Positions 1 through 64,000 of a DNA stretch of 64,000 bases are shown here, one piece after another. Position numbers and translations under genes: made by a program. The notes under the pieces are model-generated. The model ran no database searches. It saw only the letters and a program-made list of their open reading frames with translations, and was not told the origin of the DNA. Source of the DNA: Gemmatimonadota bacterium (GTDB lineage: Bacteria > Gemmatimonadota > Gemmatimonadetes > Longimicrobiales > Gaopeijiaceae); NCBI GenBank assembly GCA_009838975.1, contig VXQO01000113.1, positions 1 to 64,000 on the forward strand. The letters are read 5' to 3'. Within the stretch, counting starts at the first letter, position 1. Each line of letters begins with the position of its first letter.

Positions 1-13
1 GCTCCCCGGAGGC

Positions 14-1450
14 CTACCCCGCCCCGGGAGCGGACACGTTGTCACCGATGGGCGATGAGGGCAACTCCTGGCCCTGTGGCTGTGCGTCCTCACGCCTCCC
101 GCCTCCACGCCGCTCCTCGGCCCACCGCTTCTCGAGCCGCCCGAACGTTTCGACGAGTTCGGCGCGCAGTTCCGCGAAACGCCGCCGCAGATCGGGGCGC
201 CCCTGCAGCCGCAGGAAGAGCGAGGTGTCTTCGTGCGCTTCGTGGGCGAGTTCCATCCACCGCAAGCTGACCAGCCCGGACACCGGGGCCAGCACTGCCG
301 CACCGATGGCGACCGGGGTCCCGCCCGCGAGATAGCCCAGGACCACCCACAGGATCCAGGCCGCGGCGACCCCGCCCATGAGCGCCAGCAGCTTGATCGT
401 CGCCGTGACCTCGAGCTCGGGGCGCACGCGCCTGACGACGAAGCCGGGCAGCCGGGTGACGGGCGCCCAGAGCAGGGCGCCGGCGACCGCGAACGGAAAT
501 CCCAGCACCAGCAGGGCCCCCCGCAGCACGACGTACTTGGCGACCGGGAGGAAGCGATAGCGCGGCGGCACGTCCCCCTCCCCCGCCCGGAGCTCCGCGT
601 TGAGGTCGGCGTACCGCTCGACCTTCTCGATCAGGCTGCGGTGCTCGTCCGGGTGCCTGCGGCGGATCCACTCCAGCCCCCTCGCGAAGCGCTGCAGACG
701 GGGGAACCGGCTTCCCAGCCGTTCCCGCTCGCGCCACGGCACCCACTGCGACTCGCGGACGTACAGCTGCTCCGCCACCTCCACCAGCGTCCGGTCGCGG
801 GGCCGGTCGAAGTTCAGCGTCTGGCGCCGGATCCCTCTCTCGATCCGCTCGGTGAGCCTCCGGGCCGCGGCGAAGGGGTCCTCCGCGTACGCCTCCCTCA
901 GGTCCCCGCACCCGAACGCCCGACCGAAGCGCACGGCGACCTCGGTCCTCGCCAGTTCCTTCCGCGAATAGGTGATTCCCACGGGCACGATCGAGAGGCC
1001 GAGCCGCCAGCCCGCGTCCTTCTCAGCCAGCAGCGCGATCCGCGCGGCCCCGGTACGGAACTCGGCGAGCCGGGACTCCGAATGACTCTTCCCCTCCGGA
1101 TAGACCTGGATCGCTTCACCCCCCCGAAGCGCGCCGACCGCGGCCCGAAACATCTCCTCGTTGCGATGTATCGCGTCCGGGTCGTCCTGCCTGCGATAGA
1201 CGGGAATCGCCCCCAGCGCCCGCAACACCGGGCCCAGAAGAAGCCTGTCGAAGAGCGGCGCCCTGCCCAGCGGCCGCGCGATCCGCTCGCTGCAATGAAA
1301 CACCAGCAACGCGTCGACGAGGCTGTTCGGATGGTTGGCCGCCACGATCAGCGGTCCGTCGGGCAGCGGAGGCCCGTGTCGGTCGACCCGGTAGAAGACC
1401 GCGGCCGCGGTGCCGGTCACCCCCGCGATCAGCCTCGGAATCCGATCCAA
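14..1450 (-). CDS. PlsC-type 1-acyl-glycerol-3-phosphate acyltransferase family membrane protein
   Basis: 478 aa ORF; AANHPNSLVDAL matches the acyltransferase HX4D block and VYPEGKSHS the later PEG block; hydrophobic C-terminal segments. Confidence 0.85.
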   Translation of the reverse strand: MDRIPRLIAGVTGTAAAVFYRVDRHGPPLPDGPLIVAANHPNSLVDALLVFHCSERIARPLGRAPLFDRLLLGPVLRALGAIPVYRRQDDPDAIHRNEEMFRAAVGALRGGEAIQVYPEGKSHSESRLAEFRTGAARIALLAEKDAGWRLGLSIVPVGITYSRKELARTEVAVRFGRAFGCGDLREAYAEDPFAAARRLTERIERGIRRQTLNFDRPRDRTLVEVAEQLYVRESQWVPWRERERLGSRFPRLQRFARGLEWIRRRHPDEHRSLIEKVERYADLNAELRAGEGDVPPRYRFLPVAKYVVLRGALLVLGFPFAVAGALLWAPVTRLPGFVVRRVRPELEVTATIKLLALMGGVAAAWILWVVLGYLAGGTPVAIGAAVLAPVSGLVSLRWMELAHEAHEDTSLFLRLQGRPDLRRRFAELRAELVETFGRLEKRWAEERRGGGRREDAQPQGQELPSSPIGDNVSAPGAG

Positions 1451-1571
1451 CTGTCGCCTCCGTTCATGGTTTCGGGGCCGCCCCCCTTAGTCCCGGCGCG
1501 CCATTGTCGCTATCTTGGCTCCCTTGACCGCAATTCGCCACATGAAATGATATGAAAAGGCGAGAGCGCCC

Positions 1572-2573
1572 ATGACCGTCACCGCCCCCGCATCGGCCCG
1601 ACCGGCCCGCAGGGCACCCACTTCGAGCCTGCGCAATCCGGGCGTGCCCCTGGACCTGGACGGCGTGCGCCGGGTGCGCGTCAACCGCGCGGCGGCGGAC
1701 CACCGCGCGGCCACCCTGACCACGCGCCGGTCGGTCAAGCGCGAGTGGCAGGCCGGCTGGCTGCTGCGCGCGGTCACCCTGATCGACCTCACCACCCTGG
1801 CCGGCGACGACACCCCCGGGCGGGTGCGGCGGCTGTGCGGAAAGGCGAGACGGCCGGTGCGGCACGACATCCTGGGCGCGCTCGGGGTCCCGGCGCCCGA
1901 AGTGACTGTCGCGGCCGCGTGCGTCTACCACGGCCTCGTCCCGGCGGCCCGCGCCGCGCTGAACGGGTCCGGCATCCCCGTCGCCGTCGTCTCGACCGGC
2001 TTTCCGGCGGGACTCTCCCCCTTCGCCACCCGGCTCCGCGAGATCGAGGAATCGGTCGCGGCCGGCGCCGAGGAGGTCGACGTCGTGATCACGCGCGGGC
2101 TGGCCCTGCGGGGCGACTGGGAGCGGCTCTACGATGAGGTGGCGGCCTTCCGTGACGCGTGCGGCGACGCCCACATCAAGGTCATCCTGGGGACCGGAGA
2201 ACTCGGCACGCTCGCCAACGTCGCGCGCGCGGCCACCGTCGCCATGATGGCCGGGGCCGACTTTGTGAAGACCTCGACGGGCAAGGAGAAGGTGAACGCG
2301 ACGCTGCCCGTCGGGCTCGCCATGGCGCGCGCCGTGCGCGACTACTTCCGGGCGACCGGGGTGCGGGTCGGCCTCAAGGCCGCAGGCGGCATCGGCACGG
2401 CGAAGGACGCGCTGGCCTGGATGATCCTGCTCAAGGAGGAGCTCGGCGACGCGTGGCTCGACCCGAGCCTCTTCCGGATCGGCGCCAGTTCGCTCCTGGC
2501 GGACATCGAGCGCCAGCTCGAGCACCACGCCACCGGGCGCTATTCGGCCTTCCACCGCCATCCCGTGGGTTGA
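1572..2573 (+). CDS. deoC: deoxyribose-phosphate aldolase
   Basis: ADFVKTSTGKEKVNATL Schiff-base lysine motif and VGLKAAGGIGT; long DERA-like form (333 aa). Confidence 0.93.
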   Translation: MTVTAPASARPARRAPTSSLRNPGVPLDLDGVRRVRVNRAAADHRAATLTTRRSVKREWQAGWLLRAVTLIDLTTLAGDDTPGRVRRLCGKARRPVRHDILGALGVPAPEVTVAAACVYHGLVPAARAALNGSGIPVAVVSTGFPAGLSPFATRLREIEESVAAGAEEVDVVITRGLALRGDWERLYDEVAAFRDACGDAHIKVILGTGELGTLANVARAATVAMMAGADFVKTSTGKEKVNATLPVGLAMARAVRDYFRATGVRVGLKAAGGIGTAKDALAWMILLKEELGDAWLDPSLFRIGASSLLADIERQLEHHATGRYSAFHRHPVG

Positions 2574-2577
2574 ATCC

Positions 2578-5016
2578 TTGAGCAGCGTCCGCAACGCCTT
2601 CGTCCGGCCCGACTACGGCCCCGCCCCGGAGAGCCGCGCCATCGCGGACGAGTGGCTTCGCGGCGGCGAGCGCGCCTTCGGCCACTACGTCGCGGGAAGC
2701 TGGGCCGACGGTGAGGGCGCAGTCCACCGGACCCGCTGCCCGGCCGACGGGCGGCCGCTTGCGAGCTTCCGCCAGGGCACCGACGACGACGTCGACCGCG
2801 CGGTCGCCGCGGCCCACGCCGCGCTGCCCGGGTGGCAGGAGATCGGCGGTCACGCCCGCGCGCGCCACCTGTACCGCCTCGCCCGCCAGATCCAGAAGCG
2901 CTCCCGCCTGTTCGCGGTCGTCGAGTCGCTGGACAACGGCAAGGCCATCCGCGAGGCGCGCGATCTCGACATCCCGCTGGCGGCGCGGCACTTCTACCAT
3001 CACGCCGGCTGGGCGCAGGTGATCGACGACGAGTTCCCCGGCTGCGAGCCCGTGGGCGTCGTGGGCCAGATCATCCCGTGGAACTTCCCCCTCCTCATGC
3101 TGGCCTGGAAGGTCGCGCCCGCCCTGGCCGCCGGGAACACGGTGGTCCTCAAGCCCGCCGAGTACACGCCGCTCTCGGCGCTGCTCTTCGCCGAGGTGGC
3201 CGACGAGACCGGACTCCCCCCCGGGGTGCTGAACATCGTCACCGGGGACGGCGCCACCGGAGCCGCGCTCGTTCGCCACCCCGATGTCGCCAAGATCGCC
3301 TTTACCGGGTCCACCGAAGTGGGGCGCGAGATCCGCCGCGCCACCGCCGGAACCGGCAAGCACCTGTCGCTGGAACTCGGGGGCAAGTCCCCGTTCGTCG
3401 TCTTCGAGACGGCCGACCTCGACGCCGCCGTCGAGGGCGTGGTGGACGGCGTCTGGCTCAACCAGGGACAGGTCTGCTGTGCCGGGTCCCGCCTGCTGGT
3501 GCAGGAGAGCGTCGAGGACGAGTTGCTCGACCGCCTGCGCGCCCGCATGGAGCGGATCCGGGTCGGCCATCCGCTCGACAAGTCGATCGACATGGGGGCC
3601 ATCGTCGACGGCAGCCAGATGGACCGGATCCAGGGCTTCCTCACGGCCGGCGAAGACGACGGGGCGGTCATCTGGCAACCGTCCCGCGCGGTTCCGCAAG
3701 AGGGCTTCTTCCTCCCTCCGACCCTCTGCACCGGGGCGCCGGCCTCCAGTCCCATCGTCACCGACGAGATCTTCGGCCCGGTCCTCGTGAGCCTCACCTT
3801 CCGCACGCCCGCCGAGGCGGTGGCGCTCGCCAACGACACGCGCTACGGCCTGGCCGCGAGCATCTGGACCGAAGACCTGAGCCTGGCGCTGGACGTGGCG
3901 CCCGCGATCAAGGCCGGGACGGTATGGGTCAACTGCACCAACCGCTTCGACGCGGCCTCCGGGTTCGGCGGCTACCGCGAGTCGGGATTCGGGCGCGAGG
4001 GCGGGCGCGAGGGGATGTGGGAATACCTCAAGCCCGCGGCTTCCGCGGCGGGTGCCTCCGTGCCCGCCGCCTCCAATCCCGTCCCCGCTGGCGGCGGCAG
4101 CGGCGACAACGCCGGTAGCGGCAGCCGCGATGCCGACAGCGCCAGCTCCCACAGCTCTCCCCGCGACCGCATCGACCGCACGCGCAAGCTGTGGATCGGC
4201 GGCAGGCAGATGCGGCCCGACGGCGGTTATTCGCTTACCGTGCGCGACGCGTCGGGCGCCGCGCTCGCCGAGGTTCCCCGCGGCAACCGCAAGGATGTCC
4301 GCAACGCGGTCGAGGCCGCGGCCGGGGTGCGGGGGTCCTGGGCCGCCACCACCGCGTACCTACGGAGCCAGATCCTGTACTTCGTGGCGGAAAACCTCGC
4401 CGTGCGCGCCGACGAATTCGCCGCGGCGCTCCGACGCGCGACGGGTGCGGCGCCGGCGGCCGCGGGCGCCGAGGTGGACGCTGCGGTCCGGGCCGCCTTC
4501 ACCTTCGCCGCATGGGCGGACAAGCACGACGGCAGCGTGCACTCCACGCCGTTTCGGAACGTCACCTTCGCCATGAACGAGCCTGTGGGCACGGTGGCGA
4601 TCCGATGCGGTGACGCGGCACCGCTCGCGGGCGCGCTCGGCGCGATCGTCGCCGCTCTCTCCCAAGGCAACGTGGCGGTGGTCGTCGCATCCGAGCGCTT
4701 CCCCATCCCCGCCCTCGACCTGGTGCAGGTCCTCGAGACCTCCGACATTCCCCCCGGGACGGTCAACATCCTCTCGGGGCGCCACGGCGAAGTCTGCCCC
4801 ACACTGGCGGCCCACGACGACGTGGATCAGCTCTGGGACTTCGTCGCGGACGGGCTCTCGGGCGAAGCCGAGCGCCTCTCGGCGGGCAACCTCAAGCGCG
4901 TGTGGGTCGACCGCGAGGGCGCGATCGACTGGTGCTCGCCGACGGCGCACGCCAGCGAAACGCTGCTGCGCAAGGCGACACGGGTGAAGAATATCTGGGT
5001 GCCCTACGGAGTGTAG
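2578..5016 (+). CDS. tandem-domain aldehyde dehydrogenase (ALDH16-like): active N-terminal ALDH plus degenerate C-terminal ALDH domain
   Basis: N-half has IPWNFPLLM, FTGSTEVGR, LELGGKSP and GQVCCAGSR; low-complexity linker then a second ALDH-like half without the catalytic Cys block; probable TTG start 5 nt after deoC stop. Confidence 0.88.
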   Translation: MSSVRNAFVRPDYGPAPESRAIADEWLRGGERAFGHYVAGSWADGEGAVHRTRCPADGRPLASFRQGTDDDVDRAVAAAHAALPGWQEIGGHARARHLYRLARQIQKRSRLFAVVESLDNGKAIREARDLDIPLAARHFYHHAGWAQVIDDEFPGCEPVGVVGQIIPWNFPLLMLAWKVAPALAAGNTVVLKPAEYTPLSALLFAEVADETGLPPGVLNIVTGDGATGAALVRHPDVAKIAFTGSTEVGREIRRATAGTGKHLSLELGGKSPFVVFETADLDAAVEGVVDGVWLNQGQVCCAGSRLLVQESVEDELLDRLRARMERIRVGHPLDKSIDMGAIVDGSQMDRIQGFLTAGEDDGAVIWQPSRAVPQEGFFLPPTLCTGAPASSPIVTDEIFGPVLVSLTFRTPAEAVALANDTRYGLAASIWTEDLSLALDVAPAIKAGTVWVNCTNRFDAASGFGGYRESGFGREGGREGMWEYLKPAASAAGASVPAASNPVPAGGGSGDNAGSGSRDADSASSHSSPRDRIDRTRKLWIGGRQMRPDGGYSLTVRDASGAALAEVPRGNRKDVRNAVEAAAGVRGSWAATTAYLRSQILYFVAENLAVRADEFAAALRRATGAAPAAAGAEVDAAVRAAFTFAAWADKHDGSVHSTPFRNVTFAMNEPVGTVAIRCGDAAPLAGALGAIVAALSQGNVAVVVASERFPIPALDLVQVLETSDIPPGTVNILSGRHGEVCPTLAAHDDVDQLWDFVADGLSGEAERLSAGNLKRVWVDREGAIDWCSPTAHASETLLRKATRVKNIWVPYGV

Positions 5017-5020
5017 CGAA

Positions 5021-5077
5021 CGGCGGCCCCGGCGGGGGACGGCAGGATTCCCCGTCCCGCCCCGGCCGGGACCGCCG
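5021..5077. terminator. bidirectional hairpin between convergent genes
   Basis: cggcggccccggcgggggacgg...ccgtcccgccccggccgggaccgccg near-complementary arms between the ALDH stop and the metY stop. Confidence 0.6.
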
Positions 5078-5085
5078 CGAACTCG

Positions 5086-6375
5086 TCAGACCGCGTCCAG
5101 CGCCCGATCCAGATCGCCGATGATGTCCTCGATGTTCTCGATGCCGACCGACAGCCGGATCATCTCGGGCCGCACGCCGACGCTGCGCTGCTCCTCTTCA
5201 TTGAGCTGGCGGTGCGTGGTGGACGCCGGGTGGCAGGCCAGCGACCTCGCGTCCCCGATGTTGACCAGCCGCTTGAACAGCTCCAGCGCGTCGTAGAAGC
5301 GCACGCCGTCGTCGAACCCTCCGGCGAGTCCGAAGGTGAGGATTCCCGAAGCGCGGCCGTCGAGGTACCTGACCGCGAGGTCGTGGTAGCGGTCCCCCGG
5401 CAGTCCCGCGTAGTTCACCCACGCGACCCTGGGATGGCTCTGCAGATGCCTCGCCACCGCCAGCGCATTGTCGCAGTGGCGCTCCATGCGGAGGTTCAGG
5501 GTTTCGAGCCCCTGCAGGATCAGGAAGGCGTTGAAGGGCGAAATCGCCGCCCCTGTGTTGCGGAGCGGCACGGTGCGGGCCCGCCCTATGTAGGCCGCGG
5601 GCCCCAGCGCCTCGGTGTAGACCACGCCATGATAGCTGGGCTCGGGCGTCGAGAAGACCGGGTAGCGCGCGGCGTGCTCGGCCCAGGCGAATTTCCCCGA
5701 ATCCACGATCGCGCCGCCGAGCGAGTTGCCGTGACCGCCCAGGTACTTGGTCAGCGAATGGACCACGATGTCGAAGCCGTGCTCGATCGGCTTCAGAAGC
5801 GCGGGCGTGGCAACCGTGTTGTCGACGATCGTGGCGATCCCGTGGGCGCGCGCCAGGTCGGAGACGGCCTCCAGGTCGACGATATTGCCCGCCGGGTTGC
5901 CGATGCTCTCGCAGAAGATCGCCTTGGTCCGTCCGTCGACCAGCCTGGCGAGGTCCTCCGGCGAGTCGCCGGCCGCGAAGCGAACCTCGATGCCCATTCC
6001 GGGAAGCGTGTGGGCGAAGAGGGTGTAGGTGCCGCCGTAGAGCTGCGGCACGGTGACGATGTTGTCGCCCACGGCCGCCAGGTTCAGGATGGAGTAGGTT
6101 ACTGCCGCGCTGCCCGCCGAAAGCGCCAGGGCGGCGACTCCCCCCTCCAGTCCCGCGACGCGCTCCTCCAGCACGGCCTGCGTCGGGTTCATGATGCGGG
6201 TGTAGATGTTGCCCGGCACGGCAAGATTGAACAGGTCCGCCCCGTGCTGGGCGTCGTCGAACTGGTACGCTACGGTCTGATATACCGGAACCGCGACGGC
6301 ATGTGTCGCCGGGTCCGACTTGAATCCGCCGTGAATGGCTATGGTCTCGTCTCTCATGGTCTCGTTGGTCCTCAT
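5086..6375 (-). CDS. metY: O-acetylhomoserine sulfhydrylase / aminocarboxypropyltransferase
   Basis: Cys/Met metabolism PLP enzyme; TIAIHGG start, VHSLTKYLGGHGNSLGG PLP-lysine region; start could also be at 6357. Confidence 0.88.
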   Translation of the reverse strand: MRTNETMRDETIAIHGGFKSDPATHAVAVPVYQTVAYQFDDAQHGADLFNLAVPGNIYTRIMNPTQAVLEERVAGLEGGVAALALSAGSAAVTYSILNLAAVGDNIVTVPQLYGGTYTLFAHTLPGMGIEVRFAAGDSPEDLARLVDGRTKAIFCESIGNPAGNIVDLEAVSDLARAHGIATIVDNTVATPALLKPIEHGFDIVVHSLTKYLGGHGNSLGGAIVDSGKFAWAEHAARYPVFSTPEPSYHGVVYTEALGPAAYIGRARTVPLRNTGAAISPFNAFLILQGLETLNLRMERHCDNALAVARHLQSHPRVAWVNYAGLPGDRYHDLAVRYLDGRASGILTFGLAGGFDDGVRFYDALELFKRLVNIGDARSLACHPASTTHRQLNEEEQRSVGVRPEMIRLSVGIENIEDIIGDLDRALDAV

Positions 6376-6538
6376 GTGGTGATTGCGTGGATTGGTGGAA
6401 CAGCGCACGATCGCCGCACAGTTGCGACACGCGTGCCGATGCAGCGAATGTGCGAGGCGGGGCTCGACCGAGCCCGGAGAACGCCTGGATCCTGAATGCC
6501 GACAGCCCGGGTTTGGCTGTTGGTCTTGCCCTACTCTC

Positions 6539-6578
6539 GTGTAATGGCTGCTTTACACTATGTCACGTTGCCATTACA
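6539..6578. promoter_or_regulatory. overlapping dyads in metY leader (operator or alternative hairpins)
   Basis: TGTAATGG(6540-6547)/CCATTACA(6571-6578) perfect 8 bp dyad overlapping GTGTAA(6539-6544)/TTACAC(6553-6558). Confidence 0.4.
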
Positions 6579-6798
6579 TCGACATCGCCCCGGGAGCCTG
6601 TTTCGCCCTGGACATCGGGCTGCAGGGTGTAAGGCTGCAAGGCATAGGGCCGCTGGCGATCTGACCGGTTGGCTGGACAATTCGGGAAGTCCGCTGGTAG
6701 GGGGTTCTGGAACCGGAAGGCAGGGATGCTAGCGGAAACGGCACACCGGGTCAAGCTCGAATCATGGCGATGCCGAAGTGGCGGTCGACCCGGACGTT

Positions 6799-7188
6799 CT
6801 ATCGGCGCAGCAACGACCGGTAGACCGGGTTCATGATCTGCAGGTAGACCGTCTCACCGGGGCCGACCGACACCCGGTTGGTGGTGTAGCGATCGCCCGC
6901 CAGGATGTCGATCCGGATGCGCAGGTCGTCCACGGTGGGCCAGTTCAGCGTGAAGGACTCGCGCCCGTTGCCGGGCACCACGCCCAGGCGCCTCTCGGTC
7001 CGGGCCACGGCCCGCACCGTCGCCTCGTTGAAGTTGTTGTTCTCGACGTTGATCCGGATGCTCTGGGAGCTCGCGGACCTCGGGTCGAAGGGATTGGTCA
7101 CTTCCCTGGAGCCGGTGCAGCCCGTCACGAGCGCCAGGACAATCGCCGTCGCCGCGAATCGAAACCAGCTTGTTGCACGGCGCTTCAT
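6799..7188 (-). CDS. small lipoprotein, unknown function
   Basis: MKRRATSWFRFAATAIVLALVTGC lipobox signal peptide. Confidence 0.7.
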   Translation of the reverse strand: MKRRATSWFRFAATAIVLALVTGCTGSREVTNPFDPRSASSQSIRINVENNNFNEATVRAVARTERRLGVVPGNGRESFTLNWPTVDDLRIRIDILAGDRYTTNRVSVGPGETVYLQIMNPVYRSLLRR

Positions 7189-7287
7189 AACACTCCTCCT
7201 TCGGCGGACGGTCCTGCGCCCGCGTTGTGGCCGCGGATGGCGAACCCCCCGCCGCCGTCCGAGCGGCGAGGGGCCCTCCGTCCGCCG

Positions 7288-10200
7288 CTAGCTTACGAGT
7301 CGGCGATCCTCGATCGGTTCAAGTCCCTCGCGGATGAGGATTTCGTTGAGCCGTCCGAGATCCCTCCTGATCACGATGTCCATCTCGGCCATCTGCTCGT
7401 CCAGCAGGGCCGAGAGGTGCTCGAAGACCTCGTACGACTGATCGGTCGGCCGGTTCTCTGACCCCTCGACCACGCCCAGCAGCGCGGCGAGCTTGTTGTT
7501 CAGCTTGATCGGGTAGTTCAGCGGATCCTGGTTGCTCTGGTTCTGGACCTGGTAGATCTCGGCTTCCACCACCCCCAGGTTCTCTTCGACGATCGCGGCC
7601 TGCGACTCGACCTCGCCATCGTCGGTCTGCTCGATCCGGTCCTCGATCTGGCTGTTGATGTCCCGCACCTTGATCACGGCCTCGTTCGCCTCCGAGACGC
7701 GGTCGCGGATCTGGATCGCCAGTTCGAAGCGCTCGCGCAGGTCGGCCACCGTCACGCCGGCGAGGTTGGGGTTGATCTGGATGTCGAAGTCGCGCGTCTG
7801 CGGGGAGCCGCCGTCGACCGTCATCCGCACCGTGTAGGTTCCCGGAACCGCGGTGGGACCCATGGGCCGCGCCGCCCACATGATCCGTCCGTCGAAATCC
7901 GTCCACGCCGGGTACCGCATGTCCCAGCGCAACGAGTGGGCCCCCTGCGCGACCGACGGGCCCCCTCCTCCTCCACCCCCGAAGAATGCCGCGAAGGGAT
8001 TCTCCTCCTCTTCCTCCTCCTCGTCGCCCGCGACGGCCTCCCAGCTGCGGATCACGTCGCCGGCTCCGTCCATGACCTCGAAGGTCACGCTCTCGGCGTC
8101 CTCGGCCAGGTAATATTGGAACTGCGCGCCCTGGTCGACACCCCGAACCGGGTCGATGGGCTCGAAGAGCCACGCTCCGGCGGCGGCGACCTCGTCGGTC
8201 ATCTGCCGCAGCGGGCCGATGTTCTCGAGCACCCAGAAGGAGCGGCCGTGCGTCGCGATGACCACGTCGTTCTCCTCGACCACGAGGTCGGAGATCTGCA
8301 ACACGGGCAGGTTGAGCGACAGAGGCTGCCATTGTGCGCCGTCGTCGAACGAGACGTACACGGTGCGCTCCGAGGCGGCGAAGAGGAGCCCGGGGCGCGC
8401 CGGATCCTCGCGGGTGGCGCGGATGAAGTCGTCCCCGGGGATCCCGTCGACGATCTTCGTCCAGGACTGCCCGTAGTCGTCGGTCTTCCAGATGTAGGGG
8501 GCACGATCGTCGTCCACGAGGTAGCGGATGCCCGACACATACGCCTTGCCTCGCGTCGTCGGGGACGCCTCGATGGTGTTGATGCGCACGAAGTCGGGAG
8601 CGTCGGGCGGTGTGACGTCCGTCCAGTTGAGGCCGCCGTCGCGGGTAACGTGCACGAGGCCGTCATCCGAGCCCGCCCAGATCACCTCCGCGTCATGGTA
8701 GGAAGGGGCGATCGCGAAGACGGTGCCGTACGTCTCCACGCCCGTCTGGTCCCTGGTGATCGGGCCGCCGGAGGGTCCCATCGTCATCGGGTCGGCGCGG
8801 GTCAGGTCCGGGCTGAGCTGCTCCCAGCTCTGTCCCTCGTTCGTGGTCTTCCACACCTTCTGCGTGCCGGTGTACAGCACATTGGGGTCGTGGTGCGAGA
8901 AGACGATCGGGAACGTCCATTGCACCCGCTCGATCAGGTCCTCCGACGACTGCCCCATGGGGTTCTCGGGCCAGACATTGACCGCACGGGTCGCACCCGT
9001 CTTCATGTCGAAGCGGGACAGCGCACCGCCGTAGCAGCCCGCGTAGAAGACGTCGAGGTCGATCGGGTTGGGGGCCACGTAGCCGCTCTCGCAGCCGCCG
9101 ACCGCGTAGTACCAGGCACGGTTTCCGGGGCCGCGGGCCGACATCTGGTTCCACCCGCGCACCGGAATGCACGCGGTCGAGTTGTCCTGCTGCCCGCCGC
9201 AGATGTGGTAGGGCGTGTGCTCGGTGGTGATCACACGGTAGAACTGGGCGGTGGAATAGTCCTGGTCGGTCCACGATTCGCCGCCATTCATGGTGACGTT
9301 GGCGCCGCCGTCGTTGGCGTTGATCATCCGGTCCGAGTCGCTCGGCGCGATCCACAGGTCGTGGTTGTCCCCGTGGGGCACCGGGATGCCGCGCGGGAAG
9401 GTCTCGCCGCCGTCCCGCGACCGGTAGAGTCCCGTGTTCAGGGCGTACATCACGTCCTCGTCGTTGGGATCGGCGTAGATGCGCGTGTAGTAGAAGGCGC
9501 GCTGCCGCAGCTTGCGCTCCTCGTTCACCCGCTCCCAGCTCGCAGCCGCGTCGTCGGAGCGCCACACGCCGCCGTCCGGCTCGTGCTCGACCAGCACCCA
9601 CACACGGTTCGGGTTCGCCGGCGATACGGCCACCCCGATCTTCCCCACCGGTCCCTCCGAGAGGCCGATATTGGCGGTGATCTCGGCCCAATTCTCCCCG
9701 CCGTCCGTGGATTTGTAGAGACCGCTGTCCTCGCCCCCGGAAGACATCCCCCAGGATCGGCGCCATGCCTCCCAGATCGCGGCGTAGATGACATCGGGGT
9801 TCGTGACGTCCACGCTGATGTCCACGCCCCCCGCCCTGTCGCTCTTGTAGAGCACATTCCGCCAGGTCGCGCCGCCGTCGGTGGTCTTGAAGATGCCGCG
9901 TTCGGCGTTGTCGGCGGAGTGCTTCCCGAAGGCAGCCACCCAGGCGATGTCGCAGTTTTCGGGGTGGATGCGGATGCGCGCGATGTTCTGTGTTTCGGTC
10001 AGCCCGATGTGCTCCCAGGTCTCGCCCGCGTCGGTGGACTTGTAGGCCCCGTCACCCTGCTGGATATTGCCGCGGATCTGCGTCTCGCCGGTCCCCATGT
10101 AGACGATGTCGGGGTTGCTCTCGCAGACCTGCACCGCGCCGATCGACGCGCTGTTCATCTGGCCGTCGGTGACCGGGTCCCAGTTGAGCCCGCCGTCTGT

Positions 10201-10440
10201 TGTCTTCCAGAGCCCCCCGCCGGTCGTGCCCATGAAGTACTCGAAGGGTCGGGCGTCCGATCCCGCGGCCGCGATGGAGCGACCGCCGCGGGGCGGGCCG
10301 ACGTTGCGCCATTCGAGCGAGCCCCAGAGGGCTTCGTCGTAGGCCTGCTGGGCGTGGGTGGGGACCGGAGAGTGGGCGGTGGCCGCGAGAAGGGATGCGG
10401 CCAAGGTGAACACGGGTACGAAGCGAAACGGATGCCGCAT
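7288..10440 (-). CDS. secreted VPS10/sortilin-type BNR-repeat beta-propeller protein
   Basis: repeated S/T-x-D-x-G-x-(T/S)-W motifs (STDAGETWEHI, TTDGGATWRNV, STDGGENWAEI, TTNEGQSWEQL), signal peptide MRHPFRFVPVFTLAASLLAATAHS; start placed at MRHPF. Confidence 0.85.
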   Translation of the reverse strand: MRHPFRFVPVFTLAASLLAATAHSPVPTHAQQAYDEALWGSLEWRNVGPPRGGRSIAAAGSDARPFEYFMGTTGGGLWKTTDGGLNWDPVTDGQMNSASIGAVQVCESNPDIVYMGTGETQIRGNIQQGDGAYKSTDAGETWEHIGLTETQNIARIRIHPENCDIAWVAAFGKHSADNAERGIFKTTDGGATWRNVLYKSDRAGGVDISVDVTNPDVIYAAIWEAWRRSWGMSSGGEDSGLYKSTDGGENWAEITANIGLSEGPVGKIGVAVSPANPNRVWVLVEHEPDGGVWRSDDAAASWERVNEERKLRQRAFYYTRIYADPNDEDVMYALNTGLYRSRDGGETFPRGIPVPHGDNHDLWIAPSDSDRMINANDGGANVTMNGGESWTDQDYSTAQFYRVITTEHTPYHICGGQQDNSTACIPVRGWNQMSARGPGNRAWYYAVGGCESGYVAPNPIDLDVFYAGCYGGALSRFDMKTGATRAVNVWPENPMGQSSEDLIERVQWTFPIVFSHHDPNVLYTGTQKVWKTTNEGQSWEQLSPDLTRADPMTMGPSGGPITRDQTGVETYGTVFAIAPSYHDAEVIWAGSDDGLVHVTRDGGLNWTDVTPPDAPDFVRINTIEASPTTRGKAYVSGIRYLVDDDRAPYIWKTDDYGQSWTKIVDGIPGDDFIRATREDPARPGLLFAASERTVYVSFDDGAQWQPLSLNLPVLQISDLVVEENDVVIATHGRSFWVLENIGPLRQMTDEVAAAGAWLFEPIDPVRGVDQGAQFQYYLAEDAESVTFEVMDGAGDVIRSWEAVAGDEEEEEEENPFAAFFGGGGGGGPSVAQGAHSLRWDMRYPAWTDFDGRIMWAARPMGPTAVPGTYTVRMTVDGGSPQTRDFDIQINPNLAGVTVADLRERFELAIQIRDRVSEANEAVIKVRDINSQIEDRIEQTDDGEVESQAAIVEENLGVVEAEIYQVQNQSNQDPLNYPIKLNNKLAALLGVVEGSENRPTDQSYEVFEHLSALLDEQMAEMDIVIRRDLGRLNEILIREGLEPIEDRRLVS

Positions 10441-10584
10441 GTGGCGACTTCTCCTGTGCATGGAATGGGTGTTGGCAACGGAGTCCCGACTGGTGGGATT
10501 GAACCGGGACTTCGATCCGTGAACCATAGACCCGAGAAACGGGTGGATCAAGAACTGACCCGAGTCACTTCCCTTACCGGCGGG

Positions 10585-11076
10585 TCAGCCCGCGCGCTTC
10601 AACTCCCCAATGGCCTGCAAAACCTGGCGATGGTTGTCGCGCATATCGACCCTCACGGACTCGATTCGCGCCTCCAGGTGCTCTTCCGCGTTCGCGCGCC
10701 GGGCGTCCACGCGATCGATGCGCGCGTGCACCTGGTCAAATCGGGTGTCCATGTCCGTCTTCAGGTCGCCGATCCGGTCGTCCACCTGGCCGAATCGGGC
10801 GTCCATGTCCATCTTCAGGTCGCCGATCCGACCATCCACCTGGCCGAATCGGCCGCCCATGTCCGTCTTCAGGTCGCCCATCCGTCCGCCGAGCCCCGCA
10901 ATCTGGGCACCCAGCGCTGCGATACTCGTGTCCACATGCTTCAGGTCGTTCTCGCGAAGGGTTTTGAACTCCTGCCGCAGATCCTCCATCTCGGCCTTCA
11001 TCGCCCTCCAAAGCGCAATCAGCACCGACACCAGCGTGGCGAAGCCCGCCACCATGCCGAGATCCGTTCCAGTCAT
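10585..11076 (-). CDS. N-terminal TM plus coiled-coil repeat protein, unknown function
   Basis: MVAGFATLVSVLIALW TM then RIGDLKTDMDARFGQVDD repeats with 18-aa period. Confidence 0.65.
   Translation of the reverse strand: MTGTDLGMVAGFATLVSVLIALWRAMKAEMEDLRQEFKTLRENDLKHVDTSIAALGAQIAGLGGRMGDLKTDMGGRFGQVDGRIGDLKMDMDARFGQVDDRIGDLKTDMDTRFDQVHARIDRVDARRANAEEHLEARIESVRVDMRDNHRQVLQAIGELKRAG
10747..10890. repeat. 54-bp tandem coding repeat (two full copies and a partial third)
   Basis: gtccatgtccrtcttcaggtcgccgatccg...cacctggccgaatcggsc at 10747-10800 and 10801-10854, partial from 10855. Confidence 0.8.
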
Positions 11077-11212
11077 CCTTCCTCCGTTGCCCTGTCGGGC
11101 ATCCTGTCACATCGCGGCCAAATTGTCAAGGCGGCCTTCGACAGCTCCAAGGCGCCCAGAACGATCCCGATAACGATGTGTCCGATCGATGGGCGAAAGA
11201 ATGGCTGGATGG

Positions 11213-11251
11213 GACCGAACGGGCCGTGCCGGCAAGGCCGGCGTTTCGGTC
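11213..11251 (-). terminator. hairpin at the end of the 11250 gene
   Basis: GACCGAA/TTCGGTC outer arms and GCCGGC-aag-GCCGGC inner arms. Confidence 0.4.
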
Positions 11252-13127
11252 AGCGTGATCCGGTAACCAGGTCCAGCGTACGGAAGGGCGATTCCGGGTC
11301 GATTGTGAATACGATGACCCGGTCGGGGTGCAGGTCCGTGAAGCTGAGCGCGTTTTGAATCGCGTCACGATCGACCGCTTCTTCTTCCCCGAACACCAGC
11401 ATCTGCAGCTGAAGGTCAACGGGCAACCAGCACACCCGGTAGAACCCCGAGGAACTGGTCCTCGCCTCTGTCCTCGTTCGCAGCGTGTCGAAGTCCGCGC
11501 CGATCAACTCCGGCAGGCGTGTCGGATCGACGGCGTTCGTCACGGTGTACACCCTGGCCCCTTCCGTCGGGGTTCCCTCCGGGTCGGTGACCCTTCCGGT
11601 GACGATGCCGCGCCGCCACACGAGTTGGCTGCCGGCGATCAGCGTAGGAGACGTTGGTTCTTCGTTGCCGCAGATGTCGTCGAAGACCTCTCGCAGCGGC
11701 GGCAATTCGAAGTCGACGCGAACCGGGTTGGGGGATCGGGGTCCGACCTCCACGTCGGTCGGGTCCAGTTGATACCACAGTTGCTCCAGCACGGGGTGCG
11801 TGGCGTGAATGGAGTACTCGCCCTCACCCATATGTGTAAGTTCGAAAGCGCCGACGGAGTCCGTCACGGCTTCGGCTCCTGAGCCGGCGACGAATACTCG
11901 GGCTCCAGGCGCACCGACCCCCAGCGAGTCGACGACCGATCCGGTCACGCTATATCCCGGACTACCTACGAAGACTACCCCCTCGTCTCCGTAGGCCCGC
12001 AGCACCTCGCCGCGCTCGACCGCTACACCATCGAGCGAAGCTGTCAACCGGCCGGTCAGGGGATGGGTCGTCTCGCCAGCCGTGAACATGCGAATGTGCC
12101 AGGAGGTCACGATCCACGTGCCATTGGGCAAGGCCTGGAACTCGACTCTGCCCCCCGGTTCGGCATCCATCAGCCAGGGCGGTACGCCCAGGTTGACGTA
12201 CTGGAAGTCGAGCCACCGCAAACGCGCCGTGGCGGCATCAAGCCACATGGTGCCGCTGATTTCGGGCACCTCCCGCCCGGGCACCGGCTCGAAATCCAGC
12301 CCGACAAAGCCGATCACCCCTGCACCGTCGCCGCGGATTCGGAAGCAGTGCGTGTCGAGGAACGAATCGGCAAGGAGGACGCCGGCGTCGGGCGCCCAGA
12401 ACATCGACTGCTCCGCGGAAAAGCGGGCAAAGCCGCCCGCCACAAGGGAGTCCGCCGAGCGGGCAATGTAGGGCGTTGCCACGAGCGCCTGTGCACGAAC
12501 TCGATCCTCGGACTCCACTCTCCGGCCGTCCCTGTCCAGTTGCCGACTGATCCTGAGCATGTCGTACTCATACATGCCGCGATCCTGAGTCCAGGCGGTC
12601 GCGGCCAGCGCTTTCCGGGCTTCTTCCCACACGGTGGCGATCGCCGCGCCCTCTTCGGGCCGCACCTCGCATCGGCGCTCAGCTACCGCGTCGATGCCCT
12701 CGAGCGAGACCGCTTCCACCGGTGCCACCATATCAAGCGTGAGCGTTTCGCCAGCCGCAAGGCGGAAATACTCGGTATAGGTGGTCGCGTATCCGATCCG
12801 GTCTCCACGGAGCCGATATTCACCTGGCGCGGGTGCGCGCAAATCGAACACGCCGCTGGCGCTCCGCGTCAGCGCCTGCTCGATCTCGACGCCACTTCGG
12901 TCGATCAGCGTCACCATGGCGCCACCGATCCCGGCGGCGTTCCCGGCATCGACGAGTCTCCCGCGGACCACCTGGGCGGCGGCGGGTTGGAACGCCGCTG
13001 CGGTGGCCAGAAGTAACGCCAGTACGAACGCGGAGCGGGATAGAAGAAGGACCTGCGCAGGTCGTAGAGTATTCACCCTGTCGGGCCCGGAGGACCCCTG
13101 CATTCGGGTCGCCCCGGACGCAGACAC
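11250..13127 (-). CDS. secreted carboxypeptidase-regulatory-like domain protein
   Basis: signal peptide, GRLVDAGNAAGIGGAMVTL... and GSVVDSLGVGAPGARVFVAGSGAEAVTDSVGAFEL and GRVTDPEGTPTEGARVYTV repeats; exact start uncertain. Confidence 0.75.
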   Translation of the reverse strand: MSASGATRMQGSSGPDRVNTLRPAQVLLLSRSAFVLALLLATAAAFQPAAAQVVRGRLVDAGNAAGIGGAMVTLIDRSGVEIEQALTRSASGVFDLRAPAPGEYRLRGDRIGYATTYTEYFRLAAGETLTLDMVAPVEAVSLEGIDAVAERRCEVRPEEGAAIATVWEEARKALAATAWTQDRGMYEYDMLRISRQLDRDGRRVESEDRVRAQALVATPYIARSADSLVAGGFARFSAEQSMFWAPDAGVLLADSFLDTHCFRIRGDGAGVIGFVGLDFEPVPGREVPEISGTMWLDAATARLRWLDFQYVNLGVPPWLMDAEPGGRVEFQALPNGTWIVTSWHIRMFTAGETTHPLTGRLTASLDGVAVERGEVLRAYGDEGVVFVGSPGYSVTGSVVDSLGVGAPGARVFVAGSGAEAVTDSVGAFELTHMGEGEYSIHATHPVLEQLWYQLDPTDVEVGPRSPNPVRVDFELPPLREVFDDICGNEEPTSPTLIAGSQLVWRRGIVTGRVTDPEGTPTEGARVYTVTNAVDPTRLPELIGADFDTLRTRTEARTSSSGFYRVCWLPVDLQLQMLVFGEEEAVDRDAIQNALSFTDLHPDRVIVFTIDPESPFRTLDLVTGSR

Positions 13128-13139
13128 GCCCGCTTCCCG

Positions 13140-13637
13140 CTACCTGCCGATCGGCACGCGGAAAATGGGAATCAGTGCCCCGGTGGGCAGGCCGTTATCG
13201 GGGTTCTCTTCGTTCGAGCCACCCGTAACGACCTGGTTGATTACCATCGCGACTCCGGACGCCGCCAACACACCCAGGACACCGCTGCGCCATGCGGAGA
13301 GCTCACGGATCGCCAGCTCCTCCAGCCCACTCCTTGGTATTACCAGGGACTGCCTGAGTTGCCGAGATCCGGACACGGCCGATTGCGCCCTGAAGGTCAC
13401 TACCGAGACGACGACCGAGTCGTCCGTGACGCCCACCAGCCGCCCCTCGACGGATCGAGCCAGCTCCCCGGTCTGACGGCCCAGGCGCAACGCCTCTTCG
13501 TCGGTCACCGTGGCGCGAATATCGGCGCCGACCGATGGAGTGCCCTGTACGGGGGCGAAGGTATAGCAACCGCTCGCAATGTAGAGTGCTGTCATCGCGA
13601 GCGATGCGGAGCCAAACCGTCGAATCGTCCGTTTCAT
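13140..13637 (-). CDS. lipoprotein-like hypothetical protein
   Basis: MKRTIRRFGSASLAMTALYIASGC lipobox. Confidence 0.65.
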   Translation of the reverse strand: MKRTIRRFGSASLAMTALYIASGCYTFAPVQGTPSVGADIRATVTDEEALRLGRQTGELARSVEGRLVGVTDDSVVVSVVTFRAQSAVSGSRQLRQSLVIPRSGLEELAIRELSAWRSGVLGVLAASGVAMVINQVVTGGSNEENPDNGLPTGALIPIFRVPIGR

Positions 13638-13641
13638 GGGC

Positions 13642-14076
13642 TCAGAGCAGTTCGAAGTCCTGAAGGATTTGCTGGTTGAAGAGATAAATGTAGCGAACGG
13701 GGTCGTCGACCAGGACGATCACGGTCTTGTCGTAGTCCAGGTCGCCGTCGAGCAGGATCCTCATGCGCACCATGACGGAGCTCGAGTCGGGGGCGAATCC
13801 CATCAGGAGAAACCGTTGCTCGTCCTTGATGTTCCAGCTCTGATCGAACGGAAACGATGCGATCGTGGTATCCGAATCGAAGACTTGCACGCCCGTTTCA
13901 CCGAACTCGTTGGTCGTCTGAACGAACTGGGTGGAGGTGATGAGCATCAGCGCGTCATCGTCGCTTTCGATCATGACACGTACGAATTCGGGACTGGGGT
14001 CGTCCAGCCAGTCACAGGCCCCCGTGGCCAACACGAGCAGCAGGAAGGCCCCACCGGCAAGCCACTGTCTTTTCAT
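13642..14076 (-). CDS. lipoprotein, unknown function
   Basis: MKRQWLAGGAFLLLVLATGAC lipobox. Confidence 0.7.
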   Translation of the reverse strand: MKRQWLAGGAFLLLVLATGACDWLDDPSPEFVRVMIESDDDALMLITSTQFVQTTNEFGETGVQVFDSDTTIASFPFDQSWNIKDEQRFLLMGFAPDSSSVMVRMRILLDGDLDYDKTVIVLVDDPVRYIYLFNQQILQDFELL

Positions 14077-14111
14077 GTCCCAGGAAACTCCACGCCGTTG
14101 ATGTGTGAACC

Positions 14112-14147
14112 GACGGGGTCCAGGAGCCTAAGCCCCTGGACCCCGTC
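14112..14147. terminator. perfect 13-bp stem hairpin downstream of susD
   Basis: GACGGGGTCCAGG (14112-14124) / CCTGGACCCCGTC (14135-14147), 10-nt loop. Confidence 0.7.
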
Positions 14148-14192
14148 CAAACAGCCCTCAGACAGCTGGCTGCCCTGCCTCGTCAAACCCCT

Positions 14193-15518
14193 CTAGTTCG
14201 AGCAGGGGTGCAACGCGTTGTCCGGGTGATGGCAGTTCGCCAGGATCTCGATCCTGGTGATCGGCAACATCGTTCCCGGCCTGCTCGCCGCCGGAGAGCC
14301 CGCGAGCCAGTTCATGCTCGACGACCCGAACCGATAGTGGTCCTGGAGCCGCTTGTACTGCAGGAACAGGTTCACACGCCGTTCGTGCTGGAGCATGTCG
14401 ATTCCGGGGATCTGACCCGAGTATGCGGTCAGCCCGTCGAGCCCTTCACGGATCATGTTGATGTGATCGGTGAACGCGCCCATGTCGCCGCCAGCCAGGG
14501 CGGACTCGGCCAGCATGAGTCGCAGGCCGCGTTCGCTCACAACCGTGAGGGGCGAATAGCCCTCACCACCGAGAAACTCGCTCACCCTCGCCATGTAGCG
14601 TGTGTCCAAAGCCCCTTCGATGGGGTCCATCAGGTTGTGGCCCGTAATGTCGGTCGGGTCCGATTCGCTCTGCGTCGCATATTCCGGACCGATCTGCAGT
14701 TCACCGCGCTGGTTGACCTGCCAGGACAGGTTGTTGCTCACCGTTGCGCCGCTGTAGCCGAACCGGTAGGCCCAATCTGTGCCTGCAACCGAACCGAGCA
14801 CCGCCGCCGCATCGCTGTTGGCGTTGGCGTCGTTGATCAGCGGGTTGCCGGGTGTCGAGCCCGGTGGGTTCAGGAGTCCCCATATGGCCCGCTGGTGGTA
14901 GGCCTGGGCACGTGCAGCCTGCGCCCTCATCGCCGTTTCTCCACCGCCCGCCATCGCGGTGCTGAAGAAGGCGATCGCCTGGTCGAAGACCGTAGCCATG
15001 TTGTCGGGACCGATAAGGGGACCCGGCTCGGTTCGGTCACTGAAGGCGAAATCGTCGAACATCTGTGCAATGGCCGCGTATGCGACACCAGCGTACAGAT
15101 TTGCACGAGCCAGGTCGCTTTGCAACGCCGAATTGCCGGCGTTTTCGGCCACGTGGCCCTCCAGCAACTGCACGGCGAACTGGGTCATCCAGCGTGCCTG
15201 TGCGATACCGGGAAAGGCTCCGTCGGCGAACTCGTTGCCCGGATTGTCGGGCGTGCCCTGGTCCAGTTCGTTCCAGGCGTCACGCGACCCGATCCAGGTG
15301 ATCTCGTCACCAACCGTGGAGAACGGAGCATAGATGCCCCCGATGCCACTGGCGGTAAGTGCCTGGGCGCCGTTCACGGCCGCGGATGCTGCTTCGACCT
15401 TCTCGATGTCTTCTTGCACCAACGCGTTCGGGTTGTCGACCTCCAGGAGGTCACAAGCCCCGAAGAGCATGGCCGTCCCGAACACCGTCAGGATAGACCT
15501 TGAAGTCTTGATCGTCAT
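14193..15518 (-). CDS. RagB/SusD-family nutrient-binding outer-membrane lipoprotein
   Basis: lipobox LFGAC then DLLEVDNPNALVQEDI; directly follows a SusC-type receptor. Confidence 0.88.
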   Translation of the reverse strand: MTIKTSRSILTVFGTAMLFGACDLLEVDNPNALVQEDIEKVEAASAAVNGAQALTASGIGGIYAPFSTVGDEITWIGSRDAWNELDQGTPDNPGNEFADGAFPGIAQARWMTQFAVQLLEGHVAENAGNSALQSDLARANLYAGVAYAAIAQMFDDFAFSDRTEPGPLIGPDNMATVFDQAIAFFSTAMAGGGETAMRAQAARAQAYHQRAIWGLLNPPGSTPGNPLINDANANSDAAAVLGSVAGTDWAYRFGYSGATVSNNLSWQVNQRGELQIGPEYATQSESDPTDITGHNLMDPIEGALDTRYMARVSEFLGGEGYSPLTVVSERGLRLMLAESALAGGDMGAFTDHINMIREGLDGLTAYSGQIPGIDMLQHERRVNLFLQYKRLQDHYRFGSSSMNWLAGSPAASRPGTMLPITRIEILANCHHPDNALHPCSN

Positions 15519-15537
15519 TCTCGTTGGTCTCCTTTCT

Positions 15538-18500
15538 CTAGAATCCGACGCGCAGGGACAGTGCGAAACGACGCGGGATCGGCACGCCGAACGCTTCGGT
15601 TCCGGTAAGGAAGTTGCAGCTCACACCGCCGCCCGTGCAGTTGGCAGCCGGGTTGATCTCGGGATCGATACCCCGGTAGTCGCCAAGCATCCAAAGTCTG
15701 ACGTTGCGGCCGCCGAATGTAACCGTGGCGTTGTCGAGCCCCATACCTTCGATCATGGACGCGGGCACCCGGTACGACAGGGAGAGCTCGCGCAGTCGGA
15801 TGAAGTCCGATGTCCAGATCTGGTTCATGCCTGACATCGGTGCCAGTGCCCGGTACTCCCGTGCCCATTCGAGCGCGGCCTCAAGCCTTTGTTCGGCCGT
15901 GGAGGCCGGGTTCTGCAGGATAGACGCGACCCGTGCCGTCCCCGGCACATTGCGTCCGATCACCGCGTTGGCCTGCCGGAAGGCGCCGGTCAGATCCTGC
16001 GTGTGATAGTTGCCCGCCCGGTACTCGAAGTTAGACGAGAGTTCGAAGTTGCCCAGGAAGCTGATATCGAATCCGTACGATCCGGCCCAGTCAGGCGTCG
16101 GCTTCCCGATGTAGGAGTCCAGGTACTCCGCAGACCCGCCTGCGCAGCCGACCGGGATCACTTCGAACGCGGACGGGTTGCGAGGCACGCTGAAGTACTC
16201 GAGCGCCTCGGCCCTGGTCGGTTCCGCGCAGTTTCGGTTCAGGTCCAGCGGGATGGCCATGTTCGGGTCGAGGATCGCCCCGAAGAAGGCACCCGGGGCA
16301 TAGCCTTCCTTCAGGAAGTTGCGATAACGCGGATACGAGCCGCCGGTCTTGAGTGGCGGGGCGCCGCCCAGATCGGTCACGATCTCGTCGATGTAGGCCG
16401 TGTTCGCGAATACGTTGATCTGCAGGTTTTCGCTGTTGTACACCGAGCCGTTGACCGCCACCTCGAGGCCCGTGGCGTCGATCTGGCCGATGTTGTCCAG
16501 CTGCGTGGAGGTAAAGCCTCCCGTGACCGGGAACTGACGCGCAACCAGGGCGTCGGTGGTTGACCGGTCCCAGTAGGTGAGATCAACGGCGATTCGGTCG
16601 TTGAACAGGCCGAACTCGGCGCCGAACTCGATCTCGTTGGAGATCTCGGGCCGCAATCCCTGGTTGCCGAGGTTCGCCGGCGAGAGACCGGGGCCCACCT
16701 CGGCAGGCCGCGGAGAGAATGTCGTGAACTTGTCGAAGGCGCCGGGCTGAAGACCGGACTGTCCCCAGGCCGCCCGCACGCGGAAGGTGGACAGCGTCTC
16801 ATTGTCCCAGTCGAAGAGGTCGGTTGGAATCACCGAGATCGCCGCTTTGGGATAGGTCGCGGTCTCGAAGTCGGAGCCGAAGGCGCTGTTCGCGTCGAAA
16901 CGCGCGCCCACGGTCAGGAACGCCCAATCCTGCCAGCCGACCTGCTCCTGGAAGTACACCCCGGCGTTGACCACCCGGGCCCAGCTCTCTGAAGTCGACT
17001 GGTTGGCGCCGGCGCTCGCCACCTCGAGCCCGGGGCCCGGGAAGCTCTGTCCGTAGCCGCCATGGTAGACGTTCTGGCTCAGGAAACCCTGTCCGCCGGC
17101 GAGGAGCTGACTGCTGATGTTGTCCCCGAAGTCGGTGTCGTAGGAAAGCTTGAAGTCGCCGGTCACTTCCCGATTGTTGCGGTCGCCGAACCAGCGCACA
17201 CCCGTCGAGTTGTAGACCGAGAAGTCGTCCACATTCCACCCGAAGGGATAGAACGAGACGTTGGTGCCGTTGTTGACGTCGACCCCGAAGGTGCCGTCGA
17301 AGACGATCTCGTCCGTGATGGTCCAGTTGGCGTTCAGGCTGCCCGCGAAGTGCTCGACGTCCTCTCTCACCTGGGCTTCACCCGTCTCACGCAGGGTGGC
17401 GAACGCAAGGCTTCCGTAGCGGTTGTTGTCGTCCGCCAGGCGAAGCTGTCCCATAAGTCCGAGGGAGAAGACCCCGTAGATGTTGTTTCCGCCCCTGAGA
17501 CGGCTCTGGTTCATTTCCGAATAAAGGCCGGTCATGCGAAGGCGCAGGTTGTCGAACGGAAAGACGTTCAGGTTTATCGTCGCCTGACGACGCCTGATCG
17601 TGTCCTCGTTCCCGAGGCTCCCACCGTCGGCAAACACCCCTTCGAGCTTGCTGAACGGACCGTTTTCGGTGTGGTAGCGACCGGAGGCGAAGTACGTGAT
17701 CAGGTCACCACCGCCGGACACCGAACCAGAATACGTCGACGCGAAGCCCGTGTTGTAGAGCTCGCTCATGTAGTCGACCTCGTACACCTCGTAGGGCTGC
17801 AGCGAGACACCCCAGCGGTGCTGCATCCTGGCCACTTCTTCCGCCGTGCGGGGGAAGTCGGCGTGCGGAATGAAGCGGTCGTTGGGCGAGGTGATGGCGG
17901 CCTGGTCGGTCTGGAACGTCCAGCGCGGCGCACCCTGCTGACCCCGCTTCGTGAAGATCTGGATCACCCCGTTCGATGCTTCGGTTCCGTACAGCGTCGC
18001 CGCGGCCGCACCCTTGAGGATCTCGATCCGCTCGATGGCGTTCGGGTCGATGTCGTCGAAACGACGCGTAGCTGCCTGCGCCGCACCCCAACCACCGCCG
18101 CCTCCGCGGTCGATGCGAACGCCGTCCAGGTAGATGACCGGCTCGTTCGTCTGGGAAAGCGATGCCGAGCCGCGAATCCGGATCCGGCCGCTGGAGCCGG
18201 TGTCTCCCGCACCCGGCAGCCCGACGACGCCGGGCTCACGGCCCTGCAGGATGTCGCTGAAGCTCGTGATCGGCTTGTCTTCGAGTCGGGAGACGTCGAC
18301 CGTCGCGATCGAGTTGCCGAGCTTCCTCTTCTCGGTGGCGACCCCGGTCCCCGTCACGACGATCTGGTCCAGCTCGATCGCGGTGACCGTAAGGCCGAAG
18401 TCCGCCCTCACGGTCTCTCCCGCGGCGACGGTGACCGTCTGCGAACCGGCCCGGAATCCGACCAGCTCCGCGATGACCGTGTGCTCGCCCACGGGCGCGT

Positions 18501-18729
18501 TCACGAAGAGGTAGTTGCCGCTGCTGTTGGTGAGCGTTCCGAACGAGGTACCCTCGATGTAGACCTGGGCCGACTCGAGGGGACGGCCCGACGCGGCGTC
18601 GGTAACCTGTCCCGTGATCGTACCGGTCTGGGCCGCTAGTGCGGGCGCGAAGGCGAGGCTGGCCACGAAAGCCAGACTAAGCCCTCCTGCCCCGTTCCTG
18701 AGGCTTCCTGCTAACCAGTTACGTGTCAT
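15538..18729 (-). CDS. SusC/RagA-family TonB-dependent outer-membrane receptor
   Basis: carboxypeptidase-like plug extension (GQVTDAASGRPLESAQVYIEGT), plug IRGSASLSQTNEPVIYLDGVRI and ERIEILKGAAAATLYGTEASNGVIQIFTKRG. Confidence 0.92.
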   Translation of the reverse strand: MTRNWLAGSLRNGAGGLSLAFVASLAFAPALAAQTGTITGQVTDAASGRPLESAQVYIEGTSFGTLTNSSGNYLFVNAPVGEHTVIAELVGFRAGSQTVTVAAGETVRADFGLTVTAIELDQIVVTGTGVATEKRKLGNSIATVDVSRLEDKPITSFSDILQGREPGVVGLPGAGDTGSSGRIRIRGSASLSQTNEPVIYLDGVRIDRGGGGGWGAAQAATRRFDDIDPNAIERIEILKGAAAATLYGTEASNGVIQIFTKRGQQGAPRWTFQTDQAAITSPNDRFIPHADFPRTAEEVARMQHRWGVSLQPYEVYEVDYMSELYNTGFASTYSGSVSGGGDLITYFASGRYHTENGPFSKLEGVFADGGSLGNEDTIRRRQATINLNVFPFDNLRLRMTGLYSEMNQSRLRGGNNIYGVFSLGLMGQLRLADDNNRYGSLAFATLRETGEAQVREDVEHFAGSLNANWTITDEIVFDGTFGVDVNNGTNVSFYPFGWNVDDFSVYNSTGVRWFGDRNNREVTGDFKLSYDTDFGDNISSQLLAGGQGFLSQNVYHGGYGQSFPGPGLEVASAGANQSTSESWARVVNAGVYFQEQVGWQDWAFLTVGARFDANSAFGSDFETATYPKAAISVIPTDLFDWDNETLSTFRVRAAWGQSGLQPGAFDKFTTFSPRPAEVGPGLSPANLGNQGLRPEISNEIEFGAEFGLFNDRIAVDLTYWDRSTTDALVARQFPVTGGFTSTQLDNIGQIDATGLEVAVNGSVYNSENLQINVFANTAYIDEIVTDLGGAPPLKTGGSYPRYRNFLKEGYAPGAFFGAILDPNMAIPLDLNRNCAEPTRAEALEYFSVPRNPSAFEVIPVGCAGGSAEYLDSYIGKPTPDWAGSYGFDISFLGNFELSSNFEYRAGNYHTQDLTGAFRQANAVIGRNVPGTARVASILQNPASTAEQRLEAALEWAREYRALAPMSGMNQIWTSDFIRLRELSLSYRVPASMIEGMGLDNATVTFGGRNVRLWMLGDYRGIDPEINPAANCTGGGVSCNFLTGTEAFGVPIPRRFALSLRVGF

Positions 18730-18945
18730 GATTGTCCTCTCCTTTTCGAGTTACTGGACCTGTTGACACACCCTGCTATATCTACCGGGTATTTCCCGGC
18801 AAGGGCCTACTGACCGACTATCCACCCCACCGCACACACCAACTCCCCGCACCCCAGCCGACCGGGCACACACGAATCCCGGCCTTGCAGGTGCGCAAGG
18901 CGCCAGCGGGTATACTTGCGACTCCCCCGGCCACTGTCAAGCGAA

Positions 18946-18964
18946 CCCCGGGCAACCCCCGGGG
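18946..18964. terminator. CCCCGGG/CCCGGGG hairpin downstream of the 19002 gene
   Basis: perfect 7-bp dyad with short loop. Confidence 0.45.
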
Positions 18965-19001
18965 TAAGGGCGACGCCGGGGCGCCGGTGCGGCTGAGCCG
19001 G

Positions 19002-20300
19002 TCAGGCCACCCTGTCCCACGGTACGGCCAGCACTCCATCGGTCAGCCAGTAGGTCTCCCGGCCCGCGTAGATCACAACGCCGGCCGGGGCCTCGTCGCG
19101 GTAGTCGCGCATGAAGGTCTTCAGGTGCCGGGCATCGGACACGCGGAGCCTGGGCCGGCCTTTCACCTCCACCGGGATGAGCCTGCCGGGCGTCTCGATC
19201 ACCAGGTCGACTTCGGCCCCCTTGCTGGTTCGCCAGAAGAGCACCTCGGGCCGCGGAGTCCTTGTTTCGCGCCAGGCGAACAGGTCGTTGACCAGCAGGT
19301 TCTCGAAGTGGGCCCCCTTCGGCTCGCCGCCGGCCAGGTGGAGAGCCAGCCCCGTGTCGCTCCAGTAGATCCTGGGGCTCTTCACCATTCGCTTCGTGCG
19401 GTTGACCGCGTACGGCTCGACCCTGACCAGCTGGTACGATGTGTTCAGGAGATGGACGTACCTGAGCGCCGTGGTCGGCGGCAATCCGGCGTCCCTTGCC
19501 AGATCCGCCTGGTTCAGCAGGCCCCCGACGCGGAGTGCGGTCGCCCGAATCAGTCGCTGGAAGCCAACAAGGTTGTCTATCGCCGCCAGCTGCTGCAGGT
19601 CGCGCTCGAGGTACGTCCGCAGATATCCCTCGAACCATGCGGCGCGGTTGGCGTCGGAGCGAAGCGACAGCGCCGGGATCGGATATCCGCCGCGGCGGGC
19701 CAGACCCATCCATGGCAGCCGGTCGCACGGCAGGCCGTCTTCCAGGGCGCTCGGCCAATCGGCCGCCGGGAGATCGACGAAGACATCCCAGCTGCCCGTC
19801 GCGCCCGCCCCGACCGCCTCGCGCCGCGTCATCGGCCAGAGCGTCACGTAGGCCGCTCGGCCCGCAAGCGTCTCGGAGACGCCCTTCATGAGGCTCAGGT
19901 TGGCGGATCCCGTGAGGAGGAATCGTCCCGGCTCGCGGCTCGCATCGACGACCCGCTTGACGGCCAGCAACAGGTCCGGTGCCCGCTGGACCTCGTCGAG
20001 CGTGATGCGTCGGCCGCGGACGAGCAGCTGATCGGGGGCGCGGAGCGCCTGGTCCAGGACATCGTAGTCGTCGAGGGTCAGGTACTTGCGGCCGTCGCCG
20101 CCGATCTCCCTGACCAACGTGGTCTTGCCGGTCTGGCGCGCGCCGATCACCACCACAACGGGGAAGGTTGCCAGTAGGGACTGCAAGCCGGCCTCGATGG
20201 CTCGTGGGCGGTATTGTAAACTGTCTTGCACAAATAATCCATGGCATGGGTGATATTCACCCGTACTGTGGTTGATTTGTACCACGGCGGCAAGTGGCAC
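19002..20300 (-). CDS. AAA+ ATPase with DUF4143-type C-terminus
   Basis: Walker A GARQTGKTTLV, TLDEVQRAPDLLLAVK, LLTGSANLSLMK, WRTSKGAEVDLVIE; start codon uncertain. Confidence 0.85.
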   Translation of the reverse strand: MPLAAVVQINHSTGEYHPCHGLFVQDSLQYRPRAIEAGLQSLLATFPVVVVIGARQTGKTTLVREIGGDGRKYLTLDDYDVLDQALRAPDQLLVRGRRITLDEVQRAPDLLLAVKRVVDASREPGRFLLTGSANLSLMKGVSETLAGRAAYVTLWPMTRREAVGAGATGSWDVFVDLPAADWPSALEDGLPCDRLPWMGLARRGGYPIPALSLRSDANRAAWFEGYLRTYLERDLQQLAAIDNLVGFQRLIRATALRVGGLLNQADLARDAGLPPTTALRYVHLLNTSYQLVRVEPYAVNRTKRMVKSPRIYWSDTGLALHLAGGEPKGAHFENLLVNDLFAWRETRTPRPEVLFWRTSKGAEVDLVIETPGRLIPVEVKGRPRLRVSDARHLKTFMRDYRDEAPAGVVIYAGRETYWLTDGVLAVPWDRVA

Positions 20301-20385
20301 CGAGCCGCGACCGGGCCCGCCGCAGCCGCCTCGGGGTCACCGGGACGGCGGCAACCGGACCGCCGCCCCCGCCCCGCCGGTGCGG

Positions 20386-20772
20386 CTATCCAACCCTGGC
20401 CACCACCTCGATCTCGACGTCGACCCCCTTCGGAAGTCCCCCGGCCGCCACCGTCGCGCGTGCCGGCCGATGATCGCCGAAGTGACGGGCGTACACCTCG
20501 TTCATTTCCGCGAACAGTGCCATGTCCGAGAGGAAGACGGTGGTCTTCACGACCGTCTGCAGGCTCCCTCCGGCCGCCGCAAGAACGGCCGCCAGGTTCT
20601 TCAGGACCTGGTCGGCCTGTTCCGCCACCCCGCCGTCCACCAGATCGCCGGTGGCGGGGTCGATGGCGATCTGCCCCGACGCGAATACCCAGCCGTCGGT
20701 GACGATCGCCTGGGAGTAGGGGCCCAGCGCACCCGGTGCGTTGTCAGTGTGAATGGTGGTGAGTTGGGGCAT
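20386..20772 (-). CDS. RidA/YjgF-family reactive intermediate deaminase
   Basis: APGALGPYSQAI, FASGQIAIDPATGDL, VKTTVFLSDMALFAEMNEVYA. Confidence 0.93.
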   Translation of the reverse strand: MPQLTTIHTDNAPGALGPYSQAIVTDGWVFASGQIAIDPATGDLVDGGVAEQADQVLKNLAAVLAAAGGSLQTVVKTTVFLSDMALFAEMNEVYARHFGDHRPARATVAAGGLPKGVDVEIEVVARVG

Positions 20773-20855
20773 GAATCCGTTGTCTCCGTGTGGGGTGTGC
20801 AGGAAGGGTTTCGTCTACGAACGATAGCGGCTGGAGCCGCCTGCTCCGCGGGAGT

Positions 20856-20879
20856 TGCTCATATGCTCATATGCTCATA
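20856..20879. repeat. 8-bp tandem repeat TGCTCATA x3
   Basis: tgctcata tgctcata tgctcata at 20856-20863, 20864-20871, 20872-20879. Confidence 0.9.
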
Positions 20880-21853
20880 CCAGGTCGGGCGGGCAGGAGG
20901 CTGCCGATTTCATCGGGTGTCACGGTCGCAACGCCGACCTTCGCCACGCCGGCGGCGGCCGCGGCGGCGGCCAGTTCCACGGCTTCACGAGGGGTCGCAC
21001 GCGCCCCGAGCGCTACCGCAACCGCAGCGGCAACGGTGTCTCCCGCGCCCGAGACGTCGTAGACCGCGTGGGCCCGGACCCGGATCCGCCTCAGCGTTCC
21101 CGAGGGTGAAGCCAGCGCCATGCCGTCCGCGCCCAGCGTGAGGAGCAGGTGTTCGGCGCCGACGCGCACCCGGGCGGCTTCGATCCACGCCGGGTCGCGC
21201 GGGCGGGCCGGCTCGCCCAGCGCCGCCTCCAGCTCACCGCGGTTCGGCTTGAAGACGGTCGCGCCGGAGAAGGAGAAGAAGTTGCGACGCTTGGGGTCGG
21301 CGACGACGGGGACGCCGAGGCCGGACGCGGCATCGATCGCGTGCCGGATCAGGGGGAGCGACAGCACGCCCTTGTCGTAGTCGGCGAGCACCAGGGCTTG
21401 CGCGCCGGGGAGCCGGGTGCGCAGCCGCGCCGCGAGCTCGGCGCGCGTGGCCGACGAGATGGGCGCGGTGTGCTCCCGGTCGACCCGCACGACCTGCTGG
21501 CCACGCGCGAGGACCCTGGTCTTGACGGTTGTCTCGCGGCTCTCGGCACGCACGAAATGACAGCCTCCGCCCATTTCGGCGAGGACGCGCTCGACCGCGC
21601 GGCCCGCGTCGTCCTTCCCCACCACCCCCAGCACATCGCATCGGGCGCCAAGCGAGAGGACGTTCGCGGCCACGTTCGCCGCGCCTCCGACGGCGTCCCA
21701 CTCGCGATCCACGCGCACCACGGGTACCGGTGCCTCCGGGGAGACGCGGTCCGCGGGGCCGGTCACGTAGCGGTCGAGCATGGCATCGCCCAGCACCACC
21801 ACGCGCCGCCTCGGGAACGCGGCCGCGATTTCGGCGAAGCGGGTCCGGTCCAT
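20867..21853 (-). CDS. PfkB-family kinase, RfaE domain I / D-glycero-beta-D-manno-heptose-7-phosphate kinase type
   Basis: VVVLGDAMLDRYVTGPADRVSPEAPVPVVRV...GGAANVAANVLSLGA and YDVSGAGDTVAAA; start set at MDRTRFAEIA, overlapping the upstream stop. Confidence 0.82.
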   Translation of the reverse strand: MDRTRFAEIAAAFPRRRVVVLGDAMLDRYVTGPADRVSPEAPVPVVRVDREWDAVGGAANVAANVLSLGARCDVLGVVGKDDAGRAVERVLAEMGGGCHFVRAESRETTVKTRVLARGQQVVRVDREHTAPISSATRAELAARLRTRLPGAQALVLADYDKGVLSLPLIRHAIDAASGLGVPVVADPKRRNFFSFSGATVFKPNRGELEAALGEPARPRDPAWIEAARVRVGAEHLLLTLGADGMALASPSGTLRRIRVRAHAVYDVSGAGDTVAAAVAVALGARATPREAVELAAAAAAAGVAKVGVATVTPDEIGSLLPARPGMSI

Positions 21854-22956
21854 CAGGCCCGCGCGCTCCTGCCCCGCGCTTCGAGTGCGATTCGCCGCAG
21901 GGGTCCGCCCTCGCGCTCGAATCCCCACAGGTGGTCCTGCAGGTTGACGGACACGCAGACGTGGTTGGGCAGGATGCGGACGCGGTCGCCGACCGACGGG
22001 CGCCAGTCGGTGCGCGTGAGGTCGAGCATGCCGTGTTCCTCGTTGACGGCCTTGACGGTGACGTCCGGGCGGCCCAGCAGCACGCCGAGGCCGGAGGCGT
22101 CCGGGCCCAGGATTTCCCTGGAGATGGCCTTGGAGCCGGCGTCCACGACCGCCTGGCCAGGCACGGCGACGCTGATCACGGTGGCCAGCACCGAGTATGC
22201 GATGTCGTCGGACGCCGCCGCCCCCATGCCGACGATGTCGCGGTCGTTGTAGATGCAGGTGCCGGGGCGGACTTCGGTGAGCCCGGGGACGAGGTGCGAA
22301 TCCCACATGGTCGGTGTCGAGCCGCCGGAGACGATGCGGGCCGGGTGGCCGGCCTGTTCGAGCGCGGCGAGGAAGGTGTGGAGGCGGTCGGCCAGGCGGG
22401 CCAGGGCTTCCGGCTGTTCGCTCCGTGGCACGCGGATGCCGGGGTAGAACATGAGGCCGTCGAAACGTCCGCCGGGGAGCGAATCGGCGGCTTCCGCGAG
22501 CCGGATCGCGTCTTCGACCTCGACCACGCCCGTGCGCCCCGCCCCGGCATCGAATTCGACCAGGATTCCGAAGGTGCGTCCGGTGGCTGCCCCGGCCTTG
22601 CAGAGAGGTCGCAGGACTTCGATGGAATCGAGGCCGACCTTGATGTCGGCGGCGGCGGGCAACGCGCAGAGCCGCGCGATCTTGGAAGGGTGCGCGGGCG
22701 GGTGTGCGAGCAGGAGGTCGCCGGTCGCGTGGGCCATGACCTCGGCCTCGTGGGGCGTGGCGACGGTGAGCCCGACCGCCCCGCACTCGATCTGCAGCCG
22801 CGCCATCTCCAGCGACTTGTGCGTCTTGACGTGGGGCCGCCACGCGATCCCGTGCCGGCGGCAATAGGCCGCGGCCCGTTCCACGTTGCGGCGCGCCCTG
22901 GCGAGGTGGACGACGCCGACCGGAGTCTCGGCGGCGTGCAGTCCGGCCAGGGTCAT
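21853..22956 (-). CDS. D-threonine-aldolase-like / alanine-racemase-fold PLP enzyme
   Basis: RPHVKTHKSLEMARLQIECGAVGLTVATPHEAEVM, VSGGSTPTMWD, PNHVCVSVNL; start set at MTLAGLHAAE. Confidence 0.85.
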   Translation of the reverse strand: MTLAGLHAAETPVGVVHLARARRNVERAAAYCRRHGIAWRPHVKTHKSLEMARLQIECGAVGLTVATPHEAEVMAHATGDLLLAHPPAHPSKIARLCALPAAADIKVGLDSIEVLRPLCKAGAATGRTFGILVEFDAGAGRTGVVEVEDAIRLAEAADSLPGGRFDGLMFYPGIRVPRSEQPEALARLADRLHTFLAALEQAGHPARIVSGGSTPTMWDSHLVPGLTEVRPGTCIYNDRDIVGMGAAASDDIAYSVLATVISVAVPGQAVVDAGSKAISREILGPDASGLGVLLGRPDVTVKAVNEEHGMLDLTRTDWRPSVGDRVRILPNHVCVSVNLQDHLWGFEREGGPLRRIALEARGRSARA

Positions 22957-24296
22957 CCGGGCAGCTGCCACAGCGCCAGATCGAAGGTGGCAGTGCGCAC
23001 GCGTCCTTCTCCGTGCGGGTCGGTCCAGGCCAGCATCAACCGGTCGTCGCCGAGGCGCGCAATCCGCGGGAATCCCGAGGCGCGCGCGGCGTCGGTGTCC
23101 GCCATCGTCACGGGGTGGCTCATGGCGCCGTCCGTGGTGACCCTGCGGCTCATGATGGCGGCGCCCTGGCCGCTCCCGGCGCCTTCCGCCAGCCATGTCA
23201 CGAGCGCGGAGCCGTCGTCGAGCAGGGTGACGTCGACCCGGCCGAGCGCTTGTCCGGGGTCCAGCCGCATCGGGGGCCCGAAGCTCGCCGCGCCGTCCGA
23301 TGAGAAGGCGACGTTCACACGGGGTTTGTTGTCCGGGGCCGTGAACCATGCGATGGCGACGTCGGCGCCCTGCGCGGCCATCGCGGGACCGTTGACCGGG
23401 CAGCCGCCGAAGACCCAGCCGTCGTCGTGGACGGCCTGGCTCGGGGTCCAGGCCCCCTCAACCAGGCGGCTCACGTGGACGTCCCGGATCTCACCTTTGG
23501 CGCGGTCGCGATAGGCCAGCACGGGGACGCCGTCCGCGACCGCCGCGGCGGTCTGGCAGCACTCGCAGGTCATGGGGTCCACGATTGTCTCGAGGCCGGG
23601 TGGCGTGGCCGTGTGTGCGTTGCCGCCGGGGGGTGGTGCGCCGGGTCGCGTGGCGAGTGCGACCATGCGTGCGCGGAGCGACATGGGGCCGAAGGGCTCG
23701 ACCATCTCCCGCCCGTCCAGCCAGGCCGCCCAGACCTCGTCGCCACGTGGGAAGAACGACACGAACCCGTGTTCGGTGGGTGTTCCGTCCTCGTGTGGGG
23801 TTAGGGCGCGGGACCAGGTCGCGCCGCGGTCGTCCGACCAGGCCACGCGGACGCCGTAGTCGTACGTCCCCTGCCGCCCGCGCCACAGCCAGTGTGCGAA
23901 GAGGCGGTCGCCGAAGACCCTGACCGAGGGAAAATCGGCCCAGTTGACGAAGAACGCGTCGCCCTCGGCGACGGTCCTCGCGGGACCCCACTCGCCGTTC
24001 TGCGGGTCATGGAACGACACCACCACGCGGTGTCCCGCAGGCGACGGCTCGGTCCAGCTCATCCAGACGCCGTCGCCCGCCGGCTCCAGGAACGGCTGTC
24101 CCGAACCCGGGGCGGCCGGGCTGTCGAGTTCGACCGCGGGCAGAAGGCCCGGTGACTCTGCCGCCGCGGAGGCACCTGCCGTTCCCGGTGCTCCCCCGGC
24201 GTCTCCCGTGCACCCTGCGGCCGCAAGTGCGGCGACAGCCAGGGGCGACCAGTGCAATGACGGCGAGCGGGCTGCGTTTCCGGCTGCTGTGGTCAT
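22953..24296 (-). CDS. secreted BNR/sialidase-like beta-propeller lipoprotein
   Basis: LAVAALAAAGC lipobox; WSDDRGATWSRALTPHEDG and FSSDGAASFG propeller motifs. Confidence 0.78.
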   Translation of the reverse strand: MTTAAGNAARSPSLHWSPLAVAALAAAGCTGDAGGAPGTAGASAAAESPGLLPAVELDSPAAPGSGQPFLEPAGDGVWMSWTEPSPAGHRVVVSFHDPQNGEWGPARTVAEGDAFFVNWADFPSVRVFGDRLFAHWLWRGRQGTYDYGVRVAWSDDRGATWSRALTPHEDGTPTEHGFVSFFPRGDEVWAAWLDGREMVEPFGPMSLRARMVALATRPGAPPPGGNAHTATPPGLETIVDPMTCECCQTAAAVADGVPVLAYRDRAKGEIRDVHVSRLVEGAWTPSQAVHDDGWVFGGCPVNGPAMAAQGADVAIAWFTAPDNKPRVNVAFSSDGAASFGPPMRLDPGQALGRVDVTLLDDGSALVTWLAEGAGSGQGAAIMSRRVTTDGAMSHPVTMADTDAARASGFPRIARLGDDRLMLAWTDPHGEGRVRTATFDLALWQLPG

Positions 24297-24546
24297 GGCG
24301 CTCCCAAGTGTGTATTGTCCAGATAGCCGATTAGGAACATAAGCGCGCGCGTGTGAAGCGCGATGGCACGGCGAGCGGCGCGCTGCGGTAAGGATCCCTT
24401 GCGGGAACGTAGTGTATACCCGTGGCGAGACGGGTCGCGCACTCGGCTTGACCGTGCGCCGGCTAACGGAATCAAGACATAAGGCGGTCATGGCGGTGGG
24501 ACCTCACTCGCTCGCTCGACCGCTCATCAAGGGGAAGAGGTTGGTC

Positions 24547-27500
24547 ATGGCTGCATCGAAACGCACCATCCGGAACCGCGCCACCAGAGTCCTTCTGTCC
24601 GGGGCGGGAGTGATCGCCCTCCTGGCCAGCCTGCCCGCCTCGGGCTCCGCCCAGTACTTCGGGCGCAACAAGGTGCAGTACGATGGATTCGATTTCAAGG
24701 TCCTGAGCACCCAGAACTGGGACATCCACTACTACCCGCAGGCCGAGACCGCGATCGAGGACATCGCACGTCTGGCCGAGCGCTGGTACGAGCGCTTCTC
24801 CCGGGTCTTCCAGCACGACTTCGACACCCCGAAGCCGCTCATCATGTACGCCGACCACCCCGACTTCCAGCAGACCAACACGCTCGCCGGGGCGATCGGC
24901 CAGGGGACCGGGGGCGTGACGGAGTCGCTCAAGAACCGGGTGATCATGCCGCTCAACGCCTCCTACCGGGAGACGGACAGGATCCTGGGGCACGAGCTCG
25001 TCCACGCATTCCAGTACAACATCTCGCAGAGCCGCAGCGGCGGCGGGATCATGCGGCTGGCGGCCATGCCGCTGTGGATCGTGGAAGGGATGGCGGAGTA
25101 CATGTCGATGGGGCGGGAACACCCCCACACGGCCATGTGGCTCCGCGACCACATTCTGCGCGACGACAAGCCCACGCTGAAGGAGATCACCCGCGACCCG
25201 AAGTACTTCGCCTACCGGTTCGGACAGGGGTTCATCTCCTACATCGGCGGCACCTACGGGGACGAGGCGGTGCAGGACCTGTTCCGCACCGCGCTGAGGA
25301 CCGGGTGGGAGGCCGCGATCGGACAGGTCTTCGCGATGCCCGAGGACACGCTCGCGATGGAGTGGTGGGACGCCATCGAGGCGGAATACAGGCCGCTCAT
25401 GGCGGGCAAGAGCGATCCGTACGAGACGGGCGATGTCCTGCTGTGCGTGGAGTGCGGAGGAGGGCGGACCAACGTCGCGCCGTCGCTGAGCCCGGACGGT
25501 CGCTACATCGTCTTCCAGTCCGAGAAGGACCTCTTCTCGATGGACCTGTTCCTGGCCGACGTCATGACCGGTGAGATCCTTCGTCCGCTGCAGCGCAACG
25601 AAACCCCGTACATCGACGGGATCCGCTATATCGACAGCAGCGGCTCCTGGTCGCCCGACAGCCGCAAGCTCGCTTTCGTGATCTTCTCGGGCGGGGACAA
25701 TCAGCTGGCCATTCTCGATGTCCAGAGCGGCCGGATCGAGGATCGCATCGAGATCGAGGGTCTGGGCGCGATCCAGAACCCCGCGTGGTCGCCCGACGGC
25801 CGACGGATCGCCTTCACCGGGCTGAGGGGCGGGATCAGCGACCTGTACCTCTACGACTTCGACGGCGGGACCGTACAGCAGCTGACGAACGACAGGCACG
25901 CCGACCTGCAGGCCGCCTGGTCGCCCGACGGAGGGACGCTGGCCTTCGTCTCCGACCGGGGCGCCGACACCAACTTCGACGAACTGGTCTTCGGCAACTA
26001 CGTGCTCGCGTTCATGAACCTGGATACGCGGGTCGTGGAGCCGCTGACGGTCTTCGACAACGCCAAGCACATCAACCCGATCTTCGACCGGACCGGCGAA
26101 GGCATCTACTTCATCTCGGACCCCGATGGCTTCTCGGACATCTTCCATCTGAACCTGAGCGACGGCGAGATGCGGAGGATCACCCGTGCGGTCACGGGGG
26201 TCAGCGGCATCACGGCGCTCTCGCCGGCGCTGACGTACTCTCCGGCGCAGGACCTGCTGGCCTTTTCCGTCTTCCACGAGCGCGGGTACATCGTGAACAC
26301 GGGCCGGGCCGGCGACATGGCGACACTGGTGGACGTGGTCGCTCACGCCGGGCCGCACCCGGGCCGCCTGCTGCCGCCGGGGTCCCCCAGGATCCGGAGC
26401 CGGGTCGCCGGCTACCTGGCGGACCCCCTCACGGGACTGGTTTCCGACCAGGTGTACACGGGCGACCAGGCCGAGGACTACGATCCTTCGCTGCAGCTCG
26501 ACTACGTCGGGCAGCCTTCGGTCGGAGTCGGTGCCGACACCTACGGCTCGTACGTGGGAGGCAGCACCTACGCGTACTTCAGCGACATGCTGGGCGACCG
26601 GTTCCTCGGTGTGTCGCTGTTGGCGAACGGAACCTTGAAGGACATCGGCGGAGCTGCTTCCTACCTCAACCAGGAGAACCGGTGGAACTGGGGTGTGGGC
26701 ATACAGCACATCCCCTATCTGCAGCGCTTCTTCGGTTTCGGTTTCGACCAGTTCGAGGTCTACAACCAGCGCTTCTTCATAGACGCCGTGCAAGGCATAC
26801 TGTCGTATCCGCTCTCGGCCACCCGTCGGCTGGAGGGAGGCCTGGGCGCGACCAGGTACGGGTTCGACCTCGAGAGAGAGGTGTACTACACGGATGTCTT
26901 CCAGCGCATCGTCGGCTTCGAGCGCTTCCAGGAGGAGTGGAGGGATCCGCTGTACTTCGCTTCCGCTTCCCTGGCGTTCGTCGGCGACAACTCGTACCGC
27001 GCGTGGACCAGCCCGGTCAGGGGTGAGCGCTTCCGGTTCGGGGCCGAGGTGTCCTACGGGACCGTCAACTTCAACACGGTCACCGCCGACTACCGCCGCT
27101 ACTTCAACGGCGGCGGTGCGCTGACGCTCGCCGTGCGGGGCCTGCACCTCGGGCGCTACGGCGACATTCGGGGGCTGGACGAGCAGCAGCTCGGCCCCTA
27201 CTTCATGGGCTTCGAGAACTTCGTCCGCGGATACGACTGGAACTCCTTCGACAGCCGCGAATGCCCCGAGAACACGAGGATCACGATCACCGGCTCCACG
27301 TGTCCGCCCATCGATCGCCTGTACGGGCACCGGCTCGGGGTGTTCAACATCGAATTCCGGCTGCCGTTCACGGGCATCGAGGAGTTCGGGATCATCAACT
27401 TCCCGTACATCCCCGTGGAACTGACCGCCTTCACCGACGTGGGCTTCGCGTGGGACGAGGAGCGGCCCGGTGAGCTGGTGTGGGCCCGCAACACGGCGGA

Positions 27501-27642
27501 CCGGGTCCCTATTGCGAGCAGCGGCTTCTCGGCACGGATGAACCTGTTGGGTTACCTGATCCTGGAAGCCTACTACGCGTACCCGTGGCAGCGTCCGCTG
27601 AAGGGGTGGCACTGGGGCTTCCACGTGGCGCCGGGGTGGTAG
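24547..27642 (+). CDS. multidomain outer-membrane protein: MA-clan metallopeptidase-like + TolB-like propeller + Omp85-like barrel
   Basis: HELVHAFQY with downstream WIVEGMAEYMS; WSPDGRRIAF/WSPDSRKLAF/WSPDGGTLAF PD40 repeats; C-terminal ENFVRGY, FNIEFRLPF and AFTDVGFAW. Confidence 0.8.
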   Translation: MAASKRTIRNRATRVLLSGAGVIALLASLPASGSAQYFGRNKVQYDGFDFKVLSTQNWDIHYYPQAETAIEDIARLAERWYERFSRVFQHDFDTPKPLIMYADHPDFQQTNTLAGAIGQGTGGVTESLKNRVIMPLNASYRETDRILGHELVHAFQYNISQSRSGGGIMRLAAMPLWIVEGMAEYMSMGREHPHTAMWLRDHILRDDKPTLKEITRDPKYFAYRFGQGFISYIGGTYGDEAVQDLFRTALRTGWEAAIGQVFAMPEDTLAMEWWDAIEAEYRPLMAGKSDPYETGDVLLCVECGGGRTNVAPSLSPDGRYIVFQSEKDLFSMDLFLADVMTGEILRPLQRNETPYIDGIRYIDSSGSWSPDSRKLAFVIFSGGDNQLAILDVQSGRIEDRIEIEGLGAIQNPAWSPDGRRIAFTGLRGGISDLYLYDFDGGTVQQLTNDRHADLQAAWSPDGGTLAFVSDRGADTNFDELVFGNYVLAFMNLDTRVVEPLTVFDNAKHINPIFDRTGEGIYFISDPDGFSDIFHLNLSDGEMRRITRAVTGVSGITALSPALTYSPAQDLLAFSVFHERGYIVNTGRAGDMATLVDVVAHAGPHPGRLLPPGSPRIRSRVAGYLADPLTGLVSDQVYTGDQAEDYDPSLQLDYVGQPSVGVGADTYGSYVGGSTYAYFSDMLGDRFLGVSLLANGTLKDIGGAASYLNQENRWNWGVGIQHIPYLQRFFGFGFDQFEVYNQRFFIDAVQGILSYPLSATRRLEGGLGATRYGFDLEREVYYTDVFQRIVGFERFQEEWRDPLYFASASLAFVGDNSYRAWTSPVRGERFRFGAEVSYGTVNFNTVTADYRRYFNGGGALTLAVRGLHLGRYGDIRGLDEQQLGPYFMGFENFVRGYDWNSFDSRECPENTRITITGSTCPPIDRLYGHRLGVFNIEFRLPFTGIEEFGIINFPYIPVELTAFTDVGFAWDEERPGELVWARNTADRVPIASSGFSARMNLLGYLILEAYYAYPWQRPLKGWHWGFHVAPGW

Positions 27643-27660
27643 CACCCTCCCGCCTGTAGC

Positions 27661-27697
27661 GGGTGCGCGGGCTGCGGCAATGCGGGCCCGCGCACCC
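27661..27697. terminator. perfect 12-bp bidirectional hairpin between convergent genes
   Basis: GGGTGCGCGGGC (27661-27672) / GCCCGCGCACCC (27686-27697). Confidence 0.75.
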
Positions 27698-27708
27698 GGG
27701 CCCGGCGG

Positions 27709-28659
27709 TCAGAAGATCTCGATCGTCACGTAGCGGCCGGGGTTCTCCCGGATGTCGTCCAGGAGTTCCTCCAGACTCTGCAGCGTTGAATTCACCGATG
27801 TGTGGAGTTCGTCGGTCGTCAGGAGCTTGCCCAACGTGCCTTCGCCGCGTTCGAGACGCCCCAGAACCGTGTTGAGAGAGCCGACCGATTCGTTGACGGT
27901 GGCGGACGTGCGCTGCAGGGACGCCATCGTGTTCTCGGCCGAGACGAGCGTAGCGTTCCATTCCTCGGAGCCCGTGATGCCCTCCATGTTCGCCGCCGAG
28001 CGCTGCAGGCTCTCCATCAGGGTCCGGAACTCGGCCTCCTGGCCGTCCGCGACCGCAGCGAGATCCGCCATCAACTCCCGCATGGAAGACATTAGGGCGC
28101 CCACGTCCGATATCGTCGAGTCCGACAGCAGCCCCTGCACCTGGCCCATCACGTCGGAGACATCGCCCGCCAGATCGCCCGCCTGGTCGAGTACCCCGCC
28201 GGCCGAGGTTCCGGGTATGATCTCCCCCGGCTCGACGTATTCGTCGCTGTCACCCGGGATCACCGAAACCACCATCCCGCCCAGGAATCCCATGGACAGC
28301 AGTTCCGTGCTGGCCTCGGCGGGGATGCGGTATTCGCCCTCGAGTTCCATGGTGATTTGCACGCCTCCGCCGGGGGCAAGGTCGAACCCATAGACCCGCC
28401 CGATGTTGATCCCGCGCATCCGCACCGGGTCCCCACGGCGAATCCCTCCGGCGTCCGCGACCTCCGTCACGAGCATGTAGCGGCCCCGGAAGAGCGCCGG
28501 ACTGGTCATGAGGAAGAGAACGGTGAAAAAGCCTACGATTCCGAGGATCACGAAGATCCCCACCCGAAATTCCCGTATCCCCGAAAGGGGCGGAACGGCG
28601 CGCAGGACTTCCTCGTCGGAGAGCCGCCGGCTGCCGCTCGCTGATACCGCGTCGTTCAT
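27709..28659 (-). CDS. MlaD-family (MCE domain) substrate-binding protein
   Basis: single N-terminal TM, GRYMLVTEVADAGGIRRGDPVRMRGINIGRV MCE motif, long helical C-terminus. Confidence 0.88.
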   Translation of the reverse strand: MNDAVSASGSRRLSDEEVLRAVPPLSGIREFRVGIFVILGIVGFFTVLFLMTSPALFRGRYMLVTEVADAGGIRRGDPVRMRGINIGRVYGFDLAPGGGVQITMELEGEYRIPAEASTELLSMGFLGGMVVSVIPGDSDEYVEPGEIIPGTSAGGVLDQAGDLAGDVSDVMGQVQGLLSDSTISDVGALMSSMRELMADLAAVADGQEAEFRTLMESLQRSAANMEGITGSEEWNATLVSAENTMASLQRTSATVNESVGSLNTVLGRLERGEGTLGKLLTTDELHTSVNSTLQSLEELLDDIRENPGRYVTIEIF

Positions 28660-29438
28660 GTCATCTCCACAACGTCGAGTGCGGCCTCGGCGGCCGCTCG
28701 ATCCACGAATGCTCTTACCACCGGGTCGGACTCCGTCTGGAATTCGTTCGGCGTTCCACAGAAGCGAATGACTCCGCCTTCCAGCATGGCCACGCGGTCG
28801 CACATCCAGAGCGCGCCCTCCACGTCGTGGGTGACCAGCACGGAAGTGACCTTCAACTCTTCCGCGAGCCCCTTGATCAGGCGTTCGACCGCGGCCGTGT
28901 TGACGGGATCGAGACCGGTGGTGGGCTCGTCCCAGAGCAGGATTCCGGGGCGCCCCACGATGGCGCGCGCGATCCCGACCCTCTTCTTCATACCGCCCGA
29001 CAGTTCGGCGGGGAGGATCGACAGGACCTCCGCCGGTTCGAGATTTACGAGTTCCAATGCCGTGCAGACGGCCCGCGCCACGCCCGCAGCCCCCATGCGC
29101 CGAATGCGGTCGACGGGCAGGCCCGTCTCGACGTTTCGAAACACGTTGAGCGAATCGAAGAGCGCCGCCTGCTGAAAGACGTACCCCACCTGCCGCCTGA
29201 CGGTATCCTTGGCCCCGTCGCCGCCGAAGAACACCGACGTACCGTTGACCTCGACGTCGCCACGGTCGGGCACCACCAGTCCGATGGTGGTCTTGAGGAG
29301 GACGCTCTTGCCGGTGCCGGACGGACCGAAGAGCGCGAACATCTCGCCCTCATGGATCTCGAGGTTGACGCCCGTCAGGACCGGGCGCTTGTAGGCCTTC
29401 CAGGTGTTGCGGTAGCGGATGACGGGACGAGGAGTCAT
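28656..29438 (-). CDS. MlaF-type ABC transporter ATP-binding protein
   Basis: Walker A GPSGTGKS, LSGGMKKRVGIARAI signature, LLWDEPTTGLDPV. Confidence 0.92.
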   Translation of the reverse strand: MTPRPVIRYRNTWKAYKRPVLTGVNLEIHEGEMFALFGPSGTGKSVLLKTTIGLVVPDRGDVEVNGTSVFFGGDGAKDTVRRQVGYVFQQAALFDSLNVFRNVETGLPVDRIRRMGAAGVARAVCTALELVNLEPAEVLSILPAELSGGMKKRVGIARAIVGRPGILLWDEPTTGLDPVNTAAVERLIKGLAEELKVTSVLVTHDVEGALWMCDRVAMLEGGVIRFCGTPNEFQTESDPVVRAFVDRAAAEAALDVVEMT

Positions 29439-29454
29439 CGGGCGGCTCGGGCGG

Positions 29455-30246
29455 TCAGTTGAGGAAGAGCGGGGGGAACAGTGCGTCGAGGATCAATATG
29501 GTCAGGGTCTGGAACATGACCGATGCCGTCGTCGTGCTCCCCACACCTTCGGCGCCTCCTCTCGTGCGGAATCCCATGTGAATGGCGATCGCGGGGATCG
29601 CGAGACCGAAGGTGACGGCCTTCATGAACGAATACCAGAGGTCCCACGAGTGCCAGAAGAGGCGCGCGCCATAGAGGAAGGTCTCGAAGCCGAGGTCGAG
29701 GGTGAGGTAGGCTGCGACCATGCCGGAGAGGATGCCCACGGTGTTGGCCAGCCCAACCAGAAGGGGCATGACGACGAGCCCGGCCAGGATCCGCGGCGCG
29801 CCGAGCATGATCTGGGGATCGCGACCCAGTGAGCGGTATGCGTCGATCTGCTCGGAAACGACCATGGTGCCGAGTTCGGCGGTGATGCGCGCCCCGACCC
29901 TGCCGACCAGCACCACGGCCGTCAGCACGGGGCCCAGCTCCAGCACGACGCTCGTGACGGTTACGCTGCCCAGCACGTACAGCGGGATGGTGGCGGTGAA
30001 CTGGTAACCCCCCTGCTGGGAGGTCACGATCCCGGTGAGCACGGCCGTGATCAGGACGATCGGGATGCTTTGTACGCCCATCACGTACATCTGGCGGACG
30101 AATTCGTTCCCCGAGACCCGCAGCCGGACGGTCGCGACAAGTGTGCGCCCGAGCAACAGCCCCAACTGCCCCGCGTGCTCGGCCCAGAGTTGCCACCACC
30201 GGCCGACCGCCCTGAACGGGCGCTCGTGGAAGGGAATGCCCCTCAA
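29455..30246 (-). CDS. MlaE-type ABC transporter permease
   Basis: ELGPVLTAVVLVGRVGARITAELGTMVVSEQIDAYRSLGRDP; TTG start overlapping the upstream stop. Confidence 0.92.
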   Translation of the reverse strand: MRGIPFHERPFRAVGRWWQLWAEHAGQLGLLLGRTLVATVRLRVSGNEFVRQMYVMGVQSIPIVLITAVLTGIVTSQQGGYQFTATIPLYVLGSVTVTSVVLELGPVLTAVVLVGRVGARITAELGTMVVSEQIDAYRSLGRDPQIMLGAPRILAGLVVMPLLVGLANTVGILSGMVAAYLTLDLGFETFLYGARLFWHSWDLWYSFMKAVTFGLAIPAIAIHMGFRTRGGAEGVGSTTTASVMFQTLTILILDALFPPLFLN

Positions 30247-30845
30247 GGGGTGAATGGACGCCGGGGAGCAGGGCGGGAGCCGGTCGGACTCAGGAGGATG
30301 CCTGCCGAGAACGTCTGTTCGTTCAGGGTGTCGGAGCCGAACTCCTGGCGGAATTCAATGTAGGGAACGATCACGGGCACACCTCTGAGGCGCAGGCCTG
30401 CCGCATAGTTGAAGGCCCAGTCCCCTGAATCTCGCGCGGCGGTCTCTCCGCCGTTTCCCTCGTACAGCCGGTACGCGGCGCCCACGCCGAAGTAGAGCGG
30501 ACCCGTGGCCCCGAGGAGAATCTGTCCGCCGTATTCGGATGACGAGCAGTCGTCGCATCCGGGGAACAGCCTGTCGTAGATGCCGGAGATCATCAGTCCG
30601 GGGCGCACGAAATCCAGGTCGATCTCGGCCCGCGCTCCGACTCCGAAGGTGCCGTCGAAGGCCTGGGACTTGTAGACGCCGTGACCGCCCGCGCGGACCT
30701 GGGCGTGGGCGGGAGCGGTCAGGAACACCGCGACCGCGAGGCCGAGCGTGAGGGCCACCGCGGTCGCCTGTCGGCGAGTTCTGTCTTCGAACACTTTGCC
30801 CCCGGTTGATCGAATGACTGCGGGTCTGCCAGTTTTCACCGACAA
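30243..30845 (-). CDS. outer-membrane beta-barrel-like hypothetical protein
   Basis: signal peptide AVALTLGLAVAVFLTAPAHAQ, alternating GVGARAEIDLDFV.../GPLYFGVGAAYRLY.../FNYAAGLRLRGV strands; stop overlaps mlaE start. Confidence 0.65.
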   Translation of the reverse strand: MSVKTGRPAVIRSTGGKVFEDRTRRQATAVALTLGLAVAVFLTAPAHAQVRAGGHGVYKSQAFDGTFGVGARAEIDLDFVRPGLMISGIYDRLFPGCDDCSSSEYGGQILLGATGPLYFGVGAAYRLYEGNGGETAARDSGDWAFNYAAGLRLRGVPVIVPYIEFRQEFGSDTLNEQTFSAGILLSPTGSRPAPRRPFTP

Positions 30846-30860
30846 CCATCCACGGGATCA

Positions 30861-31460
30861 GTGTACGAAATGTATCGAAATCGGGTTGCGGGAACGGCAC
30901 GGATCCGGCAGGGACGTCGCCGGGACGGCCGGACCGGCCGCGCGCGACGGCCGCGATGGACGCTGGCGGCGCTGCTCTGCGCGGTGTTCTCGAGCGCGCT
31001 GGTCCCGTCCCACCCGTTCCGCCTGTCGGTCGCGGATGTCGGTGTCGACGGCTCCTTTCTCGACGTCCGCATCCGGTTCTTCTGGGACGACCTCCAGCTC
31101 GCGGTCATGGAAAGCACGTCCGACATGGAGTTCGAGCTGGCCGAGACCCGGGAGGTGGACGAGCTGGTGGAGCAGTACATCAACGACATGCTGACGATTG
31201 ACGCGGAGGGCACGCTCCTTCAGGGCACCGTCCTGGAGCGGGGCATTCAGGACGCCCGTAACCCGGACGAGGTGATGTGGTGGTACCGGCTGGGGTATCC
31301 GCTGGATCCGTCCGTCGACCGCGTCCACGTTCGCAACCGCGTCCTGTTCAACATGTTCGAGGACCAGCGCAACCTGGTGCACCTCAAGACGCGGAGCGGC
31401 CGGGAGCGCACCTACTACTTCAGCTGGGACGAGGACAACGTCACGCTGCGGCTGAACTAG
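30861..31460 (+). CDS. DUF6702-like secreted hypothetical protein
   Basis: ALVPSHPFRLSVADVGVDGSFLDVRIRFFWDDLQ; conserved-looking N-terminus. Confidence 0.6.
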   Translation: MYEMYRNRVAGTARIRQGRRRDGRTGRARRPRWTLAALLCAVFSSALVPSHPFRLSVADVGVDGSFLDVRIRFFWDDLQLAVMESTSDMEFELAETREVDELVEQYINDMLTIDAEGTLLQGTVLERGIQDARNPDEVMWWYRLGYPLDPSVDRVHVRNRVLFNMFEDQRNLVHLKTRSGRERTYYFSWDEDNVTLRLN

Positions 31461-31491
31461 CGCCGCGTGGATGTCTCCGGCCCGGGTCGGG

Positions 31492-32649
31492 TCAGCCGCC
31501 CTCCATCTTCCAGAAGACGATTCCGCCGGCCTGCTGCCCCACCGCGACATCCGCGACCCGCGAGAAGTCGGTGAGGCCGAAGATGTCGACCTTGCCGGGC
31601 TCGGCACCCACCCCCTCGACCGAGACGAAGGCGTAGCGCCCGTCGGGGCTGACCACAACCCCGTGCGTGACGGTGGTGGAGGACGGCGTGGTCGCCGCGG
31701 ACCGTCCCGTTTCGAGGTCGAGGAACTCCACGGCCGCCCCCTGCTTCAGCGTCGCCACCAGAACCCGGTCGTCCGGCGTGAGGGCCAGGTTGTAGGGGCC
31801 GGCGCCCGTCTCGAACGTGCGCGTCAGGGACCAGGACTCGCGGTCGATTTCCAGGATGCGGTTGCCGCGGTTGCACGCCACGAAGAGCGATGGGCCGCTC
31901 CGGGCGGGCACCACCCAGGTGGGCGAGCAGGGCGTGGGCGCCTGGCCGGGCTCGGGCGCCGCGTGGCCGTCGTGATCCTGCGGCGTCGCGGTCGCAGCGA
32001 GCGGACCCTCGCGGCCGGTCGCCACCGAGAAGCGGCGGGCGACCTCGAAGGTGCGCGTGTCGATCTCGACGATCCGGTCGTCCATCATGCAGGCCGAATA
32101 GAGGAACACGCCGGAGGCGTCGAGACGGGCGCCGTGCGGCATGGTGCAGGTATCGATCTGCTCCACCTCGATCATGTCGGGCGTGTAGACGACCGAGACC
32201 GTGGACGGCACCATCTCGCCGTGCAGGTTGAAGTTGGCCACGAAGGCGTAGAGGCCGTCGGGGGTGACGTCGAGGGTGGCGGGGAAGTAACCGAGCAGGA
32301 TGGGGTCGGCGACGAGCGTGTCGGGGCCGGCGTGGAACTTCCAGAGCTTGCCGTCGGGGACCCCGTGGCCGGTGGTCATAAACAGGAAGCGCCCATCGGG
32401 GGAGATGTTCAGCCCGTGGGGGCCCTCGGTCTCGGTGGCCATCTCGCCCACCGCGATCGTCCGGTCGAGCTCGGCGCCGTCGGGGCCGAAGCGGATGCGG
32501 TGCAGAAGGTCTGCGGATTCGGCTCCGACGTAGACGTAGTAGAGTGCCTCGCCCTGCTGGGCTGCCGATGCACCGGGAGTCGTGGGGCCGGCCAGGTGCA
32601 GGGCAAGGAGCCCGATGCCACACGCTCCGATCCGCAGGATCCTCTTCAC
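31492..32649 (-). CDS. secreted YncE/lactonase-type beta-propeller
   Basis: PHGLNISPDGRFLFMT, LDVTPDGLYAFVANFN, VVSPDGRYAFVSVEG repeats; probable GTG start at VKRILRIG. Confidence 0.78.
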   Translation of the reverse strand: MKRILRIGACGIGLLALHLAGPTTPGASAAQQGEALYYVYVGAESADLLHRIRFGPDGAELDRTIAVGEMATETEGPHGLNISPDGRFLFMTTGHGVPDGKLWKFHAGPDTLVADPILLGYFPATLDVTPDGLYAFVANFNLHGEMVPSTVSVVYTPDMIEVEQIDTCTMPHGARLDASGVFLYSACMMDDRIVEIDTRTFEVARRFSVATGREGPLAATATPQDHDGHAAPEPGQAPTPCSPTWVVPARSGPSLFVACNRGNRILEIDRESWSLTRTFETGAGPYNLALTPDDRVLVATLKQGAAVEFLDLETGRSAATTPSSTTVTHGVVVSPDGRYAFVSVEGVGAEPGKVDIFGLTDFSRVADVAVGQQAGGIVFWKMEGG

Positions 32650-32798
32650 ACGCGCCTCGCTGTCACGCCGGCCTTCCTTTCCGCAGGTTGCTCGCGGCAT
32701 AGGTTAGAGTCAGCTTTGCGGTAGCGGCAAGGCCCGCCGCCCCCGGGGCGGGCGGATCCCCTCCCCCGTCTGAACACGCTCACCATGGTCGTCGCCAC

Positions 32799-34025
<1,227 letters not shown>

Positions 34026-34043
34026 CCCCGGACGGGTTCGTGG

Positions 34044-34586
34044 TCAGCCCTCCGTCGGCTCCGGAGCCGCCCCGACATCGCCTCTTTCCGCCCTGGCCGC
34101 GCGGCTGAGGCTGCGCTCCTCCTGCCAGAAGGAGATGGCTAACAGGACCGCGCCGCACGAGATGGCCATGTCAGCGACATTGAAGATCGGCCAGTGGGTG
34201 AAGCCGAGGTCGATCGGCCCGATGAAGTCGACCACGCCCCTGTCCCAGCGGACGCGGTCGATCAGGTTGCCGATGGCGCCGGAGATCACCAGGGCCAGCG
34301 ACACGATGCGGAGGTGGTCGTTGCGCTGCGCACGGATGAGAAGCACGACCATCAGCCCGAGGGCGAGCAGGGCGACCGGGATGAAGAACCAGCGCGGATC
34401 GTTGCCGATCGAGATGCCGAAGGCTGCTCCACGGTTAAGCGCGAACGTGAGCGGCACGTAGCCGCCCAGAAAGTCGGGCCTGGAGACCTCTGGCTCGAGC
34501 ACGATGACCGCCCAGCGCTTGGTGATGATGTCGGCGATCAGGATGACCGGTAGTAGAATGCCGAGTATCGTCAGCTTTCGATTCAC
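34044..34586 (-). CDS. lspA: lipoprotein signal peptidase
   Basis: ADIITKRWAV, LNRGAAFGI, ALVISGAIGNLIDRVRWDRGVVDFI, FNVADMAI. Confidence 0.95.
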   Translation of the reverse strand: MNRKLTILGILLPVILIADIITKRWAVIVLEPEVSRPDFLGGYVPLTFALNRGAAFGISIGNDPRWFFIPVALLALGLMVVLLIRAQRNDHLRIVSLALVISGAIGNLIDRVRWDRGVVDFIGPIDLGFTHWPIFNVADMAISCGAVLLAISFWQEERSLSRAARAERGDVGAAPEPTEG

Positions 34587-34658
34587 GGGGAGATTCTCTC
34601 ATGAAGGCCGCGCGCCGCGTGGCAAAGGGCCGTGCGCGGCGGCGGTGGCTGTAGGAAG

Positions 34659-35010
34659 TGGAGGCGGCGGGAGTCGAACCCGCGTCCGCGAATGGGTCCT
34701 TCAAGACGTCTACGTGCGTAGATCACCGCTGGGGTTCACTACCGGGAGGGACGGCGAACAGCCCTGCCCGGGCTAGCCACCGGTCGTCTCGTCCTCCGAT
34801 CCGGCGGCAGGGATCGGTGGACCAGCCCGAATTGTCGACGCCTCTTCGCCCCGCCTCGGGCGGGCAGAGCGGGAAGCGGGCTGCTTGTTGGTTAAGCGGC
34901 CAAGGCCAAGTCAGTGTTGGCATTTGTAACGTTTCCGGAGTTTTGCGAGGTCCCCGGACCTCGGCACGCAGCCTCGAACTCGCCAGACACGTCGAAGCCG
35001 TTTCGCCCCC
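34659..35010 (-). ncRNA. ssrA: transfer-messenger RNA (one-piece), tag N-A-N-T-D-L-A-L-A-A
   Basis: 5' GGGGGCG...GGCTTCGACG pairs with 3' CGCCTCC; T-arm GCGGGTTCGACTCCCGC; tag reading frame AAT GCC AAC ACT GAC TTG GCC TTG GCC GCT TAA at 34892-34924. Confidence 0.95.
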
Positions 35011-35021
35011 ATTGGTTTCAA

Positions 35022-36128
35022 TCAGCGGTCGGTGGCCAGCGCGGACTCCTGCGACCCGGACAACCCCGCGGCGGCAAGATCCGTGTTGGGGCTGTTCGGC
35101 GCACCGATGCCGCGATAACGATAAAGCTGGTCCACACCGGGGAAAACCCCCTGGCGGCGCAGGTGTTCTCCGAGGACGGACCGGACTTCGCCGAGCCCCT
35201 CGACCTGGAAGAGCCTCTGGCGCAACCGGCGGCCTTCCGGCACTCCCTTCGTGTACCAGCCCAGGTGCTTGCGAAACTCCCGCACCGCCTTGTCCGGATC
35301 GTCCTCGAAGGCGACCGCGTTCTCGGCGTGCCGGACGCAGATGCGGAAGCGCGTGGCGAGGTCGGGCTCGCCGGGGACGGGCCGGCCGTCGAGGGCCGCA
35401 CGGGACTGCCGGAAAAGCCAGGGCGCTCCGTGGGAGCCGCGGGCGATCATGATGCCCAGGCACCCGGTCTCGTCCTTCATGCGCCGTGCGTCCTCTCCCG
35501 TGCGGACATCGCCGTTTCCGATCACGGGGATGCCGACCGCCTTCACCACGGCGGCGATCTCCTCCCAGCGGGCAGTTCCCGAGTACATGTCGGCGCGTGT
35601 GCGGGGGTGAAGGGTGACCATGCGGGCCCCGGCGTCCTGGCAGACCCGCGCGATCGCGACCGGATCGCGGCTGGCCTCGTCGAAGCCGGACCGGATCTTC
35701 GCGGTCACCGGCAGACGCGTGGCCTCGTCCACCGAGCGGACGATCCGCGCAACGAGACCCAGGTCGCGCAGGCAGCCGGATCCCCCGTTGCGTTTTACCA
35801 CCTTCTTGACGGGACACCCGAAGTTGATGTCGACGAAGTCGGGCTCGCAGGTCTCGGTCACCAGCGCCGCCGCCTCGCCCATGGCGACAGGATCGGCTCC
35901 GAAGATCTGCACGCCGAGGGGGCGTTCGTCGTCGTGGAAGCGCAGGTAGGCGGCCGTGCGCTCGTTTCCGCGCACGATCCCCTCCGCGCTCACGAACTCG
36001 GTGAGCACGACATCGGCACCGAAGTGCCGGCACAGCCTCCTGAAGGGAGACTCGGACACGCCTGCCTGCGGCGCGAGAAACAGAGGGGTCTCGGGGGCGC
36101 CCGGCACCTCGAAGGGAAGTCCGTTCAT
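35022..36128 (-). CDS. dusB: tRNA-dihydrouridine synthase
   Basis: FLAPQAGVSESPFRRLCR, FVDINFGCPVKKVVKRNGGSGCLRD, VIGNGDV. Confidence 0.93.
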   Translation of the reverse strand: MNGLPFEVPGAPETPLFLAPQAGVSESPFRRLCRHFGADVVLTEFVSAEGIVRGNERTAAYLRFHDDERPLGVQIFGADPVAMGEAAALVTETCEPDFVDINFGCPVKKVVKRNGGSGCLRDLGLVARIVRSVDEATRLPVTAKIRSGFDEASRDPVAIARVCQDAGARMVTLHPRTRADMYSGTARWEEIAAVVKAVGIPVIGNGDVRTGEDARRMKDETGCLGIMIARGSHGAPWLFRQSRAALDGRPVPGEPDLATRFRICVRHAENAVAFEDDPDKAVREFRKHLGWYTKGVPEGRRLRQRLFQVEGLGEVRSVLGEHLRRQGVFPGVDQLYRYRGIGAPNSPNTDLAAAGLSGSQESALATDR

Positions 36129-36238
36129 GCTCTCAAGGTAACGGCACGCGAATGCGGGCTGGATTTGGGGGCCCGTCGCCCGTACCTTCGGCTCCCCGAT
36201 TCGACCTCATCGCCAACCGCAGGGCTCTCCGACCGACC

Positions 36239-36691
36239 ATGCTGCTCAGTGATTACCTCAGCGTCCAACAGATCGATCTCGACCTGGAGGGCGACACGAA
36301 GGAGGAGATTCTGCGCGCGCTGCTGGGATTGTTGCCCCTCGGTGACCGCTCGCGCGACACGTTGTTGCGCACCCTGCGGAGGCGCGAGAATCTCGGGTCG
36401 ACGGGGATCGGCCGGGGAATCGCCATCCCGCACTGCCGCTCACTCGTGGTGAACCGGCTTCACTTGGCGTACGGCCGCAGGCTCGACGGAGTGGACTTCG
36501 AGGCGATCGACGGCCGGCCGGTGTCCCATTTCTTCCTGATCGTGGCGCCGCCGCTCGAAGTGTCGGGACAGTATCTGCCGGTACTGGGGAAGGTGGCGCA
36601 ATTCGCCCGGGATCCGGAAGTGCCGGCCATGCTGGAGTCGCTGACCACCCCGGACGAGCTTCTGGACCTTTTCGAAGCCAAGGGGATCTGA
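36239..36691 (+). CDS. PTS IIA (Ntr/Fru-type) domain protein
   Basis: MLLSDYLSVQQIDLDLEGDTKEEIL, GIGRGIAIPHCRS active-site His. Confidence 0.88.
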   Translation: MLLSDYLSVQQIDLDLEGDTKEEILRALLGLLPLGDRSRDTLLRTLRRRENLGSTGIGRGIAIPHCRSLVVNRLHLAYGRRLDGVDFEAIDGRPVSHFFLIVAPPLEVSGQYLPVLGKVAQFARDPEVPAMLESLTTPDELLDLFEAKGI

Positions 36692-36728
36692 CGCCGGTGG
36701 ACAACCCCCCGTAGGAGGAGGCGGGCGG

Positions 36729-37256
36729 CTACTTGGTGACGAACATCTTCCGCCAGGCCGTTTGCCCGCTCACCAGCATCTGAACGAAATAGACGCCCGA
36801 GGCGACCCGGTTTCCGTTGCGGTCGCGCCCATCCCAGTAGGCCTCGTAGCGACCAGCGGACGTGTACTCGAGCTGCATCAGCGGCAGTCCTTCACCGCCC
36901 GGGAATCCCAACGCCACGGGGGCGGCCACGAACTGCTGGAGGATGTTGAAGATGCGGATCGACACCGTTACGGGTTCCCCGCTCGAGAACAGCGACTCCG
37001 ACAACTCGAAGGGGATGCGCGTCTCGGGGTTGAAGGGGTTGGGGTAGTTCTGCTCCAGCTTGAAGCCGACATCCCGCTCGTCCAGGGGCGGAGGGAGGTC
37101 CTGGGCGGCCCCGCTCACGGCGCCCCCGGAAACCAGAAAAACCAGAAATAGAAGCAGGCTCTTCAACTTCCGTCCTGCAGTAGAGTCAGTAGCAATGGTA
37201 CGGATGTCCCTCCAGTCTGCAGGCCGCTGTTCGCACATACTACCGCCGGCGGGCAC
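36729..37256 (-). CDS. signal peptide plus FlgD/T9SS-type C-terminal sorting-like domain only
   Basis: KLEQNYPNPFNPETRIPFEL...SIRIFNILQ...YWDGRDRNGNRVASGVYFVQMLVSGQTAWRKMFVTK; real start may be near 37166. Confidence 0.75.
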   Translation of the reverse strand: MPAGGSMCEQRPADWRDIRTIATDSTAGRKLKSLLLFLVFLVSGGAVSGAAQDLPPPLDERDVGFKLEQNYPNPFNPETRIPFELSESLFSSGEPVTVSIRIFNILQQFVAAPVALGFPGGEGLPLMQLEYTSAGRYEAYWDGRDRNGNRVASGVYFVQMLVSGQTAWRKMFVTK

Positions 37257-37275
37257 GGCGAGTCAAGCGAACAGT

Positions 37276-37309
37276 GCAGGGCGGAGAGGCTCGCTCCCGC
37301 CCGTCCTGC
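37276..37309. terminator. hairpin downstream of selB
   Basis: GCAGGGCGG...CCGCCCGTCCTGC complementary arms. Confidence 0.45.
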
Positions 37310-37354
37310 CGTTTAGACACGGGCACGACCGAGAGTGTTGCACCGTTGCAGGTC

Positions 37355-39289
37355 TCAGGGAGGGCTTTCGGCAACTCGCCGGCCCTGGTCGGTCCGTTCC
37401 GTGATCCCGATTCCGTCGAGGTAGGAAAGCAGCGGAATCAGGTGCTTCCTCGTGACGGGAACGACCTCGCGGAAGTCCGCAGGGCCCAGAGCGCTTTGCC
37501 CTGCAAAACGTTCCACGATCCGTGCCGCAGCACGATCCAGCAAGTCGCTTCTCACCCAGAAGGCGTCCCCGACGAGGCGGATCCGTCTATTGGCCGCCAG
37601 AAAGGCGAGCACGGCCTCCGCCCGGTGGCTGTCGCCCGTGATCTCGGCCGCGAGTTCGCTGGTCGCGGGCCCCTGAAGTCCCGCACCCGAGAGCACCTCC
37701 ATGATGCGTCGCTCGATAACCTCTTCCTCGGGCGAAAGAGCGGGAGCGAACCGTGGCATGCGCGCCACCTTCCCATCGACGACCAGCCGCCCCGCTTCGG
37801 CCAATCGTGCAGCGAGTCCGTCCGCCAGGCGGGGATGGGAACGCGCGGGCAGCGATGTGCGCAGGACATCGAGAGGAGCCCCCGCTTCGAGTGAATGGTC
37901 GCGGTGATGCCGCTCGACGGCCGCCAGCAGGCGTTCTTCGCCGTCGGCGACAAGGGCGGGATCGAAGAGCCTGCCCGCAATGAGTGGGACGCTTCCGGCA
38001 AGGGCCTCCAGCAGGGCGGCCGAATCCGCCTCCCAGCCCGCCAGGACGCCGACTGCGTTCAGGGAGAGGCCGTTCCACGAGGCAAGGGCCGCCGCACCCC
38101 TGACCCCGGCCAGTCCTCCCTGCGACAGCGCCGCCAGCGCGTCTGCCTCCGCGGTCGACATGCGCTTGCGCTTCGGCGGCACCGGTTCGAGGACCACGCC
38201 ACCCGCGATGGTCGTGATCGGCGAATAGGAGCGGATGACGCATCTGTCCCCGCGGCGTGCGACGACCGGCCCCTCGAGTCTCAGCTGAGCGAAGGCCGGC
38301 TCGCCCGGCACGATCTCGTCGATGCCGAAGAGGGCGACGCGGGCCATCACCTCCACCGTGCCCAGGTGGACACGGACGCGCTGGCCTGCTTCCAGGCGCC
38401 ATCCGCTGTCGTGCAACGCGGTGAGCTCGACCGTCAGCATCATGGAGGGGGACCAGGCGGGATGGGTGACGAGGACATCGCCTCGGGAGATCATCCCGCG
38501 CCTCACAGCCGTGCCTGTCAGTGCCAGCGCCGTCCTCTGGCCCGCCCGGGCGTCATCCACCGCGCTCCCGTGTACCTGTACGGCACGGACCCGCGCTTCG
38601 TCGCCGCGGGGAAGGATCCGCACGGTGTCTCCGCGGGACAACGCCCCGGACCAGAGCGTGCCCGTCACCACGGTGCCCGCGCCCCCGACGGCGAAGACGC
38701 GGTCGACGGGGAGGCGGAACAGGTCCTCCGTCGCCCGCCGGGAGGCCCGGGAACCACACCGCACCAGCGCCGCCGACAGCTTCTCCAGGCTGCCGGCGTC
38801 CTTCACCGACACGGGCACGGTTTCGGCGTCCTCATAGGGCGTGTCCCGCAGGAGGTCCTCCACATCCTCGGTCACCAGCTCGAGCCACTCTTCGTCGACG
38901 AGGTCCGCCTTGGTGATCGCGACCACCATTCCCGCAATCCCCAGAAGCCCCGCGATCGCAACGTGTTCGCGCGTCTGGGGCATCACGCTCTCGTCCGCGG
39001 CTACCACGAGGAGGACGATGTCCATCCCGGTCGCTCCCGCCACCATCGTGCGGACGAACCCCTCGTGCCCGGGGACATCGACGATCCCGAACGACCATCC
39101 CTCCGACGGTGAATAGGGCGCGAATCCCAGTTCGATCGTGATCCCGCGCTCCTTTTCCTCGGCGAGTCTGTCCGTATCCACCCCGGTGAGCGCTCGAACC
39201 AGGGAAGTCTTGCCGTGATCGATATGGCCGGCGGTGCCAAGAATGAGGCTGGCGTGTGGTGGCTTGGCCGTACCGGTGTCGCGGGACAT
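37355..39289 (-). CDS. selB: selenocysteine-specific translation elongation factor
   Basis: GTAGHIDHGKTSLVRALTGVDTDRLAEEKERGITIELGFAP, DVPGHEGFVRTMVAGATGMD, winged-helix-like C-terminus. Confidence 0.92.
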   Translation of the reverse strand: MSRDTGTAKPPHASLILGTAGHIDHGKTSLVRALTGVDTDRLAEEKERGITIELGFAPYSPSEGWSFGIVDVPGHEGFVRTMVAGATGMDIVLLVVAADESVMPQTREHVAIAGLLGIAGMVVAITKADLVDEEWLELVTEDVEDLLRDTPYEDAETVPVSVKDAGSLEKLSAALVRCGSRASRRATEDLFRLPVDRVFAVGGAGTVVTGTLWSGALSRGDTVRILPRGDEARVRAVQVHGSAVDDARAGQRTALALTGTAVRRGMISRGDVLVTHPAWSPSMMLTVELTALHDSGWRLEAGQRVRVHLGTVEVMARVALFGIDEIVPGEPAFAQLRLEGPVVARRGDRCVIRSYSPITTIAGGVVLEPVPPKRKRMSTAEADALAALSQGGLAGVRGAAALASWNGLSLNAVGVLAGWEADSAALLEALAGSVPLIAGRLFDPALVADGEERLLAAVERHHRDHSLEAGAPLDVLRTSLPARSHPRLADGLAARLAEAGRLVVDGKVARMPRFAPALSPEEEVIERRIMEVLSGAGLQGPATSELAAEITGDSHRAEAVLAFLAANRRIRLVGDAFWVRSDLLDRAAARIVERFAGQSALGPADFREVVPVTRKHLIPLLSYLDGIGITERTDQGRRVAESPP

Positions 39290-39309
39290 TGGGCGTGCGG
39301 GCGTGCGCG

Positions 39310-40080
39310 TCAGTTCCGCGCGGGGACTTCGGCTCCGGCGTCAGCTTCGGGCTCCAGGAATCGAAAGGACTCGAGGCGCCGGCCGCCCAGCATGTGGAAC
39401 GTAGTGAAGTCGTCGAGCAGCGAAACATGGGCGCGGGCTCCGCGCAGGCCATCGGGGACCCTCCCCGTCAACAGCGTGCCGAGCTGGGCCCTCGCAACCG
39501 GACCCACGCGTCTGGACCCCTCGGCAGCCGGACATCCGGGGCCGCGAATCCCGCCGGCCTCCAGGTCGAAGCGAGCCATCTCCTCCTCCTCAAGGACTGA
39601 TCCGCAGGCGGTGCAAGTTGTCAATTCGGGACCGAAACCCAGTTCCTGGACGATCCGCCAACCGAGCGCGAGCGCCTCCCCGATCACCTCGCCGGGCACG
39701 GCCTGCTCAATTCGCTCGAGCCCCTTCGACAGGGAGTCGAAAAGCTGCGGATGGGGTTCCTGCCCCGCGTGACGCAGCACGAGTTCCGCAGCCACCGATG
39801 CACCCGCGAGACGCCGGACGTCCGCACCGAGGGCCAGATGCGCCCTTGCTGGCGCGAATTCGCGCAGAGTTTGCAGCTCGCGGTTCTCCCGAAAGGAGAT
39901 CACGGCCACGCCCTCCGCGAAGGTGCCGACGCCTCCCTGGCCCCTGGAAGCGCCCCGGTGGACGCCGCGAGCCATGACCCCAACCAGCCCCAGGTCGCGG
40001 GCATAGAACCTCAGGACGCGGCTGCTGTCCGAGAACGGATGGGTACGCAGCAGGATCGCCGGCGTCGTGAGATTGGGCAT
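39310..40080 (-). CDS. recO: DNA repair protein RecO
   Basis: TPAILLRTHPFSDSSRVLRFYARDLGLVGVMARGVH; CTACG zinc-site region; start set at MPNLTTPAI. Confidence 0.88.
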   Translation of the reverse strand: MPNLTTPAILLRTHPFSDSSRVLRFYARDLGLVGVMARGVHRGASRGQGGVGTFAEGVAVISFRENRELQTLREFAPARAHLALGADVRRLAGASVAAELVLRHAGQEPHPQLFDSLSKGLERIEQAVPGEVIGEALALGWRIVQELGFGPELTTCTACGSVLEEEEMARFDLEAGGIRGPGCPAAEGSRRVGPVARAQLGTLLTGRVPDGLRGARAHVSLLDDFTTFHMLGGRRLESFRFLEPEADAGAEVPARN

Positions 40081-40090
40081 TGTACGACGG

Positions 40091-41143
40091 TCACCTCTCC
40101 AGCTCGGCCAGCAGTGCCCTGCGGCGGCCGCGGTATTCGTCGGCTTCGATTTGCCCGTTTTGCCATAGTTCGTCCAGACGGGCGACCGCAACCAGCACGT
40201 CTTGCCGTCGCGCGGCCATCCGTGCGGAAGCGCGCCTTGGCATGCGCATCGCGAGAATCGATCCGGCCACGGTCAGAGCCAGCGCCAGAAGTACGGCCAC
40301 AAGCGGAATGGAAGCGGACGGGCTGAGGGGCCGCCCCGGCGCGACCGTCACCACGGTGCCGGCGAGGTCCCTGCCCGCAAAGCGCCGGTAGGTAGCGCCT
40401 TCCATGTCGAGTGGGCCAACGGACGCCAACCCGTTCACCGTGAGTTCGCCGGCGGGTTCGAGAAACAGCAGCTCCATCGAGCCCGTGCCGCCCTCAAGCG
40501 GCAGCGTGAATGCGTCAGAAGGGACTCGGTAGCGGAACAGGTAGACTCGCTCTCCCGGCGGCACCGGGGCGGACACGTGGACGACGCCTCCGCTGAACGA
40601 AGCCGCATCCGGCGACAGGTCGCTCTGCCCGACCGCGAAGTCGGTGGCGCCGGGCGGCAACGGGTGGGACCAGGTTGCCCCGAACTCGCTGGCGACCACG
40701 GTCGCCGCGCTGCGGTTCTCGATCTCGAACAGGTCTGTCACCATCCAGCCGGGGCCAGGCGCCGATCGCTCGAGAAAGGTGTTTCGGACCCTGACCGGGA
40801 TGTGGATCGCGGGCCCGGCGCCGATGGTCGGAAAGGCACGGATCAGGTAGGTGCCGACGGTGTCCGCTGCCTCGCTCACCGTACCCCCGAAGTAGAGGAT
40901 GCCCTGGTAGCGCAGAGAAGCGAAGTACACGTCGTTGCCCAGGTCGGGATCCTCGGGCTCGGGAATGACGAACTCGAAGCGTCCGTCGCTGCGCACCGAG
41001 ACACTGTCCACCTCGCCGGAGAACAGCGTGGACACGCGATGGAGTACAACCGTACCGCTGTCAGCGAGTTCGTCGCCGATCCGCACCTCTCCGGAAATGA
41101 CCAGCCCCGGAAACGTCTGCGCGTTCAGCGCGGTCGGAAGCAC
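40091..41143 (-). CDS. secreted/membrane hypothetical protein with SHOCT-like C-terminus
   Basis: signal-like N-terminus (start probably upstream of 41143), C-terminal TM then LDELWQNGQIEADEYRGRRRALLAELE. Confidence 0.6.
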   Translation of the reverse strand: MLPTALNAQTFPGLVISGEVRIGDELADSGTVVLHRVSTLFSGEVDSVSVRSDGRFEFVIPEPEDPDLGNDVYFASLRYQGILYFGGTVSEAADTVGTYLIRAFPTIGAGPAIHIPVRVRNTFLERSAPGPGWMVTDLFEIENRSAATVVASEFGATWSHPLPPGATDFAVGQSDLSPDAASFSGGVVHVSAPVPPGERVYLFRYRVPSDAFTLPLEGGTGSMELLFLEPAGELTVNGLASVGPLDMEGATYRRFAGRDLAGTVVTVAPGRPLSPSASIPLVAVLLALALTVAGSILAMRMPRRASARMAARRQDVLVAVARLDELWQNGQIEADEYRGRRRALLAELER

Positions 41144-41181
41144 CGCCAGCCCGCAGGCGAGCCATGTGGGAAGAAAGGACC

Positions 41182-41703
41182 TCAGCGCTCGAACCGCCCC
41201 AAGTCTTCGGGGCGCATTCTACGGAGGTGTTCCTCCAGCGCTTCCCCGCTCATTCTTCCTTCCTCGCCGTCGTCGGAGTCCTCGTCCTCGTCAGCCCCGT
41301 CCGAAGCCATGGCTTCGGCCACTGAATCGAGAAGGCCTTCCTCGGCGAAGATGCGCGCCTCCGCCCTGAGGGCGATGGCGATGGAGTCGGAGGGTCGCGC
41401 GTCGACCGAGATGATCTCTCCGCCCCGGTCGATGATCAACTCGGCAAAGTAGGTGCTGTCCTTGACCCTGGTGATGAGCACACGCTGCAGGGTGCCCCCC
41501 AGGCCCCCCAATACCGAAACCAGCAGATCGTGGGTGAGCGGACGCTGGAACGAAACGCCCCCCATGTGCATGGCGATCGCGCTGGCCTCGCCCGGGCCGA
41601 TCCAAATCGGGAGAACCCGTTCGCTACCCAGGTCCTTGAGAATGACGACCGGGGTGTTCGACGTCTTGTCGAAAGCGAGGCTCTGCACCCTGACCTCGAT
41701 CAC
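41182..41703 (-). CDS. bifunctional nuclease (BFN/DUF151) family protein
   Basis: LPIWIGPGEASAIAMHMGG, RPLTHDLL, DARPSDSIAIALRAEARIFAEEGLL. Confidence 0.92.
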   Translation of the reverse strand: MIEVRVQSLAFDKTSNTPVVILKDLGSERVLPIWIGPGEASAIAMHMGGVSFQRPLTHDLLVSVLGGLGGTLQRVLITRVKDSTYFAELIIDRGGEIISVDARPSDSIAIALRAEARIFAEEGLLDSVAEAMASDGADEDEDSDDGEEGRMSGEALEEHLRRMRPEDLGRFER

Positions 41704-41788
41704 GATGTCCTCCTGGCTTCCCGGCGTCGCCGTCCGTGTTCGTGTCCATGCCGATGATGGGCATCATCGCCTCGCAGCACAACCCGCG

Positions 41789-43024
41789 CTACAGCTTCAG
41801 CGCACTCAAGATGTCATCGACCCTGTCGATGCGCTCCCAGCCGAAGAGCTGCACTTCCCTTCCGTGCGCGACGGCTTTGCGCGGACGGCGGCCGAAGTGG
41901 CCATACGACGCGGTGCGTTCGAACACGGGGCCACCCAGCCCCAGATCCCGTATGATCGCTTCGGGACGGAAGTCGAACACCTGGCTGACCACTTCCGAGA
42001 GTCTTGCGTCGTCCAGCCCGTGCCGTGCCGTGCCGAAAGAGTCCACCCATATCTGCACCGGCTCCGCCACCCCGATGGCGTAGGCCAGTTGCACCTCGCA
42101 GCGCGAGGCGACCCGGGCAGCCACAAGGTTCTTGGCCGCCCATCGGGCCGCATAGGCGCCGGACCGGTCGACCTTGGTCGGATCCTTGCCGGAGAACGCC
42201 CCCCCGCCGTGGCGCCCCATGCCTCCGTAGGTGTCGACGATGATCTTGCGGCCGGTCAGGCCCGTGTCTTCGTGCGGTCCCCCCCGCGTGAAGCTCCCGC
42301 TGGGGTTGATGTGATAGGTGATCTCGGACGGATGGCCGGAAACGAACTCCGGGGGAAGCACCGGGTCGATGACGGTGGCCCTGAGTTCCTCCGCTATCCT
42401 CTGCTGCATGAGTTCGTTGCCGTGTGTGTCGCACTCGTCGTGCTGCGCGCTGAGAACGACCGCCGTGATGCGCAGCGGCTTCCAGTTGCCGTCGTAGGCG
42501 AAGGTGACCTGGGATTTGCCGTCCGGCCTCAGCCACGGAATCTCCCCCTGCTTGCGGGCTTCGGAAAGGCGCTTGACGAGGGCGTGGGCGACGGAGATGG
42601 GAGCAGGCATGAACTCCGGGGTATCGTCGCAGGCGAAACCGAACATCATGCCCTGGTCGCCGGCACCCAGAGGCTTGGCCTGGCCCCCGACCTGCCCGGC
42701 ATTGACGGCCGCTGCGATCTCCGGAGACTGGCCGTGGAGGGTGGACGACACCTTCCAGGCCCCCAGATCGATGCCCGACCGGGGGCTGTCGTAGCCGGCC
42801 CTGACGAGGGTGCGGTGCACGAGGCCGGGGACATCGAGATGACTGGTCCTGCTTACCTCGCCGGCGACGACGGCCAGGTCGGTGGTCACCAGGGTCTCAC
42901 AAGCGGCCCTGCCTCCGGCGTCGTCCGCGAGAATGGCGTCGACCACGGCGTCCGATATCTGGTCTGCGATCTTGTCGGGGTGTCCCTCGGTGACGGATTC
43001 CGAGGTGAACAGGCGGAAGCTCAA
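41789..43024 (-). CDS. metK: S-adenosylmethionine synthetase
   Basis: FTSESVTEGHPDKIADQISDAVVDA, GAGDQGMMFGFA, GGGAFSGKDPTKVDRS. Confidence 0.98.
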   Translation of the reverse strand: MSFRLFTSESVTEGHPDKIADQISDAVVDAILADDAGGRAACETLVTTDLAVVAGEVSRTSHLDVPGLVHRTLVRAGYDSPRSGIDLGAWKVSSTLHGQSPEIAAAVNAGQVGGQAKPLGAGDQGMMFGFACDDTPEFMPAPISVAHALVKRLSEARKQGEIPWLRPDGKSQVTFAYDGNWKPLRITAVVLSAQHDECDTHGNELMQQRIAEELRATVIDPVLPPEFVSGHPSEITYHINPSGSFTRGGPHEDTGLTGRKIIVDTYGGMGRHGGGAFSGKDPTKVDRSGAYAARWAAKNLVAARVASRCEVQLAYAIGVAEPVQIWVDSFGTARHGLDDARLSEVVSQVFDFRPEAIIRDLGLGGPVFERTASYGHFGRRPRKAVAHGREVQLFGWERIDRVDDILSALKL

Positions 43025-43130
43025 CGGATTGGCTCTTGAAGAAAGGGGTGATTGACTCCACGCGCCGCGACGATCGATTCGTCAGCCGGCTGGCCGGGGA
43101 GTTCGCAGCAACGGGTAACTACGATAACCG

Positions 43131-44909
43131 TCACGACTCGAAGGGGAATAGGCCCGGATCGGCCATGCCTCCGAGGGCCTCGGCCAGAATCCGCCTTGCC
43201 TGCGCTCGTGTGGCCGCTTCCATCGCAGCCACCGCAGCAGCGCGGAGGTCCTCGATGGGGTGGCCGCGGAGGAGGCCTCTGATTTCGGGCAGTGAATGCC
43301 ATGCGACCGACAGCACTTCGACGCCCAACCCGGCCAGCGCGACCGCCCCGGCGGGTCTGCCGGCCATTTCGCCGCAGGCGCTGACCTCGATACCCGTCTC
43401 GCGTCCCGTCCGGGCGACCATCGAGATCAGCCGAAGGACGGCGGGATGCAGCGGGTCGTAGAGGTGCGCCAACCGGGTATTCGTGCGGTCCACGGCCAGG
43501 GTGTACTGAACCAGATCGTTTGTTCCGAGCGATAGGAAATCCACGTGGGACGCCAGGCAGTCGGCGTTGAGGGCGGCAGCCGGCGTCTCGATCATTGCAC
43601 CGACCTTGACGTCGTCTCTGAACGGAATCCCGCTCTGACGCAATTCACTCCGGGCCGCTACCAGGAGCTGCCGCACCACCTCGACTTCTCCGACGGAGTT
43701 GACCATGGGCAGCATGATTCGGATATCGCCATGGACCGCCGCCCTGAGGATAGCCTTCAACTGTGTCAGGAAGAGATCGGGTTCATCCGCACACACTCTT
43801 ACCCCGCGCCGCCCCAGCAGGGGGTTTTCTTCGAAGGGTGCGCGCAGAAAGACCGGAAACTTGTCTCCCCCGAGATCGAAGATGCGGATCATCACCGGCT
43901 GTGCCGGAAAGCTCCGGGCTACGGCCCGGTAGGCCCGATACTGCTCGTCTTCACCGGGCATCTCCCTGCGCCCCACCACAAGGAACTCGGTCCGGAACAG
44001 TCCGACTCCCTCTGCACCGTGCTCCCTCGCCCGGCCGGCCTCGCGCGGGAGGTCCAGATTGGCACGCAGGGTGATTTGCTGCGATTCCGGCGCGGCTGCA
44101 GAGTCGACTGGATCGATCGCCGCCTGCCGCCAGTCCCGGATCGCAGACCGACGTCGTTCGAAGCGTTCCGTCTCGTCCGCGTCGGGTTCTATCACCACCC
44201 TTCCGGAGCTTCCGTTGACGATGATGGTCTGGCCGTCCCGAGTCCTGTCCACGATGTGGCCGAGGCCTACGGCCGCGGGGATCTGCAGGGATCGCGCCAG
44301 AATCGCCCAATGGGATGTACGTGATCCCTCGTCGGTGGCGATGGCGACGACCCTGTCCGGCTCGAGGCGCGCGACCAGACTGGGAGTCAGGTTGCGTGCT
44401 ACGGCGACCACACCGCTGGCGCTCTCCATGTGCCTCGGATTGGGGAGATCGAGCAGGCGCCCAAGAACGCGCGACTTGAGATCCTGCAGATCGTTCAGCC
44501 GGTCCAGAACCATGGGGTGGGTGGTGCGGGACCAACGCTCCTTCAATTCCAGCATTCGCCACTCGAAGGCACGCGCCGCCGTCAGGCGGTTTTCGCGGAT
44601 GTATCGCTGAGTCCCCTCGACGACTTCCGGATCGTCCAGCATGAGGAGCTGTGGGTCGAAGATCCTGGCCTCGACGACCCCGAGACGGGTTTCGGTCTCT
44701 CCCTTCAGCACCTCCAGGCGGCCGCGGGCCCAGTCCAGCGCCGCCCGGAACCGCTCGAGTTCGCGGTTGCCTGCCTTCTTGCCGGCGGTCGTCCGGGACG
44801 GAACTTGCGGCACGCTCCAGGCGACGTGGTGCACCCTTCCCTTCGCGATGCCCTCGGACGCCGGGAAGCCCGCCACAACCACCGGAGTGTTTTCCAGTGG
44901 ATCACTCAT
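43131..44909 (-). CDS. ptsI: PTS enzyme I
   Basis: TDEGSRTSHWAILARS active His region, GVGLFRTEFL, SLGTNDLVQYTLAVDR, CGEMAG. Confidence 0.95.
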   Translation of the reverse strand: MSDPLENTPVVVAGFPASEGIAKGRVHHVAWSVPQVPSRTTAGKKAGNRELERFRAALDWARGRLEVLKGETETRLGVVEARIFDPQLLMLDDPEVVEGTQRYIRENRLTAARAFEWRMLELKERWSRTTHPMVLDRLNDLQDLKSRVLGRLLDLPNPRHMESASGVVAVARNLTPSLVARLEPDRVVAIATDEGSRTSHWAILARSLQIPAAVGLGHIVDRTRDGQTIIVNGSSGRVVIEPDADETERFERRRSAIRDWRQAAIDPVDSAAAPESQQITLRANLDLPREAGRAREHGAEGVGLFRTEFLVVGRREMPGEDEQYRAYRAVARSFPAQPVMIRIFDLGGDKFPVFLRAPFEENPLLGRRGVRVCADEPDLFLTQLKAILRAAVHGDIRIMLPMVNSVGEVEVVRQLLVAARSELRQSGIPFRDDVKVGAMIETPAAALNADCLASHVDFLSLGTNDLVQYTLAVDRTNTRLAHLYDPLHPAVLRLISMVARTGRETGIEVSACGEMAGRPAGAVALAGLGVEVLSVAWHSLPEIRGLLRGHPIEDLRAAAVAAMEAATRAQARRILAEALGGMADPGLFPFES

Positions 44910-45168
44910 CGAATCCTCTTCTCACCAGCGCCGCCAACGCAGCTACGGCCTCTGCGGCGTCATCGCCCTGGGCCGAAATGGTCAGCGCGCTCCCCTGTTC
45001 CGCTGCCAGCATGAGCACACCCATGATGCTCTTTCCGTTCACGGTCAGGTCCCCCCTGCCGACCGTTACCGACGCAGCAAAGCTGCCCGCGAGCTTCACG
45101 AACTCGGCGGAGGGCCTGGCGTGCATGCCCAGCGGGTTTAGGACTTCGACCGCGGTGGAGTGCGTCAT
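44902..45168 (-). CDS. ptsH: phosphocarrier protein HPr
   Basis: NPLGMHARPSAEFVKLA (phospho-His) and NGKSIMGVLML (Ser46 site). Confidence 0.95.
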   Translation of the reverse strand: MTHSTAVEVLNPLGMHARPSAEFVKLAGSFAASVTVGRGDLTVNGKSIMGVLMLAAEQGSALTISAQGDDAAEAVAALAALVRRGFDE

Positions 45169-45171
45169 CGG

Positions 45172-45585
45172 TCAGCAGGGCATGGGGCGATTGCCGGTGA
45201 TCGCCATGCGCCCCTTTTCGACCAGGCGGGGTACGAGTTCCTCGAATCCCAGAGCACGATTGAACACGAAGTCCAGGAGCATCGGCAGATTCACTCCGGT
45301 GATCACCGGCACTTCGGGCAATTCCCGAGTGACGATCATCGCCGCCAGGTGGCAACTTCCTCCGGGGAGATCCGTGAAGACGAGGTTGCGTGCTCCCGAC
45401 AGGGCCTTCTCAGTGCGCTCGCACAGTTCCTCGCGGCCCAGCCCGCGGTTCGGCACGCCGAACAGGGCCTCGGGCGTCACTCCGGCAATCTGCCTTACCG
45501 CGCTCACGAGGCCATCCGCAAGCGCCCCGTGGGCGACAACGACGCCGCGGGCCGGTTCGTGGGCCCGTGACCCCCTCTCACTCAT
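45172..45585 (-). CDS. PTS EIIA (mannose/Man family)
   Basis: GVVVAHGALADGLVSAV, TDLPGGSCHLAA, GVNLPMLL. Confidence 0.9.
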   Translation of the reverse strand: MSERGSRAHEPARGVVVAHGALADGLVSAVRQIAGVTPEALFGVPNRGLGREELCERTEKALSGARNLVFTDLPGGSCHLAAMIVTRELPEVPVITGVNLPMLLDFVFNRALGFEELVPRLVEKGRMAITGNRPMPC

Positions 45586-46537
45586 AGTCCTGGATCAGTG
45601 AATCACGCGGGTTCATCGCCCGCCGCAATCCGTCGTTGAAGCGGGTGGGCACGTCGACGCCGCCGTACGCGAGAAGCTGATTCATCGCGATCACCTCGCT
45701 GATGACGGTGAGATTCTTGCCCGGGTTGAGCGGAATGACGAGCCTGGGGATACCCACGCCGAGTATGGTCGTGGACTCCCTCCCGAAGCCGGTGCGATCG
45801 TACTCTTGCGCATCGTCCCACGGCTGGAGGTCGACGATGATCTCCACGCGCTTTCTCTGCCGCGTGGCCCTCGTGCCGAACATGGAAGCGATGTCGATGA
45901 TTCCGATTCCGCGGATTTCCATGTGGAAGTTCTGGAGCTCATGGGCCTTCCCCATGAGGACATCGTTGCCTCGCCTCGACACGAGCACGAGATCGTCGGC
46001 GACAAGACGGTGGCCGCGCTGAACCAGCCCGAGTACACATTCCGATTTGCCGATCCCGCTCGGCCCGGTAAAGAGCAGGCCGATGCCGTACACGTCGGCC
46101 AGAGACCCGTGCACGGAAGTGGTGGGGGCAAGTACGTCCTCGAGATACGGCTTCAGTACCTGGTATAGATCCGCGGTGGCCAGAGGGGTTCGGAAGACCG
46201 CGATTCCCGCCTCCTCGGCCGCGGCCAGGAAGGGTGGCGGCACATCCTGCCCAGAGGATACGAAGACCGCGGGCACCCCGCGGGCAAAAACCGCTTCGAG
46301 TCGCCAGCGGGCCTGATCGGGCGGGAGCGTGGCCAGGTAGCTCATTTCGGTCTCGCCGAACACCTGAATGCGTCCTGCCTCCAGCCGGGCCGTATAACCC
46401 GCCAGGGTCAACCCGGGATTGAAGAGCTCGGGGTCCGAAACGAGGCCGTCCAGCGACGCGGCGGGAGTGACGCGCTCCACTTCCAGTGCCGTCTCCCTGG
46501 CCGCGAGGAGCTCCCGCACGGTTATCGACGTCTTCAC
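45578..46537 (-). CDS. hprK: HPr kinase/phosphorylase
   Basis: GPSGIGKSECVLGLVQRGHRLVADD Walker A, EIRGIGIIDI signature; GTG start inferred at VKTSITVREL overlapping hpf stop. Confidence 0.93.
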   Translation of the reverse strand: MKTSITVRELLAARETALEVERVTPAASLDGLVSDPELFNPGLTLAGYTARLEAGRIQVFGETEMSYLATLPPDQARWRLEAVFARGVPAVFVSSGQDVPPPFLAAAEEAGIAVFRTPLATADLYQVLKPYLEDVLAPTTSVHGSLADVYGIGLLFTGPSGIGKSECVLGLVQRGHRLVADDLVLVSRRGNDVLMGKAHELQNFHMEIRGIGIIDIASMFGTRATRQRKRVEIIVDLQPWDDAQEYDRTGFGRESTTILGVGIPRLVIPLNPGKNLTVISEVIAMNQLLAYGGVDVPTRFNDGLRRAMNPRDSLIQDYE

Positions 46538-46836
46538 GAAATGCGGAATTCCTTTCGCTTCGTCCGGTCTCGCCGGAGGATCCGCTTGATGTGGTCGTCG
46601 AGCTCGTCCAGTGCGCCTCGAAAGTTCTGTCCCTGTCCGCGCGCTACCGCGGGTTGGCGGCGGCGGCGGGACACGATCGCCTCCACGGTACACGAGCGTC
46701 CTTCGATCTGAAAGACGAAACTGGCTCCCATGGCCGCCGGATCGAACCGGGGCCAGCGCATGGCCAACGCGTCCGCGTGTTCGCGGTCGTCCTCACTGAT
46801 TTCACATCCCTGGGCTGTTATTCGTATCGGGATCAC
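46534..46836 (-). CDS. hpf: ribosome hibernation promoting factor family
   Basis: 100 aa, IRITAQGCEISEDDREHADAL...ALDELDDHIKRILRRDRTKRK; located upstream of hprK. Confidence 0.82.
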   Translation of the reverse strand: MIPIRITAQGCEISEDDREHADALAMRWPRFDPAAMGASFVFQIEGRSCTVEAIVSRRRRQPAVARGQGQNFRGALDELDDHIKRILRRDRTKRKEFRIS

Positions 46837-46920
46837 GTCGCGGTCTCCGACAATGCATTAGGGTGAGCGTGCGGGTGGCAAGACCGGCCTCCGTTCACGG
46901 GGAGGCCCATGTGATTCTAC

Positions 46921-48069
46921 CTAGTCTAACAGCCCGCCCGAAGTCCGCGTGCGTTCGGCAAGGGACAGCAGCAAGTCCTCGAAGGAATCCGCCATCGCAC
47001 CCCAGGAATGCTCCTCCGCCATCGACCGCGCTGCCCGGCCCAGCCGATTGCAATCCTCCAGCCTCATGACGCGCTCGAGCGCCCTGGCCAGCGCACCGAC
47101 ATCCCCGTGCGGAACCAGGTAGCCGGTCTCGGCGTGGCGAACAGTCTCGCGCAATCCGGGAGAATCGGAAGCGATGGTCGGCGTGCCGCTCGCCGAAGCC
47201 TCCATGCTCACGATCCCCCAACCCTCTTTGGGCGATGTGAGTACATGGGCCCACGACCTCGAGAGGAGTTCGGCCTTCTCCTCTTCAGAGACGAATCCGG
47301 CGAACCGTACCTGGTCCGCGATCCCCAGGCCCTTCGCAGTCGCCTCCAATCCGGGGCGCGCGTCACCCCTTCCGGCCACGATCAGGTTCAATCCTGTCCC
47401 GCTCCGTCGGAGGCGCGCGACCGCTTTCAGGATGAGATCGACCCGCTTGTAGCGCTTGAGGCGCCCCAGGTAGACGATCGTGGGCGACGGGTAGCGCGTC
47501 TCGGCAGGCCGCAGGCGGTTCAGCTCGACTCCGTTGCGGATGACTGCGATGTCCGCGGACCGCAACCCGCGCTGCACGAGGTCCTGCCGGGTGCTCTCCG
47601 AGACGGCAACACAGGGAAGTCCCCGGTACACGGCAGGAATGATGCGCTCGAAGAGCCATGTGGCGGCGGCAAGTCCGGGGTTGGCCTCGCGAAACGCGGT
47701 AGTGCCGAAGAGGTGATGTACCAGGAGGAGGTGTAGCGGAGCGGGAGCCCACAAGGGTGACAGCATCGGTACCTTGTTGAGGTCTTCCACCACCGCGTCG
47801 AACCGCCCGCCGCCCAGACGTCTTTCGTGGCAGAACGGCGCGGCCAGATTGAAGGTGTACCGGCTTCCGGTCCGATAGACCCGGATGCCGTCGATCTCGG
47901 CAGTCGGGTCGCTTCCGTCCCACCCCGAGCACAGAAGCGCGATCCGGTGCCCCCTCCCGGCCAGGCGCCCGAAGATCTGGTGGAGATGTTGCTCGGCTCC
48001 GCCGGCATTGGGATTGCGTCGATCCTGCCAGTTCACCACCAGGATCCTGAGCCGGGTCGCCGAGGGCAT
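46921..48069 (-). CDS. GT4-type glycosyltransferase
   Basis: NPNAGGAEQHLHQIFGRLAGRGH, YLGRLKRYKRVDLILKAV, EGWGIVSMEASASGTPTIASDSPGLRE. Confidence 0.88.
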   Translation of the reverse strand: MPSATRLRILVVNWQDRRNPNAGGAEQHLHQIFGRLAGRGHRIALLCSGWDGSDPTAEIDGIRVYRTGSRYTFNLAAPFCHERRLGGGRFDAVVEDLNKVPMLSPLWAPAPLHLLLVHHLFGTTAFREANPGLAAATWLFERIIPAVYRGLPCVAVSESTRQDLVQRGLRSADIAVIRNGVELNRLRPAETRYPSPTIVYLGRLKRYKRVDLILKAVARLRRSGTGLNLIVAGRGDARPGLEATAKGLGIADQVRFAGFVSEEEKAELLSRSWAHVLTSPKEGWGIVSMEASASGTPTIASDSPGLRETVRHAETGYLVPHGDVGALARALERVMRLEDCNRLGRAARSMAEEHSWGAMADSFEDLLLSLAERTRTSGGLLD

Positions 48070-48084
48070 CGCGCCAGGGCCGGT

Positions 48085-48528
48085 TCAGCGATTCCCGCTG
48101 GCCCGGTAGACCGCGTCGAGGACGCCGTTCACGAACCGCGGCGAATCGGTACCGCCGTATCGTTCGGCCAGTCGGACCGCTTCCTGAATGGCCACCTTTC
48201 CCGGCAGGTCGTCGAGGAACAGTATCTCGGTCGTGCCAAGCCGCAGAATCCCACGGTCCATGACCGAGAGCCGATCCAGTCGCCAGTTGTCAAGGGACGA
48301 AGAGATAGTCTCCTCCACCTGAGTCCTGTTCGCGGTGAACGCATCGACCAGCCTCAGGAGGTAGGGCAGTCTGGATGGGGATACCATTCGGTGCTCGCAG
48401 GTTTCGGCAAGGGCCTCCTGAACACTCAGATTTCCGCCCTCGGTCTCCCACCGATAGTGGACCTGGAGAAACCAAGCGCGCGAACGACTACGGTCTCGTC
48501 GCTCCTGGGGATCGAGCACCGTGTGCAC
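48085..48528 (-). CDS. nusB: transcription antitermination factor NusB
   Basis: RSRAWFLQVHYRWE, DRLSVMDRGILRLGTTEI, AIQEAVRLAERYGGTDSPRFVNGVLDAV. Confidence 0.9.
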   Translation of the reverse strand: MHTVLDPQERRDRSRSRAWFLQVHYRWETEGGNLSVQEALAETCEHRMVSPSRLPYLLRLVDAFTANRTQVEETISSSLDNWRLDRLSVMDRGILRLGTTEILFLDDLPGKVAIQEAVRLAERYGGTDSPRFVNGVLDAVYRASGNR

Positions 48529-48535
48529 GACGCAC

Positions 48536-49021
48536 CTATGCGTTCCCGAGGGAATCCCGGAACTCGATCATGGCGAGCGCGGCCTCGGCGAACTCGCTCC
48601 CCCTGTTGGTGCCGTAGACGTCGCAGCGGGACATCGCCTGTTCCGCGTTTTCCGTCGTGAGCACCCCGAAGACGACAGGTATATCGGCAGTCAACGCCAC
48701 CTGACCCAACCCGTCGCTCGCGTTCCCCGCCACGTAGTCGAAGTGGGAGGTCTCCCCGCGTATCACGCACCCGATCGCCACGATCACGTCGAAGCGGTCG
48801 GAGTTCGCGATTCGGCGAGCCGCCTGCGGCAGTTCCCACGCCCCCGGAACGCGGAACACCGCGATCCTGTCCTCGGGCACGCCCTCCGCGATGAGCCGAT
48901 CCCGCGCGCCCGTCAACAACTGTTCCGTAATCATGCTGTTGAAGCGCGCGACCAACAATGCGATCCGGACGCCTCCATCCTCAGCCGCTTCAGTCACCCT
49001 CCACCTCCATCCCGCCCGCAT
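48536..49021 (-). CDS. ribH: 6,7-dimethyl-8-ribityllumazine synthase
   Basis: IALLVARFNSMITEQLLTGA, VPGAWELPQAARRI, IGCVIRGETSHFDYVAG, FGVLTTENAEQA. Confidence 0.96.
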   Translation of the reverse strand: MRAGWRWRVTEAAEDGGVRIALLVARFNSMITEQLLTGARDRLIAEGVPEDRIAVFRVPGAWELPQAARRIANSDRFDVIVAIGCVIRGETSHFDYVAGNASDGLGQVALTADIPVVFGVLTTENAEQAMSRCDVYGTNRGSEFAEAALAMIEFRDSLGNA

Positions 49022-50180
49022 GCGCGGCGATTCTCGTCGTCACTCCCCCGCCCATTCGCAGACCTGCGAAGGGCTCCTTCCCCACCACTGTCAGTGCATA
49101 CCCGTCCAGTCCCACAATGTGCCACCGGCTGTTCGTAAGCAATCTGACCGAACTCAACCCCAGGTCGAGCAGGATCTGGGCACCGATCCCGTAGTCCCTC
49201 AGCACCTGGCCCTGGGCAGGGGAGTCCTTCCCGCGCCGAGGACGGTCGACAACGGACCGGAGACGGTCGACCAGCCGCTCACCGGCGCGGTCCCGGTGGA
49301 TGTAGACGACGACCCCCTGGCCCTCTTCGTCGATGCGACGCATGGCGCCGGCCAGCAGGTTGCCCTCGACCTGGTCGAGCGATCCGAAGGTATCCGCCAG
49401 CGGGTTTTCCGCGTGCATCCGGACGAGCACGTCGTCCTCTCCCTCCACCTTCCCCTTGACCAGCGCGAGGTGGACCCGGTCGTCTATCTCCGTCCGGTAG
49501 CCGATGACCGTGAAGTCTCCCCAGCAGGTCCGCAGCGGGGCTTCGACGACCCTGGTCACCAGCCGTTCCCGCGACAGGCGATGGGCGACCAGCTGCTCGA
49601 CCGTGATGAACTTGAGGTTGTGCCTTTGGGCCATGACCTCGAGTTGGGTCCTCCGCGCCATCGTTCCGTCCTCGTTGAGGATTTCGCAGATGACACCGGC
49701 GGATCCAAGGCCGGCGAGCCGCGCCAGATCCACCGCGGCCTCCGTCTGCCCGACCCTCCGCAGGACCCCTCCCCGCCGCGCCCGGAGCGGAAAGATGTGG
49801 CCGGGCCTTCGCAGATCCCGCGGAGTCGACGCAGGGTCTGCGAGCACCTGAACCGTCCTCGCCCGGTCGTGCGCCGAAATGCCGGTGGTCACGCCATACC
49901 GCTGGTGAGCGTCGACCGAAACGGTGAAAGCGGTACCCTCCGGATCGGTGTTGCGCTCGGTCATCAGGGGGAGTTCCAGCGCGTCGGCACGCTCCGGGGT
50001 CAGCGAGACGCAGATCAGGCCGCGCCCGAACTTGGTCATGAAGTTGATCAGTTCGGGAGTGATCCGGTCGGCTGCGCAGACCAGATCACCCTCGTTTTCT
50101 CGGTCCTCGTCGTCCGCGACAATGACCAGCTTCCCCTCGGCGATGTCCCGGATGGCGCCGGGTACGGAATCAAAAGGCAT
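48990..50180 (-). CDS. ribBA: 3,4-dihydroxy-2-butanone-4-phosphate synthase / GTP cyclohydrolase II-like
   Basis: ADDEDRENEGDLVCAADRITPELINFM, GHIFPLRARRGGVLRRVGQTEAAVDL; C-terminal RibA-like domain. Confidence 0.92.
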   Translation of the reverse strand: MPFDSVPGAIRDIAEGKLVIVADDEDRENEGDLVCAADRITPELINFMTKFGRGLICVSLTPERADALELPLMTERNTDPEGTAFTVSVDAHQRYGVTTGISAHDRARTVQVLADPASTPRDLRRPGHIFPLRARRGGVLRRVGQTEAAVDLARLAGLGSAGVICEILNEDGTMARRTQLEVMAQRHNLKFITVEQLVAHRLSRERLVTRVVEAPLRTCWGDFTVIGYRTEIDDRVHLALVKGKVEGEDDVLVRMHAENPLADTFGSLDQVEGNLLAGAMRRIDEEGQGVVVYIHRDRAGERLVDRLRSVVDRPRRGKDSPAQGQVLRDYGIGAQILLDLGLSSVRLLTNSRWHIVGLDGYALTVVGKEPFAGLRMGGGVTTRIAAHAGGMEVEGD

Positions 50181-50766
50181 GGGTCTCGATAATCCGCCTC
50201 ACGTACTTGCCGATCAGGTCGGCCTCCACGTTGACACGGTCTCCAGGTTCAAGCAGGCGAAGGTTGGTGTGTTCCCACGTATAGGGGATTATCGCTGCCT
50301 GGCAAACCGCGGAATCCGTCAGCCGGTTGACCGTGAGGCTCACACCGTTCAGCGCGACGGAGCCGTGCAGTACAGTGGTGGAGAAGACCCCTGGCGGGAG
50401 TTCGAAGTCCAGAAACCGTGTGTTTCCCTCAGTTCGTCGCGTCAGAAACGTCGCGAGCCCGTCCACATGTCCCTGCACCAGGTGTCCGTCGAGCCGGTCG
50501 CCGGCCCGGATCGCACGCTCCAGGTTGACCCGGGATCCGACCGCGTACCCACCGGCGATGGTGCGCTCCAGTGTGGACGCACCGAGTTCCACCGTAAACG
50601 TCGAGTCGTCCCTGTCGGTCGTGGTCAGACAGGCGCCGTCGACAGCCACGGACTGCCCCGCCGCCAGCTCACGCGCGAACGCGGTCGCTATGGCGATCCT
50701 GCGTCCCTGCGCCCCGCCCGTGACCGAGGCAACCACGCCCGTCGTTTCCACGATTCCGGTAAACAC
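50170..50766 (-). CDS. ribE: riboflavin synthase alpha chain
   Basis: VFTGIVETTG, SVAVDGACLTT, GHLVQGHVDG, VALNGVSLTVN; GTG start. Confidence 0.94.
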   Translation of the reverse strand: MFTGIVETTGVVASVTGGAQGRRIAIATAFARELAAGQSVAVDGACLTTTDRDDSTFTVELGASTLERTIAGGYAVGSRVNLERAIRAGDRLDGHLVQGHVDGLATFLTRRTEGNTRFLDFELPPGVFSTTVLHGSVALNGVSLTVNRLTDSAVCQAAIIPYTWEHTNLRLLEPGDRVNVEADLIGKYVRRIIETHAF

Positions 50767-50771
50767 GTTCT

Positions 50772-51932
50772 TCAGGCTCCGCGGTCGAGTACCACCAGGG
50801 TATCGTTTCCGAATCTTACCGGCTCGAGGCGGGGCCGCCATTCCGGCATAGCGCGCTCTCCCGTCCCGTCCGCTGCACCCGCGGCGTTCGGGCGCACGGG
50901 GAAGGCCGGCACTCCGCCGGCTCCGATCAGGCATGGAGCCAGGAACACATAGATCCGGTCGACGAGACCTCCTTCGAGTAGTGCTGCGGCCAGGATGCCC
51001 CCGCCTTCGCACAGGATGGTATCGACGCCACGTTCCGCGAGTGCTCCGAGAGCCTCCTCGAGGTCGAGGCCGCGCCCGTCCTGGCTGACCGGCACAACCT
51101 CGGCTTCTTCGCCGAGCGACCCTTGCAGCCGCGTGGCCTGACCGGCAGCCGTCACCACGATGGGGCGACGCGCTCCGCCCTCCCGCCGCAACGCGCGCAG
51201 ACCCCTCGTCGCCTGCCCGTGCCTGTCCAGCAGCACCGGTAGGGGAGGTACGCGCGGCACTGGTTCCCCCCGTGCGGTGAGCCGGGGGTCGTCGGCCCGC
51301 CAGGTACCGCTTCCGACCAGGACCGCGTCGAAGCCGGCTCGAAGGCGGTGGACCTCGGCCCTCGCTTCCGGCCCCGTCAGCCAGACCCGGCGTCCGCCGC
51401 CCGGAGCAATGTACCCATCGAGACTGACGGCAAGCTTCAGAGCCAGGTATGGTCTGTGCATGTCCGGGTCCCGGAAGAAGAACGGGTTCTCGGCTGCCCA
51501 GTCGGTCCACTCGCCCACCGGGCCGTCAACCCGCAATCCGGAACGCCTGAGGCGTTCGGCGCCACCTCCGGCCGCCGAACCCGGTTCCGGCGCCCAATAC
51601 ACGACCCGCTCGATACCCGCCCCGCGGATGGCTTCGGTGCAGGGCGGCGTCTTGCCGACGTGATTGCAGGGTTCCAGACTCGAGTACAGCGTGGCGCCGC
51701 GGGCGTTGTCCACGGCGGCCAGAGCCGTCGTCTCGGCGTGCGGTCCCCCGAAGAGTGCGTGATATCCCTCCGCCAGGACCTCTCGGCCGCGAGCGACCAC
51801 GCACCCCACCATCGGATTGGGATGAACACGACCCCATCCCCTGCGTCCCAGCAGGATCGAACGCCGAAGCAGACGGTAGTCGAGATCGCTCAGATGGGAC
51901 GCGGCGGACGACGCCACCGGACCAACCATCAA
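50772..51932 (-). CDS. ribD: diaminohydroxyphosphoribosylaminopyrimidine deaminase / uracil reductase
   Basis: VHPNPMVGCVV, HAETTALAAVDNARGATLYSSLEPCNHVGKTPPC, LKLAVSLDGYIA. Confidence 0.95.
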   Translation of the reverse strand: MMVGPVASSAASHLSDLDYRLLRRSILLGRRGWGRVHPNPMVGCVVARGREVLAEGYHALFGGPHAETTALAAVDNARGATLYSSLEPCNHVGKTPPCTEAIRGAGIERVVYWAPEPGSAAGGGAERLRRSGLRVDGPVGEWTDWAAENPFFFRDPDMHRPYLALKLAVSLDGYIAPGGGRRVWLTGPEARAEVHRLRAGFDAVLVGSGTWRADDPRLTARGEPVPRVPPLPVLLDRHGQATRGLRALRREGGARRPIVVTAAGQATRLQGSLGEEAEVVPVSQDGRGLDLEEALGALAERGVDTILCEGGGILAAALLEGGLVDRIYVFLAPCLIGAGGVPAFPVRPNAAGAADGTGERAMPEWRPRLEPVRFGNDTLVVLDRGA

Positions 51933-52993
51933 AGCGTGATCCTGAAGGCAGCGGAGGCGAACCAGGTAGCCCCGGCCGGATCGTAGCCCGCGCTCCGGCC
52001 GGCGAATGGGTCTCCCACCCCCTCGGCCACACCCACTTCTACCGAAAGTCGGGTCAGCAGAAAGTTGAACCAGCCGCTAACGAAGTAGAGCACGCGCTCG
52101 GAAGCGACATCGCCGTTGATCGAGCCCGGATCGCCCGCTCCACGCGGTACCGACAGTTGAACGTCACCTTCATAGCGATCCCATCCGACGCCGCCCATGA
52201 TGCCGATCACGAACCAGTTCTTGCCGGCGGTCGCCCGCAGCGACGACACGGTGAGCCCGGTGGTCGCCTCGCCCGGATTCCCGTCGGCCGTGTTTCCCGC
52301 CCGGATGTCCGAATGCCAGCTGCGCGACGCCGCAACCGAGATTCCGGGGAGGGTGAAGGACTCGCGAAGCACCCCCACTCGCGCACCTGCCCCAAACCCG
52401 GATCCGGTACCGTCCAGCCCCGCTTCACCGGGAAGGCTCACGACGGAGTAGGAACCGATCAAGTCCACCGAGAGAATGCCACCGACCGTCGGTGCCAGCT
52501 GGAAACCGTCCATGACCCCCGCGACCGCGGTTCCCTTGAGCCCCAGCAGCGCAGCCGACTGCCCCTCTGCCAACTCGGCAGGGGTGGAGCCCGAGACGTT
52601 GGGAAGGGTCGCCCGCAGGGCCAACGCAGATACCGTAAGCCCGATGCGCGGCATGAGGCCGAGCCGCCGCCCGTGCGTGCTGGGTGTCCCGGGAATGTCA
52701 CTCCCCAGCGCTGACGCCAAACCGACCCCCTGCTGGACCGCCATCGCCGCCAGAGCCATCTCGCGGCACGTCGACAGGAATTGCGTCCTGCCCCCGGTGC
52801 AACGTTCGGCCAGGTCTGCGACACCCTCGACCCTCGCGTAGTCGGCACCCAGGTCCTGAGCCGCGGCCGCAACGGGCGCACCCGCCCACAGGACCGTCGC
52901 GGGCACCAACAGCAATGAAGTCCATGCGGCGCGTGGCCGCAGCGCCGGACCCGTCCGGCTATCCACTCCAGCACACTCCCTGAAGCTCGACAC
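51929..52993 (-). CDS. secreted beta-barrel-like hypothetical protein
   Basis: signal peptide ASLLLVPATVLWAGAPVAAAAQD-like segment, alternating strands, aromatic C-terminus FASAAFRITL; start uncertain. Confidence 0.65.
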   Translation of the reverse strand: MSSFRECAGVDSRTGPALRPRAAWTSLLLVPATVLWAGAPVAAAAQDLGADYARVEGVADLAERCTGGRTQFLSTCREMALAAMAVQQGVGLASALGSDIPGTPSTHGRRLGLMPRIGLTVSALALRATLPNVSGSTPAELAEGQSAALLGLKGTAVAGVMDGFQLAPTVGGILSVDLIGSYSVVSLPGEAGLDGTGSGFGAGARVGVLRESFTLPGISVAASRSWHSDIRAGNTADGNPGEATTGLTVSSLRATAGKNWFVIGIMGGVGWDRYEGDVQLSVPRGAGDPGSINGDVASERVLYFVSGWFNFLLTRLSVEVGVAEGVGDPFAGRSAGYDPAGATWFASAAFRITL

Positions 52994-53996
52994 CTGTCCC
53001 CCTCACCACCTCTCCGATCGACCAGGCATCGCCGCCGAGGGCTGCGAGTACGGCCTCCTCATGGTCCGGCGCCATCACCAGGATCATCCCGACGCCCATG
53101 TTGAAAACGCGGTACATCTCGTCCGGCGCCACGCCTCCGGCATCGCTCAATTGCCGGAAGACATTCGGCACCGACCACGATCCGCAGTCTATTCTGGCCC
53201 CCAGCCCGGACGGGAGCACACGGGGAAGGTTGCCCTCGATGCCCCCTCCCGTGACGTGAGCCATCGCGCGCACCAGCCTCCGCTGCAGCAGTGGCCACAC
53301 TGCGTTGAGATAGGATCGATGAACCCGCAGCAACACCTCGCCCGCGGAAGCGGATTCGCCGGGGAAAGGGTCGCCGACACCGAGTCCCATGCGCTCGAAG
53401 ACGATGGTTCTGGCCAGCGTGAAGCCGTTCGTGTGCAGTCCCGACGAGCGGATGGCGACCAGGCGGTCGCCGGGACGCACACCCGAACCGTCGAGTATCC
53501 GGCCCCGTTCGACGATCCCCACGACGAAGCCCGCGAGGTCGTACTCGCCGCTGCCGTAGAAGTCCGGCATCTCGGCCGTCTCCCCGCCGAGCAGCGCGCA
53601 TCCGTTCTCGCGGCAGGCACCGGACACGCCGGACACGACCTCCTGCGCCACTCCTTCGTCCAGCCGGCCCGTCGCGAGGTAGTCGAGGAAGAAGAGGGGC
53701 CTGGCTCCCTGCACCAGGATGTCGTTGACACAGTGATTGACGAGGTCGCGACCGACGGTGTCATGGCGCCCCGAGAGGAATGCCACCTTGAGCTTTGTTC
53801 CGACGCCGTCCGCGCTGGCAACGAGGACCGGGCGCGACAATCCCTGCGGCACCGCGTACAGTCCCCCGAACGCGCCCAGGCCCGAAAGGGTGTTCTCGTC
53901 TCCGGCCGCGTCCAGCAGGGGTGCGAAGGCGCGCTTGGCCCGCTCGGCGGCATCCAAGTCGACACCGGCGTCCTTGTAGGTGAGTGGATCGTTCAT
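52959..53996 (-). CDS. purM: phosphoribosylformylglycinamidine cyclo-ligase
   Basis: TYKDAGVDLDAAERA, ADGVGTKLKVA, NHCVNDILVQGARPLFFLDY, HVTGGGIEGNLPRVLP. Confidence 0.96.
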   Translation of the reverse strand: MNDPLTYKDAGVDLDAAERAKRAFAPLLDAAGDENTLSGLGAFGGLYAVPQGLSRPVLVASADGVGTKLKVAFLSGRHDTVGRDLVNHCVNDILVQGARPLFFLDYLATGRLDEGVAQEVVSGVSGACRENGCALLGGETAEMPDFYGSGEYDLAGFVVGIVERGRILDGSGVRPGDRLVAIRSSGLHTNGFTLARTIVFERMGLGVGDPFPGESASAGEVLLRVHRSYLNAVWPLLQRRLVRAMAHVTGGGIEGNLPRVLPSGLGARIDCGSWSVPNVFRQLSDAGGVAPDEMYRVFNMGVGMILVMAPDHEEAVLAALGGDAWSIGEVVRGTGVELQGVCWSG

Positions 53997-54883
53997 ACGT
54001 GCTCCAGCGAGCCGTTCAGCGTCTCTGCCCTTCCCTTCACTGCGTCCGGATCAAGTTGCCTGAAGCGATCGACAGAGAACGCCTCTACGGCGTACGAGCC
54101 CGTCGCGGAGGCGTGGACGAGCGCCCGCCGCAAGTCCGTCCCCCGGCCATCGAGGTATCCCAGGAATCCTCCCGCGAAGGCATCTCCCGCGCCAGTCGGA
54201 TCGACAACGGCGGGTACGGAATAGGCCGGGCAGGAGAACGTCCAGCCATCGGCAAACAGGGTCGCGCCCTGATCGCCCTGCTTGACGACCACAATGCCGG
54301 GCCCCCGCTCCCGAATCCATGCGGCGGCCTCTGCGACATCCCCTCTCTCGGCCAGGGCAACTGCTTCTTCGTCGTTGACAAACAGCATATCGATACGAGC
54401 GAGCAACTCGATCAGCGCCTCGCGGGCGCCGTCGATCCAGAAGTTCATCGTGTCGGCCGCGACCAGGCGGGGCGACCGCACCTGATCCAGTACGCCCAGT
54501 TGCAGGACCGGATCGATGTTGCCGAGGAACACCACTCCCGAGTCGCGGAAGCCGGGAGGCACCACCGGGTCGAACGAGGCGAAGACCCCCAGGCGCGTCG
54601 CGAGGGTCGTGCGCTTCCGGAAGCCCGCGTGGTAGCGACCCGCCCAGAAGAAGCTCTCGCCGGGAACCCGGGCGAGGCCTGTCAGATCGACTTCCCGTTC
54701 CTGAAGAAAGCGAAGCCGGTCCAACGGGAAGTCGTCACCCACGACCCCGACGACTCGCACGCCGGTGAACAGAGACGCAGCGGCGGAGAAGAAGGTCGCC
54801 GATCCGCCCACGACCCGGTCGACACACCCGGTCGGGGTCTCCACCGAATCCAGGGCCACGCTCCCGACGACGAGGACGGCCAT
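53993..54883 (-). CDS. PfkB-family carbohydrate kinase
   Basis: VVGSVALDSVETP, DPTGAGDAFAGGFLGYL; start set at MAVLVVGS overlapping argS stop. Confidence 0.85.
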   Translation of the reverse strand: MAVLVVGSVALDSVETPTGCVDRVVGGSATFFSAAASLFTGVRVVGVVGDDFPLDRLRFLQEREVDLTGLARVPGESFFWAGRYHAGFRKRTTLATRLGVFASFDPVVPPGFRDSGVVFLGNIDPVLQLGVLDQVRSPRLVAADTMNFWIDGAREALIELLARIDMLFVNDEEAVALAERGDVAEAAAWIRERGPGIVVVKQGDQGATLFADGWTFSCPAYSVPAVVDPTGAGDAFAGGFLGYLDGRGTDLRRALVHASATGSYAVEAFSVDRFRQLDPDAVKGRAETLNGSLEHV

Positions 54884-56565
54884 CAGGCGCCGCGCTCCAT
54901 GCGCTCCGGCGCCGTGATACCGAGCACGGCCAGCCCGTTGCCCAGCACGATCCGGGCTGCCCCGGCGAGCGCCAGCCGCGCCGCGCGAAGCGCGCCATCG
55001 CTCACCAGCGTCCTGCGCGCAGGATCGCGGGTCGGGTGTCCCGACTGGTACCAGGAATTGACCAGTCCCGCGGTTTTCTCCAGGTAGTCGCATACCAGGT
55101 GGGGGGCGCGGGCTCGCGCGGCGCGGCGCAGGAAGTCCGGAAACTCCGCCAGCTGGTTGATGACCTCCCGTTCGATGGGCGCGTCCAGCAGCGAGGTGTC
55201 CGCCGCCTCCGCGACGTCGGGCCCGTCCCCGTACTGATCCCCGGCAAGCTCGAAGAGGCGGCAGAGCCGCGCATGGGCGTACTGCACCTTGTAGACCGGG
55301 TTGCGATCGGACTGGTCGAGCGCCAGGTCCAGGTCGAAGGTGAGGTGCGCCTCGGGCCGGCGCATCAGGAAGAAATAGCGCGCCACGTCGGCACCGACCT
55401 CGGCCACCAGCTCCGCCAACGTGGTGTATGAGCCGGCCCTCTTCGAAAAGCGCACCTCCTCTCCACCCCGTTCCACGGTCACCATCTGGTGCAGCACGTA
55501 CTCGGGATAGCCCGGGCGTCGGCCCAGCGCCTGCAGCCCGGCGCGCACCCGGTCGACGGTGCTGTGATGGTCCGCTCCCTGCACGTTTACGACCTCGTGA
55601 AAGCCACGCTCCCACTTGCTCATGTGGTAGGCGACGTCCGGCAGGAAGTAGGTCGGCGACCCGTCGCTCTTGACCATCACCCTGTCCTTCTGGTCGCCGA
55701 AGCGGGAGGTCCGAAGCCAGGCGGCGCCATCGCTGCGGTAAGTGAGGCCGGTGTCGTCGAGCGCCTCGATGGTGGCCGCGACACGTCCGTCGTCGTACAG
55801 CCGCGTCTCGGGGTAGTACTCGTCGAAGTGCACCCGAAAAGCGGCCAGGTCCTTCTTCTGCTCGTCCCGAAGTTCCGCTACCGCGAAGTCCCGCATGGAC
55901 TGCAGGGCCGCGCCGCCCTGGTCGCCCTCGTATCTCCTTCCCACCTTCTGCCGCAGCAAATCGGCGATCTCGGCGACATAGTCTCCCCGGTATCCGTTCT
56001 CGGGCACCGGGATGTCATGGCCCAGCGATTGCTGGTAGCGGGCCCGAACGCTCTCTGCGAGGCGCATGATCTGCGCACCCGCATCGTTGAAGTAGAACTC
56101 GCGGTAAACCTGCCACCCGGACCACTCCAGGAGCGAAGCGATCGCGTCTCCGAGCGCGGCCTGCCTCCCGTGTCCCAGGTGTAGCGGGCCGGTCGGGTTG
56201 GCGGAGACGAATTCGACCATGATCCGCCTTCCGGACCCGTCGTCGTTTCGACCGTAGGCACCTGCGGCGGCCAGGATCCGGTGCAGCGACCCGCCCACCG
56301 TCGCCGCTTCCAGGAAGAAATTGAGGAATCCGGGACCGGCGACGTCGATGCGGTCGACGCCTTCCAGTCCGTCGAGCCTCTCCTTCAGGTCCTGTGCGAT
56401 ATCCCGGGGCGCGCGGCGCAGGCGCGAGGCCAGCGCCAGTGCGATGTTCGAAGCGAGGTCGCCATGGCTGGTGTCCTTCGGGCGCTCCAGACGGAAGCCC
56501 GCACCGGCTGCACCCAGCTCGGCGGCGGCCTCACGGAGGGCGTCCGAGATTCGCTCGACGAACAT
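54883..56565 (-). CDS. argS: arginyl-tRNA synthetase
   Basis: VEFVSANPTGPLHLGHGRQAALGDAIA, MVTVERGGEEVRFSKRAG; start set at MFVERISDAL. Confidence 0.95.
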   Translation of the reverse strand: MFVERISDALREAAAELGAAGAGFRLERPKDTSHGDLASNIALALASRLRRAPRDIAQDLKERLDGLEGVDRIDVAGPGFLNFFLEAATVGGSLHRILAAAGAYGRNDDGSGRRIMVEFVSANPTGPLHLGHGRQAALGDAIASLLEWSGWQVYREFYFNDAGAQIMRLAESVRARYQQSLGHDIPVPENGYRGDYVAEIADLLRQKVGRRYEGDQGGAALQSMRDFAVAELRDEQKKDLAAFRVHFDEYYPETRLYDDGRVAATIEALDDTGLTYRSDGAAWLRTSRFGDQKDRVMVKSDGSPTYFLPDVAYHMSKWERGFHEVVNVQGADHHSTVDRVRAGLQALGRRPGYPEYVLHQMVTVERGGEEVRFSKRAGSYTTLAELVAEVGADVARYFFLMRRPEAHLTFDLDLALDQSDRNPVYKVQYAHARLCRLFELAGDQYGDGPDVAEAADTSLLDAPIEREVINQLAEFPDFLRRAARARAPHLVCDYLEKTAGLVNSWYQSGHPTRDPARRTLVSDGALRAARLALAGAARIVLGNGLAVLGITAPERMERGA

Positions 56566-56570
56566 GCGGA

Positions 56571-56990
56571 TCAGCCGCCCTGCGCCGCCGTTCCTCCGTC
56601 GGACGACCTGGTGGCGGAAGCAGCCTTGCCGCCTGCCTTCCCGGCGGCGCTGCCCCCTTCCGCCCCCGGCTTTCCGGATGCCCGCGAAGACGATGAAGAC
56701 GGCACCGCATCGCCGGAGGAATCCGATCCGGCGTTCCCGCCGCCCGCTCCACGAGCAGATTCCCCTGCTCCGGCCCCGGCTTCCTCGCGCGCCCGCTTCC
56801 GATAGTCTTCCGAGCGGTAGTCCGTGATGTAGAACCCATCGCCCTTGAAGAGCAACCCGGCACCACCGGAGATCAGCCTTTCCGCGCCGTGGCCGCAATC
56901 GGGACACGGTGCGCCCGGCTGTTCGCTCATTCTCTGGAAGACTTCGAAATCGCGACCGCAGTCGCGGCATCGGTATTCGTAGGTCGGCAT
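56571..56990 (-). CDS. FmdB-family zinc-ribbon protein
   Basis: MPTYEYRCRDCGRDFEVFQRMSEQPGAPCPDCG. Confidence 0.92.
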   Translation of the reverse strand: MPTYEYRCRDCGRDFEVFQRMSEQPGAPCPDCGHGAERLISGGAGLLFKGDGFYITDYRSEDYRKRAREEAGAGAGESARGAGGGNAGSDSSGDAVPSSSSSRASGKPGAEGGSAAGKAGGKAASATRSSDGGTAAQGG

Positions 56991-57099
56991 CGGCAGATTC
57001 GAACGCAAGACAGGGGGAATCACGGATGCGCGGACGGACCGGTGGACCCGAACCGCACGCGCTTCAATGATAACATGACGGCCGCACAGTCATCCGCGG

Positions 57100-58647
57100 T
57101 CAACGGGGATTCTCGTACGTCCCCCACAGCCCGCGCAGAACCTCGCTGATCTCGCCGAGCGTGACGCCGCCCTTCACCGCATCGATCATCACCGGAAGCA
57201 GGTTCTCGTCGCTGGCGGCGGCATTCCGGACCCGCCGCAACAGATCCCGCACCGCGTCGCCGTCACGCCGGGCCCTGAGCGCCGCAACCGCCTCGGTTTG
57301 CCGCGCCTCCAGCGCGCGGAAGTCGGGCCCGCGTTGCGGCTCGTGCACGTCTTCCGTCTGGTAGCGGTTCACCCCCACGACCACCCGCTCGCCGGCTTCG
57401 ATCTCCAGCTGATGCCTGTACGCTGCGCGGTGAATCGCCTCCTGCATGAAGGGGATCGCACGGGCGGATCCTCCCATCTCCTCGATCCGGTCGATCAGCG
57501 CCAGCGCCTCCGACTCGACCCGATCCGTCAGATGCTCGACAAGAAAACTGCCGCCGAGCGGATCGACCCACTCCGCGACCCCCGATTCCTCCGCGAGAAT
57601 CTGCTGGGTGCGCAGCGCGAGCGCCGCCGCTTGGGCGCTGGGCAGCGACAGAGCCTCGTCGTAGCCGTTCGTGTGCAGCGACTGCGTCCCCCCGAGCACA
57701 CCCGCCAGGGCCTGTATGGCGACCCGCACCACGTTGTTGAGGTGTTGCTGGGCCGTCAGCGTCGAACCGCCGGTCTGTGTGTGGAACCGCAGGCGGCACG
57801 ACCGGTCCGACGCACCGAAGCGTTCCCTCATCAGCCGCGCCCAGATCCGCCGGGCGGCGCGAAACTTCGCGACCTCCTCGAACAGATCGTTGTGGGCGGC
57901 GAAGAAGAACGAAATGCGCGGCGCGAACCCCTCCAGCTCGATGCCGCCGGCGAGCGCCCGGCGCACGTATTCCACCCCGTTCGCGAGTGTGAATGCGACT
58001 TCCTGGGCCGCCGTGGAGCCCGCTTCGCGAATGTGGTAGCCCGAAACCGAGATGGCGTTCCACCTGGGCAGTTCGGCCGCACAGAACGCCATCAGGTCGC
58101 TCACCAGCCGCAGCGACGGCCCCACGGGATAGATGTACGTCCCGCGCGCGAGGTACTCCTTCAGGATGTCGTTCTGAACCGTTCCCCTCAGTTCGCCGCG
58201 CCCCACGCCCGTCTCGTCCGCAACGGCGGTGTACAGCGCCAGCAGTACCGGGGCGGTGGCGTTGATGGTCATCGAGCAGGAGATGCGGCCGAGGTCGATG
58301 CCATGGAGGAGCGTGTGCATGTCCGCGAGGGAGTCGATGGCCACACCGACCCGCCCCACTTCTCCGGCGGCCAGGGGAGAATCGGAATCCAGACCCATCT
58401 GGGTGGGCAGGTCGAACGCAACGGACAGGCCCGTCGTCCCCTGGTTCAGCAGGAAGTGGTAGCGGCGGTTGGTCTCCTCGGCGGTGCCGAAACCGGCGTA
58501 CTGGCGCATCGTCCAGCGCCGTCCCCGGTACATGGTGGGGTAGATGCCACGGGTGAAGGGAAAGCGCCCCGGCTCTCCCAGATCCGCCTCGGACCGGAAC
58601 CCCTCCGGCAGCTCGTCGAAGGCCGCCCCGCCGTCTTCCGGTTTCAC
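57100..58647 (-). CDS. methylmalonyl-CoA mutase family large (catalytic) subunit without B12-binding domain
   Basis: [63 protein letters not shown]; ends at [12 protein letters not shown]. Confidence 0.93.
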
Positions 58648-59174
58648 TCCGCCTCGACCTCGCCGAATTCCACCAGCACCTGCCCCTTCGCGACAGCGTC
58701 CCCCGCGCCGACCTGGATCCGCGCGACCCGCGCGGCGGCGGGGGCGCGCAGCTCGTTCTCCATCTTCATCGCCTCGACGATCATGACCGTCTCGCCCGCG
58801 TCAACGACCGACCCCTCCTCCACCTCCACCCGCACCACCAGTCCCGGCATCGGCGCCTTGAGGGGGGCGATCGCGGTCCTTCCGCCGGAGATTGCGGAGA
58901 GCGCCCTGACCTTCGCCTGGCGCTCGTCCAGGACCTCGACTGAAAACGAGCGTCCGCCCAGGTCGATCTCCCACCTGCCACGTCCGCCGTCCCGAGCCAG
59001 GAGCGGCACGGACGCACCATCCAGGAGCAGGGAATGTCCGATAGGCGGACTCGTCGACACCAGCGAGGCCTCGCGGCGCCTTCCGTCAATGACCACGCCG
59101 CCGTCCGCCTCGACGACCACATCGTGATCCTCGCCCCGCAGGGACACCACGTAGCGGCTCGGCCGGATCGACAT
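58644..59174 (-). CDS. biotinyl carrier subunit of acyl-CoA carboxylase
   Basis: [13 protein letters not shown] biotinylation motif; start set at MSIRPSRY. Confidence 0.93.
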
Positions 59175-59181
59175 CGACGCT

Positions 59182-60669
59182 TCACCCACGAGCACGGCGC
59201 TGCCAGTCCGACAAAGGTGTCCCGCCGCCCCCGATACGCGGGGCCGCACGCTCTTCACGTCTCCGATGCTCCAGGAGCGCCGACGCCGCGATCAGGGCTT
59301 CCCGTTCCTCCGACGACATCGCGTCGGTCAGCAGATCGGGATGCTCCGTGAGATACGCGGTCGAGAGCCGGCCTTCGCGGAAGTCGGGCTCGTCCATGAT
59401 CCGGCTCAGAAGCGGTGCGCACGTCGCGACACCGCCGATCCTCAACTCCCCGAGCGCACGCTTCATCCGCTGCACCGCCCCGCGGCGGTTCGCGGCCCAG
59501 GTGATCAGCTTGCCCAGCAGCGGATCGTAATGAAGTCCGATCTGCGATCCGCGGGCGATCCCGCCGTCCCAGCGCACCCCCGCCCCGTCCGGCGGCACGA
59601 ACTCGTCGACGACCCCGGTGACGGGAAGGAACCCGTCGAAAGGCGACTCGCTGGTGACTCGGCATTCCAGCGCGTGACCTCGCAACGGGATTTCCTCCTG
59701 GCGCAGCGGCAGCGGTTCCCCCGAGGCGACCCAGAACTGCCACTCCACCAGATCCACCCCCGTCACCAGTTCCGTCACCGGATGCTCGACCTGCAACCGC
59801 GTGTTCATCTCCAGGAAGAAGAACTCACCACCCGCGTGCAGAAACTCGACCGTGCCGGCGCCGACGTAGTCCACCGCCCTGGCCGCCCGCACCGCGGCCG
59901 CTCCCATTCGGCGCCGCTCCTCCGGACCAATGAGCGGCGACGGCGCTTCCTCGACGAGCTTCTGATGGCGTCTCTGGATCGAACATTCCCGCTCGAACAG
60001 ATGCACGACGTTGCCGTGCGTGTCCCCGAACAGCTGGATTTCGATGTGGCGGGGTCGTTCCAGGTAGCGCTCCACGTACACGCTGCCGTCGCCGAAGGCC
60101 GCTTCGGACTCGCGCACCGCAGCATCGAACGCGCCGCCGACCTCGTCCACCGTGCCGACGACGCGCATCCCCTTCCCCCCTCCCCCGGCGGCCGCCTTGA
60201 GCACGACCGGGAAGCCGACCGACTCGGCCGCGCGGCGCGCTTCACCCCGCGAACCAAGGGACGTGTGTGTCCCGGGCACGACGGGAACTCCCGCCGCGGC
60301 CATCCGCTGCCGCGCCTCCGTCTTGTCCCCCATCGCCCGGATCGTGCTTGCGGCGGGACCCACGAACACGTGCCCCGCGTCGACCACCGCCTCGGCGAAG
60401 TCCCCGCGCTCCGCGAGGAAGCCATAGCCGGGGTGGACCGCCTGTGCCCGCGAGCGCCGCGCCACATCGAGGATCCGGTCGACCGCCAGGTAGCTCTCCG
60501 ACGCGCGGGCGGGTCCGACACAGTACGCCTCGTCGGCGTGCATGACATGGGGCGAGCCCCGGTCCGCCTCCGAAAAGACCGCGATCGTACGGATTCCGAG
60601 TTCGCGCGCGCCGCGGATTACGCGGAGCGCGATTTCCCCCCGGTTGGCGACAAGTACGGATTCGAGCAA
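59182..60669 (-). CDS. biotin carboxylase subunit of acyl-CoA carboxylase
   Basis: VLVANRGEIALRVIRGARELGI, KAAAGGGGKGMRVV, FLEMNTRLQVEHPVTE. Confidence 0.96.
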   Translation of the reverse strand: MLESVLVANRGEIALRVIRGARELGIRTIAVFSEADRGSPHVMHADEAYCVGPARASESYLAVDRILDVARRSRAQAVHPGYGFLAERGDFAEAVVDAGHVFVGPAASTIRAMGDKTEARQRMAAAGVPVVPGTHTSLGSRGEARRAAESVGFPVVLKAAAGGGGKGMRVVGTVDEVGGAFDAAVRESEAAFGDGSVYVERYLERPRHIEIQLFGDTHGNVVHLFERECSIQRRHQKLVEEAPSPLIGPEERRRMGAAAVRAARAVDYVGAGTVEFLHAGGEFFFLEMNTRLQVEHPVTELVTGVDLVEWQFWVASGEPLPLRQEEIPLRGHALECRVTSESPFDGFLPVTGVVDEFVPPDGAGVRWDGGIARGSQIGLHYDPLLGKLITWAANRRGAVQRMKRALGELRIGGVATCAPLLSRIMDEPDFREGRLSTAYLTEHPDLLTDAMSSEEREALIAASALLEHRRREERAAPRIGGGGTPLSDWQRRARG

Positions 60670-60788
60670 GGCGTGCGCCCGGTGCCCCCGGCCCCCGCGC
60701 CGGTCAACGTCGGTTTTGTCTCCCGGCGTAGTGCGGCGAACGGCAGCTGCGTGGGCGGATCGTGGATGTGACTGGGTTCGGTCGGAAT

Positions 60789-61751
60789 TCAGGACCGGTT
60801 AATGGTACCCACGATCGTGGTCTCCGCGCCATCACGCCAGATCCTGAATTCGATCTCCTCGTCTTCCGTGTAGGAAGCCAGAATCCGGCGCAGCTCCGCC
60901 ACATCGTCGACCGTCCGTCCCTCGACGCTCACCACGACGTCGCCGGGCCTCAGGCCCAGCGCCGAGTCTTCTTCGGCATCGGCGACGAGCACGCCCTCCG
61001 AGGTGCCGAAATAGGCGCCCAGCCCGGGGTTCAGCTCGATCAGATCCAAGCCGTGCGTACCGAAGTACGCGAAGTCGTACCTCCAGTCGTGCAGCTCATC
61101 GGGGCTGAACCGTGGCAGCACCGTGACGTCGGGGTCGCCGCCGGGATACACCACGTACGGCCATTCGATATCCTCGTAGCGTTCGCGCACCCCCTCCATC
61201 ATTTCTCGCACCCGCTCATTCACGTCCCGAAGGTGAATGCTCAGGGTGTCGAGCGTGGGACGCATGAGCGTCGTGGAGAATCCCAGGTGCTCGGGAAACA
61301 CGGTGAGGGTCAGCGATTCACCCTCGCGGTCGACTCCGACTTCGACCGCGTCGCCTTCCGTCACTTCGCTCATCAGGGCTCGCAGGCGCCTCTCGGGCGA
61401 CCATGGACCGGTTCCCGACCGCGACTCTTCATCGAGCGGCTCGGAGAGAAGGTGTCCGGAGATGGAAACGATCAGATCGCCCTCCAGAATCCCCGCGTCC
61501 TCCGCCGGACCACCGCGAGACAGTCCGCTGACCACGACCCCGCCGCCTTCCCCGGGGACGGTCTCACCCAGGTACACACCGAGCATCGGCCGGGCGTCAC
61601 CGGTCACCCACAACACCCGCCCCCTGCGGTCGCGCTCCTCGCGCTCTTCCTGCGCCAGGGTGGCCGGAGACCACGCCAACGAAGCGAACACCACAAACAC
61701 TGCGAAGGAAAACAACCCGCCCACACTCTTCTGCAATCCCGAAGTTCCCAT
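60789..61751 (-). CDS. secreted two-PDZ-domain protein without recognisable protease domain
   Basis: MLGVYLGETVPGEGGGVVVSGLSRGGPAEDAGILEGDLIVSISG and LGLRPGDVVVSVEGRTVDDVAEL; signal peptide; start may be 61790. Confidence 0.82.
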   Translation of the reverse strand: MGTSGLQKSVGGLFSFAVFVVFASLAWSPATLAQEEREERDRRGRVLWVTGDARPMLGVYLGETVPGEGGGVVVSGLSRGGPAEDAGILEGDLIVSISGHLLSEPLDEESRSGTGPWSPERRLRALMSEVTEGDAVEVGVDREGESLTLTVFPEHLGFSTTLMRPTLDTLSIHLRDVNERVREMMEGVRERYEDIEWPYVVYPGGDPDVTVLPRFSPDELHDWRYDFAYFGTHGLDLIELNPGLGAYFGTSEGVLVADAEEDSALGLRPGDVVVSVEGRTVDDVAELRRILASYTEDEEIEFRIWRDGAETTIVGTINRS

Positions 61752-61875
61752 CCTGGTTCCCTTTTCCGTTGGTGTCGCAGCCCCCGGCACACCCCTGCTC
61801 AGGCTACTCGGCAGGTGAGACGCACAAGTCGGCCGAGGGGTTGCACGGGGGAACCGGCAGATCGGGCACGGACTG

Positions 61876-63426
61876 CTACAGCGGGATGTTGCCGTGTTTT
61901 TTCGGGGGGTTCGTATCGCGCTTTCGGGAGAGCATGTCGAGGGCGTTGATCAGACGGGGGCGCGTGTCGCGGGGATCGATCACGTCGTCCACATATCCTC
62001 GTGCCGCCGCTACGAACGGATGCGCGAACTTTTCCCTGTACTCCGCCATCCTCGCCTCGGTCGTGGCCGCGGGATCGTCGGATGCGGCGATCTCCTTCCG
62101 GAACAGGATCTCCACCGCGCCCTTGGGCCCCATGACCGCGATCTCCGCCCAGGGCCAGGCCAGATTGATGTCGCCCCGCACGTGCTTCGAGTTCATGACG
62201 TCGTATGCGCCGCCGTACGCCTTCCGGGTGATCACGGTGACCTTCGGGACGGTGGCTTCACAGAACGCATACAGAAGCTTGGCACCGTGCCGGATGATCC
62301 CCCCGTGCTCCTGGCTCACCCCGGGCAGGAATCCCGGGACATCCTCGAACACCACCAGCGGGATGTTGAACGCGTCGCAAAACCGCACGAAGCGGGCACC
62401 CTTGTCCGAGCTGTCGATGTCCAGCACTCCGGCCAGAACGGCGGGCTGGTTGGCCACGATGCCCACGGAATGGCCACCCAGGTGCGCGAAGCCGGTGATC
62501 AGGTTGCGCGCGAAGTCGGCGTGCACCTCGTGGAACTCGCCATCGTCCACGACCTCGCGGACGATCTCGACGATGTCGTAGGGACGATTGGGATTCTCCG
62601 GCACGATCTCGAGCAGCCTGTGACTTCGGCGGTCGTGGGGATCGCTGCCCGGGCCCGGCGGGGGACGCTCCGTGTTGTTTTGCGGGATGTAGCGGAAGAG
62701 GCGCCTGACGGCTGCCAGCGACTCGGCTTCGCTGTCGTGCGCGAAGTGGGCGACACCCGAGGTGCCGGCGTGAACGTCGGCGCCGCCGAGCCCCTCCTTG
62801 TCGATGTCCTCATGGGTGACGGCCCTGACGACCTCGGGTCCCGTCACGAACATGAAGCTCGTGCCCCGCACCATGTACACGAAGTCGGTGATCGCCGGGG
62901 AGTAGACGGCACCACCGGCGCAGGGGCCGAGAATCACGCTCACCTGCGGGATCACCCCCGAAGCCAGCGTGTTGCGGAGGAAGATGTCCGCGTAACCGCC
63001 CAGCGACACGACTCCTTCCTGGATACGGGCGCCCCCGGAATCGTTCAGCCCTACGATGGGCGCTCCGTTCTTCAGTGCCAGCTCCTGGATCTTGACGATC
63101 TTTTCCGCGTGAGCCTCGCTGAGCGACCCGCCGAAGACCGTGAAGTCCTGGGAGAAGACGTACACCAGCCGGCCCCGTATCGTCCCGTATCCGGTGATGA
63201 CTCCGTCGCCGAGGACCTTCCGCTCCGCCAACCCGAAGTCCGTGGAGCGATGGGTGACGAATCGGTCCAGTTCCACGAAGGAATCGGCGTCCAGCAGCAG
63301 GTCGAGTCGTTCCCTGGCGGAGAGCTTGCCACGCGCGTGCTGGGCTCGCAGCCTTGCCTCTCCGCCACCCTTCGCCGCCTCGCGTTCGAGCGCCGCCAGA
63401 CGTTCCAGTGACTCTTTCATGGTCAT
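61876..63426 (-). CDS. carboxyltransferase (beta) subunit of propionyl-/acyl-CoA carboxylase
   Basis: [66 protein letters not shown]. Confidence 0.95.
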
Positions 63427-63491
63427 CGGAATCGCGACAAGCAGTCCGTGGATGAAGCCGCCCGAGCACCGAAAGCGGTGAGGCGCCGGAC

Positions 63492-63555
63492 TGGCAAGGC
63501 GCGACGAAAGGGGAATAGCCCAGCTATTCGCCCGAGGAGCAACGCAGAGCGCAGC
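63492..63555. repeat. REP-like intergenic palindromic element
   Basis: ctggcaaggcgcgacgaaagggGAATAGCccaGCTATTCgcccgaggagcaacgcagagc; perfect 7-bp dyad 63513-63529. Confidence 0.5.
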
Positions 63556-63724
63556 CTTGGAGTGTGAGAGTGTATACTAAACATGACAGATAGTAACGTT
63601 GTCTTGACGTTGTGACAGCGTGAAGCGAAGCGGCCCAGTCCGGATGCATCGCCGCTTGAATGCCGGGCGGGTTTTGTCCACGGGCTGCCAGGCCGGAAGC
63701 CTCATGCGAGTCGTGCTCCTGGCA

Positions 63725-64000
63725 TCATCGCCCCGGGCCGGGCGGCGGGGCCGGATCGGTGCCGACATGGTGAAGCTCACGGTTGTAGATCCTCACCGGG
63801 AAGTATTCCCTGACCAGCCTGCCGTCCACGACCGAATAGGTCGCCGTGGCTCCCTCGAACAGGCGTAGTCGATCGAGCGCGTCGCCAAGGCCACGGGAGC
63901 CACGGCGCATTTGCCCGTGGGCGTCGAGAACCATGCGGAAGAGATCGAAGCCGGCGGCCGGAACCGGGCTGCGAAGCGTCCGGCGGAAGTGCTCCTCGTA
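63725..64000 (-). CDS. C-terminus of periplasmic ligand-binding-like protein, truncated by window edge
   Basis: reading frame stays open to 64000 (YEEHFRRTLRSPVPAAGFDLFRMVLDAHGQM...GATATYSVVDGRLVREYFPVRIYNREL); resembles Leu/Ile/Val-binding-fold C-termini. Confidence 0.5.
   Translation of the reverse strand, partial: YEEHFRRTLRSPVPAAGFDLFRMVLDAHGQMRRGSRGLGDALDRLRLFEGATATYSVVDGRLVREYFPVRIYNRELHHVGTDPAPPPGPGR

Follow-up and report, generated by a model that had tools for sequence, protein, structure and literature searches.

The window (the whole stretch analysed, 64,000 nucleotides of a Gemmatimonadota bacterium, contig VXQO01000113.1) carries on its plus strand, at 24547..27642, the gene for a 1031-amino-acid peptidase-propeller-Omp85 protein, with its stop codon at 27640-27642. 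Full-length homologues and a survey of the phylum support the gene. The initial annotation had picked out this reading frame, and all motifs that it quoted from the frame are present in the sequence. The signal-like N-terminus reads as a Sec signal peptide of residues 1-35 (24547..24651, plus strand), with probable cleavage at SGSA/QYFG and no lipobox cysteine. The A-QYFG cleavage pattern is repeated in the full-length homologues, and residues 1-36 have a pLDDT below 50 in the AlphaFold2 model. Since the homologues start with a signal peptide ending in A/QYFG, the ATG at 24547 is a better start than an upstream GTG at 24412, which could open a longer ORF. An antisense open frame of 1057 amino acids (24472-27645, minus strand) overlaps the gene and is probably a by-product of high G+C content. 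A gene-calling artefact, with this minus-strand ORF as the gene instead, was ruled out by protein-level homologues and by the AlphaFold2 model, both of which support the plus strand.

Residues ~36-290 (24652..25416, plus strand) form a gluzincin (MA-clan) zinc peptidase domain, as judged from BSP and Peptidase_MA_2 matches, a collagenase match and secondary structure. The zinc-binding motif HELVH (residues 149-153; 24991..25005, plus strand) starts exactly where it had been reported. The second reported motif, WIVEGMAEY, is real, but it starts at 25075 instead of about 25078 (WIVEGMAE, residues 177-184; 25075..25098, plus strand); its E180 is the probable third zinc ligand. H149, E150, H153, E180 and G181 were present in all 118 homologues compared, as were R131, Y223 and G226, and E184 was found in 117/118. 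In the AlphaFold2 model, HExxH lies on helix 140-161 and E180 on helix 176-188, which is the layout expected of gluzincins; the gluzincin reading of the initial annotation stands, with HExxH and the downstream glutamate invariant and both on predicted helices. The invariance of H149, H153, E180 and the catalytic E150, together with that of R131, Y223 and G226, points to an enzyme under purifying selection, and we infer that the domain is very probably catalytically active.

Profile searches place this domain at some distance from known families. With Pfam, the window protein alone gave only BSP and DUF6055, both below threshold. When the 39 full-length homologues were scanned singly, BSP was found in 34 and Peptidase_MA_2 (PF13485) in seven; for the latter, one relative (L205) scored 51.2 bits against a cut-off of 32.4, whereas the window protein remained below the cut-off. 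The only notable match of a peptidase profile among PDB sequences was to a microbial collagenase (E 0.0019), and it covered the HExxH and EG motifs. The domain thus shares the HExxH, W..EGxAEY and YRxG layout with the Peptidase_MA_2, BSP and M9 collagenase group, but its scores are mostly below the curated cut-offs. On these sequence comparisons, we regard it as a divergent gluzincin subfamily.

The peptidase is followed by a TolB-type beta-propeller of PD40 blades (residues ~291-587; 25417..26307, plus strand), the strands of which span residues ~296-586 of the AlphaFold2 model. PD40 was detected in the window protein alone (2.9e-25) and in 39/39 full-length homologues, and TolB was the best PDB match in Foldseek (E 6e-13), in agreement with the propeller described earlier. 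The TIGR02800 score (123.6 bits) is, however, far under the cut-off of 343, and identity as TolB was ruled out by a separate TolB-like protein elsewhere in the same genome. PD40/TolB-like propeller proteins are abundant in this genome, with 111 TIGR02800 matches on many contigs (e.g. G000:C42:86522-100605). A linker of residues 588-649 (26308..26493, plus strand; LPPG..YLxDPxTGL..LDYxGQPSxGVG) connects propeller and barrel; it is conserved in the alignment and modelled with pLDDT values of mostly 80-95.

The C-terminal third (residues 650-1031; 26494..27639, plus strand) is an Omp85-type barrel, comprising a hairpin (650-664), 16 strands (667-1029) and a C-terminal tryptophan. Modelled alone, the barrel reached a pLDDT of 85.7, and its top PDB matches in Foldseek were all BamA or TamA (E ~1e-10; TM ~0.6 to BamA barrels), which bears out the 16-strand barrel that the initial annotation had suggested looking for. 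A 56-residue loop (27163..27330, plus strand) joins strands 11 and 12, where Omp85 proteins have L6; it contains VRGY at 27223-27234, of which R894 was found in 117/118 and G895 in 118/118 homologues. The reading of VRGY as the Omp85 L6 motif is thus upheld; the longer motif ENFVRGY exists as reported, but it occupies 27214-27234 instead of about 27211-27234. FNIEFRLPF and AFTDVGFAW, described as flanking strands, both follow it. FTDVGFAW (residues 962-969; 27430..27453, plus strand) lies on barrel strand 13, with F962 in 114, D964 in 118 and W969 in 108 of the 118 homologues, and E936 and R938 are also invariant (118/118).

To our knowledge, Omp85 proteins are universal outer-membrane assembly and transport barrels, and the characterized ones carry POTRA. 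Pfam did not detect Omp85 (PF01103) in the window protein on its own; scanned singly, 13 of the 39 homologues matched this family (best E 1.4e-14). As the initial annotation had noted, POTRA is absent: it is not among the 25 Pfam families listed for the 39 homologues, although the same library detects POTRA in this genome's BamA. POTRA is usual but not universal in the Omp85 superfamily, and the fusion protein is an Omp85 barrel without it. Identity as BamA was ruled out by the lack of POTRA and of a BamA model match, and by the canonical BamA with a POTRA array encoded elsewhere in the genome (TIGR03303, 399 bits). The genome also encodes a second POTRA-Omp85 protein and a weak third Omp85 match. 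Given this separate BamA, the second POTRA-Omp85 protein and the separate TolB-like protein, the fusion protein is an additional part.

The whole chain, modelled by AlphaFold2 from an alignment of the 39 full-length homologues, had a mean pLDDT of 87.3 and a pTM of 0.85; in Foldseek, TolB ranked first and the BamA barrel was also matched. Conservation among homologues and the predicted fold rule out a chance motif. We conclude that a single chain comprises a signal peptide, a gluzincin-type peptidase, a TolB-type propeller and an Omp85-type 16-strand barrel. In single-protein Pfam scans the propeller is clear, the peptidase weak and the barrel absent, and routine annotation may therefore miss two of the three domains.

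The fusion protein is widespread. In a survey of Gemmatimonadota, its N-terminal third matched 298 of 300 sampled genomes, and 118 of 121 were matched by its C-terminal third; most matches lay in open frames of ~1030-1250 residues, and many genomes carried multiple paralogues. A scan using one genome per species yielded more than 500 relatives, of which 80 were kept. Their record titles name Gemmatimonadetes/Gemmatimonadota, Glassbacteria, Eisenbacteria, Latescibacterota, Calditrichia, Acidobacteria, Aminicenantes, Vicinamibacterales, Rhodothermales/Bacteroidetes (with Longimonas halophila KCTC 42399 as a named strain), Elusimicrobia and, under one label, Clostridiales. All complete-gene loci among the 80 had peptidase, propeller and barrel, and barrel-less loci ended at a contig end or at runs of N. 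Apparent domain loss in some genomes was traced to assembly faults or contig ends (a run of N in G075; N runs and a frame break in L162). Viral contigs gave no match to the fusion protein, and a viral origin was ruled out on this basis.

The same domain order, with HExxH seen by inspection, was found in deep paralogues of Gemmatimonadota, Calditrichota, Acidobacteriota and Elusimicrobia. A second, deeply diverged peptidase-propeller-Omp85 type of ~950-1030 amino acids with an LRGYP motif (L171-L176, L197) occurs beside the first type in several genomes. Two genomes of the same genus (G053, G098) lack the main type and carry a remote third type with peptidase and propeller (L206 and L207, respectively). 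A home-made barrel profile matched neither protein; Pfam called Omp85 in L207 (2.8e-5), and in L206 a barrel is suggested by RGY and FxDxGxxW motifs only.

The survey of homologues proposed in the initial annotation showed that HExxH and the barrel RG are co-conserved: HExxH and the third glutamate are invariant, and the barrel RG pair is nearly so (117/118 and 118/118). Neither of the outcomes that the initial annotation had named as refuting its idea, a missing barrel or an unconserved HExxH, was observed. Peptidase and barrel trees were strongly correlated (Mantel r 0.87, against at most 0.18 in 500 permutations) and had 39 of 64 strongly supported splits in common, while eight strong peptidase splits conflicted with the barrel tree. 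This agreement indicates that the fusion is old and was passed on as a unit, and it rules out a recent fusion.

In the window the gene is solitary. Upstream lies a divergent gene of 512 amino acids (22953-24491, minus strand) without a Pfam match at 1e-5, and downstream a convergent MlaD/ABC-transporter (MCE) operon (27709-30246, minus strand), the first gene of which is at the same place in seven relatives. In another lineage the fusion gene lies 3' of rpsF-rpsR-rplI (rplI in 29 loci), and next to it is a gene for a SPOR-domain protein of the peptidoglycan-binding type (29/70 loci), often followed by a second SPOR protein and smc. Such SPOR-domain protein pairs between fusion gene and smc were seen, for example, at L126:9276-11980 and L095:9454-11861. 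The SPOR/ribosomal neighbours of one lineage and the convergent Mla neighbours of the other are synteny blocks and not independent associations, and no general operon partner was found. These neighbours place the fusion gene among housekeeping and cell-wall genes.

A full-text search of the open-access literature found no description of a peptidase-propeller-Omp85 architecture. One Omp85 subfamily with an enzyme domain involves PF00149, which we take to be the calcineurin-like metallophosphoesterase family, not a peptidase and unrelated to HExxH gluzincins. In the main text of Heinz and Lithgow (2014, PMC4104836), this subfamily is named 'Metallo' and PF00149 is called a metalloprotease domain; like our protein, it joins an enzyme domain that depends on metal to an Omp85 barrel. 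That text accepts non-POTRA Omp85 subfamilies, among them a WD40-Omp85 subfamily with an N-terminal TolB-like propeller directly before the barrel, as in the fusion protein, for which a BamA-BamB-like platform is suggested. A peptidase is not mentioned there, and the minor subfamilies are called sporadic and probably horizontally spread (PMC4104836, main text), in contrast to the near-universal presence of the three-domain fusion in one phylum. Going by this description, the three-domain proteins probably overlap the WD40-Omp85 subfamily, and the two may be identical, with the peptidase unremarked. Three points appear to be new: the conservation of a zinc peptidase, the occurrence of the fusion in almost every sampled genome of one phylum, and its spread across several phyla.

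Two characterized proteins bear on function. PlpD, the type Vd prototype, likewise carries an enzyme in front of an Omp85 barrel on a single chain, but this enzyme is a patatin lipase, and PlpD has POTRA and lacks a propeller. Hanson et al. (2024, PMC11116518) showed that its patatin domain does not leave the periplasm. BepA of E. coli, a zinc peptidase, acts on LptD and BamA as they are being assembled at BAM (PMC8423444). Like the fusion protein, if the latter is indeed periplasmic, it combines a periplasmic HExxH peptidase with a protein-binding repeat domain at an Omp85 machine. It differs in being an M48 peptidase with a TPR domain and without a barrel, whereas the fusion protein has another type of gluzincin, a propeller and its own barrel. 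By analogy, BepA would be the nearest functional parallel, joined here with a BamB/TolB-like propeller and a BamA/TamA-like barrel.

The best overall explanation, which we regard as evenly poised between right and wrong, is an outer-membrane-anchored periplasmic zinc endopeptidase that handles substrates at its Omp85 barrel. The chain would be exported by Sec and its C-terminal barrel folded into the outer membrane by BAM; on the periplasmic side, the propeller and the gluzincin domain would take the position of POTRA. The propeller might recruit or gate polypeptides, the barrel might offer outer-membrane or exported proteins a place to dock or assemble, and those that stall might be trimmed or destroyed by the peptidase; one chain would unite what BepA does as a peptidase, BamB/TolB as a propeller and BamA/TamA as a barrel. 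In a barrel with an even number of strands, here 16, and an aromatic residue at its C-terminus, both termini, and hence N-terminal domains, lie in the periplasm by default. This topology and the periplasmic enzyme domain of PlpD favour a periplasmic membrane-anchored peptidase, and we consider it likely that peptidase and propeller face the periplasm. A role in quality control or processing, for which BepA offers a precedent, is plausible but falls slightly short of an even chance. The multiple paralogues in many genomes are compatible with a part in secretion or nutrient use as well, which counts against this explanation, and PlpD raises the possibility that an Omp85 barrel need not do insertase work.

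The initial annotation had instead suggested that the protein could be a self-displaying protease, comparable to type Vd secretion but with a peptidase; on such a reading, the barrel would export peptidase and propeller to the cell surface, to act on external substrates. FhaC, an Omp85 relative, does translocate proteins; the peptidase resembles collagenase and flagellinolysin, which are secreted enzymes; and the multiple paralogues in many genomes would suit such a role. The precedent nevertheless fails, because the enzyme domain of the type Vd prototype proved, in work of 2024, to remain in the periplasm (PMC11116518). The would-be passenger, moreover, is a compact folded peptidase and propeller, and passage of these ~550 residues through a 16-strand barrel would have to proceed without ATP. 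Classical autotransporters move beta-helical passengers, unlike this one. Near-universality in the phylum (298/300) is more in keeping with a housekeeping protein than with a surface weapon for a particular niche, and retention in nearly all sampled genomes of the phylum and in several further phyla, with the active site intact, argues that the protein is probably a built-in periplasmic protease and not a self-secreted surface enzyme. We find self-display unsupported and think it improbable.

It is unlikely, if slightly less so, that the barrel moves clients across or into the outer membrane while the peptidase clips pro- or signal segments en route. The peptidase-Omp85 barrel fusion in almost every sufficiently complete member examined, and the retained RG and DxG motifs of the barrel, would agree with such a processing translocase, but the fusion gene is usually solitary or beside housekeeping genes, with no linked conserved client gene, and there is no POTRA for client reception. 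Less probable than either is a BamA-BamB-like assembly scaffold with a peptidase-like domain that only binds. The platform suggested for propeller-Omp85 proteins in the main text of Heinz and Lithgow (PMC4104836) speaks for it; against it, all four zinc-site residues are invariant in 118/118, whereas a domain with binding as its sole task should have lost some of them.

We tentatively propose, as a possibility that is less likely than the periplasmic endopeptidase reading in general, that the protein is a protease-insertase in one chain, in which metallopeptidase and propeller replace POTRA, and that it represents a large undescribed Omp85 subfamily and a near-universal envelope part of Gemmatimonadota and related phyla for OMP quality control or maturation. 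PlpD had raised the question whether Omp85 barrels that carry a fused enzyme serve as machines or as anchors, and the fusion offers a clean way to test it. If true, a near-universal multi-phylum subfamily with a protease and a TolB-type propeller instead of POTRA would mean that these little-studied phyla have their own way of coupling OMP handling to proteolysis.
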